Positions 1-64,000 of a DNA stretch of 64,000 nt are shown here, in pieces; the first letter of the stretch is position 1; every line of letters begins with the position of its first letter. A program made the translations under genes and the position numbers. This stretch comes from Methylomonas sp. LW13. Its GTDB lineage: Bacteria > Pseudomonadota > Gammaproteobacteria > Methylococcales > Methylomonadaceae. Under the pieces are notes generated by a model. It was not told where the DNA came from. It saw nothing but the letters and a program-made list of their open reading frames with translations, and made no database searches. Location of the stretch: positions 62,001 to 126,000 of the forward strand of contig NZ_CP033381.1 in assembly GCF_016865255.1 (NCBI RefSeq), given 5' to 3'.

Positions 1-1
1 C

Positions 2-514
2 GGCCAGGTGGTACAGCCGGCAGACGCCTTGTATACCGTTGCGGACTTGTCGCAGCTGTGGCTGGTAGCGGAAATTCCCGAGCAACAAGCGCATTGGGCG
101 CGGCAAGGCGACCAAGCCTTCGCCGAAGTGCCGGCACTGCCGGGGCAGGAAGTTAGCGGTAAGTTGATTTACGTCGCCGATATGGTCGATTCGGACACCC
201 GCACGGTGACGGTGCGCATGGCCCTGGCCAATCCGCAGCGTCTGTTTAAGCCGCAGATGCTGGCTACTCTAAAAATCAGCAAGCCCGGTTCGCAAACCTT
301 GATCGTGCCCAGCCAGGCGGTGGTCAGGGAAAATGATAAGGATTTTGTGTTTGTGGAAACCGCCGCCGCCCGGTTCGAATTGCGCCCGGTACGTTTGGGC
401 CGCGAAGAAGCGCAGAAACGGCCCTTATTGGAAGGCTTGAAAGCGGGTGAAAAAATTGTCGTGGGCGGCGCGTTTCATTTAAATAACGAACGCCTGCGCA
501 GCACATTGGAGTAG
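2..514 (+). CDS. RND efflux periplasmic adaptor subunit (CusB/CzcB type), C-terminal part
   Basis: Membrane fusion (adaptor) protein of a tripartite RND pump, which joins the inner-membrane pump to an outer-membrane channel. The frame is open to the left edge, so the N-terminus, lipoyl and hairpin regions lie outside the window. The visible 170 residues cover the beta-barrel and membrane-proximal domains; the blocks YTVADLSQLWLVAEI, SDTRTVTVRM and FKPQMLATL are typical of CusB/CzcB-like heavy-metal adaptors. The stop is three bases before the RND pump start, so the two are clearly one operon. The substrate cannot be told from this part. Family call is firm, metal specificity is not. Confidence 0.9.
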   Translation, partial: GQVVQPADALYTVADLSQLWLVAEIPEQQAHWARQGDQAFAEVPALPGQEVSGKLIYVADMVDSDTRTVTVRMALANPQRLFKPQMLATLKISKPGSQTLIVPSQAVVRENDKDFVFVETAAARFELRPVRLGREEAQKRPLLEGLKAGEKIVVGGAFHLNNERLRSTLE

Positions 515-517
515 AGC

Positions 518-3500
518 ATGATTAACAGCCTAATAGCAGCCGCTCTGCATCAACGTGTTCTGGTGGCGGTGCTGGCAGTGGCGGTCACGCTGTTCGGCGT
601 GCGCGCCGTGCAGCAGTTGTCGGTGGATGCATTTCCGGATGTCACCAATATCCAGGTTCAAATTGCCACCGAAGCGACCGGCAAATCGCCGGACGAAGTG
701 GAACGCCTGGTCACCGTGCCCTTGGAAATAGCGATGGCCGGCCTGCCGGGTCTGGAAGAAATGCGTTCGATGAATAAGAACGGCTTGTCTTTGATCACGT
801 TAATTTTTACCGATAAGACCGAGGTTTACTTTGCCCGGCAGTTGGTGATGGAGCGGCTGATAGAGGTGAAGCAGCAGATGCCGCAAGGCATCAATCCGGT
901 GCTGGGGCCGGTGTCCACCGGCTTGGGCGAGGTGTATCAATACACCTTGGAACGCGACGACGACGGTCAGCGGGCCTTGACCCAGGAGGAATTGCAACAG
1001 CGCCGCGAAGCCCAGGACTGGGTGGTACGGCCGTTGCTGCGCGGGATTCCCGGCGTGGCGGAAATCAACTCCCAGGGCGGCTATGTCAAGCAATACCAGG
1101 TGTTGGTTGACCCCAACCGCTTGCATCATTACCGGATTTCATTGACTGAAGTATTCGAGGCGCTGGCCAGAAATAACGCCAACAGCGGCGGCGGCGTACT
1201 GCCGCATTATGCCGAGCAATATCTGATTCGCGGCGTCGGCTTGATCAACGACGTCAAGGACATCGGCAATATCGTCTTGAAGGAAGAAGACTCCGTACCG
1301 GTGCATATGCATGATGTCGCCGAAGTCAAAATCGGCCACGAAGTCCGGGCGGGTGCAGTGCTCAAGGACGGCTACACCGAATCCGTGGGCGGCATTGTCA
1401 TGATGCTGCGCGGCGGCAACGCCAAGGAAGTGGTCAGTCGTATTAAGGCGCGAGTGGCGGAAATCAACGCGAAAGGCATGCTGCCGCATGACCTGAAAAT
1501 TGTTTCCTATTACGACCGTAGCGATTTGGTGGATGCGGCTTTGCATACCGTGACCAAAGTTCTGCTGGAAGGCATTGTGTTGGTGGTGATCGTGTTGTTC
1601 CTGTTTCTGGGCGATGTCCGCTCCAGTCTGATCGTGGTCAGCACCTTGATCGTCACGCCCTTGGTGACGTTTATCGCGATGAATCAGCTGGGTCTGTCCG
1701 CCAATTTGATGTCGCTGGGCGGCTTGGCGATTGCCATTGGTTTAATGGTCGACGGTTCGGTGGTCGTGGTGGAAAACGCTTTTCGTTTGCTCGGCGAACG
1801 CAAGGGCCGCGCTACCAGCCGGGTGCGCGTGGTGCAGACCGCGGCACAGGAAGTGGCCACGCCGGTATTGTTCGGTGTCGGCATCATCGTGCTGGTATTT
1901 TTGCCGCTGATGACGCTGCAAGGCATGGAAGGCAAGATGTTCGCGCCGCTGGCTTATACCATTGCGATTGCCTTGCTGATTTCGTTGATCGTGTCGTTGA
2001 CCTTATCGCCGGTACTCTGTGCCTTTTTACTGGAAGGTCACGACGGCGAACATGACACCCGGCTGATCGCTTTCATCAAGCGGATTTATTTACGGATGCT
2101 GGATTGGGCGATGGCCAATCGGCTGAAGGTGGTGGGCGGTGCGGTCGGTGTGTTTGCCGCGACTTTAGCCTTACTGCCCTTGCTGGGCACATCGTTCATT
2201 CCGGAAATGAAGGAAGGCTCCATCGTGCCGGGCATTAACCGGGTGCCGAACATTTCGCTTGAGGAAAGCATCAATGTGGAGATGCAGGCGATGAAAATGG
2301 TGATGGCAATCCCCGGCGTAAAAACTGTGGTTAGCGGTGTGGGGCGCGGCGAAAGTCCCGCCGATCCGCAAGCGCAAAACGAGTCCACGCCTATCGTTAC
2401 ATTAAAACCGCGGGAAGAATGGCCGAAAGGCTGGACTCAGGACGACATTGCCGATGCGATGAGCGCGAAACTCACCGAAAACTTGCCTGGCATGCAGGTG
2501 GTGATGGCCCAGCCGATTTCCGACCGGGTGGATGAAATGGTCACCGGCGTGCGTTCCGACGTGGCGGTGAAAGTCTTCGGTGACGATCTGGCTGAACTGA
2601 AACGCCTGGCAGACGCCATTGCCGGGGTGGCGAACGACGTGAACGGTGCCCGCGATATTCGGGTCGAGCGTTTGACCGGCCAGCAATATTTGAATATTAC
2701 CGTCGATAGGCAGGCCATTGCGCGCCACGGTTTGAATGCCTCGGACATTCACGATGTCATAGAAACCGCGATAGCCGGCAAGGTGGCTACCGAGATTTAT
2801 CAAGGCGAACGGCGCTTTTCGGCGGCGGTGCGTTTGCCGGAGCGATTTCGTAACAATATCGGTGCCATCGATGCGTTGATGCTGACGTCTGCGAACGGTG
2901 CCCGCGTGCCGCTGGGCGATGTCAGCAATATCACCTTAAACGATGGTCCGGCCTTGATCAGCCGGGAAATGGGTAAGCGCCGGATTGTCGTGGGGATTAA
3001 CGTGCGCGACCGGGATTTGGGCGGCTTCGTCGCCGAGCTGCAAAAAGCCGTGGCGGACAAAGTGCAATTGCCGGAAGGCTATTATCTGCAATGGGGCGGC
3101 CAATTTCAGAATATGGAACGGGCTTTGGGGCATTTGCAGATGATTATTCCGGTCACTATCGCGGCGATTTTCTTTTTGCTGTTTATGTTGTTTAAATCGC
3201 TGCGCTTTGCCGCGTTGATTATTCTAGTGCTGCCGTTTGCGTCGATTGGCGGCATCATCACGCTGTTTCTCAGCGGCGAATACCTTTCGGTACCGGCGTC
3301 GGTGGGATTCATCGCCTTATGGGGCATCGCGGTGCTGAACGGCGTGGTGTTGGTCTCGTATATTCGCTCCCAGCGCGAAAGCGGCCTGAGTCTGGAGTAT
3401 GCGATACGCCGCGGTTGCGAACAACGTTTTCGGCCGGTGATGATGACCGCCACGGTGGCCTTGCTGGGTCTGGTGCCGTTTTTATTCGCCATCGGCCCAG

Positions 3501-3643
3501 GTTCGGAAGTGCAAAAACCCCTGGCTATCGTGGTGATCGGCGGCTTGATTAGTTCGACGCTGCTGACCTTGGTGGTATTGCCGGTGTTATACGGCTGGTT
3601 TGATGACCGTCCTGATGTTCATAAACCTTTTTCAATGAAGTAA
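518..3643 (+). CDS. RND efflux pump, heavy-metal efflux (CusA/CzcA) family
   Basis: Inner-membrane proton-driven pump of a tripartite efflux complex; 1041 residues, the full length for the family, with the usual 12 membrane segments and two large periplasmic loops. An SD sequence GGAG lies six bases before the ATG. In membrane segment 4 the proton-relay region reads AIGLMVDGSVVVVEN: Asp412 and Glu419 are kept, but the position matching the first acidic residue of CzcA (in its DFG motif) is Ala406. CzcA-type zinc/cobalt/cadmium pumps carry that extra Asp, whereas CusA-type pumps lack it, so this pump is not a typical CzcA. The exported ion is unresolved. It follows its adaptor in one operon and is followed without a gap by a BatD-like gene. 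Confidence 0.93.
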   Translation: MINSLIAAALHQRVLVAVLAVAVTLFGVRAVQQLSVDAFPDVTNIQVQIATEATGKSPDEVERLVTVPLEIAMAGLPGLEEMRSMNKNGLSLITLIFTDKTEVYFARQLVMERLIEVKQQMPQGINPVLGPVSTGLGEVYQYTLERDDDGQRALTQEELQQRREAQDWVVRPLLRGIPGVAEINSQGGYVKQYQVLVDPNRLHHYRISLTEVFEALARNNANSGGGVLPHYAEQYLIRGVGLINDVKDIGNIVLKEEDSVPVHMHDVAEVKIGHEVRAGAVLKDGYTESVGGIVMMLRGGNAKEVVSRIKARVAEINAKGMLPHDLKIVSYYDRSDLVDAALHTVTKVLLEGIVLVVIVLFLFLGDVRSSLIVVSTLIVTPLVTFIAMNQLGLSANLMSLGGLAIAIGLMVDGSVVVVENAFRLLGERKGRATSRVRVVQTAAQEVATPVLFGVGIIVLVFLPLMTLQGMEGKMFAPLAYTIAIALLISLIVSLTLSPVLCAFLLEGHDGEHDTRLIAFIKRIYLRMLDWAMANRLKVVGGAVGVFAATLALLPLLGTSFIPEMKEGSIVPGINRVPNISLEESINVEMQAMKMVMAIPGVKTVVSGVGRGESPADPQAQNESTPIVTLKPREEWPKGWTQDDIADAMSAKLTENLPGMQVVMAQPISDRVDEMVTGVRSDVAVKVFGDDLAELKRLADAIAGVANDVNGARDIRVERLTGQQYLNITVDRQAIARHGLNASDIHDVIETAIAGKVATEIYQGERRFSAAVRLPERFRNNIGAIDALMLTSANGARVPLGDVSNITLNDGPALISREMGKRRIVVGINVRDRDLGGFVAELQKAVADKVQLPEGYYLQWGGQFQNMERALGHLQMIIPVTIAAIFFLLFMLFKSLRFAALIILVLPFASIGGIITLFLSGEYLSVPASVGFIALWGIAVLNGVVLVSYIRSQRESGLSLEYAIRRGCEQRFRPVMMTATVALLGLVPFLFAIGPGSEVQKPLAIVVIGGLISSTLLTLVVLPVLYGWFDDRPDVHKPFSMK

Positions 3644-5344
3644 ATGATCCATTGTATGCATAGACATAGTTACTCGTGGCTGCTGTATGGCCTGTTAATG
3701 CTGATCAGCGCCGCGATACAGGCGGCGGAGATTCAAGTAGCGGTTGACCGCAACCCGGTTGGCCTTAACGAATCGTTTCAAATTACCTTTACCGCCAGTG
3801 AAGCTCCGGACGGCAATCCGGATTTTGCGCCCTTGCAGGAGAATTTTGAAATTCTCAGTCAGCAGCGCAGCACCAGCTCCTCTTGGGTCAACGGCAAAAG
3901 TAGCCGGACTGAACAATGGATAGTCCGGGCGATGGCCAAACAAGCCGGCGAGATGTTTATCCCGCCGATTGCCTTCGGTGCCGATAGCAGCAAGCCGTTG
4001 AAGCTGGTTGTGAATGAAAATACCGCCGCTCCGCAAGGCAACGATGACATATTTCTGGACGTGACCGCTACGCCAGAGCAACCTTACGTACAGTCACAAG
4101 TGTTGTACACGCTGAAGTTGTTTCGCAAGGTACAGATTACCCAAGCCAGCCTCAGCGAGCCGGAAATTAAGGATGCCTTAGTCGAAAAACTGGGCGAGGA
4201 CAGCACCTACACCACCCAAGTCAAGGGCGTGGATTATTGGGTGACCGAGCGCAAATATGCCATTTTTCCGCAACAGAGCGGGGTATTTACCATTGCGCCG
4301 CTGATTCTGAATGCCGAATACCTGAGCAATCAACGCCAACCGCGTTTTAACGGTTTCTTCAATCGGCCGGATACGGAAACTCGGCGGGTGGCTTCCAAAG
4401 CCATCACGTTGAACGTGCAAGCGGTGCCGGCAGGCTTTAAAGGCCCGAACTGGTTGAGTGCCGAGTCATTAACACTCAGCGAAGCTTGGTCCGACGCCGG
4501 CTTGCAAACCAAAGTGGGCGAACCCTTGACCCGCACCCTCACACTGAGCGCGAAAGGCACCACGGTCGGCCAGTTGCCGGAGCTGCTCGATAAAACCGCT
4601 ATCGACGGCATCAAAACCTATCCCGACCAACCGCTGCTGAAGGAAGACAAAGACAGCGACGGCTTAACCGCGCTGCGCGAGGAAAAAATCGCCTTCATCC
4701 CTTCCAAGCCCGGCGAATATACCTTGCCGGCGCTGGACATCGTTTGGTTCAACACCAAAACCCAGAAAACGGAAACTGCACATCTGCCTAGCGTCAAGCT
4801 CACGGCTTTAGCCGGCAGCACGGATGCCCAAAATTCCGCACCGCCCGCTACATCAAGCACGCCGCAAGAGCCGGTAACTAGCCCGATGACCACGTCGCCG
4901 ATTACCGTGACCAACAGCAGCGACACCCGCTTTTGGCAAGCGGTATCGGCGACGTTGGCGCTGGGCTGGCTGCTGACCATTGTTGTGTTTTATCGCCGCC
5001 CTTCCGGCAAAGTATCTAAGGATAAGCCTGTTGAACGGGTGCCGGAAACCGCTATGGAAAAGACCCTGAAACGTGCTTGTTGGGAAAATAACCCGCAGGC
5101 CGCCAAACAGGCCTTGCTGCAATGGGGTAAGGCCGAGTTCGGCGCGGAGAGTTTGGGGGCCATTGCGGCGCATTGTCCCGAGGCGCTGCGTGAAGAGATT
5201 TTGGCTTTGAATCGCTTGCTATATTCCGGCCAAAGTCAGGACTGGCAAGGCCAGACTCTTTGGCAGGTGTTTTCCACTAAGCCCGCAGCGGTCAGCGGCA
5301 AAGGCAAAGGCGACGACGGTTTGGAGCCTTTGTTCAAGATTTAA
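3644..5344 (+). CDS. BatD family protein
   Basis: Protein of 566 residues with an N-terminal signal peptide (hydrophobic stretch at about residues 10-28), a long beta-rich periplasmic part, a Thr/Ser/Pro-rich linker near 395-425, one membrane segment near 430-450 and a cytoplasmic tail. This is the layout of BatD, usually found in Bacteroides aerotolerance-type operons with MoxR and von Willebrand proteins. Those partners are not in this window. The ATG directly abuts the stop of the RND pump; a second ATG four codons in (3656) is possible. Being at the end of an efflux operon is unusual for BatD, and any link between the two is unknown. Confidence 0.8.
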   Translation: MIHCMHRHSYSWLLYGLLMLISAAIQAAEIQVAVDRNPVGLNESFQITFTASEAPDGNPDFAPLQENFEILSQQRSTSSSWVNGKSSRTEQWIVRAMAKQAGEMFIPPIAFGADSSKPLKLVVNENTAAPQGNDDIFLDVTATPEQPYVQSQVLYTLKLFRKVQITQASLSEPEIKDALVEKLGEDSTYTTQVKGVDYWVTERKYAIFPQQSGVFTIAPLILNAEYLSNQRQPRFNGFFNRPDTETRRVASKAITLNVQAVPAGFKGPNWLSAESLTLSEAWSDAGLQTKVGEPLTRTLTLSAKGTTVGQLPELLDKTAIDGIKTYPDQPLLKEDKDSDGLTALREEKIAFIPSKPGEYTLPALDIVWFNTKTQKTETAHLPSVKLTALAGSTDAQNSAPPATSSTPQEPVTSPMTTSPITVTNSSDTRFWQAVSATLALGWLLTIVVFYRRPSGKVSKDKPVERVPETAMEKTLKRACWENNPQAAKQALLQWGKAEFGAESLGAIAAHCPEALREEILALNRLLYSGQSQDWQGQTLWQVFSTKPAAVSGKGKGDDGLEPLFKI

Positions 5345-5355
5345 GGTTCGATTCC

Positions 5356-5907
5356 TCAGCCGCGCCCGTTCAGATGCGCCAACGCCATATACAAGGCAGC
5401 AATCGAGCGGGCTTCACTGCATTCGCCGCTGGCTAGCAAGGTATCGATACTATTCAAGGGCCAAGGTACCACTTGCAGTTCTTCAGGTTCGTCGCCGACC
5501 AATTTTTCCGGATACAGGTCTTCAGCAAGAATAATATCTATCGTGTGTTCCAGATAGGCCGGCGCCAGCGATACCCGGTGCAAATGGTGTAATTTGGCCG
5601 CGCCGTAACCGATTTCTTCTTTTAACTCACGGTTGGCGGCGTCCAGCATATCCTCGCCGGCGTCCAACTTGCCTTTCGGTAAACCCAGCTCGTAACGATG
5701 GATGCCGGCGGCGTATTCCCGAACCAGCAGCACAGTATCTGCATCCAGCATCGGCACCACCAGTACCGCACCGTGCGAAGCGCTACGGGCCAGGCGCTCG
5801 TATTGGCGGCGCTCGCCGTTACTAAACTCCAGGTCCAGCGCTTCGATGCAGAATTGTCGGGTTTGGGCGATGACGGTTTGTTTGAGGATTTTTGGTCTGT
5901 TGGGCAT
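5356..5907 (-). CDS. nudE: ADP compounds hydrolase NudE (Nudix)
   Basis: Nudix hydrolase of 183 residues that in E. coli cleaves ADP-ribose, NADH and diadenosine polyphosphates. The Nudix box starts at Gly79, with Glu85 and the metal-binding core REL-KEE-IG at residues 93-100. The protein is like E. coli NudE in length and N-terminal layout. In E. coli nudE lies near yrfG; here yrfG is about 1.8 kb away with a chemoreceptor between, which supports the NudE name over a generic ADP-ribose pyrophosphatase. It converges on the BatD gene with an 11-bp gap. Confidence 0.85.
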   Translation of the reverse strand: MPNRPKILKQTVIAQTRQFCIEALDLEFSNGERRQYERLARSASHGAVLVVPMLDADTVLLVREYAAGIHRYELGLPKGKLDAGEDMLDAANRELKEEIGYGAAKLHHLHRVSLAPAYLEHTIDIILAEDLYPEKLVGDEPEELQVVPWPLNSIDTLLASGECSEARSIAALYMALAHLNGRG

Positions 5908-5990
5908 CGGCTCAGGGTCTACAGCTTGGTTGTTGGTTGGGTTGCTGTCGTGGGTTTGCTTTCAATGCCAAGATCGGCGTGAAAGTACTT

Positions 5991-7502
5991 TCAACTGTTC
6001 GCTAACTTAAAAAAACCAACCACGCTTTGCAGTTGTTCGGCTTGGCCGTTCAATTCCTCGGCGGTTGCGGCCATTTCTTCCGAGGCGGCTGCGTTTTGTT
6101 GCGTCACTCTGTCCAACTGCCGCATGGCCTCGCTGATTTGTTTGATACCGCTGGCTTGTTCTGCTGACGCGGCATTGATCTCTTGGACCAGGTCCGCTGT
6201 TTTCACAATGTCCGGCAGCACATGGCCGATGAGCACGCCGGCTTTTTCGGCAATCGAGACGCTGTTGGATGCCAACTCGTTGATTTCCGCCGCTGTGGTG
6301 CGGCTGCTTTCCGCCAGTTTACGGACTTCCGCAGCCACCACGGCAAAACCTTTACCATGTTCGCCAGCCGAGGCGGCTTCGATTGCCGCATTTAAGGACA
6401 ACAAATTGGTTTTGTAAGCAATGTCTTCAATCAAGCCGATTTTTTTGGCGATGTGTTTCATGGCATTGACAGTTTCGATTACCGCTTCGCCGCCTTGCTT
6501 GGCCTCGCTGGCGGATTTGCCGGCCATCTGTTCGGTGACATGAGCATTTTCGGTATTTTGTTGCACCGAGGCGCTGAGTTGTTCGATGGAGCTGGTGGTT
6601 TCTTCGACACTGGCCGCCTGCTCGGTGGTGGCTTGGCTGATGGATTGCGCAGTAGCGCTAACTTCTTTGGACGCCGAGCTTAATACGTCGGCATTACCCA
6701 GAACTTGCTGGACGACGTTACTCAGCTGGTCGCGCATGCCTTTTAAATCGTACAACAAACTGTTGGTGTCGCCTTCCCGCAGCTCTATCGCCACGGAAAG
6801 GTCGCCGGCGGCCATGGTATTCACCGCTTCAGCGGCATAGCCGGGTTCTCCGCCAAGCTGGGTCATTAAGCTTTTGGTGATCAGATAGCCGGCAACGCCA
6901 CCAATCAGCACTGAAATGAGCGCCAGTGTGGTAATCAAATTCACGCTTTGATTGACCGTTTCCTTGGCTTCTAATCCGGATTGTTTCATTAGCTTGGTTT
7001 GGAAATCAATTAGCGCGTCTACCGAATCTATATACTCGGTTTGCAACTTCCTGACTTGGGACAGCAGAAAATCTGCAGCTTCCGCTTGCTTGCCCTCGCC
7101 GGCCAATTTGATGAACTGATCCTGGGCATTTACGTAAGGCGTCCGGGCATCCAACACTTTTTTGAGTGCGGCTTTACCTTCCGCGCTGCTAATAGTCTCG
7201 TCGAGTTTATCCAGGTTTTCCTTGATAGCTCGCCGTGCGTCTTGAATGCGGGCCAGCTCCTTATCGATGGCGGCGCGGTCTTTGATAATCAGGGTATTGC
7301 GCATCGAGCGGGCAATCACATTGATGTTGCCGATGACGTCATTGGCCCAGACTGTTTTCGGAAATTTATCGTTGACCATGTTGTCGATGTTGGACAATAG
7401 GTCGTTCATGCTGTTGATGCTGATGCCGGCAATCATGGCTAGCAGCAGCAAGACTCCGCTAAAACCCAAGCCTAAACGGGTTCTCACTTTCATGGTGCTC
7501 AT
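5991..7502 (-). CDS. methyl-accepting chemotaxis protein
   Basis: Transmembrane chemoreceptor of 503 residues. It has a membrane segment at residues 9-30, a periplasmic four-helix-bundle type sensor (about 31-185), a second membrane segment near 188-210, a HAMP region and a long coiled-coil signalling domain. The hairpin tip ([15 protein letters not shown], then GKGFAVVA and EVRKLAE) binds CheA/CheW in the family. The start is supported by AAGGAGT nine bases upstream. Ligand unknown. No chemotaxis kinase genes lie nearby, so it is an orphan receptor as far as this window shows. Confidence 0.93.
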
Positions 7503-7679
7503 GAATTTAACTCCTTTCGACGGTTGATGCCGTGACAGAACAGATATAAAAGCTTTTAATCCTTTTTCTAATAGACATCAAGCCTAGCTGAACTTAGGGA
7601 TTTTCCGGTTAGAATAAAAAACTAATTTAGGCCGTGTTTGGGAATGACAAGAGCTATTGAATGATAGGGATAAACTAAA

Positions 7680-8336
7680 ATGCTCGACTGGAAACAAATC
7701 GATACCGTACTGCTGGACATGGACGGCACTTTGCTGGATTTGAATTTCGATAATCATTTTTGGCAGGAATTTGTGCCCTTGCGCTTTGCCGAACTGCATA
7801 GCCTAACGCTTGAGGACGCCAAACAGCAGTTGGCGCCGCGTTTCAAGGCCATGGAGGGCAAGCTGGAATGGTATTGTCTGGATTATTGGACCCAGGAATT
7901 GGCTTTGAATATCGCCGGATTGAAGCAGGAGTTGGCCGGTTTGATTGCGGTGCATCCACATGTCACCGAGTTTTTGGATGCGGTGCGAGCCAGCGGCAAG
8001 CGGCTATTGCTGGTAACGAATGCGCATCGCGATAGCTTGAATCTGAAAATGGAAAAAACCTGTCTGCATGGGTTTTTCGACGAAATCGTCTCGTCGCACG
8101 ATTTTGGTTTTGCCAAGGAGCAGCAAGGTTTTTGGCAGATCCTGCAAGACCAGCATTTGTTCACAAAGGATAGAACGCTGCTGGTAGACGATAGCGTTGC
8201 GGTGCTGACGTCCGCCCGGACGTTCGGCATTGCTCATCTGGTATCGATCAGCAAGCCGGATAGTCAACGGCCGGTTAAGCAGGTTGCTGAGTTTGTGGCG
8301 GTGGAGGATTTTCGGGCGTTGATGCCTGGTTTGTAG
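7680..8336 (+). CDS. yrfG: GMP/IMP nucleotidase YrfG (HAD family)
   Basis: Haloacid dehalogenase superfamily phosphatase of 218 residues. Motif I is DMDGT at residues 13-17, motif II is LVTNA near residue 114, and the acidic motif IV LVDDS lies near 182. Length and sequence match E. coli YrfG, a 5'-nucleotidase preferring GMP and IMP. AGGGA lies about nine bases before the ATG. The last 62 bases overlap the 3' end of rhlB on the other strand, so the two genes share coding DNA tail to tail. Confidence 0.83.
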   Translation: MLDWKQIDTVLLDMDGTLLDLNFDNHFWQEFVPLRFAELHSLTLEDAKQQLAPRFKAMEGKLEWYCLDYWTQELALNIAGLKQELAGLIAVHPHVTEFLDAVRASGKRLLLVTNAHRDSLNLKMEKTCLHGFFDEIVSSHDFGFAKEQQGFWQILQDQHLFTKDRTLLVDDSVAVLTSARTFGIAHLVSISKPDSQRPVKQVAEFVAVEDFRALMPGL

Positions 8337-9615
8337 TGGGAGCGGGGCGGGGCGGCCGGTGCTCTCTGGGCTTGTGCTCTGAACGCGGCGGGCGTTTGTC
8401 GCGCGGCATGACCCGTTCGCGCGGCTCGCGGCGTTGGGGCTTGATCACTTCTTCTACCATCAATTCCGGCGTGATGCTTTGCACCGGCACTTTCTCACCG
8501 ATGTAATCCTCAATGTCCGGCATTGAGTAAGCGTATTCCTCGCAAATAAAACTGATCGCCTCGCCGCTGGCGCCGAAACGGGCAGTACGGCCAATCCGAT
8601 GTACATAATCTTCGACGTCTTGCGGCAAGTCGTAGTTGAACACGTGAGATACGTCCGGAATGTGCAGGCCGCGCGCCGCCACGTCGGTAGCGATCAGCAG
8701 CGTGACCCGGTTTTCCTGGAAATCGTTAAGCAGGCGCTGGCGCTTTTCCTGGGGCACGTCGCCGCTGAGCATAGCCACTTTATGGCCGTTGGCAGCCAGG
8801 TAATCGTCCAGTTGCTCGGCACAGCGTTTGGTGTTGACGAAGACGATGCTGCGCTGCGGTTGGTGATGTTTCAGCAAACCCAGTAATAGCGGGATTTTTT
8901 GCTCATTGGCCGGACAATAAGCCACCTGATTGATGGCTTTGGAAGTCACTTCCTCGGATTCGATACGAATCAGCACCGGGTTGTTCATGTGCTCATAAGC
9001 CAGTTCGGTGACTTTATAAGACAACGTAGCGGAAAACAGCATATTCAAACGCTTTTCTGCCGGCGGCATGCGGCGCAGCAGGAAGCGGATGTCTTTAATA
9101 AAGCCCAAATCGAACATGCGGTCGGCTTCGTCCATCACGGTGACCTGGATGTTATCCAAAGTGAAGGCGCCTTGCCGGTAGAAATCGATAATGCGGCCCG
9201 GTGTGCCGATAATGATGTCGACATTGCCCTTGATTTTATCCAACTGCTTTTGATAGTCGGTACCGCCGTAGATCAATGCAAACTTCAGATTCAGATACTT
9301 GCTCAGAGCCACCGCGTCTTTGTGAATCTGGATCGCCAGCTCGCGGGTTGGAGCGAGAATCAGCGCGCGCGGGTTCTTGATTTTTTCGCTTTCGTCGTTG
9401 ATCAGGTGCTGAAAAGTCGCCAGCAAAAATGTGGCAGTTTTGCCGGTGCCGGTTTGGGCTTGGCCGGCAATGTCCTTGCCGCGTAAAGACAAGGGCAAGG
9501 ATTTATCCTGAATGGGTGTGCAGTTGATGAATCCTGCTTCTTTCAGACCTTTAATGATGGAGTCGGACAGCTCCAAATTGCTAAAACGTGTTTCCGTCAA
9601 ATGTGTTTTCTTCAT
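8275..9615 (-). CDS. rhlB: ATP-dependent RNA helicase RhlB
   Basis: DEAD-box helicase of 446 residues: Walker A AQTGTGKT (53-60), DEAD (162-165), SAT (about 194), and the HRIGRTAR motif in the second RecA-like domain. A basic and then Pro/Gln/Thr-rich tail of about 60 residues ends the protein. In E. coli RhlB is the helicase of the RNA degradosome and lies divergent from trxA-rho; the same arrangement here favours RhlB over RhlE or SrmB. The 3' end runs 62 bp into yrfG on the opposite strand. Confidence 0.88.
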   Translation of the reverse strand: MKKTHLTETRFSNLELSDSIIKGLKEAGFINCTPIQDKSLPLSLRGKDIAGQAQTGTGKTATFLLATFQHLINDESEKIKNPRALILAPTRELAIQIHKDAVALSKYLNLKFALIYGGTDYQKQLDKIKGNVDIIIGTPGRIIDFYRQGAFTLDNIQVTVMDEADRMFDLGFIKDIRFLLRRMPPAEKRLNMLFSATLSYKVTELAYEHMNNPVLIRIESEEVTSKAINQVAYCPANEQKIPLLLGLLKHHQPQRSIVFVNTKRCAEQLDDYLAANGHKVAMLSGDVPQEKRQRLLNDFQENRVTLLIATDVAARGLHIPDVSHVFNYDLPQDVEDYVHRIGRTARFGASGEAISFICEEYAYSMPDIEDYIGEKVPVQSITPELMVEEVIKPQRREPRERVMPRDKRPPRSEHKPREHRPPRPAPTTNQASTPENPPPPQTQQPA

Positions 9616-9657
9616 AGCCCGATAGAATAAACTAAAAAGCCGCGCGGTTGAAATCGA

Positions 9658-9687
9658 TTGACAATTAAAGCGCCGCGAAACTATAGT
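9658..9687 (+). promoter_or_regulatory. sigma-70 type promoter of trxA
   Basis: A perfect -35 box TTGACA (9658-9663), an 18-bp spacer and a -10 box TATAGT (9682-9687), ending 29 bases before the trxA start. This is the best match to the consensus promoter that I found in the window. Confidence 0.8.
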
Positions 9688-9716
9688 CTTGACTTTGTAA
9701 ACTAATGGAGAATGGC

Positions 9717-10043
9717 GTGAGCGACCTAGTCCTTCATGTATCAGACGCTGATTTTAATGAAACTGTGTTGAAAGCCGGTGCGCCGGTGTTGGTCGATTAT
9801 TGGGCAGAATGGTGTGGTCCATGCAAAATGATTGCCCCGGTTTTGGATGAAATTGCATCCGAATATCAAGGCAAACTCACCGTTGCCAAGCTGAATATCG
9901 ACGAAAACCCCAAAACCCCGCAGCACTATGGTGTGCGCGGCATCCCGACCTTGATGCTTTTTAAAGGCGGTGAAGTGGAAGCGACTAAAGTCGGCGCCTT
10001 AACCAAATCCCAATTGGCTGCGTTTATCGATAGCAACATATAA
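9717..10043 (+). CDS. trxA: thioredoxin 1
   Basis: Cytoplasmic thioredoxin, a general protein disulfide reductase reduced by thioredoxin reductase. The active site WCGPC is at residues 32-36 and the cis-Pro is in GIPTLMLF. From the GTG at 9717 the protein is 108 residues, matching the E. coli protein (109). An in-frame ATG at 9705 exists, but GGAG lies six bases before the GTG and would overlap the other start, so I chose GTG. It sits between divergent rhlB and rho, the classic order. Confidence 0.95.
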
Positions 10044-10078
10044 ATCAAGCCGAATCACCGGATTTATTAAAAATGTTT

Positions 10079-10106
10079 TTGATAAGTCCGGTTATTGCGC
10101 TAGAAT
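10079..10106 (+). promoter_or_regulatory. putative rho promoter
   Basis: TTGATA (10079-10084), a 16-bp spacer and TAGAAT (10101-10106). It would give a leader of about 105 bases before the rho start. A long leader fits with the known attenuation of rho by its own product, but no attenuator structure was worked out here. Confidence 0.5.
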
Positions 10107-10217
10107 TTTCCCCGCTTGCTTCTTCGCATTCTGAACGTCCTTAACAAATCCAACAACTACCTGCCGCTGTAAACAGCACTCTGCTGTTTTGCATTTCTTT
10201 CATTTCCCTTAATCAAC

Positions 10218-11474
10218 ATGAATCTTACCGAGTTAAAACTTAAACAAGCCACTGAAATTATTGCAATCGCTGAATCCTTGGGTCTCGAAAACATCGACAG
10301 AGCCCGAAAGCAGGAATTGATTTTTGCGATTTTGAAGAAACAGGCGAAGAGTGGGGAAGATATTTTTGGCGATGGGGTTTTGGAGATATTGGCGGATGGA
10401 TTCGGTTTTTTAAGAACACCGGGTTGCTCCTATTTGGCGGGCCCCGACGACATTTATGTATCGCCCAGCCAGATCAGACGTTTCGGTTTACGCACCGGTG
10501 ACACCGTTAGCGGCAAAATCCGCCCGCCGAAGGAAGGCGAACGCTACTTCGCGATGTTGAAGGTCGAAAGCATCAACTTCGAATCGCCAGAACAATCCAA
10601 AAACAAAATCTCCTTTTCCAACCTGACACCGCTGTTTGCCAATAAACGTTTCCGTTTGGAGCAAGGCAACGGCACCAGTGAAGATTTAACCGCCCGTATC
10701 ATCGACTTGATCGCCCCTATCGGTAAAGGCCAGCGTGGCTTGATCGTTTCGCCGCCGAAAGCCGGTAAAACCATGATTATGCAAAGCATCGCCCATGCGA
10801 TTGCCGAGAACAATCCCGAGTGTTATCTGATCGTGCTCTTGATCGACGAGCGCCCGGAAGAGGTGACTGAGATGGAGCGTTGCGTGCGTGGCGAAGTGGT
10901 TTCCAGTACCTTCGACGAACCCGCTACCCGTCACGTGCAAGTGGCGGATATGGTCATCGAAAAAGCCCGGCGCATGGTTGAACACAAGCACGACGTGGTT
11001 ATCCTGTTAGACTCGATTACCCGTCTGGCCCGTGCTTACAACATGGTGGTACCGTCTTCCGGCAAACTGTTGTCCGGTGGTGTCGACGCTAATGCGCTGG
11101 AAAAACCCAAACGTTTTTTCGGTGCGGCGCGGAATATCGAAGAAGGCGGCAGTTTGACGATTATCGCTACCGCGCTGGTGGAAACCGGCTCGAGGATGGA
11201 CGAGGTGATCTTCGAAGAGTTTAAAGGCACCGGTAACATGGAACTGCATCTGGAGCGGAAAATCGCTGAAAAACGTATCTATCCGGCGATTAACATCAAC
11301 CGCTCCGGCACGCGCCGCGAAGAATATCTGGTCGATCCGGACGAACTGCAAAAAACCTGGATTTTGCGCAAAATCCTGCAGCCAATGGACGAGTTGGCGG
11401 CATCCGAGTTTTTGCTGGGCAAACTCAAGGACTTTAAAACCAACGCTGCATTTTTCGATTCGATGAAGCGCTGA
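10218..11474 (+). CDS. rho: transcription termination factor Rho
   Basis: Hexameric RNA-dependent ATPase that ends transcription at C-rich untranslated RNA. It has 418 residues, as in E. coli: a Rho N-terminal helical domain ([10 protein letters not shown] start), an RNA-binding cold-shock-like domain with DGFGFLR, and an ATPase domain with the P-loop SPPKAGKT ending at Lys184-Thr185, the same numbering as E. coli. The sequence is highly conserved throughout. A hairpin follows the stop. Confidence 0.97.
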
Positions 11475-11492
11475 GCGCAAAACCTCTGTACC

Positions 11493-11514
11493 GACGAGCG
11501 CTACAGCGCTCGTC
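11493..11514 (+). terminator. hairpin after rho, possible terminator
   Basis: Nine-base stem GACGAGCGC / GCGCTCGTC with a four-base loop, 18 bases after the rho stop. There is no T-run after it, so if it ends transcription it is not a classic intrinsic terminator. Confidence 0.45.
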
Positions 11515-11675
11515 ACAAACTCGTCAAACATCCCCACCGCTGTTTTTCTCTTTTTTGTCATAAAACACAGAAGCCTAGACTCATTCTGATGTGCAGCCAG
11601 CAGCGCGCCAGCACATTTGATGGTTATCGATGCGATTAATTTTGTTATATTGCGCGACGACCTTAAACGAGGAGT

Positions 11676-13376
11676 ATGGCCTTGCGAACAACCAGCAAAT
11701 TTTTTATGCAATTCGTCCGATTAGCCGGCCCTTTCTGGTGCTCGGAAAATAAGACGACCATTCGGACCTTATCGGCGTTTTTGGTCGCGTTAACAGTGGC
11801 GCAAATTGCGGTCTCGGTCATTATTACCGAATGGAGCGCGGATTTATTCGATGCCTTGGAGCAGCGCTCTATGTCGAGGCTGTTTACCCAAGTTGGGTTG
11901 ATCGTCTTGATTTTTATCGCGAATATGGCAATCACGGCGACCCATTTGGTCGTCAAACGCCGCTTGCAACTGAGCTGGCGGGGCTGGTTAACCGATAAAT
12001 TGATCGGGCAATGGATGCGCGACGGCCGGCATTATCTGGTTACCCACTTACCGGGTCAGCACGATAATCCTGACGGACGCATCGCCGAAGATGTCCGCAT
12101 TTCCACTGAATACGCAATCGATCTGTTACACACTTTCTTTTACTGCGTACTGTTGTTGACCAGTTTTACCGAGATCCTGTGGACCTTGTCGGGGACCGTT
12201 ACGGTAAATCTAGGTTTGGTCGAAATCCCGGTTCAAGGCCATTTGGTCTGGTTGGCGTTGATTTACGCCGCTAGCGCATCCACGCTGGGTTGGTGGATAG
12301 GTAAGCCGCTCACTATGGCTACCGACAATAGACAGACCGTGGAAGCCAATTTCCGCTTCGCGCTGGTCAAAGCCCGGGAGAATGCGCAAGCCATTGCCTT
12401 GATCCACGGTGAGCGCCATGAGAATCCGCATTTTCATCATTTATTCGGAAACATTGTCGATGCCTGGAATCAGCAAACCCATGCCTGGCAGCGGATCACC
12501 ATGTTCAGTTCCGGTTATTCGATATTGTCCATGGCATTTCCTATCTTGGTGTCGGCGCCGCGCTTTATTCTGGGTACGATCAGCCTGGGAGCGTTGATGC
12601 AATCCGCGCAGGCTTTCCAGCAAATGGTCGCGGCTTTGTCCTGGCCGGTTGACAATATGGGTAAGGTTGCGGAATGGCGGGCCTCTGTCGAGCGAGTTTT
12701 GGGATTGAGCAAGGCCCTGGAGCAATTGGAACGCGAAATAGCCAAGCCTGACCCCTATCGGATTCGCTTGGTGAAAAGCGACAAATCCGTATTGGCGTTT
12801 CGCGATTTATGCATTTCGCGTTTGGACAGAATCGTCTGCGTGTCCACTCTCAATGAAGAAATCAAGGCCGGAGAGCGGGTGTTGATTGCTGGCAATGCGT
12901 TTTCCGGTAACAAGCTGTTCAAAGCTATAGCAGGTCTGTGGCCATGGGGCGAAGGCATAATTGAATTGCCGGATGATGAAACCATGTTCTTTATGCCGCC
13001 GCGTCCTTATCTGCCTACCGGTACCTTGCGCGCGTCGATTTGCTACCCATCCAACCCCTCCACTTTCGATCAGCAGATACTTGAAAATGCCCTTCAACTG
13101 GCCGGAGTGAAAGAGTTGGAGGAACAGCTCGACCAGGTTGCCGATTGGGAGAAGAATCTTGAGCGCGAACAACAACAACGCTTGGGCTTGGTGCGGCTGT
13201 TGTTGCACAAACCCAAATGGATATTGATGCAGGAAGCCTTTGATTCGCTCGACCCTGAAAGCGAAGTGGACATGGTCAATCTAATCCATAAAAGGCTCAC
13301 GGATTCCGCTGTCCTGACCATCACCAAGGTGCCCAATATACAGGCTTTGTACAAGCGGCGGATTACGCTCTGCTAA
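11676..13376 (+). CDS. ABC transporter, fused permease/ATPase (SbmA/YddA-like), ATPase motifs degenerate
   Basis: Half-transporter of 566 residues with an N-terminal six-helix membrane domain of the ABC_membrane_2 type (SbmA/BacA, YddA, peroxisomal ABCD family) and a C-terminal nucleotide-binding domain. The domain retains the family block AGLWPWGEG and PRPYLPTGTLR, but its catalytic motifs are eroded. Walker A reads GNAFSGNKL (406-414) instead of Gx4GK[ST]; the signature reads LEREQQQR instead of LSxGEQQR; Walker B reads WILMQE, with Gln519 where Asp is expected, although Glu520 is kept. It may bind ATP poorly or not at all. An alternative start is the TTG at 11682, better spaced from GAGGAG. 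The GH5 gene follows 43 bp downstream. Confidence 0.85.
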   Translation: MALRTTSKFFMQFVRLAGPFWCSENKTTIRTLSAFLVALTVAQIAVSVIITEWSADLFDALEQRSMSRLFTQVGLIVLIFIANMAITATHLVVKRRLQLSWRGWLTDKLIGQWMRDGRHYLVTHLPGQHDNPDGRIAEDVRISTEYAIDLLHTFFYCVLLLTSFTEILWTLSGTVTVNLGLVEIPVQGHLVWLALIYAASASTLGWWIGKPLTMATDNRQTVEANFRFALVKARENAQAIALIHGERHENPHFHHLFGNIVDAWNQQTHAWQRITMFSSGYSILSMAFPILVSAPRFILGTISLGALMQSAQAFQQMVAALSWPVDNMGKVAEWRASVERVLGLSKALEQLEREIAKPDPYRIRLVKSDKSVLAFRDLCISRLDRIVCVSTLNEEIKAGERVLIAGNAFSGNKLFKAIAGLWPWGEGIIELPDDETMFFMPPRPYLPTGTLRASICYPSNPSTFDQQILENALQLAGVKELEEQLDQVADWEKNLEREQQQRLGLVRLLLHKPKWILMQEAFDSLDPESEVDMVNLIHKRLTDSAVLTITKVPNIQALYKRRITLC

Positions 13377-13419
13377 CGGGAAACGTGCTCTAAGGCGCTT
13401 TGTTACAGGGGCTATCCGA

Positions 13420-14520
13420 ATGTCTGCCAAAAAACTGCGCGGGGTCAATCTGGGCGGATGGTTGGTTTTAGAAAAATGGATGACGCCCAGTTTGTTTGCC
13501 GGGTTGAATGCCAGGGACGAGACCAGTTGGTGCGTCGAATTGGGCCGCGAAGCCGAAACCCGTTTGCAGCAACATTGGCAAACCTTCATCACCCGCGCCG
13601 ACTTTGCCTGGTTGGCGCAAGTCGGGATCAATGCGGTACGCATCCCGGTTGGCTATTGGCTGTTTGCAGCCGATTATCCCTATCATCATAGTTTCGGCGC
13701 CGTGCGATTTCCTTTTGTCGGCGGCGGCATGGAGGTACTTGACCGGGCTTTCGATTGGGCTGAAGAATTTGGCTTAAAGGTCGTTGTCGATCTCCATGCC
13801 GCGCCCGGCTGTCAGAACGGTTTCGATAATGGCGGCATCCAGGACGTTTGCGAGTGGCATACTCAAAACAGCTATATCGACTATTCCCTGGAGACCCTGG
13901 AGCGATTGGCCCAGCGTTACGGCAAACGCGCGGCATTGCACGGAATTGAGATCTTAAACGAGCCGCGCTGGGATGTGGATACTGAACTGTTGAAACGTTA
14001 CACCGAAGCCGCTTATTGGCGCATTCGCCGCCATTGTCCGGCTGAACAGGTGGCGGTGATATTTCATGATGGTTTCCGGTCGTTTCGCGAATACGCCGGT
14101 TTTTTACAGTCGCCCGAGCATGGCAATGTGATCTTTGACATACACCGTTATCAATGTTTTGTGCAGGACGATATCGACAGGGATATTTATCAGCATTTGC
14201 AAAAAGTGGTTTGCGATTGGAAAGCAGAAGCTGACGAGATTATCAGCGGCCTGAGTTTGCCGACCTACGTCGGCGAATGGAGTTTGGGGTTGGATGCAAA
14301 ACTGGCGGCGCTTTGGGCCGAGGGGCTTTTCGATCATGTCCATACGGAAATGGACGACATGCAGTTCGATATCGCTTGTCGCGGCTACGCGGCCGCCCAA
14401 CTGGCCGTGTTCGAAAAGTATCTGGGCTGGTTTTTCTGGAGTTATAAAACCGAGAATATGCCGCAATGGAATTTTCGGGAATGCGTCGAGCGTGGCTGGT
14501 TACCGGGTAAGTATGCTTGA
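13420..14520 (+). CDS. glycoside hydrolase family 5, exo-beta-1,3-glucanase-like
   Basis: Protein of 366 residues resembling the fungal-type exo-1,3-beta-glucanases (GH5 subfamily 9, EXG1-like). It opens with RGVNLGGWLVLEKWM, has GINAVRIPVGYW and DLHAAPGCQNG, and carries both catalytic glutamates: acid/base Glu181 in NEP and nucleophile Glu286 in GEW. There is no signal peptide, so a cytoplasmic location is predicted, unlike the secreted fungal enzymes. The substrate could be a beta-glucan oligosaccharide or a glucosylated small molecule. It lies 43 bp after the ABC transporter gene and may share its transcript. Confidence 0.85.
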   Translation: MSAKKLRGVNLGGWLVLEKWMTPSLFAGLNARDETSWCVELGREAETRLQQHWQTFITRADFAWLAQVGINAVRIPVGYWLFAADYPYHHSFGAVRFPFVGGGMEVLDRAFDWAEEFGLKVVVDLHAAPGCQNGFDNGGIQDVCEWHTQNSYIDYSLETLERLAQRYGKRAALHGIEILNEPRWDVDTELLKRYTEAAYWRIRRHCPAEQVAVIFHDGFRSFREYAGFLQSPEHGNVIFDIHRYQCFVQDDIDRDIYQHLQKVVCDWKAEADEIISGLSLPTYVGEWSLGLDAKLAALWAEGLFDHVHTEMDDMQFDIACRGYAAAQLAVFEKYLGWFFWSYKTENMPQWNFRECVERGWLPGKYA

Positions 14521-14654
14521 CGCTTGGGGCTATTGCTAAAATATTTGGTATTTTAAGTGGGGGATTTGCGTTCTGGAACGTCTTACTATTAACAGCATCA
14601 TAGCAATCATGCCGCATGGGTATGCTTTAGCCGATAATGATGATTAGGTGTAAT

Positions 14655-14915
14655 ATGAAAACAAGACGATCTCGAACCAAATTGGACAAAATGTCGCCGG
14701 AAGCCTTGGATGCCTGCTTCCCGTCTGCGCGCTATTTTCAAGTTCACTTCGAATATCTGCATGAAACCATCAATGAACTGAAACAGCAGCTTACTCAGTC
14801 CAACCAGCAAATTGCCGAACTGCAACAGCAGCTGCAAGCCCAGTCATTGGCCGAAATGCCAACGGTAAATTATGCTGCCGAGACAAAGTCCACGGGTAAT
14901 TTGCGTCAGTCTTAA
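14655..14915 (+). CDS. small coiled-coil protein, function unknown
   Basis: Predicted 86-residue protein with no recognised domain. The N-terminal third is basic (TRRSRTKLDK); the middle (about residues 35-65) is a Gln/Leu-rich heptad-like stretch, ELKQQLTQSNQQIAELQQQL, indicating a coiled coil. I placed the start at 14655, preceded by AGGTG; an in-frame ATG lies 18 bases upstream. It converges on moaE with a 5-bp gap. Confidence 0.6.
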   Translation: MKTRRSRTKLDKMSPEALDACFPSARYFQVHFEYLHETINELKQQLTQSNQQIAELQQQLQAQSLAEMPTVNYAAETKSTGNLRQS

Positions 14916-14920
14916 CAGCC

Positions 14921-15379
14921 CTAAGGTTGCTTTAGATAGCCGTCACTGTTCTTTTCGACCCAGCGTGTTTGTCCGGATTCCAAGGTTTCCCGTTTCCAGA
15001 ACGGTGCCTGGCTTTTCAAGTTTTCCATAATGAAGCGGCTGGCGTCAAAAGCGTCGCCGCGATGCGCGGACCACACTGCCACCAGCACCAGCGTATCGTT
15101 GGGCCATACCTGGCCGATGCGATGGATCAGCAGCACGTCTAATAACTGCCACTGACTTTGGGCTTGTTCGACAATACGCTGTAATTGCTTTTCGGTCATC
15201 CCTGGATAATGCTCCAGGTACATACCGCGTACCTCGTCGCCTTCATTGAAGTCGCGCATGCTGCCAACGAAAACGCCGGTGGCGCCGTATTTGCCGGCCA
15301 TGTCGACCGCCTGAGCTTGAAAATCGGCCAGTTCTTGCCAGGGGTCGAAAATCTCGGCGCTAAGTTTGATGGTACTCAT
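14921..15379 (-). CDS. moaE: molybdopterin synthase catalytic subunit MoaE
   Basis: Large subunit of molybdopterin synthase, 152 residues, which with MoaD-thiocarboxylate converts cyclic pyranopterin monophosphate to molybdopterin. Family motifs GATGVFVGSMRD, IHRIGQVWPND and the active-site PFWKRE near the C-terminus are present. The ATG directly follows the moaD stop, so translation is likely coupled. With moaD and the divergent moaC it forms a partial Moco cluster; moaA and moaB are not here. Confidence 0.94.
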   Translation of the reverse strand: MSTIKLSAEIFDPWQELADFQAQAVDMAGKYGATGVFVGSMRDFNEGDEVRGMYLEHYPGMTEKQLQRIVEQAQSQWQLLDVLLIHRIGQVWPNDTLVLVAVWSAHRGDAFDASRFIMENLKSQAPFWKRETLESGQTRWVEKNSDGYLKQP

Positions 15380-15380
15380 T

Positions 15381-15614
15381 TCAACCTCCGGTCACCGGTG
15401 GAAAAAACGCCACGTCGTCGCCGTCGCTAACTTCGGCATCCAGACCGACATACTCCATATTGATCGACGCCAATACCGTGCCCGGCATGTCCATGTGCGG
15501 ATTAGCGCGATGCCAGACCTCTAGCACTGTCAACGGCGCATCGATTGTCAGCTCGTCGTAGCTGCGGCCGACGCGATCCTTCAAGCTTGCAAAGTAAAGC
15601 ACTTTAATCGACAT
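15381..15614 (-). CDS. moaD: molybdopterin synthase sulfur carrier subunit MoaD
   Basis: Ubiquitin-fold sulfur carrier of 77 residues ending in the essential Gly-Gly (VTGG), which is adenylated by MoeB and then thiocarboxylated. It is co-transcribed with moaE. The start is 53 bp from the divergent moaC start, so both directions share a very short promoter region. Confidence 0.93.
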   Translation of the reverse strand: MSIKVLYFASLKDRVGRSYDELTIDAPLTVLEVWHRANPHMDMPGTVLASINMEYVGLDAEVSDGDDVAFFPPVTGG

Positions 15615-15667
15615 CTTTATTCACCCGGTAATACAATGCTTGGCTGATTCCACTTGCCTAGTATGCC

Positions 15668-16156
15668 ATGTCCCATTCGCCGCTCACTCATTTTAATGCC
15701 GCCGGAGAAGCCCATATGGTGGATGTCGGGGATAAGGCCATCACCCAACGTCAGGCGGTTTGCGAGGGGTACATAGAGATGCAGCCGGAAACCTTGGCGT
15801 TGATTGTGTCCGGCACCCACAAGAAGGGCGACGTACTGGGCATCGCCCGCATTGCCGGCATCATGGCCAGTAAAAAAACCGCCGATCTGATTCCGCTCTG
15901 CCACCCGTTGCCGATCAGTCATGTCGAGCTTAGCCTGCAAGCCCAAACCGACTTGAGTCGGGTCTATTGTCAAACCACAGTGAAGACTACCGGCCAAACC
16001 GGCGTGGAAATGGAAGCCCTCACCGCGACCCAGATTGCCTTGCTGACCATTTACGATATGTGCAAAGCCGTGGACCGCGGCATGACGATTCAAGGGGTGC
16101 GTTTGCTGGAAAAAAGCGGCGGCAAATCCGGGCACTGGCGCCGGGACGACGCTTAA
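15668..16156 (+). CDS. moaC: cyclic pyranopterin monophosphate synthase MoaC
   Basis: Second enzyme of molybdenum cofactor synthesis, 162 residues. Conserved positions are CHP (His79), GVEMEALTA, and [10 protein letters not shown] with catalytic Asp130 and Lys133 (two above the E. coli numbering); the C-terminus is [11 protein letters not shown] as in the family. It is divergent from moaD-moaE and converges on bamC. Confidence 0.95.
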
Positions 16157-16171
16157 ATCAAGCCTTGCCGC

Positions 16172-16753
16172 TTACTCGTCGGCCTTCTTGTCAGGCGGGC
16201 GGTTGATGATTTTTTCGTCTATGGCTTTGTGTAGCAAACGAATCAGCTCCGCCGAGCCATCTTCGCCAAACTCCAAGTCTTCCGGTTTTGTCAGGCTGGC
16301 GTTGACGGTTAAGCCACGCCGCTCTTCTTTCAACTTGATGGTGTATTCGGCTTCGTCGTAATCATTATTCAATAAAGCGCGCAACAAGCCGACATCTTTG
16401 CCGCTGGTGTCGGGGTCATAACGCACCTGAAAGCGTTGATCTTCCTGGCTTTTATCCAGCACTTCGATATTGCTGATTTTCAATGCCGTGGCGACCATTT
16501 CCCAAGCCCGGTCGGGGCGGGTTTTCAAGGTAAGCACAGGCTTGCCCCCTTCGTCGGTAAACGCCATCAAATCGGCCAAAGCCGACTTAGGCTTTAAATC
16601 GTCGGCAGCCACTGCCGGCTGCGGATTGGTATGTTCTATCGGTAAAACCGGCGGCAGTTCCAGGTGGTGGGTATCACGGTATTTGTCCGGCGCATCCGCG
16701 CAAGCCGTCAGCAACAGGCAAGGCAGGCTGTAAGTCAGCGTTCTTAACAACAT
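16172..16753 (-). CDS. bamC: outer membrane assembly lipoprotein BamC-like (NlpB/DapX)
   Basis: Predicted lipoprotein of 193 residues: short hydrophobic signal with lipobox LLTAC (Cys near residue 18), then a Pro-rich segment and two alpha/beta domains. It resembles BamC, the accessory lipoprotein of the BAM complex that inserts outer-membrane beta-barrels, but is much shorter than E. coli BamC (344). I took the ATG at 16753, with GTGAG before it, five bases after the nitrilase stop. A classic dapA neighbour is absent. Family call moderate. Confidence 0.7.
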   Translation of the reverse strand: MLLRTLTYSLPCLLLTACADAPDKYRDTHHLELPPVLPIEHTNPQPAVAADDLKPKSALADLMAFTDEGGKPVLTLKTRPDRAWEMVATALKISNIEVLDKSQEDQRFQVRYDPDTSGKDVGLLRALLNNDYDEAEYTIKLKEERRGLTVNASLTKPEDLEFGEDGSAELIRLLHKAIDEKIINRPPDKKADE

Positions 16754-16758
16754 AAGGC

Positions 16759-17577
16759 TCACTCGCAAAAAAAGCGTCTATGTTCCAGCACCGGGAAAGA
16801 CAGGCGGGTTTTTTCCAGGCGGCTTTTATCGACTTCGGCGCTGACAAAGCCAGGGCCGGTTTTGTAACAATCCAGTACCACGCCCCAAGGATCGATCACC
16901 ATGCTGTGGCCGTAGGTTTGCCGGCCATTCATATGAAAGCCGCCTTGGTTTGGCGCGATGACGTAGCAGAGGTTTTCGATGGCGCGGGCCCGCAACAATA
17001 CTTCCCAGTGCGCGGCGCCGGTTTTGGCGGTAAACGCGGAAGGGATCACCAATATATCCAGGCCTTGCCGGGTCATCGGCCGGAAAAATTCCGGAAAGCG
17101 TAAGTCGTAGCAAACCGCCACACCCAGCCGGCCGAACGGCGTATCGATCACGCAGGAGGCGTCGCCGGCTTCGACGGAGTCGGATTCGCGGTATTCCTCG
17201 GCGGTATCCGGCACGCTGACGTCGAATAAATGCACTTTGTCGTAGCGGGCGACTCGCTCGCCCTGCTCGTTGTAGATCAAACAAGCCGCGCGGACTTTAT
17301 TGGCGGCGGTGGCCTGCATCGGCATCGTGCCGCCTATCACCCATATGCCGTATTTTTTGGCTATGGCGGCCAGAAAATCCTGAATCGGGCCGTTTCCATC
17401 CTGCTCGCTGACTTTAACCTTGTCGTATTCGTTCATACCCATGATGGCAAAGTTTTCCGGCAAGGCTACCAGTTTCGCACCGGCTTTCACGGCTTCGGCG
17501 ATCTGTTTCTCGGCTTCAAGCAAATTGGCGCTGACTTGCGGTCCGGAGGCCATCTGGATGGCGGCACATATGGTCAT
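16759..17577 (-). CDS. carbon-nitrogen hydrolase, Nit1/YbeM-like (deaminated glutathione amidase type)
   Basis: Nitrilase-superfamily amidase of 272 residues with the Glu-Lys-Cys triad: Glu41 (LPENFA), Lys114 (YDKVHLFD) and Cys156 (VAVCYDLRFPE). The sequence is closest in style to the Nit1 branch, whose members hydrolyse deaminated glutathione as a repair reaction. It is the gene just upstream of the bamC-like gene and 70 bp downstream of yhdP, all on the minus strand, likely one transcript with rng and maf. Confidence 0.85.
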   Translation of the reverse strand: MTICAAIQMASGPQVSANLLEAEKQIAEAVKAGAKLVALPENFAIMGMNEYDKVKVSEQDGNGPIQDFLAAIAKKYGIWVIGGTMPMQATAANKVRAACLIYNEQGERVARYDKVHLFDVSVPDTAEEYRESDSVEAGDASCVIDTPFGRLGVAVCYDLRFPEFFRPMTRQGLDILVIPSAFTAKTGAAHWEVLLRARAIENLCYVIAPNQGGFHMNGRQTYGHSMVIDPWGVVLDCYKTGPGFVSAEVDKSRLEKTRLSFPVLEHRRFFCE

Positions 17578-17647
17578 GAGGTGTCCCTGATTTTAATTGT
17601 TTTCTATAGTTTTAACTGTTGGGGAGCCGTTTATTCGGCAGAGCCGT

Positions 17648-20600
17648 TCATTTGCTCAGCGACTCCAGCCAGCCGCCGGTTAAGCCGCGCCAAGCCTTTT
17701 GCACCAAGCCGTCTTGATCGTGTAACGGCGTGACCTCGACATTGCCCCAGGGCCCGGCGAGTTTGTATTGCGAGCCGAAAAAATAACCTTCTTTGTAATC
17801 GTCAGTCACCACTTGGGTAATGACGGCAGCGATACCGCCCACGATTGTACCAGCAATCGGCACCGCCCCGGAACTCTTGGGCACGACGGCAACGCGGTGG
17901 TCCATGGTCTTTTTTACTAGGTCGGCGGTCCCGGCTATGCTGAGTTTCGCCGATACCGCGTCGATTAATAAATTGTCGGTATAGGCTAAGCCGTTGCTGA
18001 TTTTGAAGTCGCCGGTAATCTGATCAAAGGCCAAGCCCTGGCGGTAGACGTCGGTAAAATCCAGGCTCAAGCGCTTGGCCCATTGTTCCATCGCGATCAA
18101 GCCCAGCAAGCGGCCAAAGCCCGGCTCGATGCTGGAAATGCGGCCGTCACTGAACTTCAGCTGCATTTGCCCGGTCAGGTTGGCCGCTGAAAATTGCTGC
18201 GGGGCGCCGCGCCAGCCGCCGTTGAAATTGATTTCGGCGTGTGTGCCTCTCAAGTCGTCGGTAAAACCTAGCTGCGACAGAAACAAGCCGAAACCGTTCA
18301 TGTTCAGTTTGCCGGTTAATTGCGTCGAACTGCCACCGACCAGTTTGATCCAGTCCGCACTGAAATCTATCGTACCGGCCACGCTGGCCAGTTGCACGTG
18401 TTTGAAATGAATGCCGTTGATCAGCCGCTCGGTATTCAGCTTCAAGCTACCCAAATCCACGCCGCGCCATAGCAGTTGTTTGCTGTCGATCTCGATCAAG
18501 GGCAAGTCGGTAACGACGTCTTCTGCCGCGTCGAAATTCAGGCTATCCATCGCCGACAAATTCAGATAATCCATTTGCAGCTTGATGATGTTGGTGCCGC
18601 CGCGCTGGTCGGGGATCGTCAATTTGCCGCGTGCCATCGCGCTGTCCAACGTGGCTTGCCAAGCTTGATTGATATGCTGCAACCGGCATTTTAGCGCGCC
18701 GATGTTCTGGCCTTGCCAGATCAGTTGCTCGGTATCCAGAATAACTTCTTTTAACGCCGGCAAACGTTGCTGGGTTTCGTTGTCGGAGAATGCGGCAAGC
18801 GCGTCGGACAATTTGAATTGCGGCTGCTTGATTTCCAGCTTCAACCCTGCCGGTTCGTAAAAGTCCGCCGAGTTCCGGCCGAACACTATATGCCCGGAAT
18901 GGAGTTGATTTTGTTTGCCGTCGATCAACAGCGCAGCGTTCAACTCCTTGCCGTAAGTAATTTTTAGTGGCAAGTATGGGCTGTTGTTAAAAATAAAGCT
19001 TAGATTCAATGCTTGCTCTTGCTCGGCCGATTTGGCCAGAGCATCCTGGGTGTTGATCGTTACGCCCTGTAAGTTGCTGTTAATGCTCAGGGTGGACGGC
19101 TTAGCCGCATCGTAAGGCAGCGTCAATACGGTTTGATAATTCAAGCTGCCGTCGGCAACCTGATTTTTCAGGAAACTGAATTGCTTTTCCAGGCGCTGGA
19201 TGTCGGTGGTGCCGTCTATCAGGATTTGCGTGGCGCTGGCATCGCTTTGTAGGATCGCATGTATCGGATAGCCCAGGGTATTGCCTTCCAGCCGGGTGCT
19301 GCTGACCCGGTCTTCGGTAAAGCGCAGCACGCCGCTGATGTCGTTGACGGCCAGATCGACGGGTTTGACCAGCAAGCGAGCCTTATCCAGATGCGCATCG
19401 ACTTTGACGGTGGTCGGCAACGTCTCGTAGTAAGCAATTTTCAGATCCAGGTCGACTTGGGTATGACCATCCGGGGCCAACACTTTAGCCAGCGGATCGA
19501 TTTTGGCGCGTAGCGGGGTTTTTTGCAGATACTGCAAGCTTTGCGGCAGCTTACTCTGCACCTGGCCCAACACGTAAACATAATCGCTATTGGCCAGATC
19601 AGGAATCGAAACTACGGCTTGATTGATGTCGACGTTTTCGCTATGGCCGCCGTTAATCGCCACGTTCAGATCCGCGCCGAGGAATTGCACATCGGCATGC
19701 ACCGCACGCAAATGCGGCCACAGGGCGTTGAACTGAATTTCGCCGTCGTCTATCTCAAACACTACTTCAAATAGGCCGGGACCGGTGGTAAACGGGAAGT
19801 CCGCCAATTTGCCATTCAAGCGCATTTCGCCCTTGTCGATATGCCCGCCGATAAAGGCGTCGTCCAGCCAGGCGACCGCATCCTTACCCATGATTTTGGC
19901 CGGCAGGTATTGCGGTACATTACTGATGTCTTTGAAATTGTCGAAACGGGTGCGCATATCAATGACAGCGCTGTCGCTATTCTTCGGGATGCTGAGTTGC
20001 AGGTTGGTTTGCGTGTGGAAGGCCGCGCTGTCCAGTTGCAGATTTTCGCTGGCGATTTGCCAGTCGCTGTCGGTTTGCCGCCAGTTGATTTGGCCTTGTA
20101 AACGCGGGACGTCCAGGCTACTCCTAAACATTTGCGGCGCATTGAATTTGGCGTTTGTACTGTCGAATATCAGTTGCCCGCCCTGGTCGCCGGCAATGAT
20201 AGAGCCGCTTAGCTCTTGTAATTGCGGCACGTCGCCTTGCGCATCGTTACCAAGGTGGCTGAAATGGCCGTTGAGCGCATAGCGTTGTTGATTGCTCTCA
20301 GCGTAAAACGACAGATCGCGCAAAGTGCCGCGTGGATTGAGTGACAGCCATTTAGCCCAATCGGTTTGCTCTGCCGGTAGAAACGGCGGTATCAAATGCA
20401 TCAAGGCTTGCAAATTCAACTGTTTGATCACGCCGCTGAGGTTGCCTTGCGCATCTTGCTGTAGATAGAGCTCGGCATCCCGCCAGCGCTGATGATTGGC
20501 AAAAACGTTGACGTCGTAGGCACTCCAACGTTGCCGGCCGTTTTGCTCAGTCCAGGCCAGATTGCCTTCAAAGGTATCGAGTTGCAGCGGTTTGCCTTGC

Positions 20601-21448
20601 TGTCTGCCGAATTTAATCTGTTGGCCTTGCAGATAACCGCTAACTTGGTAAGGCATCGAGTCGCGCCATTGGCTCCAGATCCGCATATCGCCCGAGCCGG
20701 ATTCCAAATGCAAACCCAGTGGTAAATCCTCGATCAGCCAAGCCGGCCCTTGCAGATTGCTGCCTTCCACATAAATTTGGCCGTTGATGCCATTGGCCTG
20801 GAAGATATTCCCGTCAAGTTGGGCGGAAATGCGCAAGCTGTCGCCGTATTGCTCCGGCAAACTGCTGACTAGATGGAGCTCGTGGCTTTGATCCAGATAG
20901 TGGTTTTTGATCAGCAAATCGAAGTGTTCGACAGTCACCGGCGGCCGATGCCGCTTCAGATCCTGCCACGTCACCTGGCTTTGCAGGATCTCGTATTTGC
21001 CGCCCTGTAACAGCCACAGCGGTTGCCCGTCGCTGCTTTGCAGGCCTTTGATGCTGAGGCTGCCGTCCTCATTACGCAGAATATCCAGTTTGGCGCCCAC
21101 CAGCGTCACCCAACTGGCGGCCATAGGGTCCTGGGTCAATAGCCATTCCAGTAAATCGATACCGATCCGCACTTCTTGCAAACGGATAGCCGGTTTCGCC
21201 CCGGCTTCGGCGCCTTCGATAGCGATTTCCCGCAACAATAATTCCGGACTGAAACCGCGCATATTCGCGCCCAGTTTGCCGATATGCAGCGGAATGCCGG
21301 TGGTCTCGCGGACTTTTTGTTCCAGCGTGATGCGGTAATCGGCAATGTCGATCAAAAAAACCCGTACCGCGCTCAAGACGAGGGCAATCGTGATCAGCGA
21401 CCAGAACAACAGGTGTCGGGTAGCCCGGGTAACGTGGTGAATAACCAA
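17648..21448 (-). CDS. yhdP: YhdP family AsmA-like protein (phospholipid transport)
   Basis: Very large protein of 1266 residues with one N-terminal membrane segment (about residues 12-33) followed by a periplasmic beta-rich AsmA-like body and a C-terminal AsmA_2-type part (GTAD, VVPKSSGAVPIAGTIVGG). YhdP, TamB and YdbH are the bridge-like proteins thought to move phospholipid to the outer membrane. The order maf-rng-yhdP is as in E. coli. No ATG is available near the start: the gene begins with TTG (21446-21448), preceded by AGG nine bases away. Confidence 0.9.
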   Translation of the reverse strand: MVIHHVTRATRHLLFWSLITIALVLSAVRVFLIDIADYRITLEQKVRETTGIPLHIGKLGANMRGFSPELLLREIAIEGAEAGAKPAIRLQEVRIGIDLLEWLLTQDPMAASWVTLVGAKLDILRNEDGSLSIKGLQSSDGQPLWLLQGGKYEILQSQVTWQDLKRHRPPVTVEHFDLLIKNHYLDQSHELHLVSSLPEQYGDSLRISAQLDGNIFQANGINGQIYVEGSNLQGPAWLIEDLPLGLHLESGSGDMRIWSQWRDSMPYQVSGYLQGQQIKFGRQQGKPLQLDTFEGNLAWTEQNGRQRWSAYDVNVFANHQRWRDAELYLQQDAQGNLSGVIKQLNLQALMHLIPPFLPAEQTDWAKWLSLNPRGTLRDLSFYAESNQQRYALNGHFSHLGNDAQGDVPQLQELSGSIIAGDQGGQLIFDSTNAKFNAPQMFRSSLDVPRLQGQINWRQTDSDWQIASENLQLDSAAFHTQTNLQLSIPKNSDSAVIDMRTRFDNFKDISNVPQYLPAKIMGKDAVAWLDDAFIGGHIDKGEMRLNGKLADFPFTTGPGLFEVVFEIDDGEIQFNALWPHLRAVHADVQFLGADLNVAINGGHSENVDINQAVVSIPDLANSDYVYVLGQVQSKLPQSLQYLQKTPLRAKIDPLAKVLAPDGHTQVDLDLKIAYYETLPTTVKVDAHLDKARLLVKPVDLAVNDISGVLRFTEDRVSSTRLEGNTLGYPIHAILQSDASATQILIDGTTDIQRLEKQFSFLKNQVADGSLNYQTVLTLPYDAAKPSTLSINSNLQGVTINTQDALAKSAEQEQALNLSFIFNNSPYLPLKITYGKELNAALLIDGKQNQLHSGHIVFGRNSADFYEPAGLKLEIKQPQFKLSDALAAFSDNETQQRLPALKEVILDTEQLIWQGQNIGALKCRLQHINQAWQATLDSAMARGKLTIPDQRGGTNIIKLQMDYLNLSAMDSLNFDAAEDVVTDLPLIEIDSKQLLWRGVDLGSLKLNTERLINGIHFKHVQLASVAGTIDFSADWIKLVGGSSTQLTGKLNMNGFGLFLSQLGFTDDLRGTHAEINFNGGWRGAPQQFSAANLTGQMQLKFSDGRISSIEPGFGRLLGLIAMEQWAKRLSLDFTDVYRQGLAFDQITGDFKISNGLAYTDNLLIDAVSAKLSIAGTADLVKKTMDHRVAVVPKSSGAVPIAGTIVGGIAAVITQVVTDDYKEGYFFGSQYKLAGPWGNVEVTPLHDQDGLVQKAWRGLTGGWLESLSK

Positions 21449-21457
21449 AATAGCCGC

Positions 21458-22915
21458 CTATAGCAACACCACGTCGTAGTGCTCCTGGTTATATTCGGCT
21501 TCGGCGCGGATTTTAATGCCGACTTTCAAGAACATTTCCAGCTCCGCCAGCATATCGGCTTCTTCGTCGAGTAGCATTTCCACGACCTGTTCTGAAGCCA
21601 GTACCAGGATTTGCTGGACATTGTATTGCCTGACCACGCGAATGATTTCCCGAAAAATTTCCAGGCAGATCGATTCGGCGGTTTTCAAGACGCCGCGGCC
21701 GCCGCAAGTCGAGCAAGGCTCGCAGAGAATGTGTTCCAGACTTTCCCGCGTGCGTTTGCGGGTCATTTCCACCAGACCCAACGCGGAGACTTCGGTGATT
21801 TTGGTCTTGGCGTGATCCTTGTCCAGGTTGCGCTGCAAGGCCTGCAACACCTGCTTTTTATGGTCCTCGCTCTGCATATCGATGAAATCGATAATGATAA
21901 TGCCGCCCAGGTTGCGCAGTCTGAGTTGTCGGGAAATGGTCTGGGCCGCTTCCAGATTGGTCTTGAAGATGGTTTCTTCCAGATTGCGGCCGCCGACATA
22001 ACCGCCGGTGTTGACGTCAACGGTGGTCATCGATTCGGTCTGGTCGAACACCAGGTGACCACCCGATTTGAGTTTAACCTTTCGGTCCAGCGCCTTGCTG
22101 ATTTCGTCCTCGACATTGTAAATATCAAACACCGGCCGCTCGCCAGAATAATGTTCGATGACCGAGACGATTTCCGGCACGAAGGTTTCGGCGAATTCGA
22201 CCAAGCGTAGAAAGGTTTCCTTGGAATCGACGCGGATTTTTTCGATGCCGTCTTTGTACAAATCCCGCAAGGTGCGGATGCTGAGCGGCAGGTCTTCGTG
22301 GATCAGGGTTTTGACTTTGGCCTTGCTGCTTTTTTCCAGGATGGATTCCCAGAGTTTGTGCAAAAAAGTCATGTCGGAATACAAAATCACGTCTTCCACA
22401 CACTCGGCTGCGGTACGGGCAATAAAGCCGCCGGGCACCTGATGTTTCAGCTGATAGGCTTCGATGCAAGCCCGCAAACGGGTGCGTTCGGATTCGCATT
22501 CGATGCGTTGCGAGACGCCGGAGTTGCCGGCATAGGGCATGTAAACCTGATAGCGGGACGGGATGGAAATATCGGTGGTCAGTCGCGCGCCCTTGTTGCC
22601 GAGCGGATCTTTGGTGACTTGCACCACCAATTTTTGGCCTTCCTTTAAATAGTGTTCGATGTTTTCCGAGGCTCTTTCGGCCAGTTCCTTGCTGCTGAAA
22701 TCGGAGAGATGCAAAAACGCCGCCTTTTCCAAACCAATATCCACAAAAGCCGCCTGCATGCCCGGCAACACGCGGCACACCTCACCTTTGTAGATGTTGC
22801 CAACCAAACCTTTTTGCCGGACCCGCTCGATAATCAGTTCTTGCAGGACGCCGTTTTCGATCACCGCGACTCGGGTTTCCGGCGGCGTGACGTTGATTAA
22901 TATTTCTTCGCTCAT
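21458..22915 (-). CDS. rng: ribonuclease G
   Basis: Endoribonuclease of 485 residues in the RNase E/G family, used in 16S rRNA 5' maturation and mRNA decay. The N-terminal S1-like domain has GNIYKGEVCRVLPGMQAAFVD; the catalytic metal aspartates are Asp300 (VDVNTGG) and Asp343 (IIIDFIDM); the Zn-link is CSTC at 401-404. No long C-terminal scaffold as in RNase E, so it is RNase G. It overlaps maf by four bases. Confidence 0.95.
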   Translation of the reverse strand: MSEEILINVTPPETRVAVIENGVLQELIIERVRQKGLVGNIYKGEVCRVLPGMQAAFVDIGLEKAAFLHLSDFSSKELAERASENIEHYLKEGQKLVVQVTKDPLGNKGARLTTDISIPSRYQVYMPYAGNSGVSQRIECESERTRLRACIEAYQLKHQVPGGFIARTAAECVEDVILYSDMTFLHKLWESILEKSSKAKVKTLIHEDLPLSIRTLRDLYKDGIEKIRVDSKETFLRLVEFAETFVPEIVSVIEHYSGERPVFDIYNVEDEISKALDRKVKLKSGGHLVFDQTESMTTVDVNTGGYVGGRNLEETIFKTNLEAAQTISRQLRLRNLGGIIIIDFIDMQSEDHKKQVLQALQRNLDKDHAKTKITEVSALGLVEMTRKRTRESLEHILCEPCSTCGGRGVLKTAESICLEIFREIIRVVRQYNVQQILVLASEQVVEMLLDEEADMLAELEMFLKVGIKIRAEAEYNQEHYDVVLL

Positions 22916-23487
22916 TGAATAATGTCTATGCCTGCTAGGCTTAATAATTGCGCGGTTTCGAAGAGCGGTAAGCCCATCACGCCGGAAAAACTGCCGGTGA
23001 TCGATTCAATAAATACGCTGGCCAAGCCTTGAATGGCATAGGCGCCAGCCTTGTCGTGCGGTTCCCCGGTTTGCCAATAGGCGACGATTTCCTGGTGGCT
23101 CAAGGGCCGGAAGCGCACTTCGCTAACGCTAAGCGCTTGCCAGTGTTGCTCACCGCGTAAGGATACCGCGCTATAGACTTGATGGCTGCGGCCGGATAAA
23201 TGACTGAGCATTTCAATGGCGTGCTGCAAATCGTCCGGTTTGCCGAGGATGCGGCCGTCGCAAATCACGCTGGTATCCGCGGCCAGTACCGGTAAATCAG
23301 TGCCGACCGTTGCCAGACAGAGCGCCGATTTTTCTGCGGCTACCCGTTCGACGTAAGCAGTCGGTGTTTCGCCCGGCCGCGGCGTTTCGTCGATGTCTAC
23401 CGCCATGATACTGTGACGGATGCCGATTTGCTTGAGCAATTCGCTGCGGCGCGGCGAGGCGGAGGCCAGGATCAGTTGTGGGTGCAT
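22912..23487 (-). CDS. maf: Maf/YhdE nucleoside triphosphate pyrophosphatase
   Basis: House-cleaning pyrophosphatase of 191 residues that hydrolyses dTTP/UTP or modified nucleotides. The signature ASASPRRSELL opens the protein; LAADTSVICDGRILGKP and GAYAIQGLASVF follow. The position upstream of rng matches E. coli yhdE. The stop overlaps the rng start (ATGA type). Confidence 0.92.
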   Translation of the reverse strand: MHPQLILASASPRRSELLKQIGIRHSIMAVDIDETPRPGETPTAYVERVAAEKSALCLATVGTDLPVLAADTSVICDGRILGKPDDLQHAIEMLSHLSGRSHQVYSAVSLRGEQHWQALSVSEVRFRPLSHQEIVAYWQTGEPHDKAGAYAIQGLASVFIESITGSFSGVMGLPLFETAQLLSLAGIDIIQ

Positions 23488-23491
23488 GCGC

Positions 23492-23956
23492 TTAACGATG
23501 GTAAGGGTGGTTATTCAACAGACTCCAGGCCCGGTAGATTTGTTCAGCGACAATCACTCGAACCAAGGGATGCGGGAAGGTCAGCGGCGACAGGCTCCAG
23601 GATTCCTGCGCCAGGTCGCGCACTTGCTGGGATAAACCTTCCGGTCCGCCTATCATTAATGCGACCGGCTGACCGTTGCCCAGCCAGCGTTGCAAGGCTT
23701 GCGCCAAATTCGGAGTGGTCCAGGGTTTGCCGGGTATGTCCAGCGTCACCACGTGCGCCCGGCTTGGCAATGCCGCTATCATGCGTTCTCCTTCGTCCTT
23801 GGTAATGCGGGCAATGTCGCCGCTACGGCGTTTGTCCGGGGCAATTTCTTTTAGCAGCAACTCGCATTCGCGCGGCAGCCGCTTGGCATATTCATTATAA
23901 CCTTGCTGTACCCAGTCCGGCATTTTGTTGCCGACGGCTATCATGTGGATTTGCAT
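23492..23956 (-). CDS. rlmH: 23S rRNA pseudouridine-1915 N3-methyltransferase RlmH
   Basis: SPOUT-class methyltransferase of 154 residues that acts on 70S ribosomes at helix 69. The SAM-binding knot has ALMIGGPEGLS and the C-terminal block HPLVRVIVAEQIYRAWS is diagnostic. Length equals E. coli RlmH (155). It is four bases upstream of maf, probably the first gene of the rlmH-maf-rng-yhdP series. Confidence 0.95.
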   Translation of the reverse strand: MQIHMIAVGNKMPDWVQQGYNEYAKRLPRECELLLKEIAPDKRRSGDIARITKDEGERMIAALPSRAHVVTLDIPGKPWTTPNLAQALQRWLGNGQPVALMIGGPEGLSQQVRDLAQESWSLSPLTFPHPLVRVIVAEQIYRAWSLLNNHPYHR

Positions 23957-24278
23957 AGTTGTTACAGGCTATCAATTCGCGGGAAAACGGGGTAAAGAAC
24001 GGGTGGTATTCATGCGCACAGCGTTTACAAACGTCGCCGAGCTATTGGCGCTAATCGCTAGCGTGACCATGTTTGGCATGCGCAGGATCCCCAAATCCCG
24101 ATATTTTTTGCTGCGCTTAGGTTACACGAAGCGCCGGGCTTTGCGAAATCGGCTCTACCGTCCGATAGTGCAAGCCCTAAACGGCCATCTGGTTTATTTA
24201 AACCAATTCTTGGGCGGATTGGCTTTTTTCAACCAAATGTCGTTAGAATGTTTACTGTATTGGACTTAGACGATAACA
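23957..24278. other. intergenic stretch without a supported gene
   Basis: 322 bases between divergent rlmH and the NuoM-like gene. A reading frame crosses it but has no family resemblance and overlaps rlmH in antisense. It presumably holds the promoters for both directions; TAGAAT near 24244 is a possible -10 box for the dab locus but lacks a good -35 partner. Confidence 0.4.
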
Positions 24279-25751
24279 ATGGTGATGCTAAGCGCGCTGT
24301 TATGGACCCCGGCGCTGGGGGCAATATTGCTGGTACTGGTCTCCGGCCGGAATAGCCGATTGATCAGAATTGTAGCTAATGTATTCAGCTTGGCGGCTTT
24401 GTTGCTGGCTGGTTTGCTATTGCTCCAGTTCGACGCCGACGACACCGCGCTGCAATTCAGCGAGTTCTATCCGCTTAACCCCAAACTGGGCAGTGCTTAT
24501 GCTTTGGGTGTGGACGGCCTGTCCATGCCGATGCTGGTGCTGGCTGCGCTGTTGACTTGCATTGCCCTGCTGGCTTCCTTTTCTTTGGCCGATAGCATCA
24601 AGGGCTATCATATTTCCGTGCTGTTGTTGGAATTCGGCATGCTCGGCGTGTTTATGGCGCAAGACTGGGCGCTGTTTTACATCTTCTGGGAAGTGACGTT
24701 GATCCCGCTGTTTTTCCTGATCGACCGCTGGGGCGGCAAACGCCGGCATGCCGCCAGTTTAAATTTCGTGCTGTACACCATGGGCGGCTCGGTGTTCATG
24801 TTGCTGAGTTTATTGGCGATCAGTCAATACGATCTGGAAAACCAGGGCTCCTTGATGGCCTCGATGGGCCAAGCCGCGCAAAATATGCCGGAGATCGAAC
24901 AGGTTTTGGTTCTGCTGGGCTTCCTGATCGGCTTTGGCGTGAAAATGCCGATCTTTCCCTTGCACGGCTGGTTGCCGTTGGCTCACGTCGAAGCACCCAG
25001 TCCAATCAGTATTCTGTTATCCGGCATTCTGCTGAAAATGGGTGCCTACGGCTTGCTGCGCTGTGTGGTGATGTTGCCGGTTGCCGCAAAATTGATTCAG
25101 CCGCTGCTGGTATTTCTGGCTTTGTTCGGCATGCTTTACGGTGGCTTGCTGGCCTGGCGGCAACGCGATCTGAAAGCCATGGTGGCTTACTCCTCTTTGA
25201 GTCATATGGGCGTGGTCCTGTTGGGCATTGCCGCGCTGAATCAAACAGGCTTCACCGGTGCGATATTACAAATGACCGCGCACGGCCTGATCGCCGGCGC
25301 GTTGTTTTTATTGGTTGGTCTGCTTTACGAACGCACGCATACCCGTAACATTCAAGATTACAGTTCGCTGGTGCAGGTCATGCCGCGCTTTGCCACCTTG
25401 ACTACCTTGACCTTGCTGGCGGCCATGGGCTTGCCCGGCTCCGTTGGTTTTATCGCGGAACTGCATACCCTAATCGGCGGCTTTCAAGAATGGGGAGGGT
25501 TGATGGTGTTTTTTAGCCTCAGTATTCTGATCAGCGCCGCCTATGCGATGCGCACCATCGGCTTGCTGTTTACCGGGCCGGTGAAACCGCAGATGCGTGA
25601 GATTGCCGACCTGAAATCTTTGGAACTGATGGCTTCCGGCGTGTTGGTCGGCGGTATTGTATTGTTTGGTTTGCTACCGGCGCCGTTGATTGATTTGTCT
25701 ATGGCAACGGTGGGGAAAATGTTGGCGGTAATGGGGGAGAGGTTGCCGTGA
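24279..25751 (+). CDS. NuoM-like ion-translocating subunit of the dab locus (first copy)
   Basis: Polytopic membrane protein of 490 residues from the proton-conducting family shared by complex I subunit NuoM and Mrp antiporters. Key channel residues are present: Glu138 in FWEVTLIP and Lys222 in FGVKMPIFPLHGWLP, followed by HVEAPSPIS. No other complex I genes (nuoA-K) are near, so it is not a respiratory complex I subunit. It is first in line before dabA, from which it is separated by 310 bp holding structured repeat copy A. Inferred role: ion translocation that drives the DabA reaction. Confidence 0.85.
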   Translation: MVMLSALLWTPALGAILLVLVSGRNSRLIRIVANVFSLAALLLAGLLLLQFDADDTALQFSEFYPLNPKLGSAYALGVDGLSMPMLVLAALLTCIALLASFSLADSIKGYHISVLLLEFGMLGVFMAQDWALFYIFWEVTLIPLFFLIDRWGGKRRHAASLNFVLYTMGGSVFMLLSLLAISQYDLENQGSLMASMGQAAQNMPEIEQVLVLLGFLIGFGVKMPIFPLHGWLPLAHVEAPSPISILLSGILLKMGAYGLLRCVVMLPVAAKLIQPLLVFLALFGMLYGGLLAWRQRDLKAMVAYSSLSHMGVVLLGIAALNQTGFTGAILQMTAHGLIAGALFLLVGLLYERTHTRNIQDYSSLVQVMPRFATLTTLTLLAAMGLPGSVGFIAELHTLIGGFQEWGGLMVFFSLSILISAAYAMRTIGLLFTGPVKPQMREIADLKSLELMASGVLVGGIVLFGLLPAPLIDLSMATVGKMLAVMGERLP

Positions 25752-25780
25752 ACATAGTCCATATCGAAGGAAGGGTCCGG

Positions 25781-26034
25781 CTCCCGTATGCCGCGCCGAG
25801 CACCGAAGCTTTTTCCGAGATCAGCCCGCTAGGGGAGCGGCAGGGATGCCGCTTGTTTTCGGAGGGGCTGGGAAGCCCCTTCCGAAAACCCTCGGAAAAA
25901 GCTTTGGCGCGCAGGATCAAAGCGGTATTCGGGTCGCTTTTTCTTTGGATACTTTCTTTTGGCGATGCAAAAGAAAGTATCTCGGCTGTCGGTCCGAGAA
26001 CCGACATTAAAATATCCGTCGCGGTAGCGACACC
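25781..26034 (+). repeat. structured dispersed repeat, copy A
   Basis: 254-bp element also present at 56181-56431 (inverted) and 57731-58123. Visible helices are: P1 25807-25819 with 25891-25903 (13 bp); inside it P2 25836-25841 with 25848-25853, loop AGGGAT, and P3 25856-25869 with 25874-25888, loop GGGA; then P4 25949-25960 with 25969-25980 (12 bp); P5 25987-25993 with 26000-26006; P6 26018-26022 with 26027-26031. It opens with CTCCCGTATGCCGCGCCGAG and ends GCGACACC. P1-P3 arms differ in sequence from the other copies yet still pair. It ends 28 bases before dabA. Confidence 0.9.
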
Positions 26035-26061
26035 ATTTTCGAAGATCAGGGTGTTAAGGCA

Positions 26062-29000
26062 ATGATGGCATCGTCTACAAGCACCTTGTCGCCCCGACAA
26101 ATCATCCTTGACGCGATCCATCACCTGGATCACGTATTACCGGGACAAGCACCGATTCACGATTTTGTGCATCACAATACCTTGCATGGTTTTCAACACC
26201 TGCCGTTCGAACAAGCGCTGGCGGACTTTACCGAATTGACGGGTATCAGTTGCTACCTGCCGGCCGAACAGTTTCGCGAGTTTTATGCGCGGGGCCGGAT
26301 AGCCGATGACGATATTGATGCTGCGTTGGCGCGGCAGTTTGCTGATGCGCTGGACACCGAGATTTTCAAGGTCAATGGCAAAACCATCACCCAACACATG
26401 CTTTACCGACTGGCCTTGCTGCACGATTTGGCGGCCCTGAAGCCTGCGCAATTCGATTGGCAAGTGCGCGAACTCCGGGTGTTGGAGAATATGTTAAGCA
26501 ACGGCGAAAAGGCTTCCGAGTTATGGGATGGTTTGGTCGCCAAGCTTGGATTGCAAATGCAGAATTTGCATCCGGAAGATTTGCTGGATTTGTCCGCCGA
26601 GCAAATCCGGCAATGGCTGCCGGATGCGGCGAATGCCGGTGCGGAACAGCAGATGCGCCAATCTTGCATGGAGAGCCTGGAAAGCCTTTTTGCACGGGTC
26701 GGCGGCAGTTTGACATTGCGCGGCTTGCTGTTGGCGTTGACCGGCGAGGATATTCTGGACACGGTGCGGCCTCAATTAATTCGTTTATGTGCATCTTTGC
26801 TGGACGAAGGCCTGGCGGCCTGGCGATTGCCTAAGCGCCAAGAACTGGGTTTGTACGAAGCTTGGCGCGAGAGTTTGATCTACGATGCCCAGCCGGTTTT
26901 TCAGGAACTACATAATTGGCAAGCGGTTATGGGAGCACTACCTGCCGAACCCATAGATGCGATTGCGCAAGAGCTGGTAGCACTGAAAATCCCAGAATCC
27001 CGCTGGGTTGGCTATCTGCAAAGGCTAACCCTCGAACTGCCGGGTTGGTCGGGTTTGATCAACTGGCGGCAAACTCATCCCGATTATCAAGCGGATGACG
27101 CCACCCAGCCCCTATTGGCCGATTATCTGGCGATACGCTTGATTCTGGATCGGCTGTACGCAGAACAGCTATGCAGGCAGCAATGGGGTTGCGAGGCGCA
27201 ACTGGACAAACTCCGCGGTTATTTTTCGAAAAACCTGGCCGAGTTTTCGGTCAGGCATACTTTGTTTAAAGGCCAATTGCCGGAGTATTTGGCGCTTGCG
27301 TCACAGGCTTTACTGAAAGATTCGGCGCGGGACAAACAGGTCTGGCAGACCGTGGCCGAACGGATTTGGACCTGGCAACTTAGTCCGTTGGCTCCCTCAG
27401 CCCTCAGTATTTATAACCAGGGTTGGCGCTTGTTTCGCCTTTGCCAATTGCTTGGATTAACCGCCAGTGACGTGCAGCGATCAGAGCCGGCCCCGCTGTT
27501 GGATTGCTTGGCCGTCATCGACACTTTCAGCGAAGCGGATCGCAGTACAATCTGGCTGAACGCCTACGAACGCCATTATCAACAAGCGCTGCTGCAAGCC
27601 CTGCACGCCAATCATAATCGCGGGCGCTGGGCGCAACGAGACAACCGCCCCGCAGCACAAATCGTGTTTTGCATGGATGATCGCGAGGAAGGCATCCGCC
27701 GTCACTTGGAAGAACTCAATCCGGCTATCGAAACGCTGGGAGCCGCCGGTTTTTTTGGCGTACCGATGAATTATCAAGGCCTCGACGATAGCAAATTGAC
27801 GGCCCTTTGTCCGGTGGTGGTCGTACCGGCACATAACGTTCAGGAATGCAGTCAACCCGGCCAGGAAAAAGCCTTGGCCCGGCGCCGGCAAGGTCGCAAT
27901 CTAAAGCAACGGCTTGCCGATTTGCTTCAGCACGGTTTGCGCCGCGATGCGCTGCTGGCATATCCGGTGATTAATACCATGGCACCGCTTACGTTGCTCG
28001 GTTTGCTGGCGAAAAGTTTCATTCCCAAAACGCAGCAGCAGATGCTGGCTGCGGTGGCGAAAGGCATCGCACCCGACGTGCCATCGCAATTGCATTTTAC
28101 CGCTGGTAACCCTGAGACACCGGCCTCGCCCCAACAGCCCAGATTAGGCTTTACCGACCAGGAGCAAGCCGACCGAATTGCCGGATTTTTGCGTAATACC
28201 GGTCTGACTTACGGCTTTGCCGAATTGGTGGTATTGATGGGCCATGGTTCGATGAGCCAAAACAATCCGCATTTGTCCGCATACGATTGCGGCGCCTGCA
28301 GCGGCCGGCACGGCGGACCCAATGCCCGGTTGTTCGCGGCAATGGCGAATCGGCCAGAAGTCAGGCAATTACTGGCCGAGCGCGGTATCGTCATTCCAGC
28401 CGACACCTGGTTCATCGGCGCCGAACACAATACCTGCGACGAAGACATCATCTGGTATGACAGCAGCGCCGTGCCGCGGGAGCGCCAACCGGCCTTCAAC
28501 AAATTTATGCAGCAGATGCAACACGCGCAACGCATGTCGGCTCACGAGCGCTGCCGGCGTTTGGCGTCCGCGCCGCGCCGGCCGGAGCCCAAGCAAGCGT
28601 TACGGCATTTTCTAAATCGCGCTGCCGATTTTTCCCAGGCTCGGCCGGAGTTGGGCCATGCCACCAACGCCGCGGCACTGGTCGGTAGACGCTCTTTAAC
28701 GCAAGGTGCATTTTTTGACCGTCGCCTGTTTTTGATTTCCTACGATCCGAGCCAGGACCCGGAAGGTACAGTGCTGGAAGGCATTTTGCTGGCGGTCGGT
28801 CCGGTCGGCGCCGGCATCAACCTGGAATATTATTTCTCCACCGTGAATAACGAACGGCTGGGTTGCGGTTCAAAAGTGCCGCACAATCTGACTGGCTTCT
28901 GTGCAGTGATGGAAGGTGCCGGTAGCGACTTGCGCACCGGCTTACCAAGGCAGATGATCGAGATTCACGAGGCCATGCGTTTACAAATCGTTGTCGAGGC

Positions 29001-29262
29001 GAAAACCGCGGTGTTGGAGCAAATTTACGGTCGGCAGGAAAGCCTGCGAGAACTGATCGGCGGCGGCTGGGTGCATCTCAGCGCCAAAGACCCGGATAGC
29101 GGCGAGATATTTGTGTTTCAACGCGGTGTCGGCTTCGTGCGCTGGCAACCCGACAACAGCGAACTGCCGCTACGGGATAACTCGCCGGATTGTTACCGAG
29201 ACGAAACCCAGCCGGTGGCGCCTATGCTGATCAAACAGCCCGATTTAATGGCGGTTGTATGA
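26062..29262 (+). CDS. dabA: DabA, DUF2309 inorganic carbon transporter subunit
   Basis: Large soluble or membrane-associated protein of 1066 residues, the DabA (DUF2309/UPF0753) subunit of energy-coupled CO2/bicarbonate uptake. DabA has a beta-carbonic-anhydrase-like zinc site; in Halothiobacillus its ligands are Cys351, Asp353, His524 and Cys539. The same pattern is seen here: Cys537 and Asp539 (VFCMDDREEG), His728 (MGHGS) and Cys743 (DCGAC), with the His-Cys spacing identical (15). The protein is a long form, with 191 rather than 173 residues between the middle ligands. The stop overlaps the next gene by four bases. Structured repeat copy A lies directly upstream. Confidence 0.95.
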   Translation: MMASSTSTLSPRQIILDAIHHLDHVLPGQAPIHDFVHHNTLHGFQHLPFEQALADFTELTGISCYLPAEQFREFYARGRIADDDIDAALARQFADALDTEIFKVNGKTITQHMLYRLALLHDLAALKPAQFDWQVRELRVLENMLSNGEKASELWDGLVAKLGLQMQNLHPEDLLDLSAEQIRQWLPDAANAGAEQQMRQSCMESLESLFARVGGSLTLRGLLLALTGEDILDTVRPQLIRLCASLLDEGLAAWRLPKRQELGLYEAWRESLIYDAQPVFQELHNWQAVMGALPAEPIDAIAQELVALKIPESRWVGYLQRLTLELPGWSGLINWRQTHPDYQADDATQPLLADYLAIRLILDRLYAEQLCRQQWGCEAQLDKLRGYFSKNLAEFSVRHTLFKGQLPEYLALASQALLKDSARDKQVWQTVAERIWTWQLSPLAPSALSIYNQGWRLFRLCQLLGLTASDVQRSEPAPLLDCLAVIDTFSEADRSTIWLNAYERHYQQALLQALHANHNRGRWAQRDNRPAAQIVFCMDDREEGIRRHLEELNPAIETLGAAGFFGVPMNYQGLDDSKLTALCPVVVVPAHNVQECSQPGQEKALARRRQGRNLKQRLADLLQHGLRRDALLAYPVINTMAPLTLLGLLAKSFIPKTQQQMLAAVAKGIAPDVPSQLHFTAGNPETPASPQQPRLGFTDQEQADRIAGFLRNTGLTYGFAELVVLMGHGSMSQNNPHLSAYDCGACSGRHGGPNARLFAAMANRPEVRQLLAERGIVIPADTWFIGAEHNTCDEDIIWYDSSAVPRERQPAFNKFMQQMQHAQRMSAHERCRRLASAPRRPEPKQALRHFLNRAADFSQARPELGHATNAAALVGRRSLTQGAFFDRRLFLISYDPSQDPEGTVLEGILLAVGPVGAGINLEYYFSTVNNERLGCGSKVPHNLTGFCAVMEGAGSDLRTGLPRQMIEIHEAMRLQIVVEAKTAVLEQIYGRQESLRELIGGGWVHLSAKDPDSGEIFVFQRGVGFVRWQPDNSELPLRDNSPDCYRDETQPVAPMLIKQPDLMAVV

Positions 29263-30836
29263 GTATGGCGGCCTACGCAACCCTGATTCCCTTGTTTCCG
29301 TTGCTGGCGGCGCTATTGATTGGCAGCCTGCATTTTTGCCGGATTATCGACGGCGAGGCCGGCGAGAAAACCACGGCCCGGCTGGGCGTGACGGCTATCG
29401 GCCTATCGGTACTGACGGCCCTGGCTTTATTGGCCGGCAATTTGTCCGGTCAGTTGCCCGACTCGGTGTCGTACGGCACCTGGCTGCGTAGCGGCTCGCT
29501 GAGCATAGACTACACACTCAGCACCGGCGGTTTTAATCTGGCGGTGGCCGGTTTGTTCTCGCTGTTACTGCTGGTCGTGATGCGCTTTTCAGTGAATTAC
29601 CTGCACCGCGAGGCCGGTTTCCATCGTTTTTTTTTCATCCTGAATCTATTTGCGGCGGCAATGCTGCTGTTGGTGTTGTCCGGCAACGCGGTGTTTACCT
29701 TTATCGCCTGGGAGATGGCCGGGGTTTGCTCGTATTGGCTGATTGCTTACGCCTATGACCGGCCCATCGCCGCGCATAACGCCACCCGCGTATTTGTGAC
29801 CAACCGCATCGGCGACGGCGGTTTTATTTTGGCAATCGGTCTGGCCCTGGCCTGGTTGGAAAACGCCGATTGGCAAACCATCAACAGCAGCGCGGCCGAT
29901 CTGGAAGCGGGCGATGCTACCTTGCTGGCCCTGAGTTTTGCCGTGGCGGCATGCGCCAAATCTGCGCAGATTCCGTTCACGCCCTGGCTGGCGCGGGCAA
30001 TGGAAGGGCCAACGCCGTCCAGCGCTATTTTCTACGGCGGGGCGATGATCCATGCCGGCGTGTTTTTGATGATTCAATTGCAGCCCCTGTTCATGCAGGT
30101 ACCGCTGGCCATGCTGGTGTTGACGGTGGTTGGCGCACTGACGGCAATTTACAGTTATTGGGTAGGCTTGAGCCAGACCGATATTAAAAGCTCGCAAATC
30201 TTTGCCACTTCCGCGCAACTGGGCTTGATGTTTGTCGAATGCGGTTTGGGATTTTGGACTTTGGCGGCCTGGCATCTGGGTGCGCATGCGGTAGTGCGGT
30301 GCTATTTGCTGCTAACCGCGCCGTCCATCTTGCACAACACCCACGGACAACCGATTCGACCGGTGGCGCCGGCGCTGGCAAATTGCCGCTGGGCCTTTAT
30401 CGCTTCCTTGCAGCGCGGTTGGCTGGAGCCGGCCATGGATTGGTTGTTGGTGAAACCGGTTATGCGCCTGGCCAAGGATGCGCGCTACATCGACGAGCAC
30501 ATCGTCGATCCTGCTTTGGGCGCGCCGGCCCCGGCTATCAAAGCGGTGTCGTCGTTCGCGCAATGGGAAGAACAAAAAATGGGCGCCAACCTGGATAGCC
30601 AGGAGGATAGTTTCGCGCAAGGCAGCGGTCTGGCCGGCAAACTGGCGCAATGGACCGCCGCCTTGCTGAACTGGTTTGAATATCATTTCATTCTGCGCGG
30701 CATCGGCCGCGATTCGATTCGATTTGGCCGGCGCCTGGGGCAGGCTGCCAACCGTTTCGAACAATTATTGTTACAGCCGCGCTATCTGGCGTTGTTTGTG
30801 TTGATCACCTTGATGGTAGCGCTGGGATACCGATGA
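29259..30836 (+). CDS. NuoL-like membrane subunit, probable DabB partner
   Basis: Membrane protein of 525 residues from the NuoL/MrpA-type proton-conducting family, with the block KSAQIPFTPWLARAMEGPTP typical of NuoL and key residues Glu152 (AWEMAGVCSYW) and Lys234. The ATG overlaps the dabA stop (ATGA), so translation is coupled. DabB proteins, the partner of DabA, belong to this family, so this is the likeliest DabB; in many characterised operons dabB precedes dabA. The C-terminal third is shorter than in NuoL, without the long lateral helix pair of complex I. Confidence 0.85.
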   Translation: MSMAAYATLIPLFPLLAALLIGSLHFCRIIDGEAGEKTTARLGVTAIGLSVLTALALLAGNLSGQLPDSVSYGTWLRSGSLSIDYTLSTGGFNLAVAGLFSLLLLVVMRFSVNYLHREAGFHRFFFILNLFAAAMLLLVLSGNAVFTFIAWEMAGVCSYWLIAYAYDRPIAAHNATRVFVTNRIGDGGFILAIGLALAWLENADWQTINSSAADLEAGDATLLALSFAVAACAKSAQIPFTPWLARAMEGPTPSSAIFYGGAMIHAGVFLMIQLQPLFMQVPLAMLVLTVVGALTAIYSYWVGLSQTDIKSSQIFATSAQLGLMFVECGLGFWTLAAWHLGAHAVVRCYLLLTAPSILHNTHGQPIRPVAPALANCRWAFIASLQRGWLEPAMDWLLVKPVMRLAKDARYIDEHIVDPALGAPAPAIKAVSSFAQWEEQKMGANLDSQEDSFAQGSGLAGKLAQWTAALLNWFEYHFILRGIGRDSIRFGRRLGQAANRFEQLLLQPRYLALFVLITLMVALGYR

Positions 30837-32374
30837 ATACCCCTATTGTTTTCTGGCAGGCAGTGGCGGCGGTACCGCTATTGACCTTGATGACGCTGGT
30901 GCCTTTGCTGGCCATGTTAGCGGTGGTGTTTGCCAAACCGGTTTATAGCGTGCGGCTGGCCTTTGCCGGGGCATTGCTGAACGTATTGCTGAGCATTTAT
31001 CTGTTGCTAATATTCGACTCGGAAACCCCTGGGCTCCATCTTGCCGAACATTTTCAACTATTTGGTATTAACTATCGGGTTGGCGTGGACGGTACCAATA
31101 TTCTGTTCATTCCACTGACGGCAATTTTAGGCTTGCTGGCGCTGGTCTATACCTTGATCACGCGGCATCGCAACGACCGCTTGTTCATCGCCTGCCTGCT
31201 GGCCTATCAAGGTATTTTAATCGGCGCGTTTGCGGCACTGAATACGCTACAATTCTGGTTCTGGTGCTTGCTGGAACTGGTGCCGGTGGTGTTATTAACG
31301 GTATTTGCCGGTACCGGCAAGCAGCGCAATCAAGTGGTGAAATCGGTCTTGCAATACTGGCTGTCCGGTTTGGCGATGAGTCTGGCCGGCTTTGTGTTGC
31401 TGAGCTATGGTTTGGCGCAAAATGGTTTGGATTTGAGCTTTGATTGGTTGACCTTAAAGCACCACAATCTGGCGATTCCCAACGAAACCCTGATCTTTAT
31501 CCTGTTGTTTTTCGGCTTTGCCATCCGCATGCCGCTGTTTCCGTTCCATGCCTGGTTACCTTTGCTGGCGGAGCACGGCACCGCCGCCAGCGCGGCGATT
31601 TTTCTCACCGGTTTGAAACTAGGTATCTACGCCTTGATCCGCTTCATCCTGCCGCTAGTGCCGGGTGCGGCCGAGCAATGGGTGCATTTTGTCGTCGATT
31701 TGGGCTTGATCGGGATTTTTTACGGCGCCCTGCTGGCGCTGATGCAAATCAATATGCGCCGGCTGTTGGCGTTTGCGGTAATCAGTCACACCGGCATGTT
31801 GGCGATAGGCGTATTCTCCTTCAACGATTTTGCCTTGGAAGGCAGCATTCTGCTGTCGATAGCCTATGGGTTGGCGACTGCCGGCATGCTGTTCAGCATC
31901 GGCTTGATTTACGAACGTACCCGTACCTCGTTCCTGCCGCGCCTGGGCGGGTTGTTCGAGACTAATTCGACGATAGCCTTGCTGTTTTTGATTTCCGCGC
32001 TCAGCACCATGGTCATGCCCGGCACACCGGGTTTCGATGCCGCGCACTTATTAATCGAAGGCACCATAGAGGAACACGGCTGGTACATCGCCATCGCGAT
32101 TTTGCTGGGTAACGTGCTGGGGGCAGCCTTTCTGTTGTGGGCGTTTCAGCGTCTGTTTATTGCTCATGCCAAGCGCATTGTTCAGCCTTACGGCAGCGTC
32201 CACCATCCGGTGGTTAAGGAGCGGATTATCGCTGTGACCATCTGCGGCCTGCTGATCGGCACCGGTTTTTACACCACGCCCTGGCTGAAATACATCGATC
32301 AGGAAGCCAAGGAGATTGGTGAACATTATCCGGAACATCACAGCCACCACATGAACGGCCCGCACCATGACTGA
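30833..32374 (+). CDS. NuoM-like ion-translocating subunit of the dab locus (second copy, divergent)
   Basis: Membrane protein of 513 residues in the NuoM-like family, with overlapping start (ATGA) after the NuoL-like gene. It is more divergent than its neighbours: Glu149 is retained (CLLELVPVV), but the usual channel lysine is Arg232 (FAIRMPLFPFHAWLP) and the HVEAPT stretch is replaced by LAEHGTAAS. The C-terminus is His-rich (HYPEHHSHHMNGPHHD), which could bind metal. Likely part of the membrane ion module for DabA. Confidence 0.82.
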   Translation: MNTPIVFWQAVAAVPLLTLMTLVPLLAMLAVVFAKPVYSVRLAFAGALLNVLLSIYLLLIFDSETPGLHLAEHFQLFGINYRVGVDGTNILFIPLTAILGLLALVYTLITRHRNDRLFIACLLAYQGILIGAFAALNTLQFWFWCLLELVPVVLLTVFAGTGKQRNQVVKSVLQYWLSGLAMSLAGFVLLSYGLAQNGLDLSFDWLTLKHHNLAIPNETLIFILLFFGFAIRMPLFPFHAWLPLLAEHGTAASAAIFLTGLKLGIYALIRFILPLVPGAAEQWVHFVVDLGLIGIFYGALLALMQINMRRLLAFAVISHTGMLAIGVFSFNDFALEGSILLSIAYGLATAGMLFSIGLIYERTRTSFLPRLGGLFETNSTIALLFLISALSTMVMPGTPGFDAAHLLIEGTIEEHGWYIAIAILLGNVLGAAFLLWAFQRLFIAHAKRIVQPYGSVHHPVVKERIIAVTICGLLIGTGFYTTPWLKYIDQEAKEIGEHYPEHHSHHMNGPHHD

Positions 32375-33938
32375 TAGTTTCCCCTTACTGTCCCTCTGTC
32401 TGGTCTGGCCTCTGTTGGGGGCCTTATCGCTGGCGTTCATCCAGGATACCCAGTTAGCCAAGCGCGGCGCTTTGTTGGTGGCCGTTGTTGAATTACTGTT
32501 TACCGTCGCGGCGGCTGGGGTTTTCGATAGTGCACGCGGCGATTTTCAGTTGCTGGAAGACTATGCCTGGATACCGGGCCTGAATATTCACTATCAACTC
32601 GGCGTGGACGGTATCTCGATCCTGTTTTTGCCGATGACGGCCTTGCTGACCCTGATGGCTTTGTTGGCCGGCTGGAACTGCGTGCGGCAATTAAACCGCT
32701 TTCAGTTGGCGTTGATGCTGGCGCTGGAGAGCGTAACTATCGGTGTATTTACCGCATTGGACCTGGCCTTATTCTTCCTGTTTTGGGAGCTGACCTTGCC
32801 GCCGATTTTTTTCTTGATCGGGTTATGGGGCGTAGGCGCAGAGCGACGGTACGCGGCGATGAAATATACCTTGTATATGTTATTCGGCGGCGTGCCCTTG
32901 TTGTTCGGGATTATTTTGCTGGCGATTAATCACGCGCAGGCTAACGGCGGGACCATTCCGCAGGATTTGGCTTTCAGTTTGCCGGTTTTACTCAACACGC
33001 CGATACCCGAGTCGGCGCAGGGTCTGATCTTTCTGCTGCTGTTTTTGGGGTTTGCGGTGAAAGCGCCGCTGCTGCCGTTTCATACCTGGCTGCCGACCAC
33101 TGCCATTGAGGCGCCGACTTTTCTCAGCGCCTTGCTGGTCGGTTTGAAACTGGGCGTTTACGGCATCATTCGTTTTGCGATACCGCTGGCGCCGCAAGCC
33201 GCCTTGGAACATCGCTGGCTGTTGGCGATACTGGGTGCGGTGACGCTGATTTACGGCGCCTTGATCGCGTTGCAGCAAACCAATCTGCGCCGCTTGCTGG
33301 CTTATTCCAGTATTAGCCACGTCGGCCTGGTCATCGTCGGCATCACCGCTTTTAATTTGCAAGGTTTGCAAGGCGCGGTCATGCAGTTGCTGAATTTCGG
33401 TATAGTCGCCGGCAGCCTGATGTTGATCGCCGGCATGATCCAGCAACGCTTGGGTAGTACCGATCTGGTTCATCTCGGCGGCTTGGCTAAACCGCTGCCG
33501 CGCTTAACGACGCTATTTTTCTTGTTTGTGCTGTCCAGTATCGGCGTGCCCGGCACCAATGGCTTCCCCGCGGAATTGCTGATGATACTCGGCGCATTGC
33601 AAGCTTATCCGGCACTGGCGATGGTGGCTTTGTTTGGCGCGGTATTGGGCGCGGCGTATCTGTTGGGTTTTGTCAGACGGGCATTCTTCGGCCCGCTTGT
33701 GCACGACAGCATAGCCAAAGTACAGGATCTGCGCCCACGCGAGTTGGCATTGCTGGTCGTGCCGGCGCTGCTGGTATTGGTGATAGGTCTGTATCCGCAA
33801 TGGCTGTTGTCCTGGCAAGAAACCAGTGTGCAGTCCTGGTGGCAGCGCTTAAGCGTGGTGGCTCCGCGGGCGGCACCAACATCCATACTCACGCAGAGAA
33901 CCACAATTTCAGGCGCGCTGAGCGATGGTTCAATATAA
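32367..33938 (+). CDS. NuoM-like ion-translocating subunit of the dab locus (third copy)
   Basis: Membrane protein of 523 residues with canonical NuoM features: Glu141 in LFWELTLPP and Lys232 in FAVKAPLLPFHTWLP, followed by TAIEAPT. The start lies inside the end of the preceding gene (8-bp overlap), completing a translationally coupled series dabA, NuoL-like, NuoM-like, NuoM-like. The carbonic anhydrase gene follows after 148 bp, so it may have its own promoter. Confidence 0.87.
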   Translation: MTDSFPLLSLCLVWPLLGALSLAFIQDTQLAKRGALLVAVVELLFTVAAAGVFDSARGDFQLLEDYAWIPGLNIHYQLGVDGISILFLPMTALLTLMALLAGWNCVRQLNRFQLALMLALESVTIGVFTALDLALFFLFWELTLPPIFFLIGLWGVGAERRYAAMKYTLYMLFGGVPLLFGIILLAINHAQANGGTIPQDLAFSLPVLLNTPIPESAQGLIFLLLFLGFAVKAPLLPFHTWLPTTAIEAPTFLSALLVGLKLGVYGIIRFAIPLAPQAALEHRWLLAILGAVTLIYGALIALQQTNLRRLLAYSSISHVGLVIVGITAFNLQGLQGAVMQLLNFGIVAGSLMLIAGMIQQRLGSTDLVHLGGLAKPLPRLTTLFFLFVLSSIGVPGTNGFPAELLMILGALQAYPALAMVALFGAVLGAAYLLGFVRRAFFGPLVHDSIAKVQDLRPRELALLVVPALLVLVIGLYPQWLLSWQETSVQSWWQRLSVVAPRAAPTSILTQRTTISGALSDGSI

Positions 33939-34086
33939 ATTTTGCTTTAACCCAGATTTAAAGCGTAAAGCAATTGCCATGTAGTTTCGATTCGATATAG
34001 TATTGCCAGTAAAGACACATTCTTTTGAACAACCCGTTCCGGATCCGCTCCAGAACGCATAGTGATAGAAAATAAGGACACCCATT

Positions 34087-34719
34087 ATGATTACACCCAC
34101 GAAATTACTGCTGGAAAACAAAGCCTGGTCGGAAGAAGTCAGTAGGAAAGATCCTGATTTTTTTGTCCAGTTGGCCAAAGAGCAAAAGCCCGACTTTTTG
34201 TGGATAGGCTGCTCGGATAGCCGGGTGCCTGCGGAGACCGTCGTCAACGCCAAGCCCGGCGAGATTTTTGTGCATCGCAATATTGCCAATCAGGTCATCG
34301 TCACCGATTTCAATTGCCTGAGCGTCTTGCAATACGCCATTTCCGTCTTAAAAGTTAAGCACGTTATCGTTTGCGGCCATTACGGCTGCGGCGGCGTAAA
34401 AGCGGCCTTGCAGCCGCAAAAATCCGATCTGGTTATCACCAATAAATGGTTGCTGCACATTAAAGATATATACCGTTTGCATCAGGAAGAGCTTGAGTCT
34501 ATTCCGCCTGAGAAAAAAACGGATCGCCTGATCGAGCTGAATATCATCGAGCAAGTTTATCGTCTGGCGCATACCTCGATTATTCAGTCGGCCTGGAAAC
34601 ACGGGCACAAGCCCACTTTACATGGTTGGGTATACGGCCTGAACGACGGCTTGATCAATGAATTGATCAAACTCGACCATAACACGCAAATCAATCCGAT
34701 TTACCGCTATGCCGACTAG
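34087..34719 (+). CDS. beta-class carbonic anhydrase
   Basis: Cytoplasmic zinc enzyme of 210 residues interconverting CO2 and bicarbonate. Zinc ligands Cys42, Asp44 (CSDSR), His98 and Cys101 (GHYGC) have the same numbering as E. coli Can. Arg46 pairs with Asp44 as in the class. AAGGA precedes the ATG. It lies between the dab genes and a SulP transporter gene 32 bp downstream, so it likely hydrates or dehydrates the transported inorganic carbon. It could be named can by homology, but I leave the symbol open. Confidence 0.95.
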   Translation: MITPTKLLLENKAWSEEVSRKDPDFFVQLAKEQKPDFLWIGCSDSRVPAETVVNAKPGEIFVHRNIANQVIVTDFNCLSVLQYAISVLKVKHVIVCGHYGCGGVKAALQPQKSDLVITNKWLLHIKDIYRLHQEELESIPPEKKTDRLIELNIIEQVYRLAHTSIIQSAWKHGHKPTLHGWVYGLNDGLINELIKLDHNTQINPIYRYAD

Positions 34720-34751
34720 CATCCGGATTTTCGCAACGACTGGGTAAACCA

Positions 34752-36311
34752 ATGACATCGCAATTGAATTCTTATATGAAACATCTGCACCAGGACTTAC
34801 CGGCCGGTATCGTGGTCTTTCTGGTGGCTTTACCGTTATGCCTGGGGGTTGCATTAGCCTCCGGTGCGCCGTTGTTCTCCGGCATTATCGCCGGCTTGGT
34901 GGGCGGCATTCTGGTTTCCTGGGCCAGCGGCTCGCAATTAAGCGTTTCCGGACCGGCAGCCGGATTGACGGTTATCGTCTTCGAAGCCATCGAAACCTTG
35001 GGCGGCTTTGGCGGTTTTTTACTCAGCGTGGTGCTGGCCGGCGGCTTGCAAATAATTCTGGGCTATTTAAAAGCCGGGGTAATTGGCGCATTTTTTCCGG
35101 CTTCGGTGATTAAAGGCATGCTGGCGGCGATTGGCTTGATTTTGATTATCAAGCAAACGCCGCATGCCACCGGTTACGATACCAGCTTCGAAGGCGATGA
35201 AAGTTATATGCAGGAGAGCGCTGGATCCAGCTTCTTCGAATTGTCCGAAGCCTTGGAAGCGATTACCCCCGGCGTTACCATCGTCAGTGCCGTGGCACTA
35301 TTGATTTTGGTGGTCTGGGATTCCGGGTTTATCAAGCAGTTCAAGCTTTTAAAGTTAATTCCCGGTCCGTTGCTGGCGGTTATTTGGGGTGTCGGTTTCA
35401 ACGCTTTGGCAGTGCGTTTTGCCCCGGAAATGATGATTGGCGAAAAGCACTTGGTGTCGCTTCCCGAGTTGGGCAGTGCCGCCAACTTTATCAACCAATT
35501 GCGTCTCCCGGATTTCAGTTATTTCAGTAACCCGAAAATTTACAGCGTGGCGGTGACCATTGCGATTATCGCCAGCCTGGAAACCTTGCTGAGCATAGAG
35601 GCGGTCGATAAATTGGACCCGCACAAACGGGTTGCGCCGACCAATCGGGAGCTGAAAGCGCAGGGCCTGGGCAACATGGTCAGCGGCTTGATGGGCGGCC
35701 TGCCGATTACCGCCGTGATCGTACGTAGTTCGGCCAATATCAATGCCGGGGGCCAGACCAGAATCGCGTCATTCTTACACGGCGTTTTGTTATTGGTCAG
35801 TGTGCTGTTTTTTGCGAAATATTTGAATATGATTCCGTTAGCCTGTTTGGCGGCAATTCTGCTGCAAACCGGCTACAAACTGGCCAAGCCGGCACTGTTC
35901 GTGGAGTTTTATCGCAAGGGCTGGAATCAGTTCGCGCCTTTTGCGATTACCGTGGTGGCGATTTTATTCACTGACCTGTTGTTGGGTATCGCGATTGGTA
36001 TGGCGGCTGGATTCTACTTCGTCTTGAAAGCCAACTTCCACGCGGCGATTACCTTGACTCAGCACGGCGATCATTATTTGTTGCGCTTACATAAAGATGT
36101 CTCCTTCTTGAATAAAGCCTTGCTACGTAAGCATCTATCTGCCGTAACCGATGACTGCGAATTGCTGATTGACGGCTCCAAAGCGTTGTTCATCGATCAA
36201 GACATCATTGAAACCATCGCGGATTTTCTGCTGGCCGCGCCGGACCGCGGTATTAATGTGGAAATCCAGGGCTTTAGCGTCTCTTGCGACGTGTCTTCGT
36301 CGGCTCACTGA
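34752..36311 (+). CDS. SulP family anion transporter, probable bicarbonate carrier
   Basis: Membrane protein of 519 residues: SulP transporter core (LPAGIVVFLVALPLCLGVALASG, conserved in the family, starts near residue 16) and a short STAS-like C-terminal domain from about residue 425, with LLIDGSKALFIDQDI. SulP proteins carry sulfate, bicarbonate or dicarboxylates. Pairing with a carbonic anhydrase gene 32 bp upstream favours bicarbonate, as in BicA-like carriers. A strong terminator ends the unit 44 bp downstream. Confidence 0.88.
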   Translation: MTSQLNSYMKHLHQDLPAGIVVFLVALPLCLGVALASGAPLFSGIIAGLVGGILVSWASGSQLSVSGPAAGLTVIVFEAIETLGGFGGFLLSVVLAGGLQIILGYLKAGVIGAFFPASVIKGMLAAIGLILIIKQTPHATGYDTSFEGDESYMQESAGSSFFELSEALEAITPGVTIVSAVALLILVVWDSGFIKQFKLLKLIPGPLLAVIWGVGFNALAVRFAPEMMIGEKHLVSLPELGSAANFINQLRLPDFSYFSNPKIYSVAVTIAIIASLETLLSIEAVDKLDPHKRVAPTNRELKAQGLGNMVSGLMGGLPITAVIVRSSANINAGGQTRIASFLHGVLLLVSVLFFAKYLNMIPLACLAAILLQTGYKLAKPALFVEFYRKGWNQFAPFAITVVAILFTDLLLGIAIGMAAGFYFVLKANFHAAITLTQHGDHYLLRLHKDVSFLNKALLRKHLSAVTDDCELLIDGSKALFIDQDIIETIADFLLAAPDRGINVEIQGFSVSCDVSSSAH

Positions 36312-36354
36312 TGCAAAGTCAATTTCTTTAAGCCACTACCAATCGAAAGTTGTT

Positions 36355-36393
36355 AATCGGTTTCGGAAAACGCCGTGCCGAAACCGATTTTTT
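36355..36393 (+). terminator. intrinsic terminator after the SulP gene
   Basis: Twelve-base perfect stem AATCGGTTTCGG / CCGAAACCGATT (36355-36366 and 36378-36389), an 11-base loop and a run of T immediately after. It closes the carbonic anhydrase-SulP transcription unit. Confidence 0.9.
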
Positions 36394-36488
36394 GACGCAT
36401 GAATTTCGAATATTTTTGCTAGCGGAGTCTAATTACTAAACTCCGCTTTGCTAAAAATCCGCTCAATCACCTTTTGAAATCTTAGCCC

Positions 36489-36494
36489 TATAAT
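36489..36494 (+). promoter_or_regulatory. candidate -10 box of the penicillin acylase gene
   Basis: A perfect TATAAT 64 bases before the start codon. The -35 position at 17 bp spacing (36466-36471) matches TTGACA in only three of six bases, so the promoter is tentative. A short inverted repeat, AGCGGAGT / ACTCCGCT, lies just upstream (36421-36447). Confidence 0.4.
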
Positions 36495-36558
36495 AGCCGG
36501 GGCAGTTGGCGACTTTCTCCGCGCCAATTTTTCCAATCTCCCCGAGGCTATATCAACC

Positions 36559-38922
36559 ATGTCCAAAATGCGCGTTGCCTCCCTGTCGATTGCCGGTGTT
36601 ATTGTCGGTGGAATTGCTTTGGTAACAGGGCTGTTGCTGGCATCGCTACCCGCCGAAAATGGCGAAGTAGTTTTGCCCGGCCTGTCCAGTCAAGCCCGCG
36701 TCAAAAGCGATGCGTTCGGCGTGCCGGAAATCGAAGCAACCCAGCGGGAAGACGCTTATCGCGTGCTAGGCTACTTGCACGCCCGCGACCGATTGTTTCA
36801 GATGGAATTGATGCGCCGCAAAAGCGCCGGACGCCTGGCCGAATTGTTTGGTGCCAAGGCGCTGGACGCGGACCGTAAACAGCGGATTTATCAAATGGAT
36901 CGCGCCGCGCAACGCATCGTTGCCGATTTGCCCCCGGCTCAGCGTTTGACGCTGCAAGCTTATGTCGACGGCGTGAATCAATTCATCGGCACTGCCCGTG
37001 TTCTACCGCCGGAATTTCTGGCGCTGCGCCACCGTCCCGAGCCTTGGCGCCCTGAAGACAGCATCCTCGTCGAGTTGGCGATGTTTCAAACCCTGAACGG
37101 CCAGGAACAGGACGAGCGCATGGTCAGCGTCATGGCTCGCGCGCTGCCTCAGGAGTTGGTGACTTTCTTGACGCCGGATACCGATCCCTACGCCAAGGAA
37201 TTGGTCGGCGGCAACCTACCGCGCCGCTTTAATCCGTCAATTCCGCTTGAGGCACTGGCCAGCCTACCCGGCACCGATTCAACGCTGGCGCTTAACCAAG
37301 CAGTGGATGCCGAAAATGTGGTGTCCGGGTCCAACAACTGGGTGGTTGCCGGCAGCAAAACCCGCGATGGCCGGGCGATGATCGCCAGCGATATGCACTT
37401 GGCGCTAAATGTGCCCAACATCTGGTACCGCGCCGATCTGAGTTATGGCAATCGCCATATTTACGGCGTGACCTTACCTGGTGCTCCTGCCGTAATCCTT
37501 GGTGGCAACGATGATGTGGCCTGGGGCTTTACCAATGTCACCGGCGACTTTCTGGATTTGATCCGCCTGGAAACTGATCCCGCCCATCCCGGCCAATATC
37601 GCACACCGCAGGGCTGGCAAGCGTTTACCGAACACCAGGAAACCATTCGCGTCAAAGGCGAGCCCGACGTGACGCTGACCTTGCGCGACAGCGAATGGGG
37701 GCCGGTATCGGATCAAGATTTACTGGGTCAACCCGTGGCGATCAAATGGACTGCGCTTGAGCCGCACTTTGTGGACCTGGGCCTGATGGATATGGACCAA
37801 GCCGGCAATACCCAGCAAGCCGTGGCGGTGATGAATCGCTTCGGCGGTCCGCCGCAGAACGTAGTGATTGCTGATCGTGACGGCCATATCGCCTGGACTT
37901 ACATGGGCCGCTTTCCCAAACGCCGCGGATTCGACGGCCTGATCAGCCAGTCGTGGGCCGACGGCAACTTTGCTTGGGACGGCTCTATCCCTCCCGATGA
38001 ATTGCCGCGCCTGTTCGATCCGGCGGACGGTTTTATCGTCACAGCCAACAATCGTACTCTGGGGCGGGATTACCCCTATGTGATCGGCCATAACTGGTCC
38101 TTGAGCTATCGGGCGCACCGCATTGAAGAGTTGCTGAAAAATCGCAGCGGCTTGACCGAGCCGGATTTGCTGGCAATCCAATTGGATACCCGCAGCGAAA
38201 TTCTGGCGTTTTACCAGCAATTGGCGCTGGACGCTCTGAGCAATCCGAGCGCGGCGGACGACAGCTTGCAAAAAGCCCGCAACGCCATCGCCGCCTGGGA
38301 CGGCTACATGCAAACCGGCAGCATAGGCGCGCCAATCTTGAGTGAATTCCGCACCCAACTGGCCGGCGCAGTATTTGAGAAAGTAGTCGCGGCAGGTCAA
38401 ACCCTGGACCCGCAATTCCGTTATGCCTGGCGGGAAATGGAAATGCCGCTGCGGCAATTATTGACGCAACGGCCCAAAGGCGTGCTGAACCCGCGTTATC
38501 AAGACGATTGGCAGGCCATGATCGTGGCGACCTTGCGGCAAACCGTGCAAGCATTGCGCGAGAAATATCCTGCTGTCGAGCCCGATCAATTGACCTGGGG
38601 CATGACCCACCCGGTTAATTTACGCCACCCGTTCAGCAAAGTAGCGTCTGTTTTGAGCGGCGTGCTGGACATGCCGGCCTTCGACAGCGACGGCTGCGCC
38701 AGCGTTTGCGTCAAGGTCATGGATAACGCCCATGGCGCCAGCGAACGGCTGGTCTTGTCGCCGTCGCACCCGGAAAACGCCCTGTTCCACATGCCGGGCG
38801 GCCAGTCCGGCCACCCGTTATCGGCGCACTACCGCGACCAGCAGAATTTTTGGCGGGATGGGGTGGCTTTGCCGATGCGGGCGGCGGCGGTTGGGGATGT
38901 GTTGCGGTTTGTGCCGAGGTGA
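36559..38922 (+). CDS. penicillin acylase family protein (Ntn hydrolase)
   Basis: Precursor of 787 residues with an N-terminal signal or anchor (about 8-28), predicted to be exported and to cut itself into alpha and beta chains. The expected cleavage point and nucleophile are Gly257|Ser258 in VVSGSNNWVV; family features IASDMHL and a substrate-binding HYRDQ near the C-terminus follow. Such enzymes cleave amides such as acyl-homoserine lactones or penicillin side chains; the actual substrate cannot be told. It is a single-gene unit downstream of the SulP terminator. Confidence 0.9.
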   Translation: MSKMRVASLSIAGVIVGGIALVTGLLLASLPAENGEVVLPGLSSQARVKSDAFGVPEIEATQREDAYRVLGYLHARDRLFQMELMRRKSAGRLAELFGAKALDADRKQRIYQMDRAAQRIVADLPPAQRLTLQAYVDGVNQFIGTARVLPPEFLALRHRPEPWRPEDSILVELAMFQTLNGQEQDERMVSVMARALPQELVTFLTPDTDPYAKELVGGNLPRRFNPSIPLEALASLPGTDSTLALNQAVDAENVVSGSNNWVVAGSKTRDGRAMIASDMHLALNVPNIWYRADLSYGNRHIYGVTLPGAPAVILGGNDDVAWGFTNVTGDFLDLIRLETDPAHPGQYRTPQGWQAFTEHQETIRVKGEPDVTLTLRDSEWGPVSDQDLLGQPVAIKWTALEPHFVDLGLMDMDQAGNTQQAVAVMNRFGGPPQNVVIADRDGHIAWTYMGRFPKRRGFDGLISQSWADGNFAWDGSIPPDELPRLFDPADGFIVTANNRTLGRDYPYVIGHNWSLSYRAHRIEELLKNRSGLTEPDLLAIQLDTRSEILAFYQQLALDALSNPSAADDSLQKARNAIAAWDGYMQTGSIGAPILSEFRTQLAGAVFEKVVAAGQTLDPQFRYAWREMEMPLRQLLTQRPKGVLNPRYQDDWQAMIVATLRQTVQALREKYPAVEPDQLTWGMTHPVNLRHPFSKVASVLSGVLDMPAFDSDGCASVCVKVMDNAHGASERLVLSPSHPENALFHMPGGQSGHPLSAHYRDQQNFWRDGVALPMRAAAVGDVLRFVPR

Positions 38923-38993
38923 CGGTAGCCACGCATCGCGTTTCATCGAAAGTTTGAATATGAAATGACAGAAAAGGGCCAATAACCTTGTCG

Positions 38994-39018
38994 GTGCGAT
39001 TCGCTTGCGTAATCGCAC
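38994..39018. repeat. short palindromic repeat (GCG-core family)
   Basis: Stem GTGCGATT / AATCGCAC around CGCTTGCGT. Same layout as the hairpins at 56480-56506, 57545-57568 and 57645-57670: a variable but self-complementary arm around a GCG-type core. Confidence 0.6.
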
Positions 39019-39151
39019 ATTTTGAGGCCAGCATATCCTCCGCTATCGGAGCAGGCTCAATTTGATTCAATCACTTTAACTTCACTGGTCATACCTAGCT
39101 CTTACCAGAGACATGCAGATGAAAAAATTCGATGCTAGTCGATAAGTTAAT

Positions 39152-39760
39152 ATGTCACAGGTCGTTTCAAGGTCGATGGGCAGTTTATCTAGCTCATTGT
39201 TGGTCGAACAGAAAGACGAGGATTGCAGAGGAATGAGATCGCACCGCTACTACCACTGGCTTGTTGTCGCGGCACTCGCGTTGCTACTGGCGATCTTGTT
39301 ACTGGACCGAGTTGTTTCCGCATCGATCTGCATGCAACTTCTTGGTTGGGACCTACAGGCGAAGCAGATACAAACTCGTGCCCTTTGGTCTTGGGTTATC
39401 GCGGTGGGCATTATTATCCCCAAGCGCCGGAACGATTCTCGGTGGGCAGTCTGCCGGCTACTGGGCAAAATACCAGTGTTTTTTCGCCTCACTATCGTGT
39501 GGTTGATTGTGCTTGTTCCATTCTACAATTCGGAGCGCCGCTTCTGGGAGACAGCGGCCTACGTCAAATTACACGACGAGAGCAGAATAGTAAGGCCAGG
39601 AGAGCTCGATGTGGATTTCGTCATTATCACACCCTCGCGATTTCCAGGGCGCATCTACTACGACGCCCGAGCGACTGGTAATCGAGAGGCCCTTATACTC
39701 GCGCTTAAGAAGAAGGGCTTGGAGACCATCCAACAAGTGGATGCGCCGGATGGTCCCTGA
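39152..39760 (+). CDS. hypothetical membrane protein
   Basis: Possible protein of 202 residues with two hydrophobic segments (about residues 35-58 and 110-126) and a soluble C-terminal part. No family recognised. The start could be an internal ATG at 39233. Codon use differs from neighbours (AGA and AGG arginines, several A-ending codons), which may mean recent transfer or that the frame is not real. It stands alone between the penicillin acylase gene and the convergent kinase-like gene. Confidence 0.45.
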   Translation: MSQVVSRSMGSLSSSLLVEQKDEDCRGMRSHRYYHWLVVAALALLLAILLLDRVVSASICMQLLGWDLQAKQIQTRALWSWVIAVGIIIPKRRNDSRWAVCRLLGKIPVFFRLTIVWLIVLVPFYNSERRFWETAAYVKLHDESRIVRPGELDVDFVIITPSRFPGRIYYDARATGNREALILALKKKGLETIQQVDAPDGP

Positions 39761-39946
39761 GCCATGTAGGCCATGATAAGCAAGAGGGTTTTCGGCAAAC
39801 TTTAAATCCCCATAAATGCCTATCGGCTTGTTCTAGATTTTGGCTAAATTGGAAATCAGCCAGGATACGCGGTGCGTACCCTACAACTACAAATGTTCTG
39901 ATGGGACAATCGGCGTTCGGTATTTCCGAAATTCAAAAAAGCCAGA

Positions 39947-41011
39947 CTATCCGTGTTTACACCCGGCAATCAATCGCTCCAACAAGTCCTTCTGCCGCTC
40001 GATACTCCCGCACAATTCAAATAGCGCCTGCGCCCGTTCCAAGTTTTGCCGGGGCGCGCTAACTTTGAAATATTGGTTGCCGTCCAGGTAATCGCTGAAA
40101 AAGCGCAGGCCCAGTTCGAACGGAATCAGCCAGATGGCCGGGTAAAGATAGTCGTAATCCTTAGCGGTGAAAAACTCGCCGGCTTCTTGCAGGTAGCTTT
40201 CCAAAATGGTCCGGCAGCGGGCCAAGTCGAATTCATTGTTGCTGAGGTTGTGGCAGCAGGAGCGCAGGCAGTCGCCGATGTCGTAATGCACCAGGCCGGG
40301 TTTGACGGTGTCCAGATCGACCAGGCTGACGATGCGGTCGCTGCCGGGTTCGAATAGAAAATTGTTCAGTTTCGGGTCGCCGTGGATCACCCGTTCGCGC
40401 AGTTCGCCGCGCTGCTTGGCCTGTTCCAGGACGTGGATTTGTTGCTGCATCCGGTCGATAAAATCCCGGCACTCGCTAAATTCCGCATCGACGGTGACTT
40501 GCAACGGCTGCGTCAGCCGTTGGCGATAAATTTCAAAATAGCTTGGCGTGATATGAAAGCCCGGCAGGGTGTCGTGCAGTTCAGCGGCGGGCAGGTTGGC
40601 GCATAGCTTGTGGAAGTGCGCCAAGGCAAAACCGACTTGGCTGGCTTCCGCCGGATTGCTGATGTACTCGCGGCTCTCGGCGGGCTCGATCAATTCCAAC
40701 GCTCGCCAGACTTGGCCACTGTCGTCCCGATAACTCGCTGCTCCAGCCACGGTGGAAAGCATGGCCGGGATTTGCAGATGCACATCGGCGGCACGCTGAG
40801 AGCCGATATGCCGATTCAGCCGTTGCAGATTGGCGATGACCTGCTCCGGCTGCGGAAATACTCGGCCGTTCAGGCCTTGCAACACAAAGCGACTGCCGTT
40901 GTTTGGGGTGACGAGATAGGTGTCATTGATCAGGCCGTTACCGAGTGGGCTGATCTGCGGGTTGCTGCCGAGGCCGGTGAATTGTTCGGCTATCTGCTGA
41001 AGCCGACTCAC
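39947..41011 (-). CDS. APH/choline-kinase family phosphotransferase
   Basis: Kinase-like protein of 354 residues in the aminoglycoside phosphotransferase fold: N-terminal [11 protein letters not shown] nucleotide loop region, catalytic HGDPKLNN (His210, Asp212) and the metal-binding Asp232 or Asp234 in LVDLDT. Such proteins phosphorylate sugars, choline or amino alcohols; the substrate here is unknown. It starts with GTG, overlapping the rdgB stop by four bases, so it is the last gene of an rph-rdgB-kinase operon. Confidence 0.82.
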
Positions 41012-41595
41012 AGTCCGGCAAGTTGTTGACTAAGCGCCTGCAAAGCTTGGCCGCGATGGCTGAGGGCGTTTTTTAATTCCGGGGCCAGTTGTGCCGACGA
41101 GCATTGGTATTGTTCGACCCAGAACACCGGATCGTAGCCAAAGCCGTTTTCACCCACCGCCTGCCGCAGAATCCGGCCTTCCCAAACACCTTGGGCGATA
41201 ATGGGCGTCGGGTCCAACGCATGGCGCAGATAAACCATCACACAAATAAAGCGCGCGCTCCGTTCTGGGTCCGGCACGTCGCGCATTTCTTCCAGTAACT
41301 TGTCCAGATTAGCTTGGTCAGAAGCGCCGACCCCGGCATAGCGCGCCGAAATCACCCCCGGCGCGCCGCCCAGCGCATCGACGGCCAGACCAGAATCGTC
41401 AGCTATGGCCGGCAAGTTGCAGTGCAATGCAGCGTTGCGGGCCTTGATGATGGCATTTTCGATGAAGGTCGCGCCGGTTTCTTCCGGCTCGACCACGTTG
41501 AATTGCGATTGCGGCAGGATTTGGTCGTTTTGCAGGATGGCCTGAATTTCCCGAATCTTGCCGGCATTACCGCTGGCTAAAACGATCGAACTCAT
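41008..41595 (-). CDS. rdgB: XTP/dITP diphosphatase RdgB
   Basis: Non-canonical purine NTP pyrophosphatase of 195 residues that removes ITP, dITP and XTP from the pool. Family motifs [13 protein letters not shown] at the start, [24 protein letters not shown] in the middle and [10 protein letters not shown] are all present. It lies four bases after rph and overlaps the downstream kinase-like gene; rph-rdgB is a common pair. Confidence 0.95.
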
Positions 41596-41599
41596 TTTT

Positions 41600-42349
41600 T
41601 TACAGCACGACTCGCAGCGGCGCGGGCTTTTTGGCTTCGCGCAATGCGGCTTGCTGTTTTTCCAGCAGCTGATTGATACCCAACTCTGCCAACTCCAGCA
41701 TCGCGTTTAATTCGTCTTTTCTAAAAGCATGACCTTCGGCGGTACCTTGTACTTCGATGAAGTGGCCGGCTTCGTTCATCACCACGTTCATATCGGTTTC
41801 GGCTTGATGGTCTTCGGCGTAATCCAGATCCAACACCGGCACGCCGTTGTAAATGCCTACCGATACCGAGGCCACTTGGCCGTGCAGCGGGTTTTTCTTG
41901 ATTTTGTGGGTTTTTAACAGGTGCTCAATCGCAATCGATAGTGCAACAAAGCCGCCGGTGATGGATGCGGTGCGGGTGCCGCCGTCGGCTTGAATGACAT
42001 CGCAATCAATGGTGATGGTGTTTTCGCCGAGAGCTTTCAAGTCGATGGCGGCGCGTAAGGAGCGGCCGATCAGGCGTTGAATTTCCAGGGTGCGGCCGCC
42101 TTGTTTGCCGCGGCCGGCTTCGCGGTCCATTCGGCTGTGGGTGGAGCGCGGCAGCATGCCGTATTCAGCGGTAACCCAACCTTCGCCTTTACCTTTTAGA
42201 AAACGCGGGACGCTATTGTCGACGCTGGCGGTACACAGAACCCGAGTATCTCCGAACTCTACTAACACCGAGCCTTCGGCGTGTTTGGTGTAATTACAGG
42301 TAAAGCGTATTTCGCGTAATTGATCGGGATTGCGTCCGCTTGGTCTCAT
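41600..42349 (-). CDS. rph: ribonuclease PH
   Basis: Phosphorolytic 3'-5' exoribonuclease for tRNA 3' trimming, 249 residues, forming a hexamer ring. It starts [14 protein letters not shown] as in the family; the RNA/phosphate-binding block GTRTASITG is present. Two in-frame upstream starts exist (a TTG at 42370 and an ATG at 42355), but 42349 fits the family N-terminus and has GAG six bases before it. Confidence 0.95.
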
Positions 42350-42406
42350 ATTCATCTCGTTGGTATACAAATTGCCGGCATTATACTGGCTTTACCGGGC
42401 GGATTT

Positions 42407-43312
42407 TTAACTATTGCCGGGACTGAGAGCCTGCTGTAACTCCGCCACGCTTTGCGGCCGATTCTCCGGAAAAACCGCCATGGCCCAATCGATGGCTTTT
42501 AGTAAGTACTCCGGAAAGTGCCGTTTATGCGCCTTCACGGCCGGCGCCAAATCGTCCTGTTTGATGCGATCCGGCGAGGGCTGCGGGATTTTATAATCCA
42601 GGCAGGCGCGCATGCTGGCGCACACCGCATAAATGTCCGACCAGGGTCCGAGATTGCCATTGTTATCGTATTGCTCGATAGGCGAATAACCGTTGGTCAG
42701 CACCTTGGCGCGGTTGCGTTGCGGGTCCAGCGTGATTTTACGGATGGCGCCAAAATCCAGCAGCAAAGGGTCGTTTTCACTGCGAATCAGAATATTCGCG
42801 GGTTTGATGTCCAGATGCACCAGACCTTTTTGATGCACCGCTTCCACGCCGGTCAGCAACAGCTTGAATACCGTCAGCAGGAAGGCTTCGTTAATCGGTA
42901 GGCTGCGTTTGTGCAGGATTTTGTCCAGGGTGATGCCATAGTCGTAAGTCATCACCATATACACGGTGTCGTTGGCCTGAAAGAAATTAATCACATCGAC
43001 GATATTATGGTGCTTCAGCATCGCCAGCACTTTGGCTTCTTCAAAGAATAGCGAGCGGCCGCGCATGAACAGCGTCTTGGCCTCTTCATTATTGGGTACG
43101 ACTAGATTGTTCCAGGTGCGGTGTGCCAGCTTACGCGGTAGATATTCCTTAATCGCCACCTGAATTTGATCGGCCAGCTGTCTGGCCAGATACACCGAGC
43201 TGAAGCCGCCGTGCGCCAATTCCCGCTCGATCATGTACTGATCTATAATGGTTCCCGATTGAAGGTAATTCCATTCCTTGGGATAAGTTTCTGGATCGTA
43301 GTATTCGGCCAT
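42407..43312 (-). CDS. serine/threonine protein kinase (non-RD)
   Basis: Single-domain Hanks-type kinase of 301 residues with no membrane segment or extra sensor domain. Glycine loop at residues 32-40, Lys55 in VAIKEY, catalytic loop HLDIKPAN (Asp168, Lys170, Asn173) and DFG at 186-188. The residue before the catalytic Asp is Leu167 rather than Arg, so it is a non-RD kinase and should not need activation-loop phosphorylation in the usual way. It begins 42 bp from the divergent yicC and 57 bp upstream of rph. Targets unknown. Confidence 0.88.
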   Translation of the reverse strand: MAEYYDPETYPKEWNYLQSGTIIDQYMIERELAHGGFSSVYLARQLADQIQVAIKEYLPRKLAHRTWNNLVVPNNEEAKTLFMRGRSLFFEEAKVLAMLKHHNIVDVINFFQANDTVYMVMTYDYGITLDKILHKRSLPINEAFLLTVFKLLLTGVEAVHQKGLVHLDIKPANILIRSENDPLLLDFGAIRKITLDPQRNRAKVLTNGYSPIEQYDNNGNLGPWSDIYAVCASMRACLDYKIPQPSPDRIKQDDLAPAVKAHKRHFPEYLLKAIDWAMAVFPENRPQSVAELQQALSPGNS

Positions 43313-43354
43313 GTGCAAGCTGCGCGGGTTAAGCGTAACGATTATAGGTGAAAA

Positions 43355-44218
43355 ATGATAAGAAGCATGACCGCTTTCGCGGACGGCGAAATAAGCGCCG
43401 ACAATCTGACCATCCTTTGCGAATTACGTTCGGTCAACCATCGTTACAGCGATGTTAGCGTCAAGTTGCCGGAGCGACTGCGCTTTGTCGAAGCCGACGC
43501 CCGCCGCCTGATCAGTGACAAACTCAAGCGCGGCAAAATCGAATGCGCCTTGAGCTACAAAAAACAAGCCAGCGACAACAGCTTCAATATCAATCGGGAA
43601 ATAGTCGAAAAACTGTTGTCCGCTACTGCCGGTATCGAAGCGTTGATGAACAACCCGCAGCCGTTTTCCGCATTAGAGGTGTTGGCGTTTCCGGGGGTGC
43701 AACAAGAAACCGAAACCGACAAGGAAGCATTACGCGATAAAATCGTCCGGTTGCTGGACTCAACCCTGGACAAAATGCTGGAAACCCGCGCCCGTGAAGG
43801 TGCACAACTGGCGCAACTTCTGGAAGACCGCTGTCAGAAGATTAATTTGCTGGTCGATGCGGCCCACAAACGCATGCCGGATGTGCTGCACAATCTGCGT
43901 AGCAAGCTTACCAGCCGGGTGTTGGAGATGGTCGCCGAACCCAATTTTGATCGCTTGGAGCAGGAGTTGGTGTTGCTGGCGCAAAAGCTGGACGTAGCTG
44001 AAGAACTGGATCGCCTGGAAACCCATGTCGCCGAAGTGCTGCGCACCCTGAAACAACCGGAACCCACTGGCCGCCGCCTGGATTTTTTAATGCAGGAAAT
44101 GAACCGCGAAGCCAACACCCTGGGCTCCAAGTCCGCTGACCGGGAAATGACGCAGATTTCTATCGATTTAAAAGTGCTTATCGAACAGATGCGTGAGCAG
44201 ATACAAAATATTGAATGA
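43355..44218 (+). CDS. yicC: YicC family endoribonuclease
   Basis: Protein of 287 residues starting MIRSMTAFADGE, with LRSVNHRYSDVSVKLPE and the C-terminal block GRRLDFLMQEMNREANTLGSK typical of YicC. In E. coli YicC is reported as an endoribonuclease that promotes decay of the small RNA RyhB. The gmk gene that often follows is absent; a MITE lies 72 bp downstream. Confidence 0.93.
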   Translation: MIRSMTAFADGEISADNLTILCELRSVNHRYSDVSVKLPERLRFVEADARRLISDKLKRGKIECALSYKKQASDNSFNINREIVEKLLSATAGIEALMNNPQPFSALEVLAFPGVQQETETDKEALRDKIVRLLDSTLDKMLETRAREGAQLAQLLEDRCQKINLLVDAAHKRMPDVLHNLRSKLTSRVLEMVAEPNFDRLEQELVLLAQKLDVAEELDRLETHVAEVLRTLKQPEPTGRRLDFLMQEMNREANTLGSKSADREMTQISIDLKVLIEQMREQIQNIE

Positions 44219-44290
44219 AGTCTCAACCAATACAGGCGCTTAGACTTTTATCTTACTTCCCGTACCGCATATATTTTGTGATCCCTCTAA

Positions 44291-44460
44291 CAGGTTGTTG
44301 AAAAAAGAAAATCGGTGGAAAAAATTCCTCAAAATTCTCCAATTTGCTGTTAAAAGTCATTTGGTCGCAACGAACAATCAATGACTTACAAATTTCAATT
44401 TTGCCAGAAATGCGTTTTTAGGGACAAAAGTGGAGAGGATTTTTAAATTTCAACAGCCTG
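44291..44460. mobile_element. MITE, IS5-type target duplication
   Basis: 170-bp AT-rich element bounded by inverted ends CAGGTTGTTGAAA (left) and CAGGCTGTTGAAA (right, read on the minus strand), 12 of 13 bases equal. Flanking 4-bp direct repeats CTAA (44287-44290 and 44461-44464) fit the YTAR target duplication of the IS5 group. No open frame, so it is non-autonomous. It sits between convergent yicC and the Cys-repeat protein. Confidence 0.75.
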
Positions 44461-44479
44461 CTAATTTAAAGTTCAAACT

Positions 44480-44521
44480 GAGCTTGTCGGCGTTAGCGGC
44501 TCACTATTATCCGACAAGCTC
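44480..44521. terminator. 11-bp stem inverted repeat, possible bidirectional terminator
   Basis: GAGCTTGTCGG / CCGACAAGCTC with a 20-base loop. It lies between two convergent genes, where a shared terminator is expected, but there is no T-run. Stems of this kind also occur as dispersed intergenic repeats. Confidence 0.45.
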
Positions 44522-44568
44522 AAGACCCATAATAAATCTAAACAACTTAGATAGCGTAAATTAAAGCA

Positions 44569-44985
44569 CTACTTATCAGCGCGCTGACAAAACAATATTG
44601 CGTCTCGCCAATCCAAACCTTTTCCTGTGGCATTCTGGAAGCACTCTACTGTGTTTTTGGCATTATTGGTGCCGGCGCAGAGATTAATAATATTTTGCCA
44701 ATCCCAACTGATACCCTTGCCCCAGTTCACTCGGCCGTCCAGTACGCTTAGAAAGCATGCGCCGGGCTCTGCGGGTTTAGTCGTTCCGGCACAGAGTTGC
44801 TTGACGTTTTTGGGCTCCCAATTCATATTTTTCTCGTCATTCCAGGGGATTTTGCCTTGCACCGAGTTAAAGCATTCTGATTCATGGTCGGAGGCTTGAA
44901 CTGTCACAGGATTAAAAAGCAATGCAATTGAGCCGATGGCAATTGAGGTGCGGATAAAACGGTAAATACTACTTGATGTTTTCAT
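44569..44985 (-). CDS. small secreted protein with three Cys-paired repeats
   Basis: Predicted 138-residue exported protein: signal peptide to about residue 31 (NPVTVQA|SDHES), then three tandem repeats of about 35 residues. Each begins with [EA]CF..., carries a W in the middle and ends with Cys, the first two as LCAGT and the last as LFCQR. Six cysteines would give one disulfide per repeat. No function known. The start at 44985 has GGGGGA seven bases upstream; an in-frame codon 15 bases earlier lacks it. The upstream region is AT-rich. Confidence 0.75.
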   Translation of the reverse strand: MKTSSSIYRFIRTSIAIGSIALLFNPVTVQASDHESECFNSVQGKIPWNDEKNMNWEPKNVKQLCAGTTKPAEPGACFLSVLDGRVNWGKGISWDWQNIINLCAGTNNAKNTVECFQNATGKGLDWRDAILFCQRADK

Positions 44986-45237
44986 GAGTAAATCCCCCAC
45001 TATTTAATATTGATGTTTAATATAATTTAATCACTAAAAACTATATTTTTGGCTCGCTAATAAATTACTCGACTTTTAGAGTATTTAGTTACCAGCTTAC
45101 GCTAACTCACTATTCCATAAAAAATAGGTTTGTCGAATATTTACAAATCAACTGCAAATTTACAAAAACTCAATAAAAATAATGGGCAAAATAAATCCCG
45201 TCTATGGATTAACTCCTCGATTAATAATAACTAGAAT

Positions 45238-46497
45238 TTACAAGCTGTTTTTCTTCAGTGCATTGGACTGCCAAAACTGGGATATATCGTTATTCGAAAA
45301 CCTGTCTATGGAAAACTCTGCAATATCAATAGACTTTGCAGTCACATTGCCTTCAATAATTAAGTCGGCAATGATCTCTCCGAAAATTGGCGCATATTTC
45401 AAAGCCTGGCCAGCGCCCAAACAGTGGTAAAGATTAGTCAACTGGGTGTCCGGACCTAAGATAAATTTCAAATCGGGGGTAATATCGAAAAACGAATGAT
45501 AGCCGCCGGCATAAACCGGCTTGCCGATTTTGGGGAAACGATTAGTCACCTTACCCATATAACTATCGAGCTGTTGATGGGTAACATTAAAACTCAGCGC
45601 GTCATAAATAACGTTGGCGCCCTCCGGATTCATCACCGCTCTGCTAAACGAGCGGGCAATATCCTTGGCGTTGCGGCTACGAGGTTGGTGCATGTGCAAA
45701 ATGCTGCCGCGCCAGCGCCGAAAATAGGCTTGATTGACATAATCGGCAATGATGGGCATGCCTTCGGGAATGTCATCGGCGCTCACTAAAAAATTGGCGG
45801 CATACACCGGTTCCAAAGCCACCGGGATGCTTAGGCCGATACCACCGAATAATTCCGCGCTCCAAGCCCCGGCGGCATTGATCACGTGTTCGGCAAAAAT
45901 TTTGCCCTGGCTCGTATTAATGGCGCTGATACCTTGCTCGGCATGTGCAAAGTCTATGACTTCGCAATGCTCCAGCACATCGATGCGGTTCTTTTTAGCC
46001 GCCGTTTGCATGGCATTTAATATCTGCGGCGAGTCCAACTGCAAAACGTCGGGTTCGTAATAGTAAATTTCGTCCGGCACGGTTTTTAGGGCTTGGCGGC
46101 TCAGATCCATCACGTCGCGATGAGCAAGCATCGCAAAGCCTATGCCTTCCTGTTGCAGCATTTGCTCCAGCGCCGTCCAACTCTCGGCGCGGCTGTCGGG
46201 GGTATTTTCTGCAATCCAGATTGCGCCCGGTTGCTCGTAGGGGATGTTAACGCCCCAAAGGGGTTTGAGATTTTTCCAATATTGGGTGGCCATTTTGGCC
46301 ATCCTGGCGGCCATCGGCGACGCATTGGCGGAGCGGACGATGGCGCTATGCCGGGAGCTAAGACCGGCACCCAAAACTTTTTTCTCGATAATGGCGACTT
46401 TATGTCTGTTATTGCCCAGCCGGCGTTGTACCGAAAAAGCGCATGCCGCGCCGAGGCAGCCACCACCAATCACCACGGTATGATTGAGCTTATTCAT
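45238..46497 (-). CDS. FAD-dependent oxidoreductase (DAO family)
   Basis: Flavoprotein of 419 residues with the N-terminal dinucleotide-binding motif VVIGGGCLGAACAF and the family pattern of D-amino acid, sarcosine or glycine oxidases, including the late block YAGGYHSFFDITPD and the FAD-binding GAGQALKYAP. The substrate is unknown, probably an amine or amino acid. The ATG at 46497 has GGAG five bases before it; a TTG one codon upstream is less likely. It lies 46 bp downstream of an SDR gene on the same strand, which suggests a shared pathway. Confidence 0.85.
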   Translation of the reverse strand: MNKLNHTVVIGGGCLGAACAFSVQRRLGNNRHKVAIIEKKVLGAGLSSRHSAIVRSANASPMAARMAKMATQYWKNLKPLWGVNIPYEQPGAIWIAENTPDSRAESWTALEQMLQQEGIGFAMLAHRDVMDLSRQALKTVPDEIYYYEPDVLQLDSPQILNAMQTAAKKNRIDVLEHCEVIDFAHAEQGISAINTSQGKIFAEHVINAAGAWSAELFGGIGLSIPVALEPVYAANFLVSADDIPEGMPIIADYVNQAYFRRWRGSILHMHQPRSRNAKDIARSFSRAVMNPEGANVIYDALSFNVTHQQLDSYMGKVTNRFPKIGKPVYAGGYHSFFDITPDLKFILGPDTQLTNLYHCLGAGQALKYAPIFGEIIADLIIEGNVTAKSIDIAEFSIDRFSNNDISQFWQSNALKKNSL

Positions 46498-46543
46498 CAA
46501 GTCTCCACGCAGCCTGGCGCTGCAAAGCAGTTTTCAGCGGCTA

Positions 46544-47224
46544 TCAAGTCTTGATAGCAGACATTCCCCCATCGACATGCATGACTTGCCCGGTAATCCA
46601 GGCAGCATTTTCAGACAGTAAAAACCAGGCCATCTGGGCAATATCCTCTGCTTTGCCTAGACGTTTCAAAGGGTGCCGCGCTGCCGCAGCCTGTTTTTTG
46701 CTGTCTTCGCGCAAGAGACTTTCCGCTAATGGCGTGTCTGTCAATGACGGCGCGATGGCGTTTACCCGGATTTTTGGCGCCCATTCCGCCGCCAAGGCGC
46801 GGGTCAAACCCTCTATCGCACCCTTGGATGCCGAGACCGTGGCATGGAAAGGAAACCCGGTTTGCACGGCCACCGTGCTGAACAGCACGACCGAAGCACC
46901 CTCTGCCGCTTGTAGATTGCGCTGATAGTGCTGCAGGCAGCGCACGACACCGATCAAATTAAGTTGAAAATCCGCAATAAACTCCTCGGGCTTGATCCTG
47001 ACGAAAGGCTTTAAATTGATACTACCGGGGCAATACACCAAGCCTTGCAAGGGTTCATCAATGGCCGGCAATGCGTCGCTTGCTACATCGCAACTAAAAT
47101 GTTTGAACACGTTGGGCACCGCAGCAGAACGGCTTAACGAGTAGACTTTGCAGTGCGGCTGAGCCAAACCGGCAAGTGCCGCCCCAATCCCGCTACTGGC
47201 TCCTACAATCAAAACATTACCCAT
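46544..47224 (-). CDS. SDR family protein lacking the catalytic tyrosine
   Basis: Short-chain dehydrogenase/reductase fold, 226 residues. The cofactor motif VGASSGIG opens the protein and the C-terminal part (RVNAIAPSLTDTPLAESLL, then HVDGG) is canonical. At the active site, the usual YxxxK reads VSASK, so Val stands at the Tyr position while the Lys is kept. It may be non-catalytic or use another mechanism. The start at 47224 has GAGG spaced by five; an upstream extension of the frame lacks it. Probably co-transcribed with the downstream FAD oxidoreductase gene. Confidence 0.82.
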   Translation of the reverse strand: MGNVLIVGASSGIGAALAGLAQPHCKVYSLSRSAAVPNVFKHFSCDVASDALPAIDEPLQGLVYCPGSINLKPFVRIKPEEFIADFQLNLIGVVRCLQHYQRNLQAAEGASVVLFSTVAVQTGFPFHATVSASKGAIEGLTRALAAEWAPKIRVNAIAPSLTDTPLAESLLREDSKKQAAAARHPLKRLGKAEDIAQMAWFLLSENAAWITGQVMHVDGGMSAIKT

Positions 47225-47437
47225 GTTGTCCTCTGTCAGCCGATCAATCCAAACAAAATCTGTCGTTTGCGGTGGGGGTGCTAATGATTTCTTCTTGTAT
47301 GCGCCGTAACAGACTGAGTTTTGCACCACTAGCCCCCCGTGGTCTGAAGGCTACCTTGCGGATGCAGTTAGTCAATGCACTACGCACGGCTAAGCTGGAC
47401 GGGATAAACTAGTGTTTTTACGTGACGAGATTTGCGG

Positions 47438-48064
47438 ATGAATCCAGGCCGATTTGGCATCTTTAGCGGCATCGCGGCACCGGTAATCTGGCTGTCGCTG
47501 ATTGGTTTGGCCGGCGCCATGCGCCCGGAGTTCAACCACAGCTATCAGTACATCAGCGAATTGGGCGAACGCGGCAGTATTACGGAAATACCGATGCGCT
47601 ATATCGGCTTCGGATTCGCCGGATTATTGTATGTGTGCTTTGCATTAGCCGTCCCGGCCACTTTGCGCGAAGGTTGGCGTTCGGCGCTGCTCGCCACGCT
47701 GATTGGTCTGGACGGCATTGGGCGTATTGGGGCCGGTGTATTCGCCAGCGACCCCGGCTGCGATGGCTTGTCTTCCAGCCAGGAATTACATAGGCTGTTT
47801 GCGATGACCGGGTTTTCCGCGGCTATTCTGGCAACACTTGTTTGCGGTGTGGTGTTCCGCCGCCATGCGTGGCTGGGAATGCTTAGCGTTTACTCGATAG
47901 GCAGCGGCTTGCTGGCGACGAGTTTGCTGCTGCTGATGACTTGGGAGGCCAATCCTATCCAAACCCCCGGCCTGTTCGAACACTGGGCAACCGGCGTGCT
48001 TTCCATCTGGACGCTGGTGCTTGCGGCGCGTTTACAGCAAACGTCGGCTGTGACGGATGAATAA
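47438..48064 (+). CDS. DUF998 family membrane protein
   Basis: Integral membrane protein of 208 residues with six hydrophobic segments and the early block YQYISELGERGS that recurs in DUF998 proteins. Function unknown. An in-frame TTG two codons upstream is possible, but the ATG is preferred. Divergent from the SDR-FAD pair. Confidence 0.75.
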   Translation: MNPGRFGIFSGIAAPVIWLSLIGLAGAMRPEFNHSYQYISELGERGSITEIPMRYIGFGFAGLLYVCFALAVPATLREGWRSALLATLIGLDGIGRIGAGVFASDPGCDGLSSSQELHRLFAMTGFSAAILATLVCGVVFRRHAWLGMLSVYSIGSGLLATSLLLLMTWEANPIQTPGLFEHWATGVLSIWTLVLAARLQQTSAVTDE

Positions 48065-48230
48065 TGTTCTTGCTACAAACTTTAGTTATTGCCCGACCCT
48101 TGATAACGCACTCCGGCACAGGCAAGTGTCGAGTGCAGTGGCGTATGAAATTTAAGGGTCTGCTTGATGGCAGGAACTTTCCAGGATTTCAATCACCGAA
48201 ATTTCAACAGCAAAACTGCGGGAGAATAAT

Positions 48231-48617
48231 GTGATCAGTGCCGTATATGCCGCTTTGGCGGCCTTGCTAATAGCCGGGTTGTCACAGAGAGTTATCAAAT
48301 TGCGCCGGGCAAAAAAAGTGATTTTCGGCGATGGCGGCGAAACCGATTTGCAAATCGCCATCCGCGCCCAAGGCAACGCTACGGAATACATACCGATATT
48401 GTTGATTTTATTGGCGCTACTGGAATTAAGCGGCGGACATGCCGCGCTGCTGCATATCGGCGGTTTTGCGATCATCCTGGGTCGAATAGTCCACGCCCGG
48501 GGCTTGCTGCGTGCGAATCTGGATCAACGAGTGCTTGGCATGCAAATCACTATTTTCACCCTGATAGGCCTAGCCGTCGCTAATTTGGGCTACGCCGCTT
48601 ATGCCGCATTCGGTTAG
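48231..48617 (+). CDS. MAPEG family protein
   Basis: Membrane protein of 128 residues with four helices, of the eicosanoid and glutathione metabolism (MAPEG) superfamily: RAQGNATEYIPILLILLALLE and HARGL near the middle are typical. Glutathione transferase or peroxidase activity is known for some members; not shown for this branch. It starts with GTG, preceded by GGAGA; the overlapping ATG two bases before would stop at once. Confidence 0.85.
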   Translation: MISAVYAALAALLIAGLSQRVIKLRRAKKVIFGDGGETDLQIAIRAQGNATEYIPILLILLALLELSGGHAALLHIGGFAIILGRIVHARGLLRANLDQRVLGMQITIFTLIGLAVANLGYAAYAAFG

Positions 48618-48656
48618 CTGATGCTTGGGCAATAATCTGCAGAATGGCTGGATAGC

Positions 48657-49088
48657 TTAAGGCCGTTTGAGCAGGGCTAAAATGCCCGTTGCCAAGATGA
48701 TTTCTCTAAGAAAACACAAAAGACCGACTATCAGCGCCAGCATTGATGCCACAAACAAAAGAGAGACCGCATCCGAGAGATCGATGGCCAATTCCACGCC
48801 GACAAACATGACGACGATGGACAGGCAAACCAGCAAGGCGCAACTGGTGCACAGGATGATGGACCATTGGTTCCAACGTGCCCGCCGCGTCAAGATTTGC
48901 AATTCCGGATGATGTTGCTCGGCTTGCGCGCCATCAAGCTCACTGAGCAAACGAAACCGGTCCACGGTGCGTCCCAGGCGGTTGGTCAATACCGCCAAAA
49001 TACCGGCAACGCCGGACAGCAGAAAAACCGGAGCGACCGCTTGTTGAATCACATGAGCAACTGTCGGTATGTTGGCTATGGCATCCAT
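48657..49088 (-). CDS. DUF2721 family membrane protein
   Basis: Membrane protein of 143 residues with three hydrophobic segments (about 15-35, 70-95, 103-140) and the early block FLLSGVAGILAVLTNRLGRTVDR, typical of DUF2721. Function unknown. I took the ATG at 49088; a longer frame upstream lacks family similarity. It converges on the MAPEG gene. Confidence 0.75.
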   Translation of the reverse strand: MDAIANIPTVAHVIQQAVAPVFLLSGVAGILAVLTNRLGRTVDRFRLLSELDGAQAEQHHPELQILTRRARWNQWSIILCTSCALLVCLSIVVMFVGVELAIDLSDAVSLLFVASMLALIVGLLCFLREIILATGILALLKRP

Positions 49089-49310
49089 AATAACTATCCG
49101 CAAAATTAAAAATAACGCATTTATCCACCCAAGCTTTAAATGCCCCGGATTCCTGATTCCCGCGACATTCAAAGGCCGGGTTTAATCGGACAAGTTAAAC
49201 TCGCACCTTGCCCACTGTCGAAAAATTTTACAATCAGTGTTGCATTTAATGTGTGTCCGGTTAAAGTGACCGATCCGATAAATTCGACCGCCAACCTCAC
49301 GGAGTAACGT

Positions 49311-50384
49311 GTGTTTCCCGTTAAGTCATGCAAATTTGCCCTGCTCGGGCTTATCCTCAGCCAGCTGCTTTGCTCGCCCACATTGGCCGCCCCGGTCTCG
49401 CCGATGTACCGGCCATCCTCGGCGCTGACCGGTCAATATCTGGCCGTCATCGTCAACGACGCCGATCCCTTGAGCGTACAAATTGCCGAGTATTACCAAA
49501 AGCAGCGGCAAATTCCGGCGGAACAGATGATACATGTGCGTTTTGCACCGAATCAGGCCGTGTTGTCCAAACAACAATTTGAGCAAGTGAAGCAGGGAGT
49601 CGATCAAAAAACGCCGGCACATGTGCAGGCCTACGCGCTGACCTGGCTGCAACCGTTTCGCGTCGATTGCATGTCCATCACCACAGCCTTCGCAGCCGGC
49701 TTTAGTGAATCATTTTGTGCTAAAGGCTGCGTACAAACCCATAACAGCCCTTATTTCACCTCCGAAACCGATAAGCCGTTTAAAACCCACGGCTGGCGGC
49801 CCACCATGGCCGTGGCCGGCAAGACCTTCGCGGAAGCGAAAAAACTGATCGATACCGGTGTCGCCTCGGATTATTCGCATCCGCAAGGCTCGGCATATTT
49901 GTTGAAAACTTCGGACAAGGCCCGCAGCTCTCGAGCCGCGCTGTTTCCGAAAGTGGCCGAATCGCTGACCAGCTTTTGGCCTGTGCATTATCTGGAGCAA
50001 GACTACATTGAGGGACGCCAGGATGTGATGTTTTATTTCACCGGACTGACCAAAGTGCCGCATCTGGCGGATAACCGCTATTTACCGGGCGCTGTTGCCG
50101 ACCATCTCACGTCCACGGGCGGCGTGATGTCGGGCAGCGACCAGATGAACATCACCGAATGGCTGCGTGCCGGCGCTACCGCCAGTTATGGCGCGGTGGT
50201 GGAACCGTGTAATTTTCCGGCCAAGTTTCCCAATCCGGGCGTATTGATGTATTTCTACTTGCGCGGCAGCACTGTGATTGAAGCTTACTGGAAAAGCGTC
50301 GCCCAACCCGGCCAGGGGATTTTTGTCGGCGAACCGCTGGCTAAACCGTTTGCTTATCAACCACACCAAGCGCCGGCGCCTTAG
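49311..50384 (+). CDS. TIGR03790 family exported protein
   Basis: Protein of 357 residues with a signal peptide (cleavage near LAAP) and the TIGR03790 layout: YLAVIVNDADPLSVQIAEYYQ, RQIPAEQMIHVRF, and GGVMSGSDQMNITEWLRAGATASYG with EPC. The family is of unknown role and is mostly found in proteobacteria. It starts with GTG, with GGAG six bases upstream. Isolated between divergent and convergent neighbours. Confidence 0.8.
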   Translation: MFPVKSCKFALLGLILSQLLCSPTLAAPVSPMYRPSSALTGQYLAVIVNDADPLSVQIAEYYQKQRQIPAEQMIHVRFAPNQAVLSKQQFEQVKQGVDQKTPAHVQAYALTWLQPFRVDCMSITTAFAAGFSESFCAKGCVQTHNSPYFTSETDKPFKTHGWRPTMAVAGKTFAEAKKLIDTGVASDYSHPQGSAYLLKTSDKARSSRAALFPKVAESLTSFWPVHYLEQDYIEGRQDVMFYFTGLTKVPHLADNRYLPGAVADHLTSTGGVMSGSDQMNITEWLRAGATASYGAVVEPCNFPAKFPNPGVLMYFYLRGSTVIEAYWKSVAQPGQGIFVGEPLAKPFAYQPHQAPAP

Positions 50385-50426
50385 TAGGCATCCATAAAAA
50401 CCCTTTCCCCCCAAGAAGGTGGGATT

Positions 50427-51824
50427 TTAGTAGTCACCCAGATCCGCTTCTTCATCCGCGACGACAAGCCGATTGCGGCCGGCTTCTTTGGCGACGTAAA
50501 GCGCTTGGTCGGCACGAGTTAACAGATCGAGCCGGGTGCCGCCATGCACCGGATAAATCGCCACACCTATCGATACCGTCACCTGCGGCAACTGATGATT
50601 ACCAAACTTCAGCGATAAGCTTTCGATAGCCACGCGCAAAGCGTCCAGACGTTGCAGGATTTTGTCCGGCTGGATTTCCGTGGTGACCACCACGAATTCT
50701 TCGCCGCCGAAACGGCAAACCATATCGCTGCCTTCCCGAAAACTGTTCATCAATTGCGCGGTTTTTTTCAAAACTTCGTCACCGGCGTCATGGCCGTAGT
50801 TATCGTTAAAAATTTTAAAATGATCGATGTCTACCATCGCCACGGCCAGCATTTTGCCGCAGCGGCTCATCCGCAATAATTCCCGGTCCAACACTTCTTC
50901 CAGAAAACGCCGATTGAACAATCCGGTAAGCGGATCGCGTATGGATAACTCGTGCAATTCCTCGCGCAAGCTCAAGTTCGCCAAGGCCAGCCGGGCGCTA
51001 TCGGCGGCGGCTTCGGCTATCGACAGCTCGCGCTGAATATCTTCCGGGTGGCCACTGGTAAACCGGTGTTCGATGTAAATCAAACCCAAAGCGCGCGAAT
51101 GCGCTAGCAACGGAATGCACAGATAAGGGCTGGTTCCCGGTTTTACGTGGCTGCAAACCGGATTGATACTCTGGCCGACGCGAGCCATATGAATGCAGCC
51201 GCGCCGCATGCCCCAGCATTCGTCGGGAGTAAACACGGCTTCCAGTTCGCTTTCGCCGCTTCCCCAAGCATCAGCCAGCACCAGTGAATTGCCAGCGGCG
51301 TCCAGCATATACAGACCGCCGACGGAATCGGCAAACAAACGTACCAATGCCGCTTTGATAATCGGATAAGCTTCGTCCATTTTTTGGCAGCTCTGCAACA
51401 AATCGGTCATTTCGCGGATTAATTGCATATGCAATATCGCGGCTTCCAATTCGGTTTGGGCTTTTTTTAAGGCGGTAACGTCCCGCGCCGCAGCAAAAAT
51501 CCCGGCGACGTCGCCTTTGTCATCCCGATAAACCGAGGCGTTGTACATCACCTCGGTGATCTGTCCGGAGGTATGGCAGATAGCCAACGGGTAGTCCGTG
51601 ACTTTGCCTTGCGAAAACGCCAGGCGATAACCGTCGCGGGCTTTTTGCGGATCGGTAAAGTAAGTGGAAAAATCGCTGCCGATCAATTGCTGCCGCGGTA
51701 CGCCGGTGACTTTTTCGGTAGCGCTGTTCACGTCCATGATCTTACCTTCGGCGCTGATAGTCACCAGCGGATCGAGACTGGCCTCGATCAGGCTGCGCGC
51801 ATAGGAGGTTTTAATATTTTTCAT
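50427..51824 (-). CDS. diguanylate cyclase with PAS and GAF domains
   Basis: Cytoplasmic signalling protein of 465 residues: PAS domain (about 10-120), GAF-type domain (about 135-285) and C-terminal GGDEF domain (about 295-455) with the active motif RFGGEEFV and DPLTGLFNRRF at its start. It should make cyclic di-GMP from GTP. The product-inhibition site RxxD is not present in its usual place: the residues before the motif read REGSDMVC. Input signal unknown. Confidence 0.9.
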   Translation of the reverse strand: MKNIKTSYARSLIEASLDPLVTISAEGKIMDVNSATEKVTGVPRQQLIGSDFSTYFTDPQKARDGYRLAFSQGKVTDYPLAICHTSGQITEVMYNASVYRDDKGDVAGIFAAARDVTALKKAQTELEAAILHMQLIREMTDLLQSCQKMDEAYPIIKAALVRLFADSVGGLYMLDAAGNSLVLADAWGSGESELEAVFTPDECWGMRRGCIHMARVGQSINPVCSHVKPGTSPYLCIPLLAHSRALGLIYIEHRFTSGHPEDIQRELSIAEAAADSARLALANLSLREELHELSIRDPLTGLFNRRFLEEVLDRELLRMSRCGKMLAVAMVDIDHFKIFNDNYGHDAGDEVLKKTAQLMNSFREGSDMVCRFGGEEFVVVTTEIQPDKILQRLDALRVAIESLSLKFGNHQLPQVTVSIGVAIYPVHGGTRLDLLTRADQALYVAKEAGRNRLVVADEEADLGDY

Positions 51825-51868
51825 TCGCGCGACTCAATACAACCGCAGTTCATCATTCTCGGCGGCGC

Positions 51869-52471
51869 CTATTTAAATGCCTCGCCCCATTGCCCGAGAT
51901 AAAACCTTTGCTCCAGGGCCGCACGGCTGCGTTCCGCCTGCTCGCCGGCTTGAAACTCTTCGGCTAAGTTATCCGCCTCGGCTTGATAACCTAACGCCAA
52001 CATCGCCATCGGCGTACAGTCGTCCGGTAAATTCAGCACTTGCCGGGCTTTATCGGCATCGAAACCGCCCATTTGATGGGTAATCAAGCCTAAGGCGTTG
52101 GCTTGCAAGCATAAGCTCAGCGTGGCGGCGCCGGTGTCGTAAGCGGCAAAGCGGTTGGTTTTGCCGTTGTGATTGAAGTTCTGCATCGCTACCGTCAAGA
52201 TAAATACCGGGGCGTTTTTGGCCCACAGCTGGTTTTTTTCGACTATCACCGATAGCGCGGTTTCCCAGGCTGCGAGATTGCTGGATTTGTCGCAAACCAC
52301 AAAGCGCCAAGGTTGGTCGTTAAAACAAGACGGCGCCCAGCGCGCCGCTTCCAGGCACGCGGTTAAATCCGGGTGGCTGACCATTTTATCCACGGCAAAA
52401 GCCCGCGGGCTCCAACGGCTGGCGATCAAGTCGTGAATCTGAACCTGGGTGGTGGCGCGTTTATGTTGCAT
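51869..52471 (-). CDS. nitroreductase family protein
   Basis: FMN-dependent NAD(P)H oxidoreductase of 200 residues. It has SRWSPRAF, WAPSCFNDQPWRF (phosphate/FMN-binding), and MGGFDADKARQVLNLPDD typical of the NfsB/Nox-like branch. Physiological substrate unknown. It lies 45 bp upstream of the cyclase gene on the same strand. Confidence 0.87.
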   Translation of the reverse strand: MQHKRATTQVQIHDLIASRWSPRAFAVDKMVSHPDLTACLEAARWAPSCFNDQPWRFVVCDKSSNLAAWETALSVIVEKNQLWAKNAPVFILTVAMQNFNHNGKTNRFAAYDTGAATLSLCLQANALGLITHQMGGFDADKARQVLNLPDDCTPMAMLALGYQAEADNLAEEFQAGEQAERSRAALEQRFYLGQWGEAFK

Positions 52472-52798
52472 GGCTGAGCCCCTCGTGTGTGCTTAAGTAA
52501 TTTTTAGCGCGTGCCGAAGCGGCCTATTACCAACCGCGTGCCACGCATAAACCCGCCGGTAAATTTCGTAAATCGGCAAACCGGATACGCAACGGATGGT
52601 AACTCTCCGACGCCGTCCCGTCCATTTTTAGCACGGTTCGCCGCCAAGCGGCCGAGTATGCTTTATAGCGCCTGGCAGATGGTGCTAAAATCGCGCGTTT
52701 AATATCATCCTTAGAATCATTCGGCTAATCGGCGCAACCGTTATTTTCAGCGGCCTAAGTCCGCAACCCAGCCGCTGGAATGCAACGCAGACAACATC
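52472..52798. other. intergenic region upstream of ileS
   Basis: 327 bases between divergent nitroreductase and ileS genes. It must hold both promoters; CTAAAAT near 52684 is a weak -10 candidate. I found no convincing riboswitch, T-box or RNA gene. A ribF gene, often upstream of ileS, is absent. Confidence 0.4.
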
Positions 52799-55630
52799 AT
52801 GACCATGGATTACAAACTAACCCTTAACCTCCCCAAGACCGAGTTTGCGATGAAAGCCAATCTGGCGCAACGCGAACCGGAGATGCTGAAAAAATGGAAC
52901 GAAAACCAGCTGTATCAAAAAATTCGCGAGGTTTGCGCCGGTCGGCCTAAATTTGTTTTGCACGACGGCCCTCCTTACGCCAACGGCGCGATTCATATCG
53001 GCCACGCGGTTAACAAGGTCTTGAAGGACATCATCGTCAAATCCAAAACCCTCAGCGGTTTCGATGCGCCTTATGTGCCGGGCTGGGATTGCCACGGTTT
53101 GCCTATCGAATTGATGGTGGAAAAATCGGTTGGCAAGGCCGGGGTTAAAGTCACGCCCGCCGAGTTTCGCAAGGAATGCCGGGCTTACGCGAAAAAACAG
53201 GTCAATATTCAAAAAGAAGAATTCATCCGCTTGGGCGTATTGGGCGATTGGGACAATCCGTACTTGACCATGGATTTTGCCTTTGAAGCCGATATCGTCC
53301 GCGCGCTGGGCAAAATCGCCGCCAAAGGCCACCTCAGCAAAGGCGCCAAACCGGTGCATTGGTGTACCGATTGCGGCTCGGCGCTCGCCGAGGCGGAAGT
53401 GGAATACGAAGACAAACACTCGCCGGCTATCGACGTGCGCTTCTCGGTGGTGGACGAGCATGCCTTCATGGCCAAGTGCCACCATGCCGGCGACCGCGAA
53501 GGCAAAGGTCCGCTGTCGGTGGTGATCTGGACCACCACACCCTGGACGCTGCCAGCCAACCAGGCCGTGGCGCTAAATCCGGATCTGGAATACGCGGTGG
53601 TGCAATGCGAAATCGACGGCCAAACCGAACGCTTGGTCATCGCGGAAGCCCTGCTAAAAGACGCGGTTTTGCGTTACGGCATTGGTGAGCATCACATCGT
53701 CGGTTACTGCAAAGGCGCAGCACTGGAAAACCAATTGTTGCAACATCCGTTCTACGACCGCCAAGTACCGATCATACTCGGGGACCACGTCACCACCGAT
53801 GCCGGTACCGGTGCGGTGCATACCGCCCCCGGTCACGGCCAGGAAGACTATGTCGTAGGCATGAAATACGGCTTGCCCGTCGACAATCCGGTCGGCAGCA
53901 ACGGCGTATTTTTGCCTAGCACCGAACTGTTCGCCGGCCTGCACGTGTTTACCGCCAATGAAAAAGTGCTGGAGGTATTGCGCGAGCGCGGCAAATTGCT
54001 GCATCACCACGCCTTGCTGCATAGCTACCCACATTGCTGGCGCCACAAAACCCCGATCATCTTCCGCGCCACCCCGCAATGGTTCGTCTCCATGGAGAAA
54101 AACAGCCTGCGCGATACCGCCTTGAACGAAGTGAAAAGGGTAGAGTGGATACCGGATTGGGGCCAAGCCCGTATCGAAGCGATGCTGAATAACCGTCCGG
54201 ACTGGTGTATCTCTCGCCAGCGTACCTGGGGCGTGCCGATTGCCTTTTTCGTGCATAAAGAAAGCGGCGAATTGCATCCACGGACCGGCGAATTGATCGA
54301 ACAAGTGGCCAAACGCATCGAACAACAAGGCATAGACGCCTGGTTTGAGCTGGACGCGGCGGAATTGATTGGTGCCGATGCCGAGCATTACCAAAAAATG
54401 ACCGACACTCTGGATGTCTGGTTTGATTCCGGTGTGACCCATGCCGCCGTGTTGGAGCGCCGCGAGCAACTGCGCTTCCCGGCCGATTTGTATCTGGAAG
54501 GTTCCGATCAACATCGCGGCTGGTTCCAATCTTCCTTATTGGCATCGGTAGCGATGAACGATGTCGCGCCTTACAAACAAGTATTGACCCACGGCTTTAC
54601 TGTCGATGCCGAGGGCAAGAAAATGTCCAAATCCAAAGGCAACGTGGTGCTGCCGCAAACGGTGATGAAATCGCTGGGCGCGGATGTGTTGCGCTTGTGG
54701 GTGGCCGGCACCGATTATCGCGGCGAAATGTCGGTGTCCGATGAGATTTTGAAACGCACTTCCGACGGCTACCGCCGCTTGCGTAATACCGCGCGCTTTC
54801 TGCTCTCCAACCTGGACGGCTTCGACCCCGCCCAACATCTGGTCGCCAAAGACGATTTGCTGGCGCTGGACCGGTGGGCCGTCGATAAAGCCTGGCAATT
54901 GCAGGAAGAGATCAAAGCCGCTTACAGCGCGTATCAGTTCCAAAGCATCTACCAAAAAGTGCTGACCTTCTGCAGCATCGACTTGGGTGGCTTTTACCTG
55001 GACATCATCAAAGACCGCCAATACACCGCCAAGGAAGATTGCCTGGCCCGGCGTTCCGCGCAAACCGCGATGTACCATGTCATCGAAGCGCTTACCCGCT
55101 GGCTAGCGCCCATCACCAGCTACACCGCCGACGAATTATGGCAATTCATTCCCGGCCAACGCGGCGAATCGGTGTTTCTGGAAACCTGGTACGAAGGCTT
55201 ATTCCCACTGGACGCCAACGCAGCTATCAGCCGTGACACTTGGGACAAAGTGATGGCAGTGCGCACCGTGGTCTCCAAGGAACTGGAGCAACTACGCGGC
55301 AAGGGCGCCATCGGCGCGTCTTTGAATGCGGAAGTGGAATTGTATTGTGATGACGCTTACGGCGCGGAATTGAACAAACTGGCCAGCGAGCTGCATTTTG
55401 TCTTTATTACGTCCAACGCCGGCGTCGCCGACATGCAATTCTGCCCGGACGATGCGGTCGCGACCGAACTGGATGGCGTGAAATTGAAAGTCACGGTATC
55501 CGAGCATGCCAAATGCGTGCGCTGCTGGCACCAACGCTACGACATCGGCGAGCACCCGGAGCATCCGGAACTGTGCGGCCGCTGTGTGGAAAACGTCGCT
55601 GGCCCTGGCGAGACCCGTCGTTATGCTTAA
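52799..55630 (+). CDS. ileS: isoleucyl-tRNA synthetase
   Basis: Class I aminoacyl-tRNA synthetase of 943 residues, the bacterial length. HIGH-type motif HIGH at 66-69, KMSKS at 608-612, an editing domain between them with [12 protein letters not shown] and [16 protein letters not shown], and a C-terminal zinc finger CVRCW...CGRC. Its last eight bases overlap lspA, the conserved ileS-lspA pair. Confidence 0.97.
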
Positions 55631-56102
55631 GTGGTTGTGGATTTCCGCAGTCACACTGGTGTTGGACCAAGCCAGTAAGCTGGCGGTGGACGGTTCGATG
55701 CAGCTATTTGAGTCGATCCCCTTGCTTCCGTATTTCAATCTGACCTACGTACATAATACCGGCGCGGCCTTCAGCTTCCTGGCCCAGGCCGGCGGCTGGC
55801 AGCGCTGGCTATTCGCCGGCCTGGCGGTGGTGATGAGTAGCATCATCGCGGTCTGGCTTTATCGTTTACAAAAACACGAGACTTTGATGGCCGTCGCCCT
55901 GGCTTTGGTGTTGGGCGGTGCTATCGGCAATCTGATCGATCGGGTAGCTTATGGTTATGTGATCGATTTTCTGGATGTCTATTACCAGGACTGGCATTGG
56001 CCGGCTTTCAATATTGCTGATTCGGCGATTTGTATTGGCGTGGGGTTGATGTTGTTGGAGAGTTTTGGGGTTGAGCGGAAAGATGTGGATGGTTTGGAGT
56101 AG
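55623..56102 (+). CDS. lspA: lipoprotein signal peptidase LspA
   Basis: Aspartic membrane protease of 159 residues that removes signal peptides from prolipoproteins. Four membrane helices; catalytic aspartates Asp115 (VIDF) and Asp133 (FNIADSAI), with NLIDR conserved. The start at 55623 ([10 protein letters not shown]) is inside the ileS end; a longer in-frame extension upstream is ileS antiframe sequence and was dropped. Confidence 0.95.
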
Positions 56103-56137
56103 GCTTAGCACGGCCATTTGGTTATAGCCAACGTGTT

Positions 56138-56158
56138 CCCCTCTTTGAAAAAGAGGGG
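56138..56158. repeat. hairpin after lspA, common intergenic repeat type
   Basis: CCCCTCTT / AAGAGGGG stem with a five-base loop, followed by GGGGAGATTTTT. It may act as terminator of ileS-lspA. It is 22 bases before structured repeat copy B. Confidence 0.5.
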
Positions 56159-56180
56159 CTAGGGGAGATTTTTCCAATAA

Positions 56181-56431
56181 GGTGTCGCTAGCGCGACGGC
56201 TGGTTTTTAATGTCGGGTCTCGGCCCGACAGCCGAGATACTTTCTTTTGCTTGGCCAAAAGAAAGTATCCAAAGAAAACGCCACCCGGACGCCGCTTAAT
56301 CCCTGCGCTCCTCGCTTTTGAACGGGGTCGCCGAAAGGGGCTTCCTGCCCTTCGGCAACGCGATGCATCCTTGCATCGCCCCTGCGGGCTGATCCCTTCA
56401 AAAGCTCCGGTGCTCGGCGCGGCATACGGGA
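56181..56431 (-). repeat. structured dispersed repeat, copy B (inverted)
   Basis: 251-bp copy of the element at 25781-26034, in opposite orientation. Read on the minus strand it has P1 AGCTTTTGAA.../...TTCAAAAGC, P2 GCGATGC / GCATCGC with loop AAGGAT (56360-56379), P3 with an AGGAA loop, P4 ATACTTTCTTTT / AAAAGAAAGTAT, P5 with TGTCGGG / CCCGACA, and P6. With copy C it brackets the mrr gene as an inverted pair. Confidence 0.9.
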
Positions 56432-56479
56432 AAACCCCGCGCCAAATCCGCGGCTTATTGTTTACGACCCTTTGTAGGG

Positions 56480-56506
56480 TGCATTAGCGATAGCGTAATG
56501 CGCCGA
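56480..56506. repeat. short palindromic repeat (GCG-core family)
   Basis: Arms GGTGCATTA / TAATGCGCC around GCGATAGCG. Same design as the hairpins at 38994, 57545 and 57645. Confidence 0.6.
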
Positions 56507-56596
56507 ATGATTTAAGACCAACATACGGCGCAATACGGCTACGCCTATTGACGCCCTACCAATTGCGCCTTATCGGGTTGACAGAGGAGAAAAAAA

Positions 56597-57472
56597 TTGG
56601 AATTACCGAAGTTCAATGACACATTCCTTCCAATAATTGACATTCTGCGTGATGGTAGGGTCGTTCCAGGACGGGAGTTGTTACGGCTTGTCGAAGAGAA
56701 ATACTACTCAAAGCTTCCGCCAGAATTGCTGAATCAGACAACAAAGAGTGGTGATCGACTTCTGGAAAACAGAATCGCCTGGGGAAAGTCCTATCTCAAG
56801 AAAGGTGGTCTAGTCCACTATCCTCAACGCGGTTATGTCCAGATTACCGAGAAAGGTAAGTCCGCAAAGGTCGAAACGATTTCAATAGATCAACTGGCGT
56901 CTGACGTTATCGGCTTCTACAAACCGGAGGGAGCGATTTCTGAAAAGCAAGAAATTGCCAACTCAAGTCCACAGGACCTTATTGATTCTGGCATTGAACA
57001 GATTGAAGACAATGTCAAAATTGAGCTTTTACAGAAACTGAAGCTGATTGATCCATTCGCTTTCGAAAGAGTTATTCTTATCTTGCTGAATCGAATGGGC
57101 TATGGCGAATTCATTGAAACTTCCAAATCCCGTGATGGCGGAATTGACGGAATCATAAATGAAGATCAACTTGGTTTGGAGAAGATCTACATTCAGGCCA
57201 AACGGTATACTGACAACAAGGTCCGTGAACCCGATATTCGAAATTTCATCGGGGCCATGAGTGGTGACACAGCCAAGGGAATTTTTGTCACAACCTCCGA
57301 TTTTGACGAAAATGCAAAGAAGAAGGCTAAGGCAGCCCATCACACAATCGTTCTAGTTAACGGACTGCGATTGGTTGAGTTGATGTACAAATTCGGGGTA
57401 GGGGTTCAAGTGAAAAACTCATATGAGGTCAAAGCGTTAGATAATGATTTCTTTGAAAATGAGGATATCTAA
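56597..57472 (+). CDS. Mrr-type restriction endonuclease (type IV)
   Basis: Protein of 291 residues with the Mrr N-terminal winged-helix domain (about 1-90) and a C-terminal PD-(D/E)xK nuclease domain (about 150-270): Phe156-Glu157 region, Asp184 in DGGIDG and Gln200/Lys202 in IQAKRY. Mrr enzymes cut methylated or modified DNA. It starts with TTG; GAGGAGA lies seven bases upstream, and no better start is present. Base composition is visibly more AT-rich than the neighbours, and structured repeats in opposite orientation lie on both sides, so recent transfer is likely. No modification gene is nearby, consistent with type IV. Confidence 0.9.
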   Translation: MELPKFNDTFLPIIDILRDGRVVPGRELLRLVEEKYYSKLPPELLNQTTKSGDRLLENRIAWGKSYLKKGGLVHYPQRGYVQITEKGKSAKVETISIDQLASDVIGFYKPEGAISEKQEIANSSPQDLIDSGIEQIEDNVKIELLQKLKLIDPFAFERVILILLNRMGYGEFIETSKSRDGGIDGIINEDQLGLEKIYIQAKRYTDNKVREPDIRNFIGAMSGDTAKGIFVTTSDFDENAKKKAKAAHHTIVLVNGLRLVELMYKFGVGVQVKNSYEVKALDNDFFENEDI

Positions 57473-57544
57473 CATCTAGTTAAATCTGAAAATTGCGTAC
57501 CGAAATCACATGTTCTCAGCGTGGGAACGAGATAAAGCGCAAGG

Positions 57545-57568
57545 TCCGATTAGCGCAGCGTAATCGGA
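57545..57568. repeat. short palindromic repeat (GCG-core family)
   Basis: Arms TCCGATTA / TAATCGGA around GCGCAGCG, 72 bases after the mrr stop. Confidence 0.6.
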
Positions 57569-57644
57569 CGCATGTTGAATTAAATCTTTAAGAGTATGTG
57601 CTGCTTCCAATAAGGCAAACAATGATTGTAAGCTCCCTTCATTC

Positions 57645-57670
57645 CTCCGAATACGCTTTGCTATTCGGAG
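57645..57670. repeat. short palindromic repeat (GCG-core family)
   Basis: Arms CTCCGAATA / TATTCGGAG around CGCTTTGC, between mrr and structured repeat copy C. Confidence 0.55.
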
Positions 57671-57730
57671 CTACCTCAAAATGGCTACAATTTTTATAAG
57701 CTCAAACCCTGCAAATCGCGCACGGGTTTT

Positions 57731-58123
57731 CTCTCGTATGCCGCGCCGAGCACCGGAGCTTTTGAACGGATCAGCCCGTTAGGGGCAATGCAGGGATGCA
57801 TCGCGTTGCCGAAGGGCCAGGAAGCCCCTTTCGGCAACCCCGTTCAAAAGCGAGGAGCGCAGGACAAATCGGCAGGATAGCCGATTTGCATGAATCGCAC
57901 CCGAAGGGCGAGGCACAAGGATGTGCCGAGTGATCTAAGCGGCATCCGGGTGGCCTTTTCTTTGGATATTTTCTTTTGGCCACGCACAAATTCGCATGGA
58001 GCGAATTTGAACAGCCGATAGGCTGGCCCGGAGGGCGAAAACCAGGGATGGTTTTCGTAGCGAAAGTATCGGCTGTCGGGCCGAGACCCGACATTAAAAA
58101 CTAGCCGTCGCGCTAGCGACACC
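57731..58123 (+). repeat. structured dispersed repeat, copy C (extended)
   Basis: 393-bp copy, the longest. P1 57758-57769 with 57840-57851; P2 around loop AGGGAT (57792-57797); P3 57805-57817 with about 57824-57837, loop near AGGA; then four extra hairpins not in copies A and B: 57865-57889 (loop AGGATA), 57912-57927 (loop AAGGAT), 57987-58009 (loop ATGGA) and 58036-58057 (loop AGGGAT). The element ends with P5 (TGTCGGG / CCCGACA) and P6. P4 is split by the inserted hairpins. Six hairpin loops contain GGA on this strand. Confidence 0.9.
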
Positions 58124-58423
58124 TAAAACACCAACTGCATTGACATCATCCCCGAAATCTCAAATCCCGTCCGCGGAACCGTCGCGCAGAAAAATTATTC
58201 TTATCCGTTGATAACCTAATAAGAGGGCAGTTTTGAGCTAATTGGGAACGCAAACCCTGCCACGCTAAGGTCAAAAATTCCACGTCAAACAAGCCGCTAA
58301 CCCGTCCGACCGCTCACACAACTCCGCGAAGTTGAATGACGGTAGCTATTTTGCGCTACAGAGTACAAAAGTTCCGGGCGATTTGTTTCCATAAAAGAAA
58401 CAAATCATGAATAAAATGCCTGA
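58124..58423. other. intergenic stretch without a supported gene
   Basis: 300 bases after repeat copy C with no supported frame. Near its end a 9-bp inverted repeat (ATTTGTTTC / GAAACAAAT, 58381-58405) lies just before the promoter of the next gene and could be an operator or terminator. Confidence 0.4.
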
Positions 58424-58451
58424 TTGTAAATATTTTTGGTGGGTATATAGT
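58424..58451 (+). promoter_or_regulatory. sigma-70 type promoter of a small membrane-protein gene
   Basis: TTGTAA (58424-58429), 16-bp spacer, TATAGT (58446-58451), 45 bases before the ATG at 58497. It supports that start over an earlier in-frame ATG at 58407. Confidence 0.6.
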
Positions 58452-58496
58452 GAAGTCGTACTTACAAAGCGACTAAACATAGTCAAGGTGGACCCC

Positions 58497-58658
58497 ATGA
58501 ATATTTCAAAAAACATTTATAGAGACGTGATGATTGGCTTGTTTTTTGTCACCGGCGTGCTCAGCTTCGTCTCCGGTCAATTTATCCTATCCACACTTTT
58601 ATTTGGTTCCGCATCATTGGCCAGTAACTTGAATCAAGCAACACCTGCGCGGGTTTAA
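58497..58658 (+). CDS. small membrane protein, function unknown
   Basis: Predicted 53-residue protein with two hydrophobic stretches (about 9-25 and 28-45) and few charged residues, MNISKNIYRD at the N-terminus. AGGTGG lies before the ATG and a good promoter lies upstream, which makes the gene believable despite its size. No family recognised. It follows repeat copy C by 373 bases. Confidence 0.55.
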   Translation: MNISKNIYRDVMIGLFFVTGVLSFVSGQFILSTLLFGSASLASNLNQATPARV

Positions 58659-58825
58659 GAGTGTAGGCTGGCCGCTATCGGCAACTTGTGGCGCAGACTC
58701 AAATGCGGGCATTGCTAATCAAGGCGGAACCTTATGGGTATTTTTTTAACCAAAGCCAAATCGTAGACATATTAAAGATCCTTACAGTCATTCACTGCCA
58801 AGCATAAAGCCATAGGAGAAATACC

Positions 58826-59047
58826 ATGAATTTACGTTACGCAAATATGAAAAGTGCGCTCGAATTTTTATATGCGCCTCCCGTCACCCTGGCGATTATC
58901 GAATCATGGAGCGATGACGAGTTTGATGATGTGTTGGACTGGATTGAACAAATGACTCGTCGCAATTGGCATCGAATACTTCAGCGACCAGAAGTGTTCG
59001 TGCAACAAAGGCCGGATGTTTTGAATGTATTGGATGTTGAAATGTAA
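58826..59047 (+). CDS. small acidic protein, function unknown
   Basis: Predicted 73-residue soluble protein with an acidic Trp-containing middle (ESWSDDEFDDVLDWIEQM) and a basic patch (TRRNWHR). GGAGAAATACC-ATG gives a good ribosome-binding site. No family recognised. It could be an accessory or phage-derived gene; nothing nearby identifies it. Confidence 0.55.
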   Translation: MNLRYANMKSALEFLYAPPVTLAIIESWSDDEFDDVLDWIEQMTRRNWHRILQRPEVFVQQRPDVLNVLDVEM

Positions 59048-59116
59048 TGGAGAAATTCAAATACGGCGTTTTTCTGGGCGTTATTATTAACTCGCCCCCT
59101 AAATACCATTCGCCTT

Positions 59117-59158
59117 GAGTCTATCGAAGGGGGCGCCAGCCTGGGCTTCGATGGGCTC
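59117..59158. repeat. imperfect inverted repeat in intergenic region
   Basis: GAGTCTATCGAAG / CTTCGATGGGCTC (59117-59129 and 59146-59158), 13 bases with a few mismatches. It is the main structure in the 357-base gap 59048-59404, where no gene is supported. It resembles common intergenic repeats and may be a terminator. Confidence 0.45.
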
Positions 59159-59404
59159 GGCCCGAACGGCACCCGTGTCACATTGTTCCGCTCTAACCAG
59201 GGGTTGAGCTTAGATTCTCCCGCAACTTGGCGCTGCGGCTATCTGGGTATAAAAACCTTCACTTCGCTATCGCTGCGCTTCCAAAATTGAATACGCCAAT
59301 CATCATCAATGTACTGAATGGTTCGTGATGAATGGATGTCATTTAACAGGGGTCTAACGATCCAGTATGGTGTTGCCTAACCCAACAACTTACTGGAGAT
59401 GATA

Positions 59405-60499
59405 ATGAACCGTGGAATCCTATTTTGCACCGCCATGGTGTTTGCAGCCTTTGAGGCTTTGGCGGATGGCAACTCTCATTTTGATGTATTCGCCAACCTC
59501 GATACCGGCCCCGGCAATGTCACGGCGACTGCCAACGGCCGGATCATCATGAGCCAGCATCAGTTTTATCAACCGCAATACACGGTGGTGGAATACAAAG
59601 ACCAGGCCTTGCTGCCTTTTCCGAATAAGGAACTGTCCGCAACCGATTCGACTGCACCGATCAAACTCGATTCGGTGCTGGGTATCCGCTCCGATAGCAA
59701 CGGTATCGTCTGGATGCTGGATAATGGCATGCGGAGCGGGGTGACGCCCAAGCTGGTCGGCTGGAATACCAAAACCAATAAACTCCAGCGCTTGATTTAT
59801 TTACCCGCGCCGATCGCGCCCAAGGATGCGTTCGTCAACGACTTTGCGTTGGATGCCAACCACAATCATGCCTTCATCAGCGATCCGGCCGGTGGCGCGA
59901 ATGCCGCCTTGATTGTGGTCAACCTGTCTACCGGTGCGGCGCGGCGGGTGCTGGAAGGCCATAAAAGTGTGGTGCCGGAAAACGTCGATTTGGTCATCGA
60001 CAATGTGCCGATTCAGGTGAAAACCCCGGCGGGCGAGTTGGTCAAACCGCATATTGGCGTCAATCCGATTACCGAGGATTTGGCCAACGAATGGGTCTAT
60101 TTCGGGCCGATGCACGGCCTCAGTCTTTACCGGATTAAAGCGGCGGATTTGGTCAACGAGTCGTTAACGCCTGAAGAACTGGCAAAGCAGGTGGAACACT
60201 ACAGCGACAAACCGATTTCGGACGGCATCAGCATTGATGAAAACAACAATATTTATCTGGGGGACTTGGCGAATAATGCGATTGGCGTGATCGCGCCTAA
60301 CCGACAATACCGGCAATTGGCGCAGTGTCCAAGGCTGTCATGGGTCGATTCCTTCAGTTTTGGCGCTAACGGCCAACTCTATGCGGTAGTGAATCGCTTG
60401 CATCGCTCAGCCACACTGAACGGCGGCGACAACCAATCCAAACCGCCTTACTTTCTGTTGAAGGTCAAAGCCTTGGCCGCGGGCCTGCCAGGACGTTAA
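59405..60499 (+). CDS. major royal jelly/yellow-type protein, exported beta-propeller
   Basis: Predicted exported protein of 364 residues (signal peptide to about residue 19, EALA|DGNSH), with the MRJP/yellow family features LGIRSDSNGIVWMLDNGM, NDFALDANHNHAFISD and YFGPMHGLSLYRI. The fold is expected to be a six-bladed beta-propeller. The bacterial proteins are sometimes called L-dopachrome tautomerase-related; the true substrate is unknown. ATG at 59405 has GGAG six bases upstream; the ATG two codons earlier is too close. It overlaps the LysR gene tail to tail by four bases. Confidence 0.82.
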   Translation: MNRGILFCTAMVFAAFEALADGNSHFDVFANLDTGPGNVTATANGRIIMSQHQFYQPQYTVVEYKDQALLPFPNKELSATDSTAPIKLDSVLGIRSDSNGIVWMLDNGMRSGVTPKLVGWNTKTNKLQRLIYLPAPIAPKDAFVNDFALDANHNHAFISDPAGGANAALIVVNLSTGAARRVLEGHKSVVPENVDLVIDNVPIQVKTPAGELVKPHIGVNPITEDLANEWVYFGPMHGLSLYRIKAADLVNESLTPEELAKQVEHYSDKPISDGISIDENNNIYLGDLANNAIGVIAPNRQYRQLAQCPRLSWVDSFSFGANGQLYAVVNRLHRSATLNGGDNQSKPPYFLLKVKALAAGLPGR

Positions 60500-61431
60500 A
60501 GATTGATTTGAGATGCGCTTATTTTCCGGCCTATGGCGTTGATTTGTTCGCGCAACCAACCGTGGGCCGGGTCTTTTTCCCATAGCGGATGCCAAATCAT
60601 CGCCAAATCGTAGTCCGGTAAACTCACCGGCACGGGTAATACTTGCAGCGGCACCAGTTTCTGAAAAGCTATGGCCAAGCGATAAGGCAAAGACAAAATC
60701 ATGTGGGTTTGGGCCACGATCAAGGGTGCCGATAGAAAATGCGGCACGATGAAATTGATACGCCGCTCCAAGCCCAACTCGGTCAATTTCTCGTCTATTA
60801 CCCCCAATTTATCGCCGGTTCGGGAGATCAGCATGTGCGTCCCCGCCAAATAGTCCTCCAACGACGGTGCGGCTTGGATGGTGGGATGATCCTGCCTGAC
60901 CACGCAAGCCATGCGATCCATGAATAAATGTTCGCAGTGCAAATGCGCGGGCGGATTCAGTACCGAGGCAAAGCCCAACACCACATCCAGACTGCCGTTT
61001 TCCAACTGCGCCAAGGGAAAAGCAGATTCCGTACGTTTGACATGAATGTCCACGCCCGGCGCCGTTTGCTCTATCAATTGCGACAACTCTGGCAAGATCA
61101 AAAACTCCATGTAATCGGTCGCGGCGATGGTGAAACGGCGCTGACTGGATGCCGGATCGAAGGCCTGGGGTGCCTCTAGCAATCGTTCCATTTCCTGTAA
61201 CAGACTGCGTACCGGCTCCACCAAGGCCAGCGCCAGTGCGGTCGGCTGCATGCCGGTGGGCGATTTAACCAAGACTGGATCGTTCAATTGCTGGCGTAAG
61301 CGGTGCAAGGTATGGCTCATCGCCGACTGGGTGACGAACATGCATTCCGCCGCGCGGGTGACATTGCGCTCCCGCATCAAAACATCGAAAGCCAGCAATA
61401 GGTTTAAGTCGAAAGTGCGTAGGTTAGCCAT
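60496..61431 (-). CDS. LysR family transcriptional regulator
   Basis: Regulator of 311 residues: N-terminal winged helix-turn-helix (about 8-65, RNVTRAAECMFVTQSAMSHTL) and a C-terminal substrate-binding domain of the NodD/NahR-like branch. The start faces pxmA across 249 bp, and its 3' end overlaps the MRJP-type gene. LysR proteins usually control the gene divergent to them, so pxmABC is a possible target, though the MRJP-type gene is an alternative. Co-inducer unknown. Confidence 0.92.
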   Translation of the reverse strand: MANLRTFDLNLLLAFDVLMRERNVTRAAECMFVTQSAMSHTLHRLRQQLNDPVLVKSPTGMQPTALALALVEPVRSLLQEMERLLEAPQAFDPASSQRRFTIAATDYMEFLILPELSQLIEQTAPGVDIHVKRTESAFPLAQLENGSLDVVLGFASVLNPPAHLHCEHLFMDRMACVVRQDHPTIQAAPSLEDYLAGTHMLISRTGDKLGVIDEKLTELGLERRINFIVPHFLSAPLIVAQTHMILSLPYRLAIAFQKLVPLQVLPVPVSLPDYDLAMIWHPLWEKDPAHGWLREQINAIGRKISASQINL

Positions 61432-61680
61432 CCTGAGTTCCTCAAAAAATTCGGCTGCATACTAAACAATATCGCTGCTGGCCGGTATGAACAGTCTTGA
61501 TGGTAGCGGATGAAATTTCACCATTTCACAGCCAAGCCGTTTCTCCCTACCTTATACCCCGAGCGCGTCGTCCAAGCCTACAAGGTTTAACTCCCCCAAG
61601 GGTAGCTTTTCGGTTGGCGGCGCGCCCAAAACTCAATGGCGATTGCCGTTTACTGAAACATATTACGGGGGATTCTTACC
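61432..61680. promoter_or_regulatory. divergent LysR/pxmA regulatory region
   Basis: 249 bases between divergent starts. It must hold the LysR and pxm promoters. I could not identify a consensus sigma-70 or sigma-54 site; TTATAC near 61551 is a weak -10 candidate. The pxmA SD is the G-run at about 61664-61669. Confidence 0.5.
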
Positions 61681-62433
61681 ATGTCTGCACAAATTCCAAT
61701 TTCAACCTTCAAACCTTATCGGGGCGAAAAAGCCCGGCTGGCCAGAGCTTACGATTATCTGATTCTGGTACTGGCCCTATTTTTATTCATCGGTTCGTTC
61801 CATCTGCATTTCGCCCTGACCGTCGGCGACTGGGACTTCTGGGTCGATTGGAAAGATCGGCAATGGTGGCCTTTGGTCACACCCTTAATCGGCATCACCT
61901 TTCCAGCGGCTGTTCAAGCTGTGTTATGGGATAAGTTCCGGCTACCTTTGGGCGCCACGCTCTGCGTTGCAGCGTTGTTGATCGGCACTTGGGTTGCCCG
62001 AATCTTTGCCTATCACTACTGGAATTTCTTTCCCGTCAACATGGTGTTGCCGGCCACCATGGTGCCGGGAGCCTTGGTACTGGATACCTTGTTGATGCTG
62101 ACCAACAGCCTGACCATCACCTCCATTTTTGGCGGTGGCGCGTTTGCCTTGTTGTTTTACCCGACCAACTGGCCGATCTTCGGCATGTTCCACCAAGCGG
62201 TCGAATACCACAACAGCCAGCTGACTGTGGCCGATTTATTTGGTTTCCAATATATCCGCACCGGCATGCCTGAATACTTGCGCATCATCGAGCGCGGCAC
62301 CTTGCGCACCTACGGTCAGTACGCCACACCTTTGGCGGCATTCTGTTCAGCGTTGTTGTGCTCGTTGATGTATCCGCTGTGGTGGTACATCGGTAAATGG
62401 TTCGCCACCACCCGTTATTTGAAAAAAATCTAA
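61681..62433 (+). CDS. pxmA: Pxm monooxygenase subunit A (PmoA/AmoA-like)
   Basis: Integral membrane subunit of the copper membrane monooxygenase family, 250 residues with about six or seven helices. It aligns with PmoA by DYLILVLALFLFIG, TVGDWDFWVDWKDRQWWP, GTWVARIFAYHYWNFFPVNMV and the C-terminal RTYGQYATPLAAFCSA. Being first in the order A-B-C, rather than second in C-A-B, identifies the pxm lineage, whose substrate is still debated (methane, ammonia or others). In Methylomonas pxm transcription has been reported to rise at low oxygen with nitrite or nitrate. Preceded by a GGGGG-type SD. Confidence 0.93.
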   Translation: MSAQIPISTFKPYRGEKARLARAYDYLILVLALFLFIGSFHLHFALTVGDWDFWVDWKDRQWWPLVTPLIGITFPAAVQAVLWDKFRLPLGATLCVAALLIGTWVARIFAYHYWNFFPVNMVLPATMVPGALVLDTLLMLTNSLTITSIFGGGAFALLFYPTNWPIFGMFHQAVEYHNSQLTVADLFGFQYIRTGMPEYLRIIERGTLRTYGQYATPLAAFCSALLCSLMYPLWWYIGKWFATTRYLKKI

Positions 62434-62445
62434 GGAGGAATGGTC

Positions 62446-63684
62446 ATGAAATCACTCTTTAAACCTTGGCTGTTGGCGTTGCTGTGCGTCAATGTATTGT
62501 CCATATTTACGGTACCCACCGCGCAGGCACATGGCGAAAAAGCCCTGGAGCCGTTCATCAGGATGCGCACCATCCAGTGGTACGACGTGCAATGGTCCAC
62601 GCAAAAATTCAACGTCAACGATGAAGTCAGCGTTAGCGGCAAGTTTCATGTCGCCGAAGACTGGCCGATCAGTGTGCCAAAGCCGGAAGCCACTTTCCTG
62701 AATATTTCAACACCTGGGCCGGTACTGATCCGCACCGAACGTTACCTGAACGGCAAACCATGGACCAACTCGGTAGCCCTGGAGCCGGGCGGTGACTACG
62801 AGTTCAAGGTGGTCATGAAGGGCCGTTTGCCTGGCCATTATCACATCCATCCGTTTTTTAATTTAAAAGACGCCGGTCAGGTAATGGGCCCTGGGGTGTG
62901 GCTGGACATTGGCGGCGATCCCGCGGACTTTAGCAATACCATTCAAACCATCAACGGTGAAATGATCGACATGGAAAGCTTCGGCTTTGCCAATGGTGTG
63001 TTTTGGCACCTGTTCTGGGGAGCGTTGGCGGCTGCCTGGCTGTTGTGGTGGGTGCGCCGTCCCTTGTTCATCAGCCGTTACCGGATGTTGGATGCCGGTT
63101 TGGAACATGAGTTGATCACAGCTCGGGACAAAGTCATCGCCAAGGCCGTGTTAGTGGGCATTCCGGTATTGGTATTGGTGATTAATTCCGTAACCAATAG
63201 CCGTTATCCGGACACCATCCCATTACAAGCAGGACTGGATAGGATTTTGCCTTTACCGGCTCAAGTCAATGCCGGAACGGTCAATGTCGACACGCTAAAA
63301 GCCGAATACAACGTGGCGCAACGTGCCATGGTGTTGCAGGTTAGTGTCGATAATCGCAGCCAAGGGGCGGTCAGGATAGGCGAGTTTTCCAGTTCCAACG
63401 TGCATTTCATGAATGATGATCTATCCGAGGTAGGCAACGTGCCCGGCAAGGACGACGTCAGCAATAAAGGCCTGAGCCTGAATGACAACACGCCTATCGC
63501 CCCCGGCGAACAACGTACCGTCACTATTGAAGTGCGCGATGCGGCCTGGGAGTCGGAAAAGCTGGATGGACTAATCAAAGACGCGGATAGCCGAGTGGGT
63601 GGCTTACTGTTTCTTTACGACGACGTGATGGGAAAACGCTATATCTCCAGCATTTCCGCCGCCGTCATTCCCAAATTCAATTAA
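62446..63684 (+). CDS. pxmB: Pxm monooxygenase subunit B (PmoB/AmoB-like)
   Basis: Periplasmic-domain subunit of 412 residues with signal peptide cut at AQA|HGEK, leaving His29 at the mature N-terminus, the copper ligand His33 of PmoB. His133 and His135 in HYHIHP match PmoB His137 and His139 of the CuB site. The residue matching PmoB His48 (RTIHWYD in Methylococcus capsulatus) is Gln44 (RTIQWYD). Two membrane helices (about 185-205 and 225-245 in the precursor) separate two cupredoxin domains. AGGAGG ends seven bases before the ATG at 62446; an ATG at 62440 is too close. Confidence 0.93.
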   Translation: MKSLFKPWLLALLCVNVLSIFTVPTAQAHGEKALEPFIRMRTIQWYDVQWSTQKFNVNDEVSVSGKFHVAEDWPISVPKPEATFLNISTPGPVLIRTERYLNGKPWTNSVALEPGGDYEFKVVMKGRLPGHYHIHPFFNLKDAGQVMGPGVWLDIGGDPADFSNTIQTINGEMIDMESFGFANGVFWHLFWGALAAAWLLWWVRRPLFISRYRMLDAGLEHELITARDKVIAKAVLVGIPVLVLVINSVTNSRYPDTIPLQAGLDRILPLPAQVNAGTVNVDTLKAEYNVAQRAMVLQVSVDNRSQGAVRIGEFSSSNVHFMNDDLSEVGNVPGKDDVSNKGLSLNDNTPIAPGEQRTVTIEVRDAAWESEKLDGLIKDADSRVGGLLFLYDDVMGKRYISSISAAVIPKFN

Positions 63685-63700
63685 TTCAGGAGCACACATC

Positions 63701-64000
63701 ATGGCTACCACGACAGAACATGTTAGCTTAAGCACCGAAACCCCAAAATCATTGCCTTGGTATTTGATCGACTTACCTAAGTACCTAAAGGGTTTTGGTC
63801 TATTAGCGGTTATCTACATCAGTTTACGGTTGTATCAGGGCGCTTTTGCCATCGCGCACGGTTTGGATTCCACGGAACCCGCGTTCGAACAGTACTGGAT
63901 GCGGCTGTTTTATATCGAACTGGCGGTTCTCGCCGTCGTCGTCAGCGGCTTTTGGGGTTACTTATGGACCACGCGCGACCGGAATCTGGATCAGTTGGCG
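63701..64000 (+). CDS. pxmC: Pxm monooxygenase subunit C (PmoC/AmoC-like), 5' part
   Basis: First 100 residues of a PmoC-like membrane subunit, cut by the window edge. It reads MATTTEHVSLSTETPKSLP, a membrane segment, then GLDSTEPAFEQYWMRLFYIEL, the conserved PmoC/AmoC block. The copper ligands expected in PmoC (Asp, His, His) are downstream of the window. AGGAG lies eight bases before the ATG, 17 bp after pxmB, so this is the third gene of pxmABC. Confidence 0.92.
   Translation, partial: MATTTEHVSLSTETPKSLPWYLIDLPKYLKGFGLLAVIYISLRLYQGAFAIAHGLDSTEPAFEQYWMRLFYIELAVLAVVVSGFWGYLWTTRDRNLDQLA

Follow-up and report, generated by a model that had tools for sequence, protein, structure and literature searches.

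The window analysed here, a stretch of 64,000 nucleotides from the genome of Methylomonas sp. LW13, contains three copies (A, B and C) of a single element of about 255 nt, with copy C lengthened by two additional hairpin modules, M1 and M2. Copies B and C are divergent and enclose a gene for an Mrr-type restriction endonuclease. The copies and their parts are given below in window positions.

25781..26034, plus strand: copy A of the element, a single copy (nhmmer and R1 model matches)
25835..25854, plus strand: P4 hairpin of copy A, loop GGGA inside CAGGGATG
25861..25882, plus strand: P5 apical hairpin of copy A, loop GGGA
56180..56434, minus strand: copy B of the element, the left cassette edge
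56360..56379, minus strand: P4 hairpin of copy B, loop AGGA inside CAAGGATG
56338..56350, minus strand: P5 apical hairpin of copy B, CAGGAAG
56597..57472, plus strand: cargo enclosed by B and C, a gene for an Mrr-type restriction endonuclease (Pfam Mrr_cat, 2.9e-34; PADLOC mREase_IV, 6.8e-53)
57731..58124, plus strand: copy C, lengthened by modules M1 and M2, the right cassette edge
57738..57744, plus strand: 5' strand of the closing helix P1 of copy C, partner 57939-57945 (helix 1, placed by reading the sequence)
57788..57801, plus strand: P4 hairpin of copy C, CAGGGATG
57814..57827, plus strand: P5 apical hairpin of copy C, CAGGAAG
57864..57934, plus strand: module M1, an insert with GGA hairpins at 57865-57888 and 57912-57927 (from comparison of copies; edges approximate)
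57951..57982, plus strand: first pseudoknot of copy C, TGGC 57951-57954 with GCCA 57979-57982, surrounding the 5' arm at 57965-57977 (helices 5 and 6, placed by reading the sequence)
57985..58060, plus strand: module M2, an insert with GGA hairpins at 57987-58009 and 58035-58058 (from comparison of copies; edges approximate)
58069..58093, plus strand: second pseudoknot of copy C, TCGG with CCGA; TGTCGGG 58074-58080 with CCCGACA 58087-58093 (helices 7 and 8, placed by reading the sequence)
58107..58120, plus strand: terminal hairpin of copy C, GTCGC..GCGAC (helix 9)

In copy C, M1 sits after the 5' domain and M2 in one loop of the 3' domain, where it shortens the 3' arm of the first pseudoknot, and both modules recur in further copies of the element. 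At the site of copy A (25752-26061), comparison with two relatives (L247 and L265) shows their element in reverse orientation to the genes on either side, as though a different half of a pair had been kept in each case. Elsewhere in the window (61681-63684), two ORFs resemble, by eye, subunits of particulate methane monooxygenase, which fits a methanotroph host.

The first-pass annotation had described these repeats as hairpins with GGA in the loop, many of them reading CARGGATG. These loops lie exactly where it had placed them, on the plus strand of C (57791-57798, 57916-57923 and 58043-58050) and of A (25841-25848) and on the minus strand of B (56366-56373). The six GGA hairpins that it had counted in C (57788-57801, 57814-57827, 57865-57888, 57912-57927, 57987-58009 and 58035-58058) are likewise present, that at 57814-57827 being a 4-bp apical stem within a longer helix; three more 4-bp candidates from the scan of C (57748-57761, 57762-57774 and 58026-58036) were left uncounted. 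The CARGGATG hairpins at 57916 and 58043 lie in the inserted modules, which A and B do not carry. CANGGATG has 11 occurrences in the window, both strands counted: five in the repeats, closed by 3-8 further base pairs, and six elsewhere, closed by 0-2.

By using an alignment of 51 core copies from six genomes (A1), the claim of a constant loop on a variable stem was borne out: P4 has GGA in 51/51 copies and a CA..TG closure in 49/51, with 10 distinct 6-nt outer stems, and it equals CANGGATG in 49 of the 51. P5 carries GGA in 49/51 copies and reads CAGGAAG in 31/51. The hairpin arm of the first pseudoknot (A1 columns 174-207) reads either TTTCTTTT or TTTTCTTT, each in about half of the copies, and both sides of the arm change together. 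The earlier observation is confirmed, with one correction: rather than forming a mere string, the GGA hairpins belong to an element of about 255 nt with conserved pseudoknots.

The element covaries as a single-strand fold with two H-type pseudoknots. A nine-helix structure was drawn by hand and counted on A1, where 97.3% of the cells pair and 36 of the 79 pairs show changes on both sides. Two A1 sequences served as the model for this structure, so the pairing figure is favoured, and the double changes are the stronger evidence; these amount to 366 cells, whereas shuffling gives 108.5 on average and slid versions give 11-43, cell counts here and below being inflated by related copies. In the long helix, two pairs often fail to form, the one at A1 column 29 in 28/51 copies and the one at column 30 in 26/51. 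Both pseudoknots hold in 48 diverse 3' domains, with 93.4% paired, both-side changes in 23/27 pairs, and 224 such cells against 67.8 shuffled and 24-50 slid. Regarding the strand, the GGA-bearing one shows 78 G·T vs 6 A·C cells (24 vs 6 column entries) once four poorly pairing columns are omitted, an excess that is expected if function resides in this strand, be it RNA or single-stranded DNA. This asymmetry favours the strand on which the loops had first been read. Folding-energy z-scores are low for both strands (-6.80 on plus, -8.13 on minus), so that energy alone decides for neither.

The genome-wide search that had been proposed reveals a family far larger than the window, with 58 R1 model matches at 100 bits or more (57 at 142 or more) in the host genome, a single contig of 5.23 Mb. 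Matches to copy C by blastn occur in 24/31 genomes of the first set of relatives, host counted. Within the class, the R1 model finds the element in 58/229 genomes and 55/196 genera, and the R2 model, built on the 3' domain with the GGA part left out, in 99/377 genomes of at least 95% completeness and 80/271 genera; 9 or 11 candidates were scored per genome in these searches, so per-genome match numbers are to be read as at least the number given. Hosts among the matches listed by a pattern search include Methylomonas, Methylobacter, Crenothrix, Methylovulum, Methylocaldum, Rheinheimera and Psychromonas, together with Vogesella, Silvimonas, Thiobacillus, Methylotenera, Gallionellales and Comamonadaceae.

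Rfam 15 gave zero matches at gathering score for the window and 20 distant loci, curated Csr/Rsm RNA families included. At a permissive threshold, the interval 57400-58400 yielded only Pseudomon-Rho, on the opposite strand with 19 of 45 bits, and an RsmV fragment with 11.2 of 100 bits. Carriage of copy C by phages or plasmids was also considered and rejected, as blastn against plasmid and phage collections at E 1e-5 returned zero matches. A description of the element was not found in the literature searched, mostly from outside the subscription journals; it looks like a large folded RNA family, apparently undescribed so far.

Adjacent copies mostly diverge. Among 24 host neighbours within 4 kb of each other, 21 are divergent, 2 convergent and 1 tandem, and the divergent pairs, with gaps of 147-3368 nt, hold 42 of the 58 host copies. 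Divergent orientation was found in 30/43 adjacent pairs of the first fetched loci, fragments counted, and in 16/16, 21/22 and 15/18 pairs of later loci, which overlap in part and are non-independent; the host and later counts come from hand-typed match lists with partial and some contig-end matches omitted. Some pairs in other genera nearly abut (13 nt in G044), which leaves little room for a promoter. Arrays hold the order -..-, +..+ (L067, L072, L075 and L077), and the members of a pair may differ in subtype or modules, as do B and C of the window and those of L051. Same-direction tandem copies occur at L053 and L073, the latter with repeated related 112-aa ORFs in between. The idea that single copies lie, as a rule, in sense orientation behind genes was rejected, since their orientation to neighbouring genes is not fixed.

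The cargo enclosed by the pairs is varied, including Mrr, deaminase, HNH, Schlafen AlbA_2, PIN, TrmO, cupin and DUF1152 proteins. A Pfam scan of 20 cargo proteins left 13 without a family at E 0.01, and a PADLOC scan of ten gave five matches at E 0.01: Mrr, the deaminase (dCTPase model, 2.8e-163), an HNH protein that matches just the HNH part of other systems, and two ORFs of one locus (L070:3347-4033 and 4093-4623). The last two, which are neighbours, cover adjoining stretches of a single PADLOC candidate model, PDC-S59, and may be pieces of one split gene. Genomes that share one of six chromosomal sites align with each other in the outer flanks, and their cargo is unalignable except for end segments of 35-181 bp. 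One site, traced through four genomes, holds four different cargos (L050, L070, L071 and L074), and in two cases the same cargo lies at different sites in different genomes (L057/L075 and L062/L069). The copies appear to mark the edges of exchangeable gene cassettes, and this cassette-border architecture is the larger finding. As side observations, ORFs resembling, by eye, Y1/REP-type transposases occur in some pair cargos (L041, L049, L062, L068 and L077), and at two loci (L040:3830-5270 and L047:1904-3343) an IS110-type-like transposase ORF, again by eye, lies downstream of the element, the sequence shared by these loci being 98.8% identical and starting within the 3' part of the element.

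Several known systems resemble this architecture. REP/BIME sequences are dispersed intergenic palindromes, often in inverted pairs, each a short hairpin, and are mobilised by RAYT transposases. The element shares the dispersed, intergenic and palindromic character, the frequent inverted pairing and, in a few cargos, Y1-like ORFs (by eye), but it is a pseudoknotted unit of about 255 nt rather than a short hairpin, and its cargo consists mostly of other genes. In integrons, small exchangeable gene cassettes lie beside a structured element, attC, with the gene strand fixed. Here too small exchangeable cassettes adjoin a structured element; however, the elements stand on both sides, facing outward, and the strand of the cargo varies. 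An integron-like order of gene plus downstream element was rejected, as cargo ORFs lie on both strands and are mixed between same-direction elements. MITEs, mobile insertion cassettes and neisserial minimal mobile elements have inverted repeats around accessory genes, with cargo that varies at a site. These traits recur in the present family, whose repeats, in contrast, covary as a single-strand fold and whose outer ends showed no constant or convincing direct repeat in 26 pairs, so that the target-site duplication of MITE or DDE transposon ends was not found.

On a DNA-level reading, mobile cassettes would end or recombine at the copies, which would work either as single-stranded DNA in folded form or as long inverted repeats that an enzyme recognises, with the GGA loops as part of the recognition. 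Head-to-head pairs around varied cargo would be explained in this way, as would the swapping of cargo at fixed sites and the two cargos seen at different sites, and single-stranded DNA can form G·T pairs too. The absence of target duplications from the 26 pairs argues against it, as does the fact that paired copies can differ in subtype or modules, and no candidate recombinase was found in a search that stopped short of genome-wide co-occurrence. The G·U asymmetry lowers the odds of a DNA-level role, which, all things taken together, is considered unlikely.

For a structured RNA at the cassette edges, the GGA hairpins suggest a possible protein partner in the host, which encodes a CsrA of 63 aa (L314:562-753) with R44 and with L4, the latter presumably of functional importance. 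A role for R44 in CsrA is named in PMC7652899, where the CsrB repeat is given as CAGGA(U/A/C)G, the distance over which CsrA bridges two sites as 10-63 nt, and selected CsrA ligands as having mostly four contiguous pairs or fewer; PMC6849547 gives the Rsm/CsrA consensus as CANGGANG. P4 equals this consensus, CAGGAAG of P5 fits the CsrB repeat, and the two GGA motifs are spaced 26 nt apart in copy C, inside the bridging range. Against CsrA, the GGA hairpins have more contiguous pairs than most selected ligands. The features of a CsrA target are found together, namely sites that fit CANGGANG, two of them at bridging distance, and a host that encodes CsrA, and the several GGA hairpin loops per RNA that characterise Csr/Rsm sponges are found as well. 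The sponge RNAs CsrB/CsrC and RsmX/Y/Z share these loops and both motifs with the element, but the latter differs from them by its covarying pseudoknots and long closing helix, by its dozens of dispersed copies placed head to head around genes, and by its lack of an Rfam match at gathering score. For the loops of this host, CsrA is the best explanation on offer, and in vivo binding, given transcription, is predicted at about two chances in three.

The distribution of csrA, found in 330/377 class genomes, bears on this prediction. Occurrence of the RNA itself does not follow that of csrA, as csrA-less genomes make up 9/58 of the R1-positive genomes vs 35/229 overall. The cleanest clade is the family f115, with csrA in 2/40 genomes and the RNA in 18/40, neither csrA genome among them. 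In its 39 copies listed, the 5' domain carries a type II motif (GTTTGAGC..GCGAGTT), is shortened or differs in some other way, while the pseudoknots are retained, and zero elements with two GGA hairpins were found among 40 scanned. Under a narrow fixed rule, any GGA hairpin was found in 20/34 csrA-positive genomes whose copies were examined, in 2/19 f115 genomes (G137 and G261, single hairpins; other triplets 0-5 of 19), and in 6/10 csrA-negative genomes outside f115, mostly fragmented drafts. The GGA-hairpin genomes outside f115 in which csrA was not found include both genomes of one genus. Separately, one genome (G425) has 12 csrA matches and at least 11 R2 matches.

Element counts were made on 119 elements, after duplicates, incomplete matches and those close to contig ends (<120 nt sequence) had been omitted, and used the first loop rules, which also took off-position CGAGGA. 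Two or more GGA hairpins occur in 15/53 elements of csrA-positive genomes and in 4/66 of csrA-negative ones, none of these four in f115; the type II motif occurs in 18/53 and 38/66, respectively. The type II motif, found with and without csrA, may serve some other factor. A type II 5' domain with conserved GTYTGAGC..GCGAGTT in place of the GGA hairpins is seen at L100, L104, L106, L111, L211, L246 and L252.

In a named set of 40 genomes, with loci of further genomes omitted and completeness not given, csrA is present in 15. Tandem GGA hairpins were found in 10 of these 15 vs 2 of 22 csrA-less genomes (L236 and L265), and any GGA hairpin, by the raw rule, in 12/15 and 5/22, the 22 being those left once three csrA-less elements of only 15-46 nt and one match truncated at a contig end had been dropped. 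All ten csrA-positive genomes with tandem GGA hairpins belong to methanotrophs, and most of the csrA-less genomes to betaproteobacteria, so that the contrast is confounded with phylogeny. While the association of the GGA domain with csrA runs as predicted and f115 fits it, phylogeny and draft gaps leave the link unproven.

These data support in part the earlier proposal of a CsrA decoy or target. The features of a target are retained: the strand, the CANGGANG loops, the host csrA and an f115 without tandem GGA hairpins. A simple decoy fares worse, since the 3' pseudoknot domain outlasts the GGA hairpins, the copies bracket swappable genes, GGA hairpins occur in csrA-negative genomes outside f115, and the type II motif is found in csrA-positive and csrA-negative genomes alike. 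In the strict form of a dedicated decoy, the copies would be transcribed chiefly to titrate CsrA, with M1 and M2 adding capacity, as might suit the six GGA hairpins of C, the 57 strong copies of the host genome and the recurrence of the modules in other copies; since this leaves unexplained the head-to-head pairs, their cargo and the csrA-less hosts that retain the rest of the RNA, it is held to be quite improbable. Slightly more improbable is a non-CsrA partner of the GGA loops, be it another RNA-binding protein, the ribosomal anti-Shine-Dalgarno or a tertiary contact within the RNA, to which the hairpins of the 6/10 csrA-negative genomes would be congenial, but not the close fit of the NGGA closed by CA/TG to the Rsm consensus or the absence of the hairpins from f115.

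The best explanation, to which a probability of about one in two is assigned, is a structured RNA element at the edges of exchangeable cassettes, with GGA hairpins that hold CsrA. A transcript exiting the cassette in either direction would meet one copy in the sense direction, and the pseudoknotted 3' domain would provide a stable transcript end. One CsrA dimer would sit on the pair of GGA hairpins in the type I 5' domain, and the bound CsrA might control the end of the cassette transcript through its stability, its processing or Rho-dependent termination. Being numerous, and in some cases enlarged by extra GGA modules, the copies could also draw CsrA off other targets. Where CsrA is lacking, this RNA mostly has the type II 5' domain instead, so the CsrA arm looks exchangeable. 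The wider statement, put forward tentatively, is that of a class-wide, undescribed RNA family, set head to head around swappable cassettes, that docks the host CsrA through a replaceable 5' domain and swaps this domain for type II where CsrA is absent.

If this is true, the family would represent a system of gene cassettes connected to an RNA-binding protein of the host. The element is present in about a quarter of the sampled class genomes, at the borders of accessory genes, some of which are anti-phage candidates. Should it bind CsrA, the exchange of cassettes would be tied to a global regulator, and each methanotroph genome would gain dozens of added CsrA sites. Even without CsrA, the paired elements furnish a sequence handle toward new cassette cargo.
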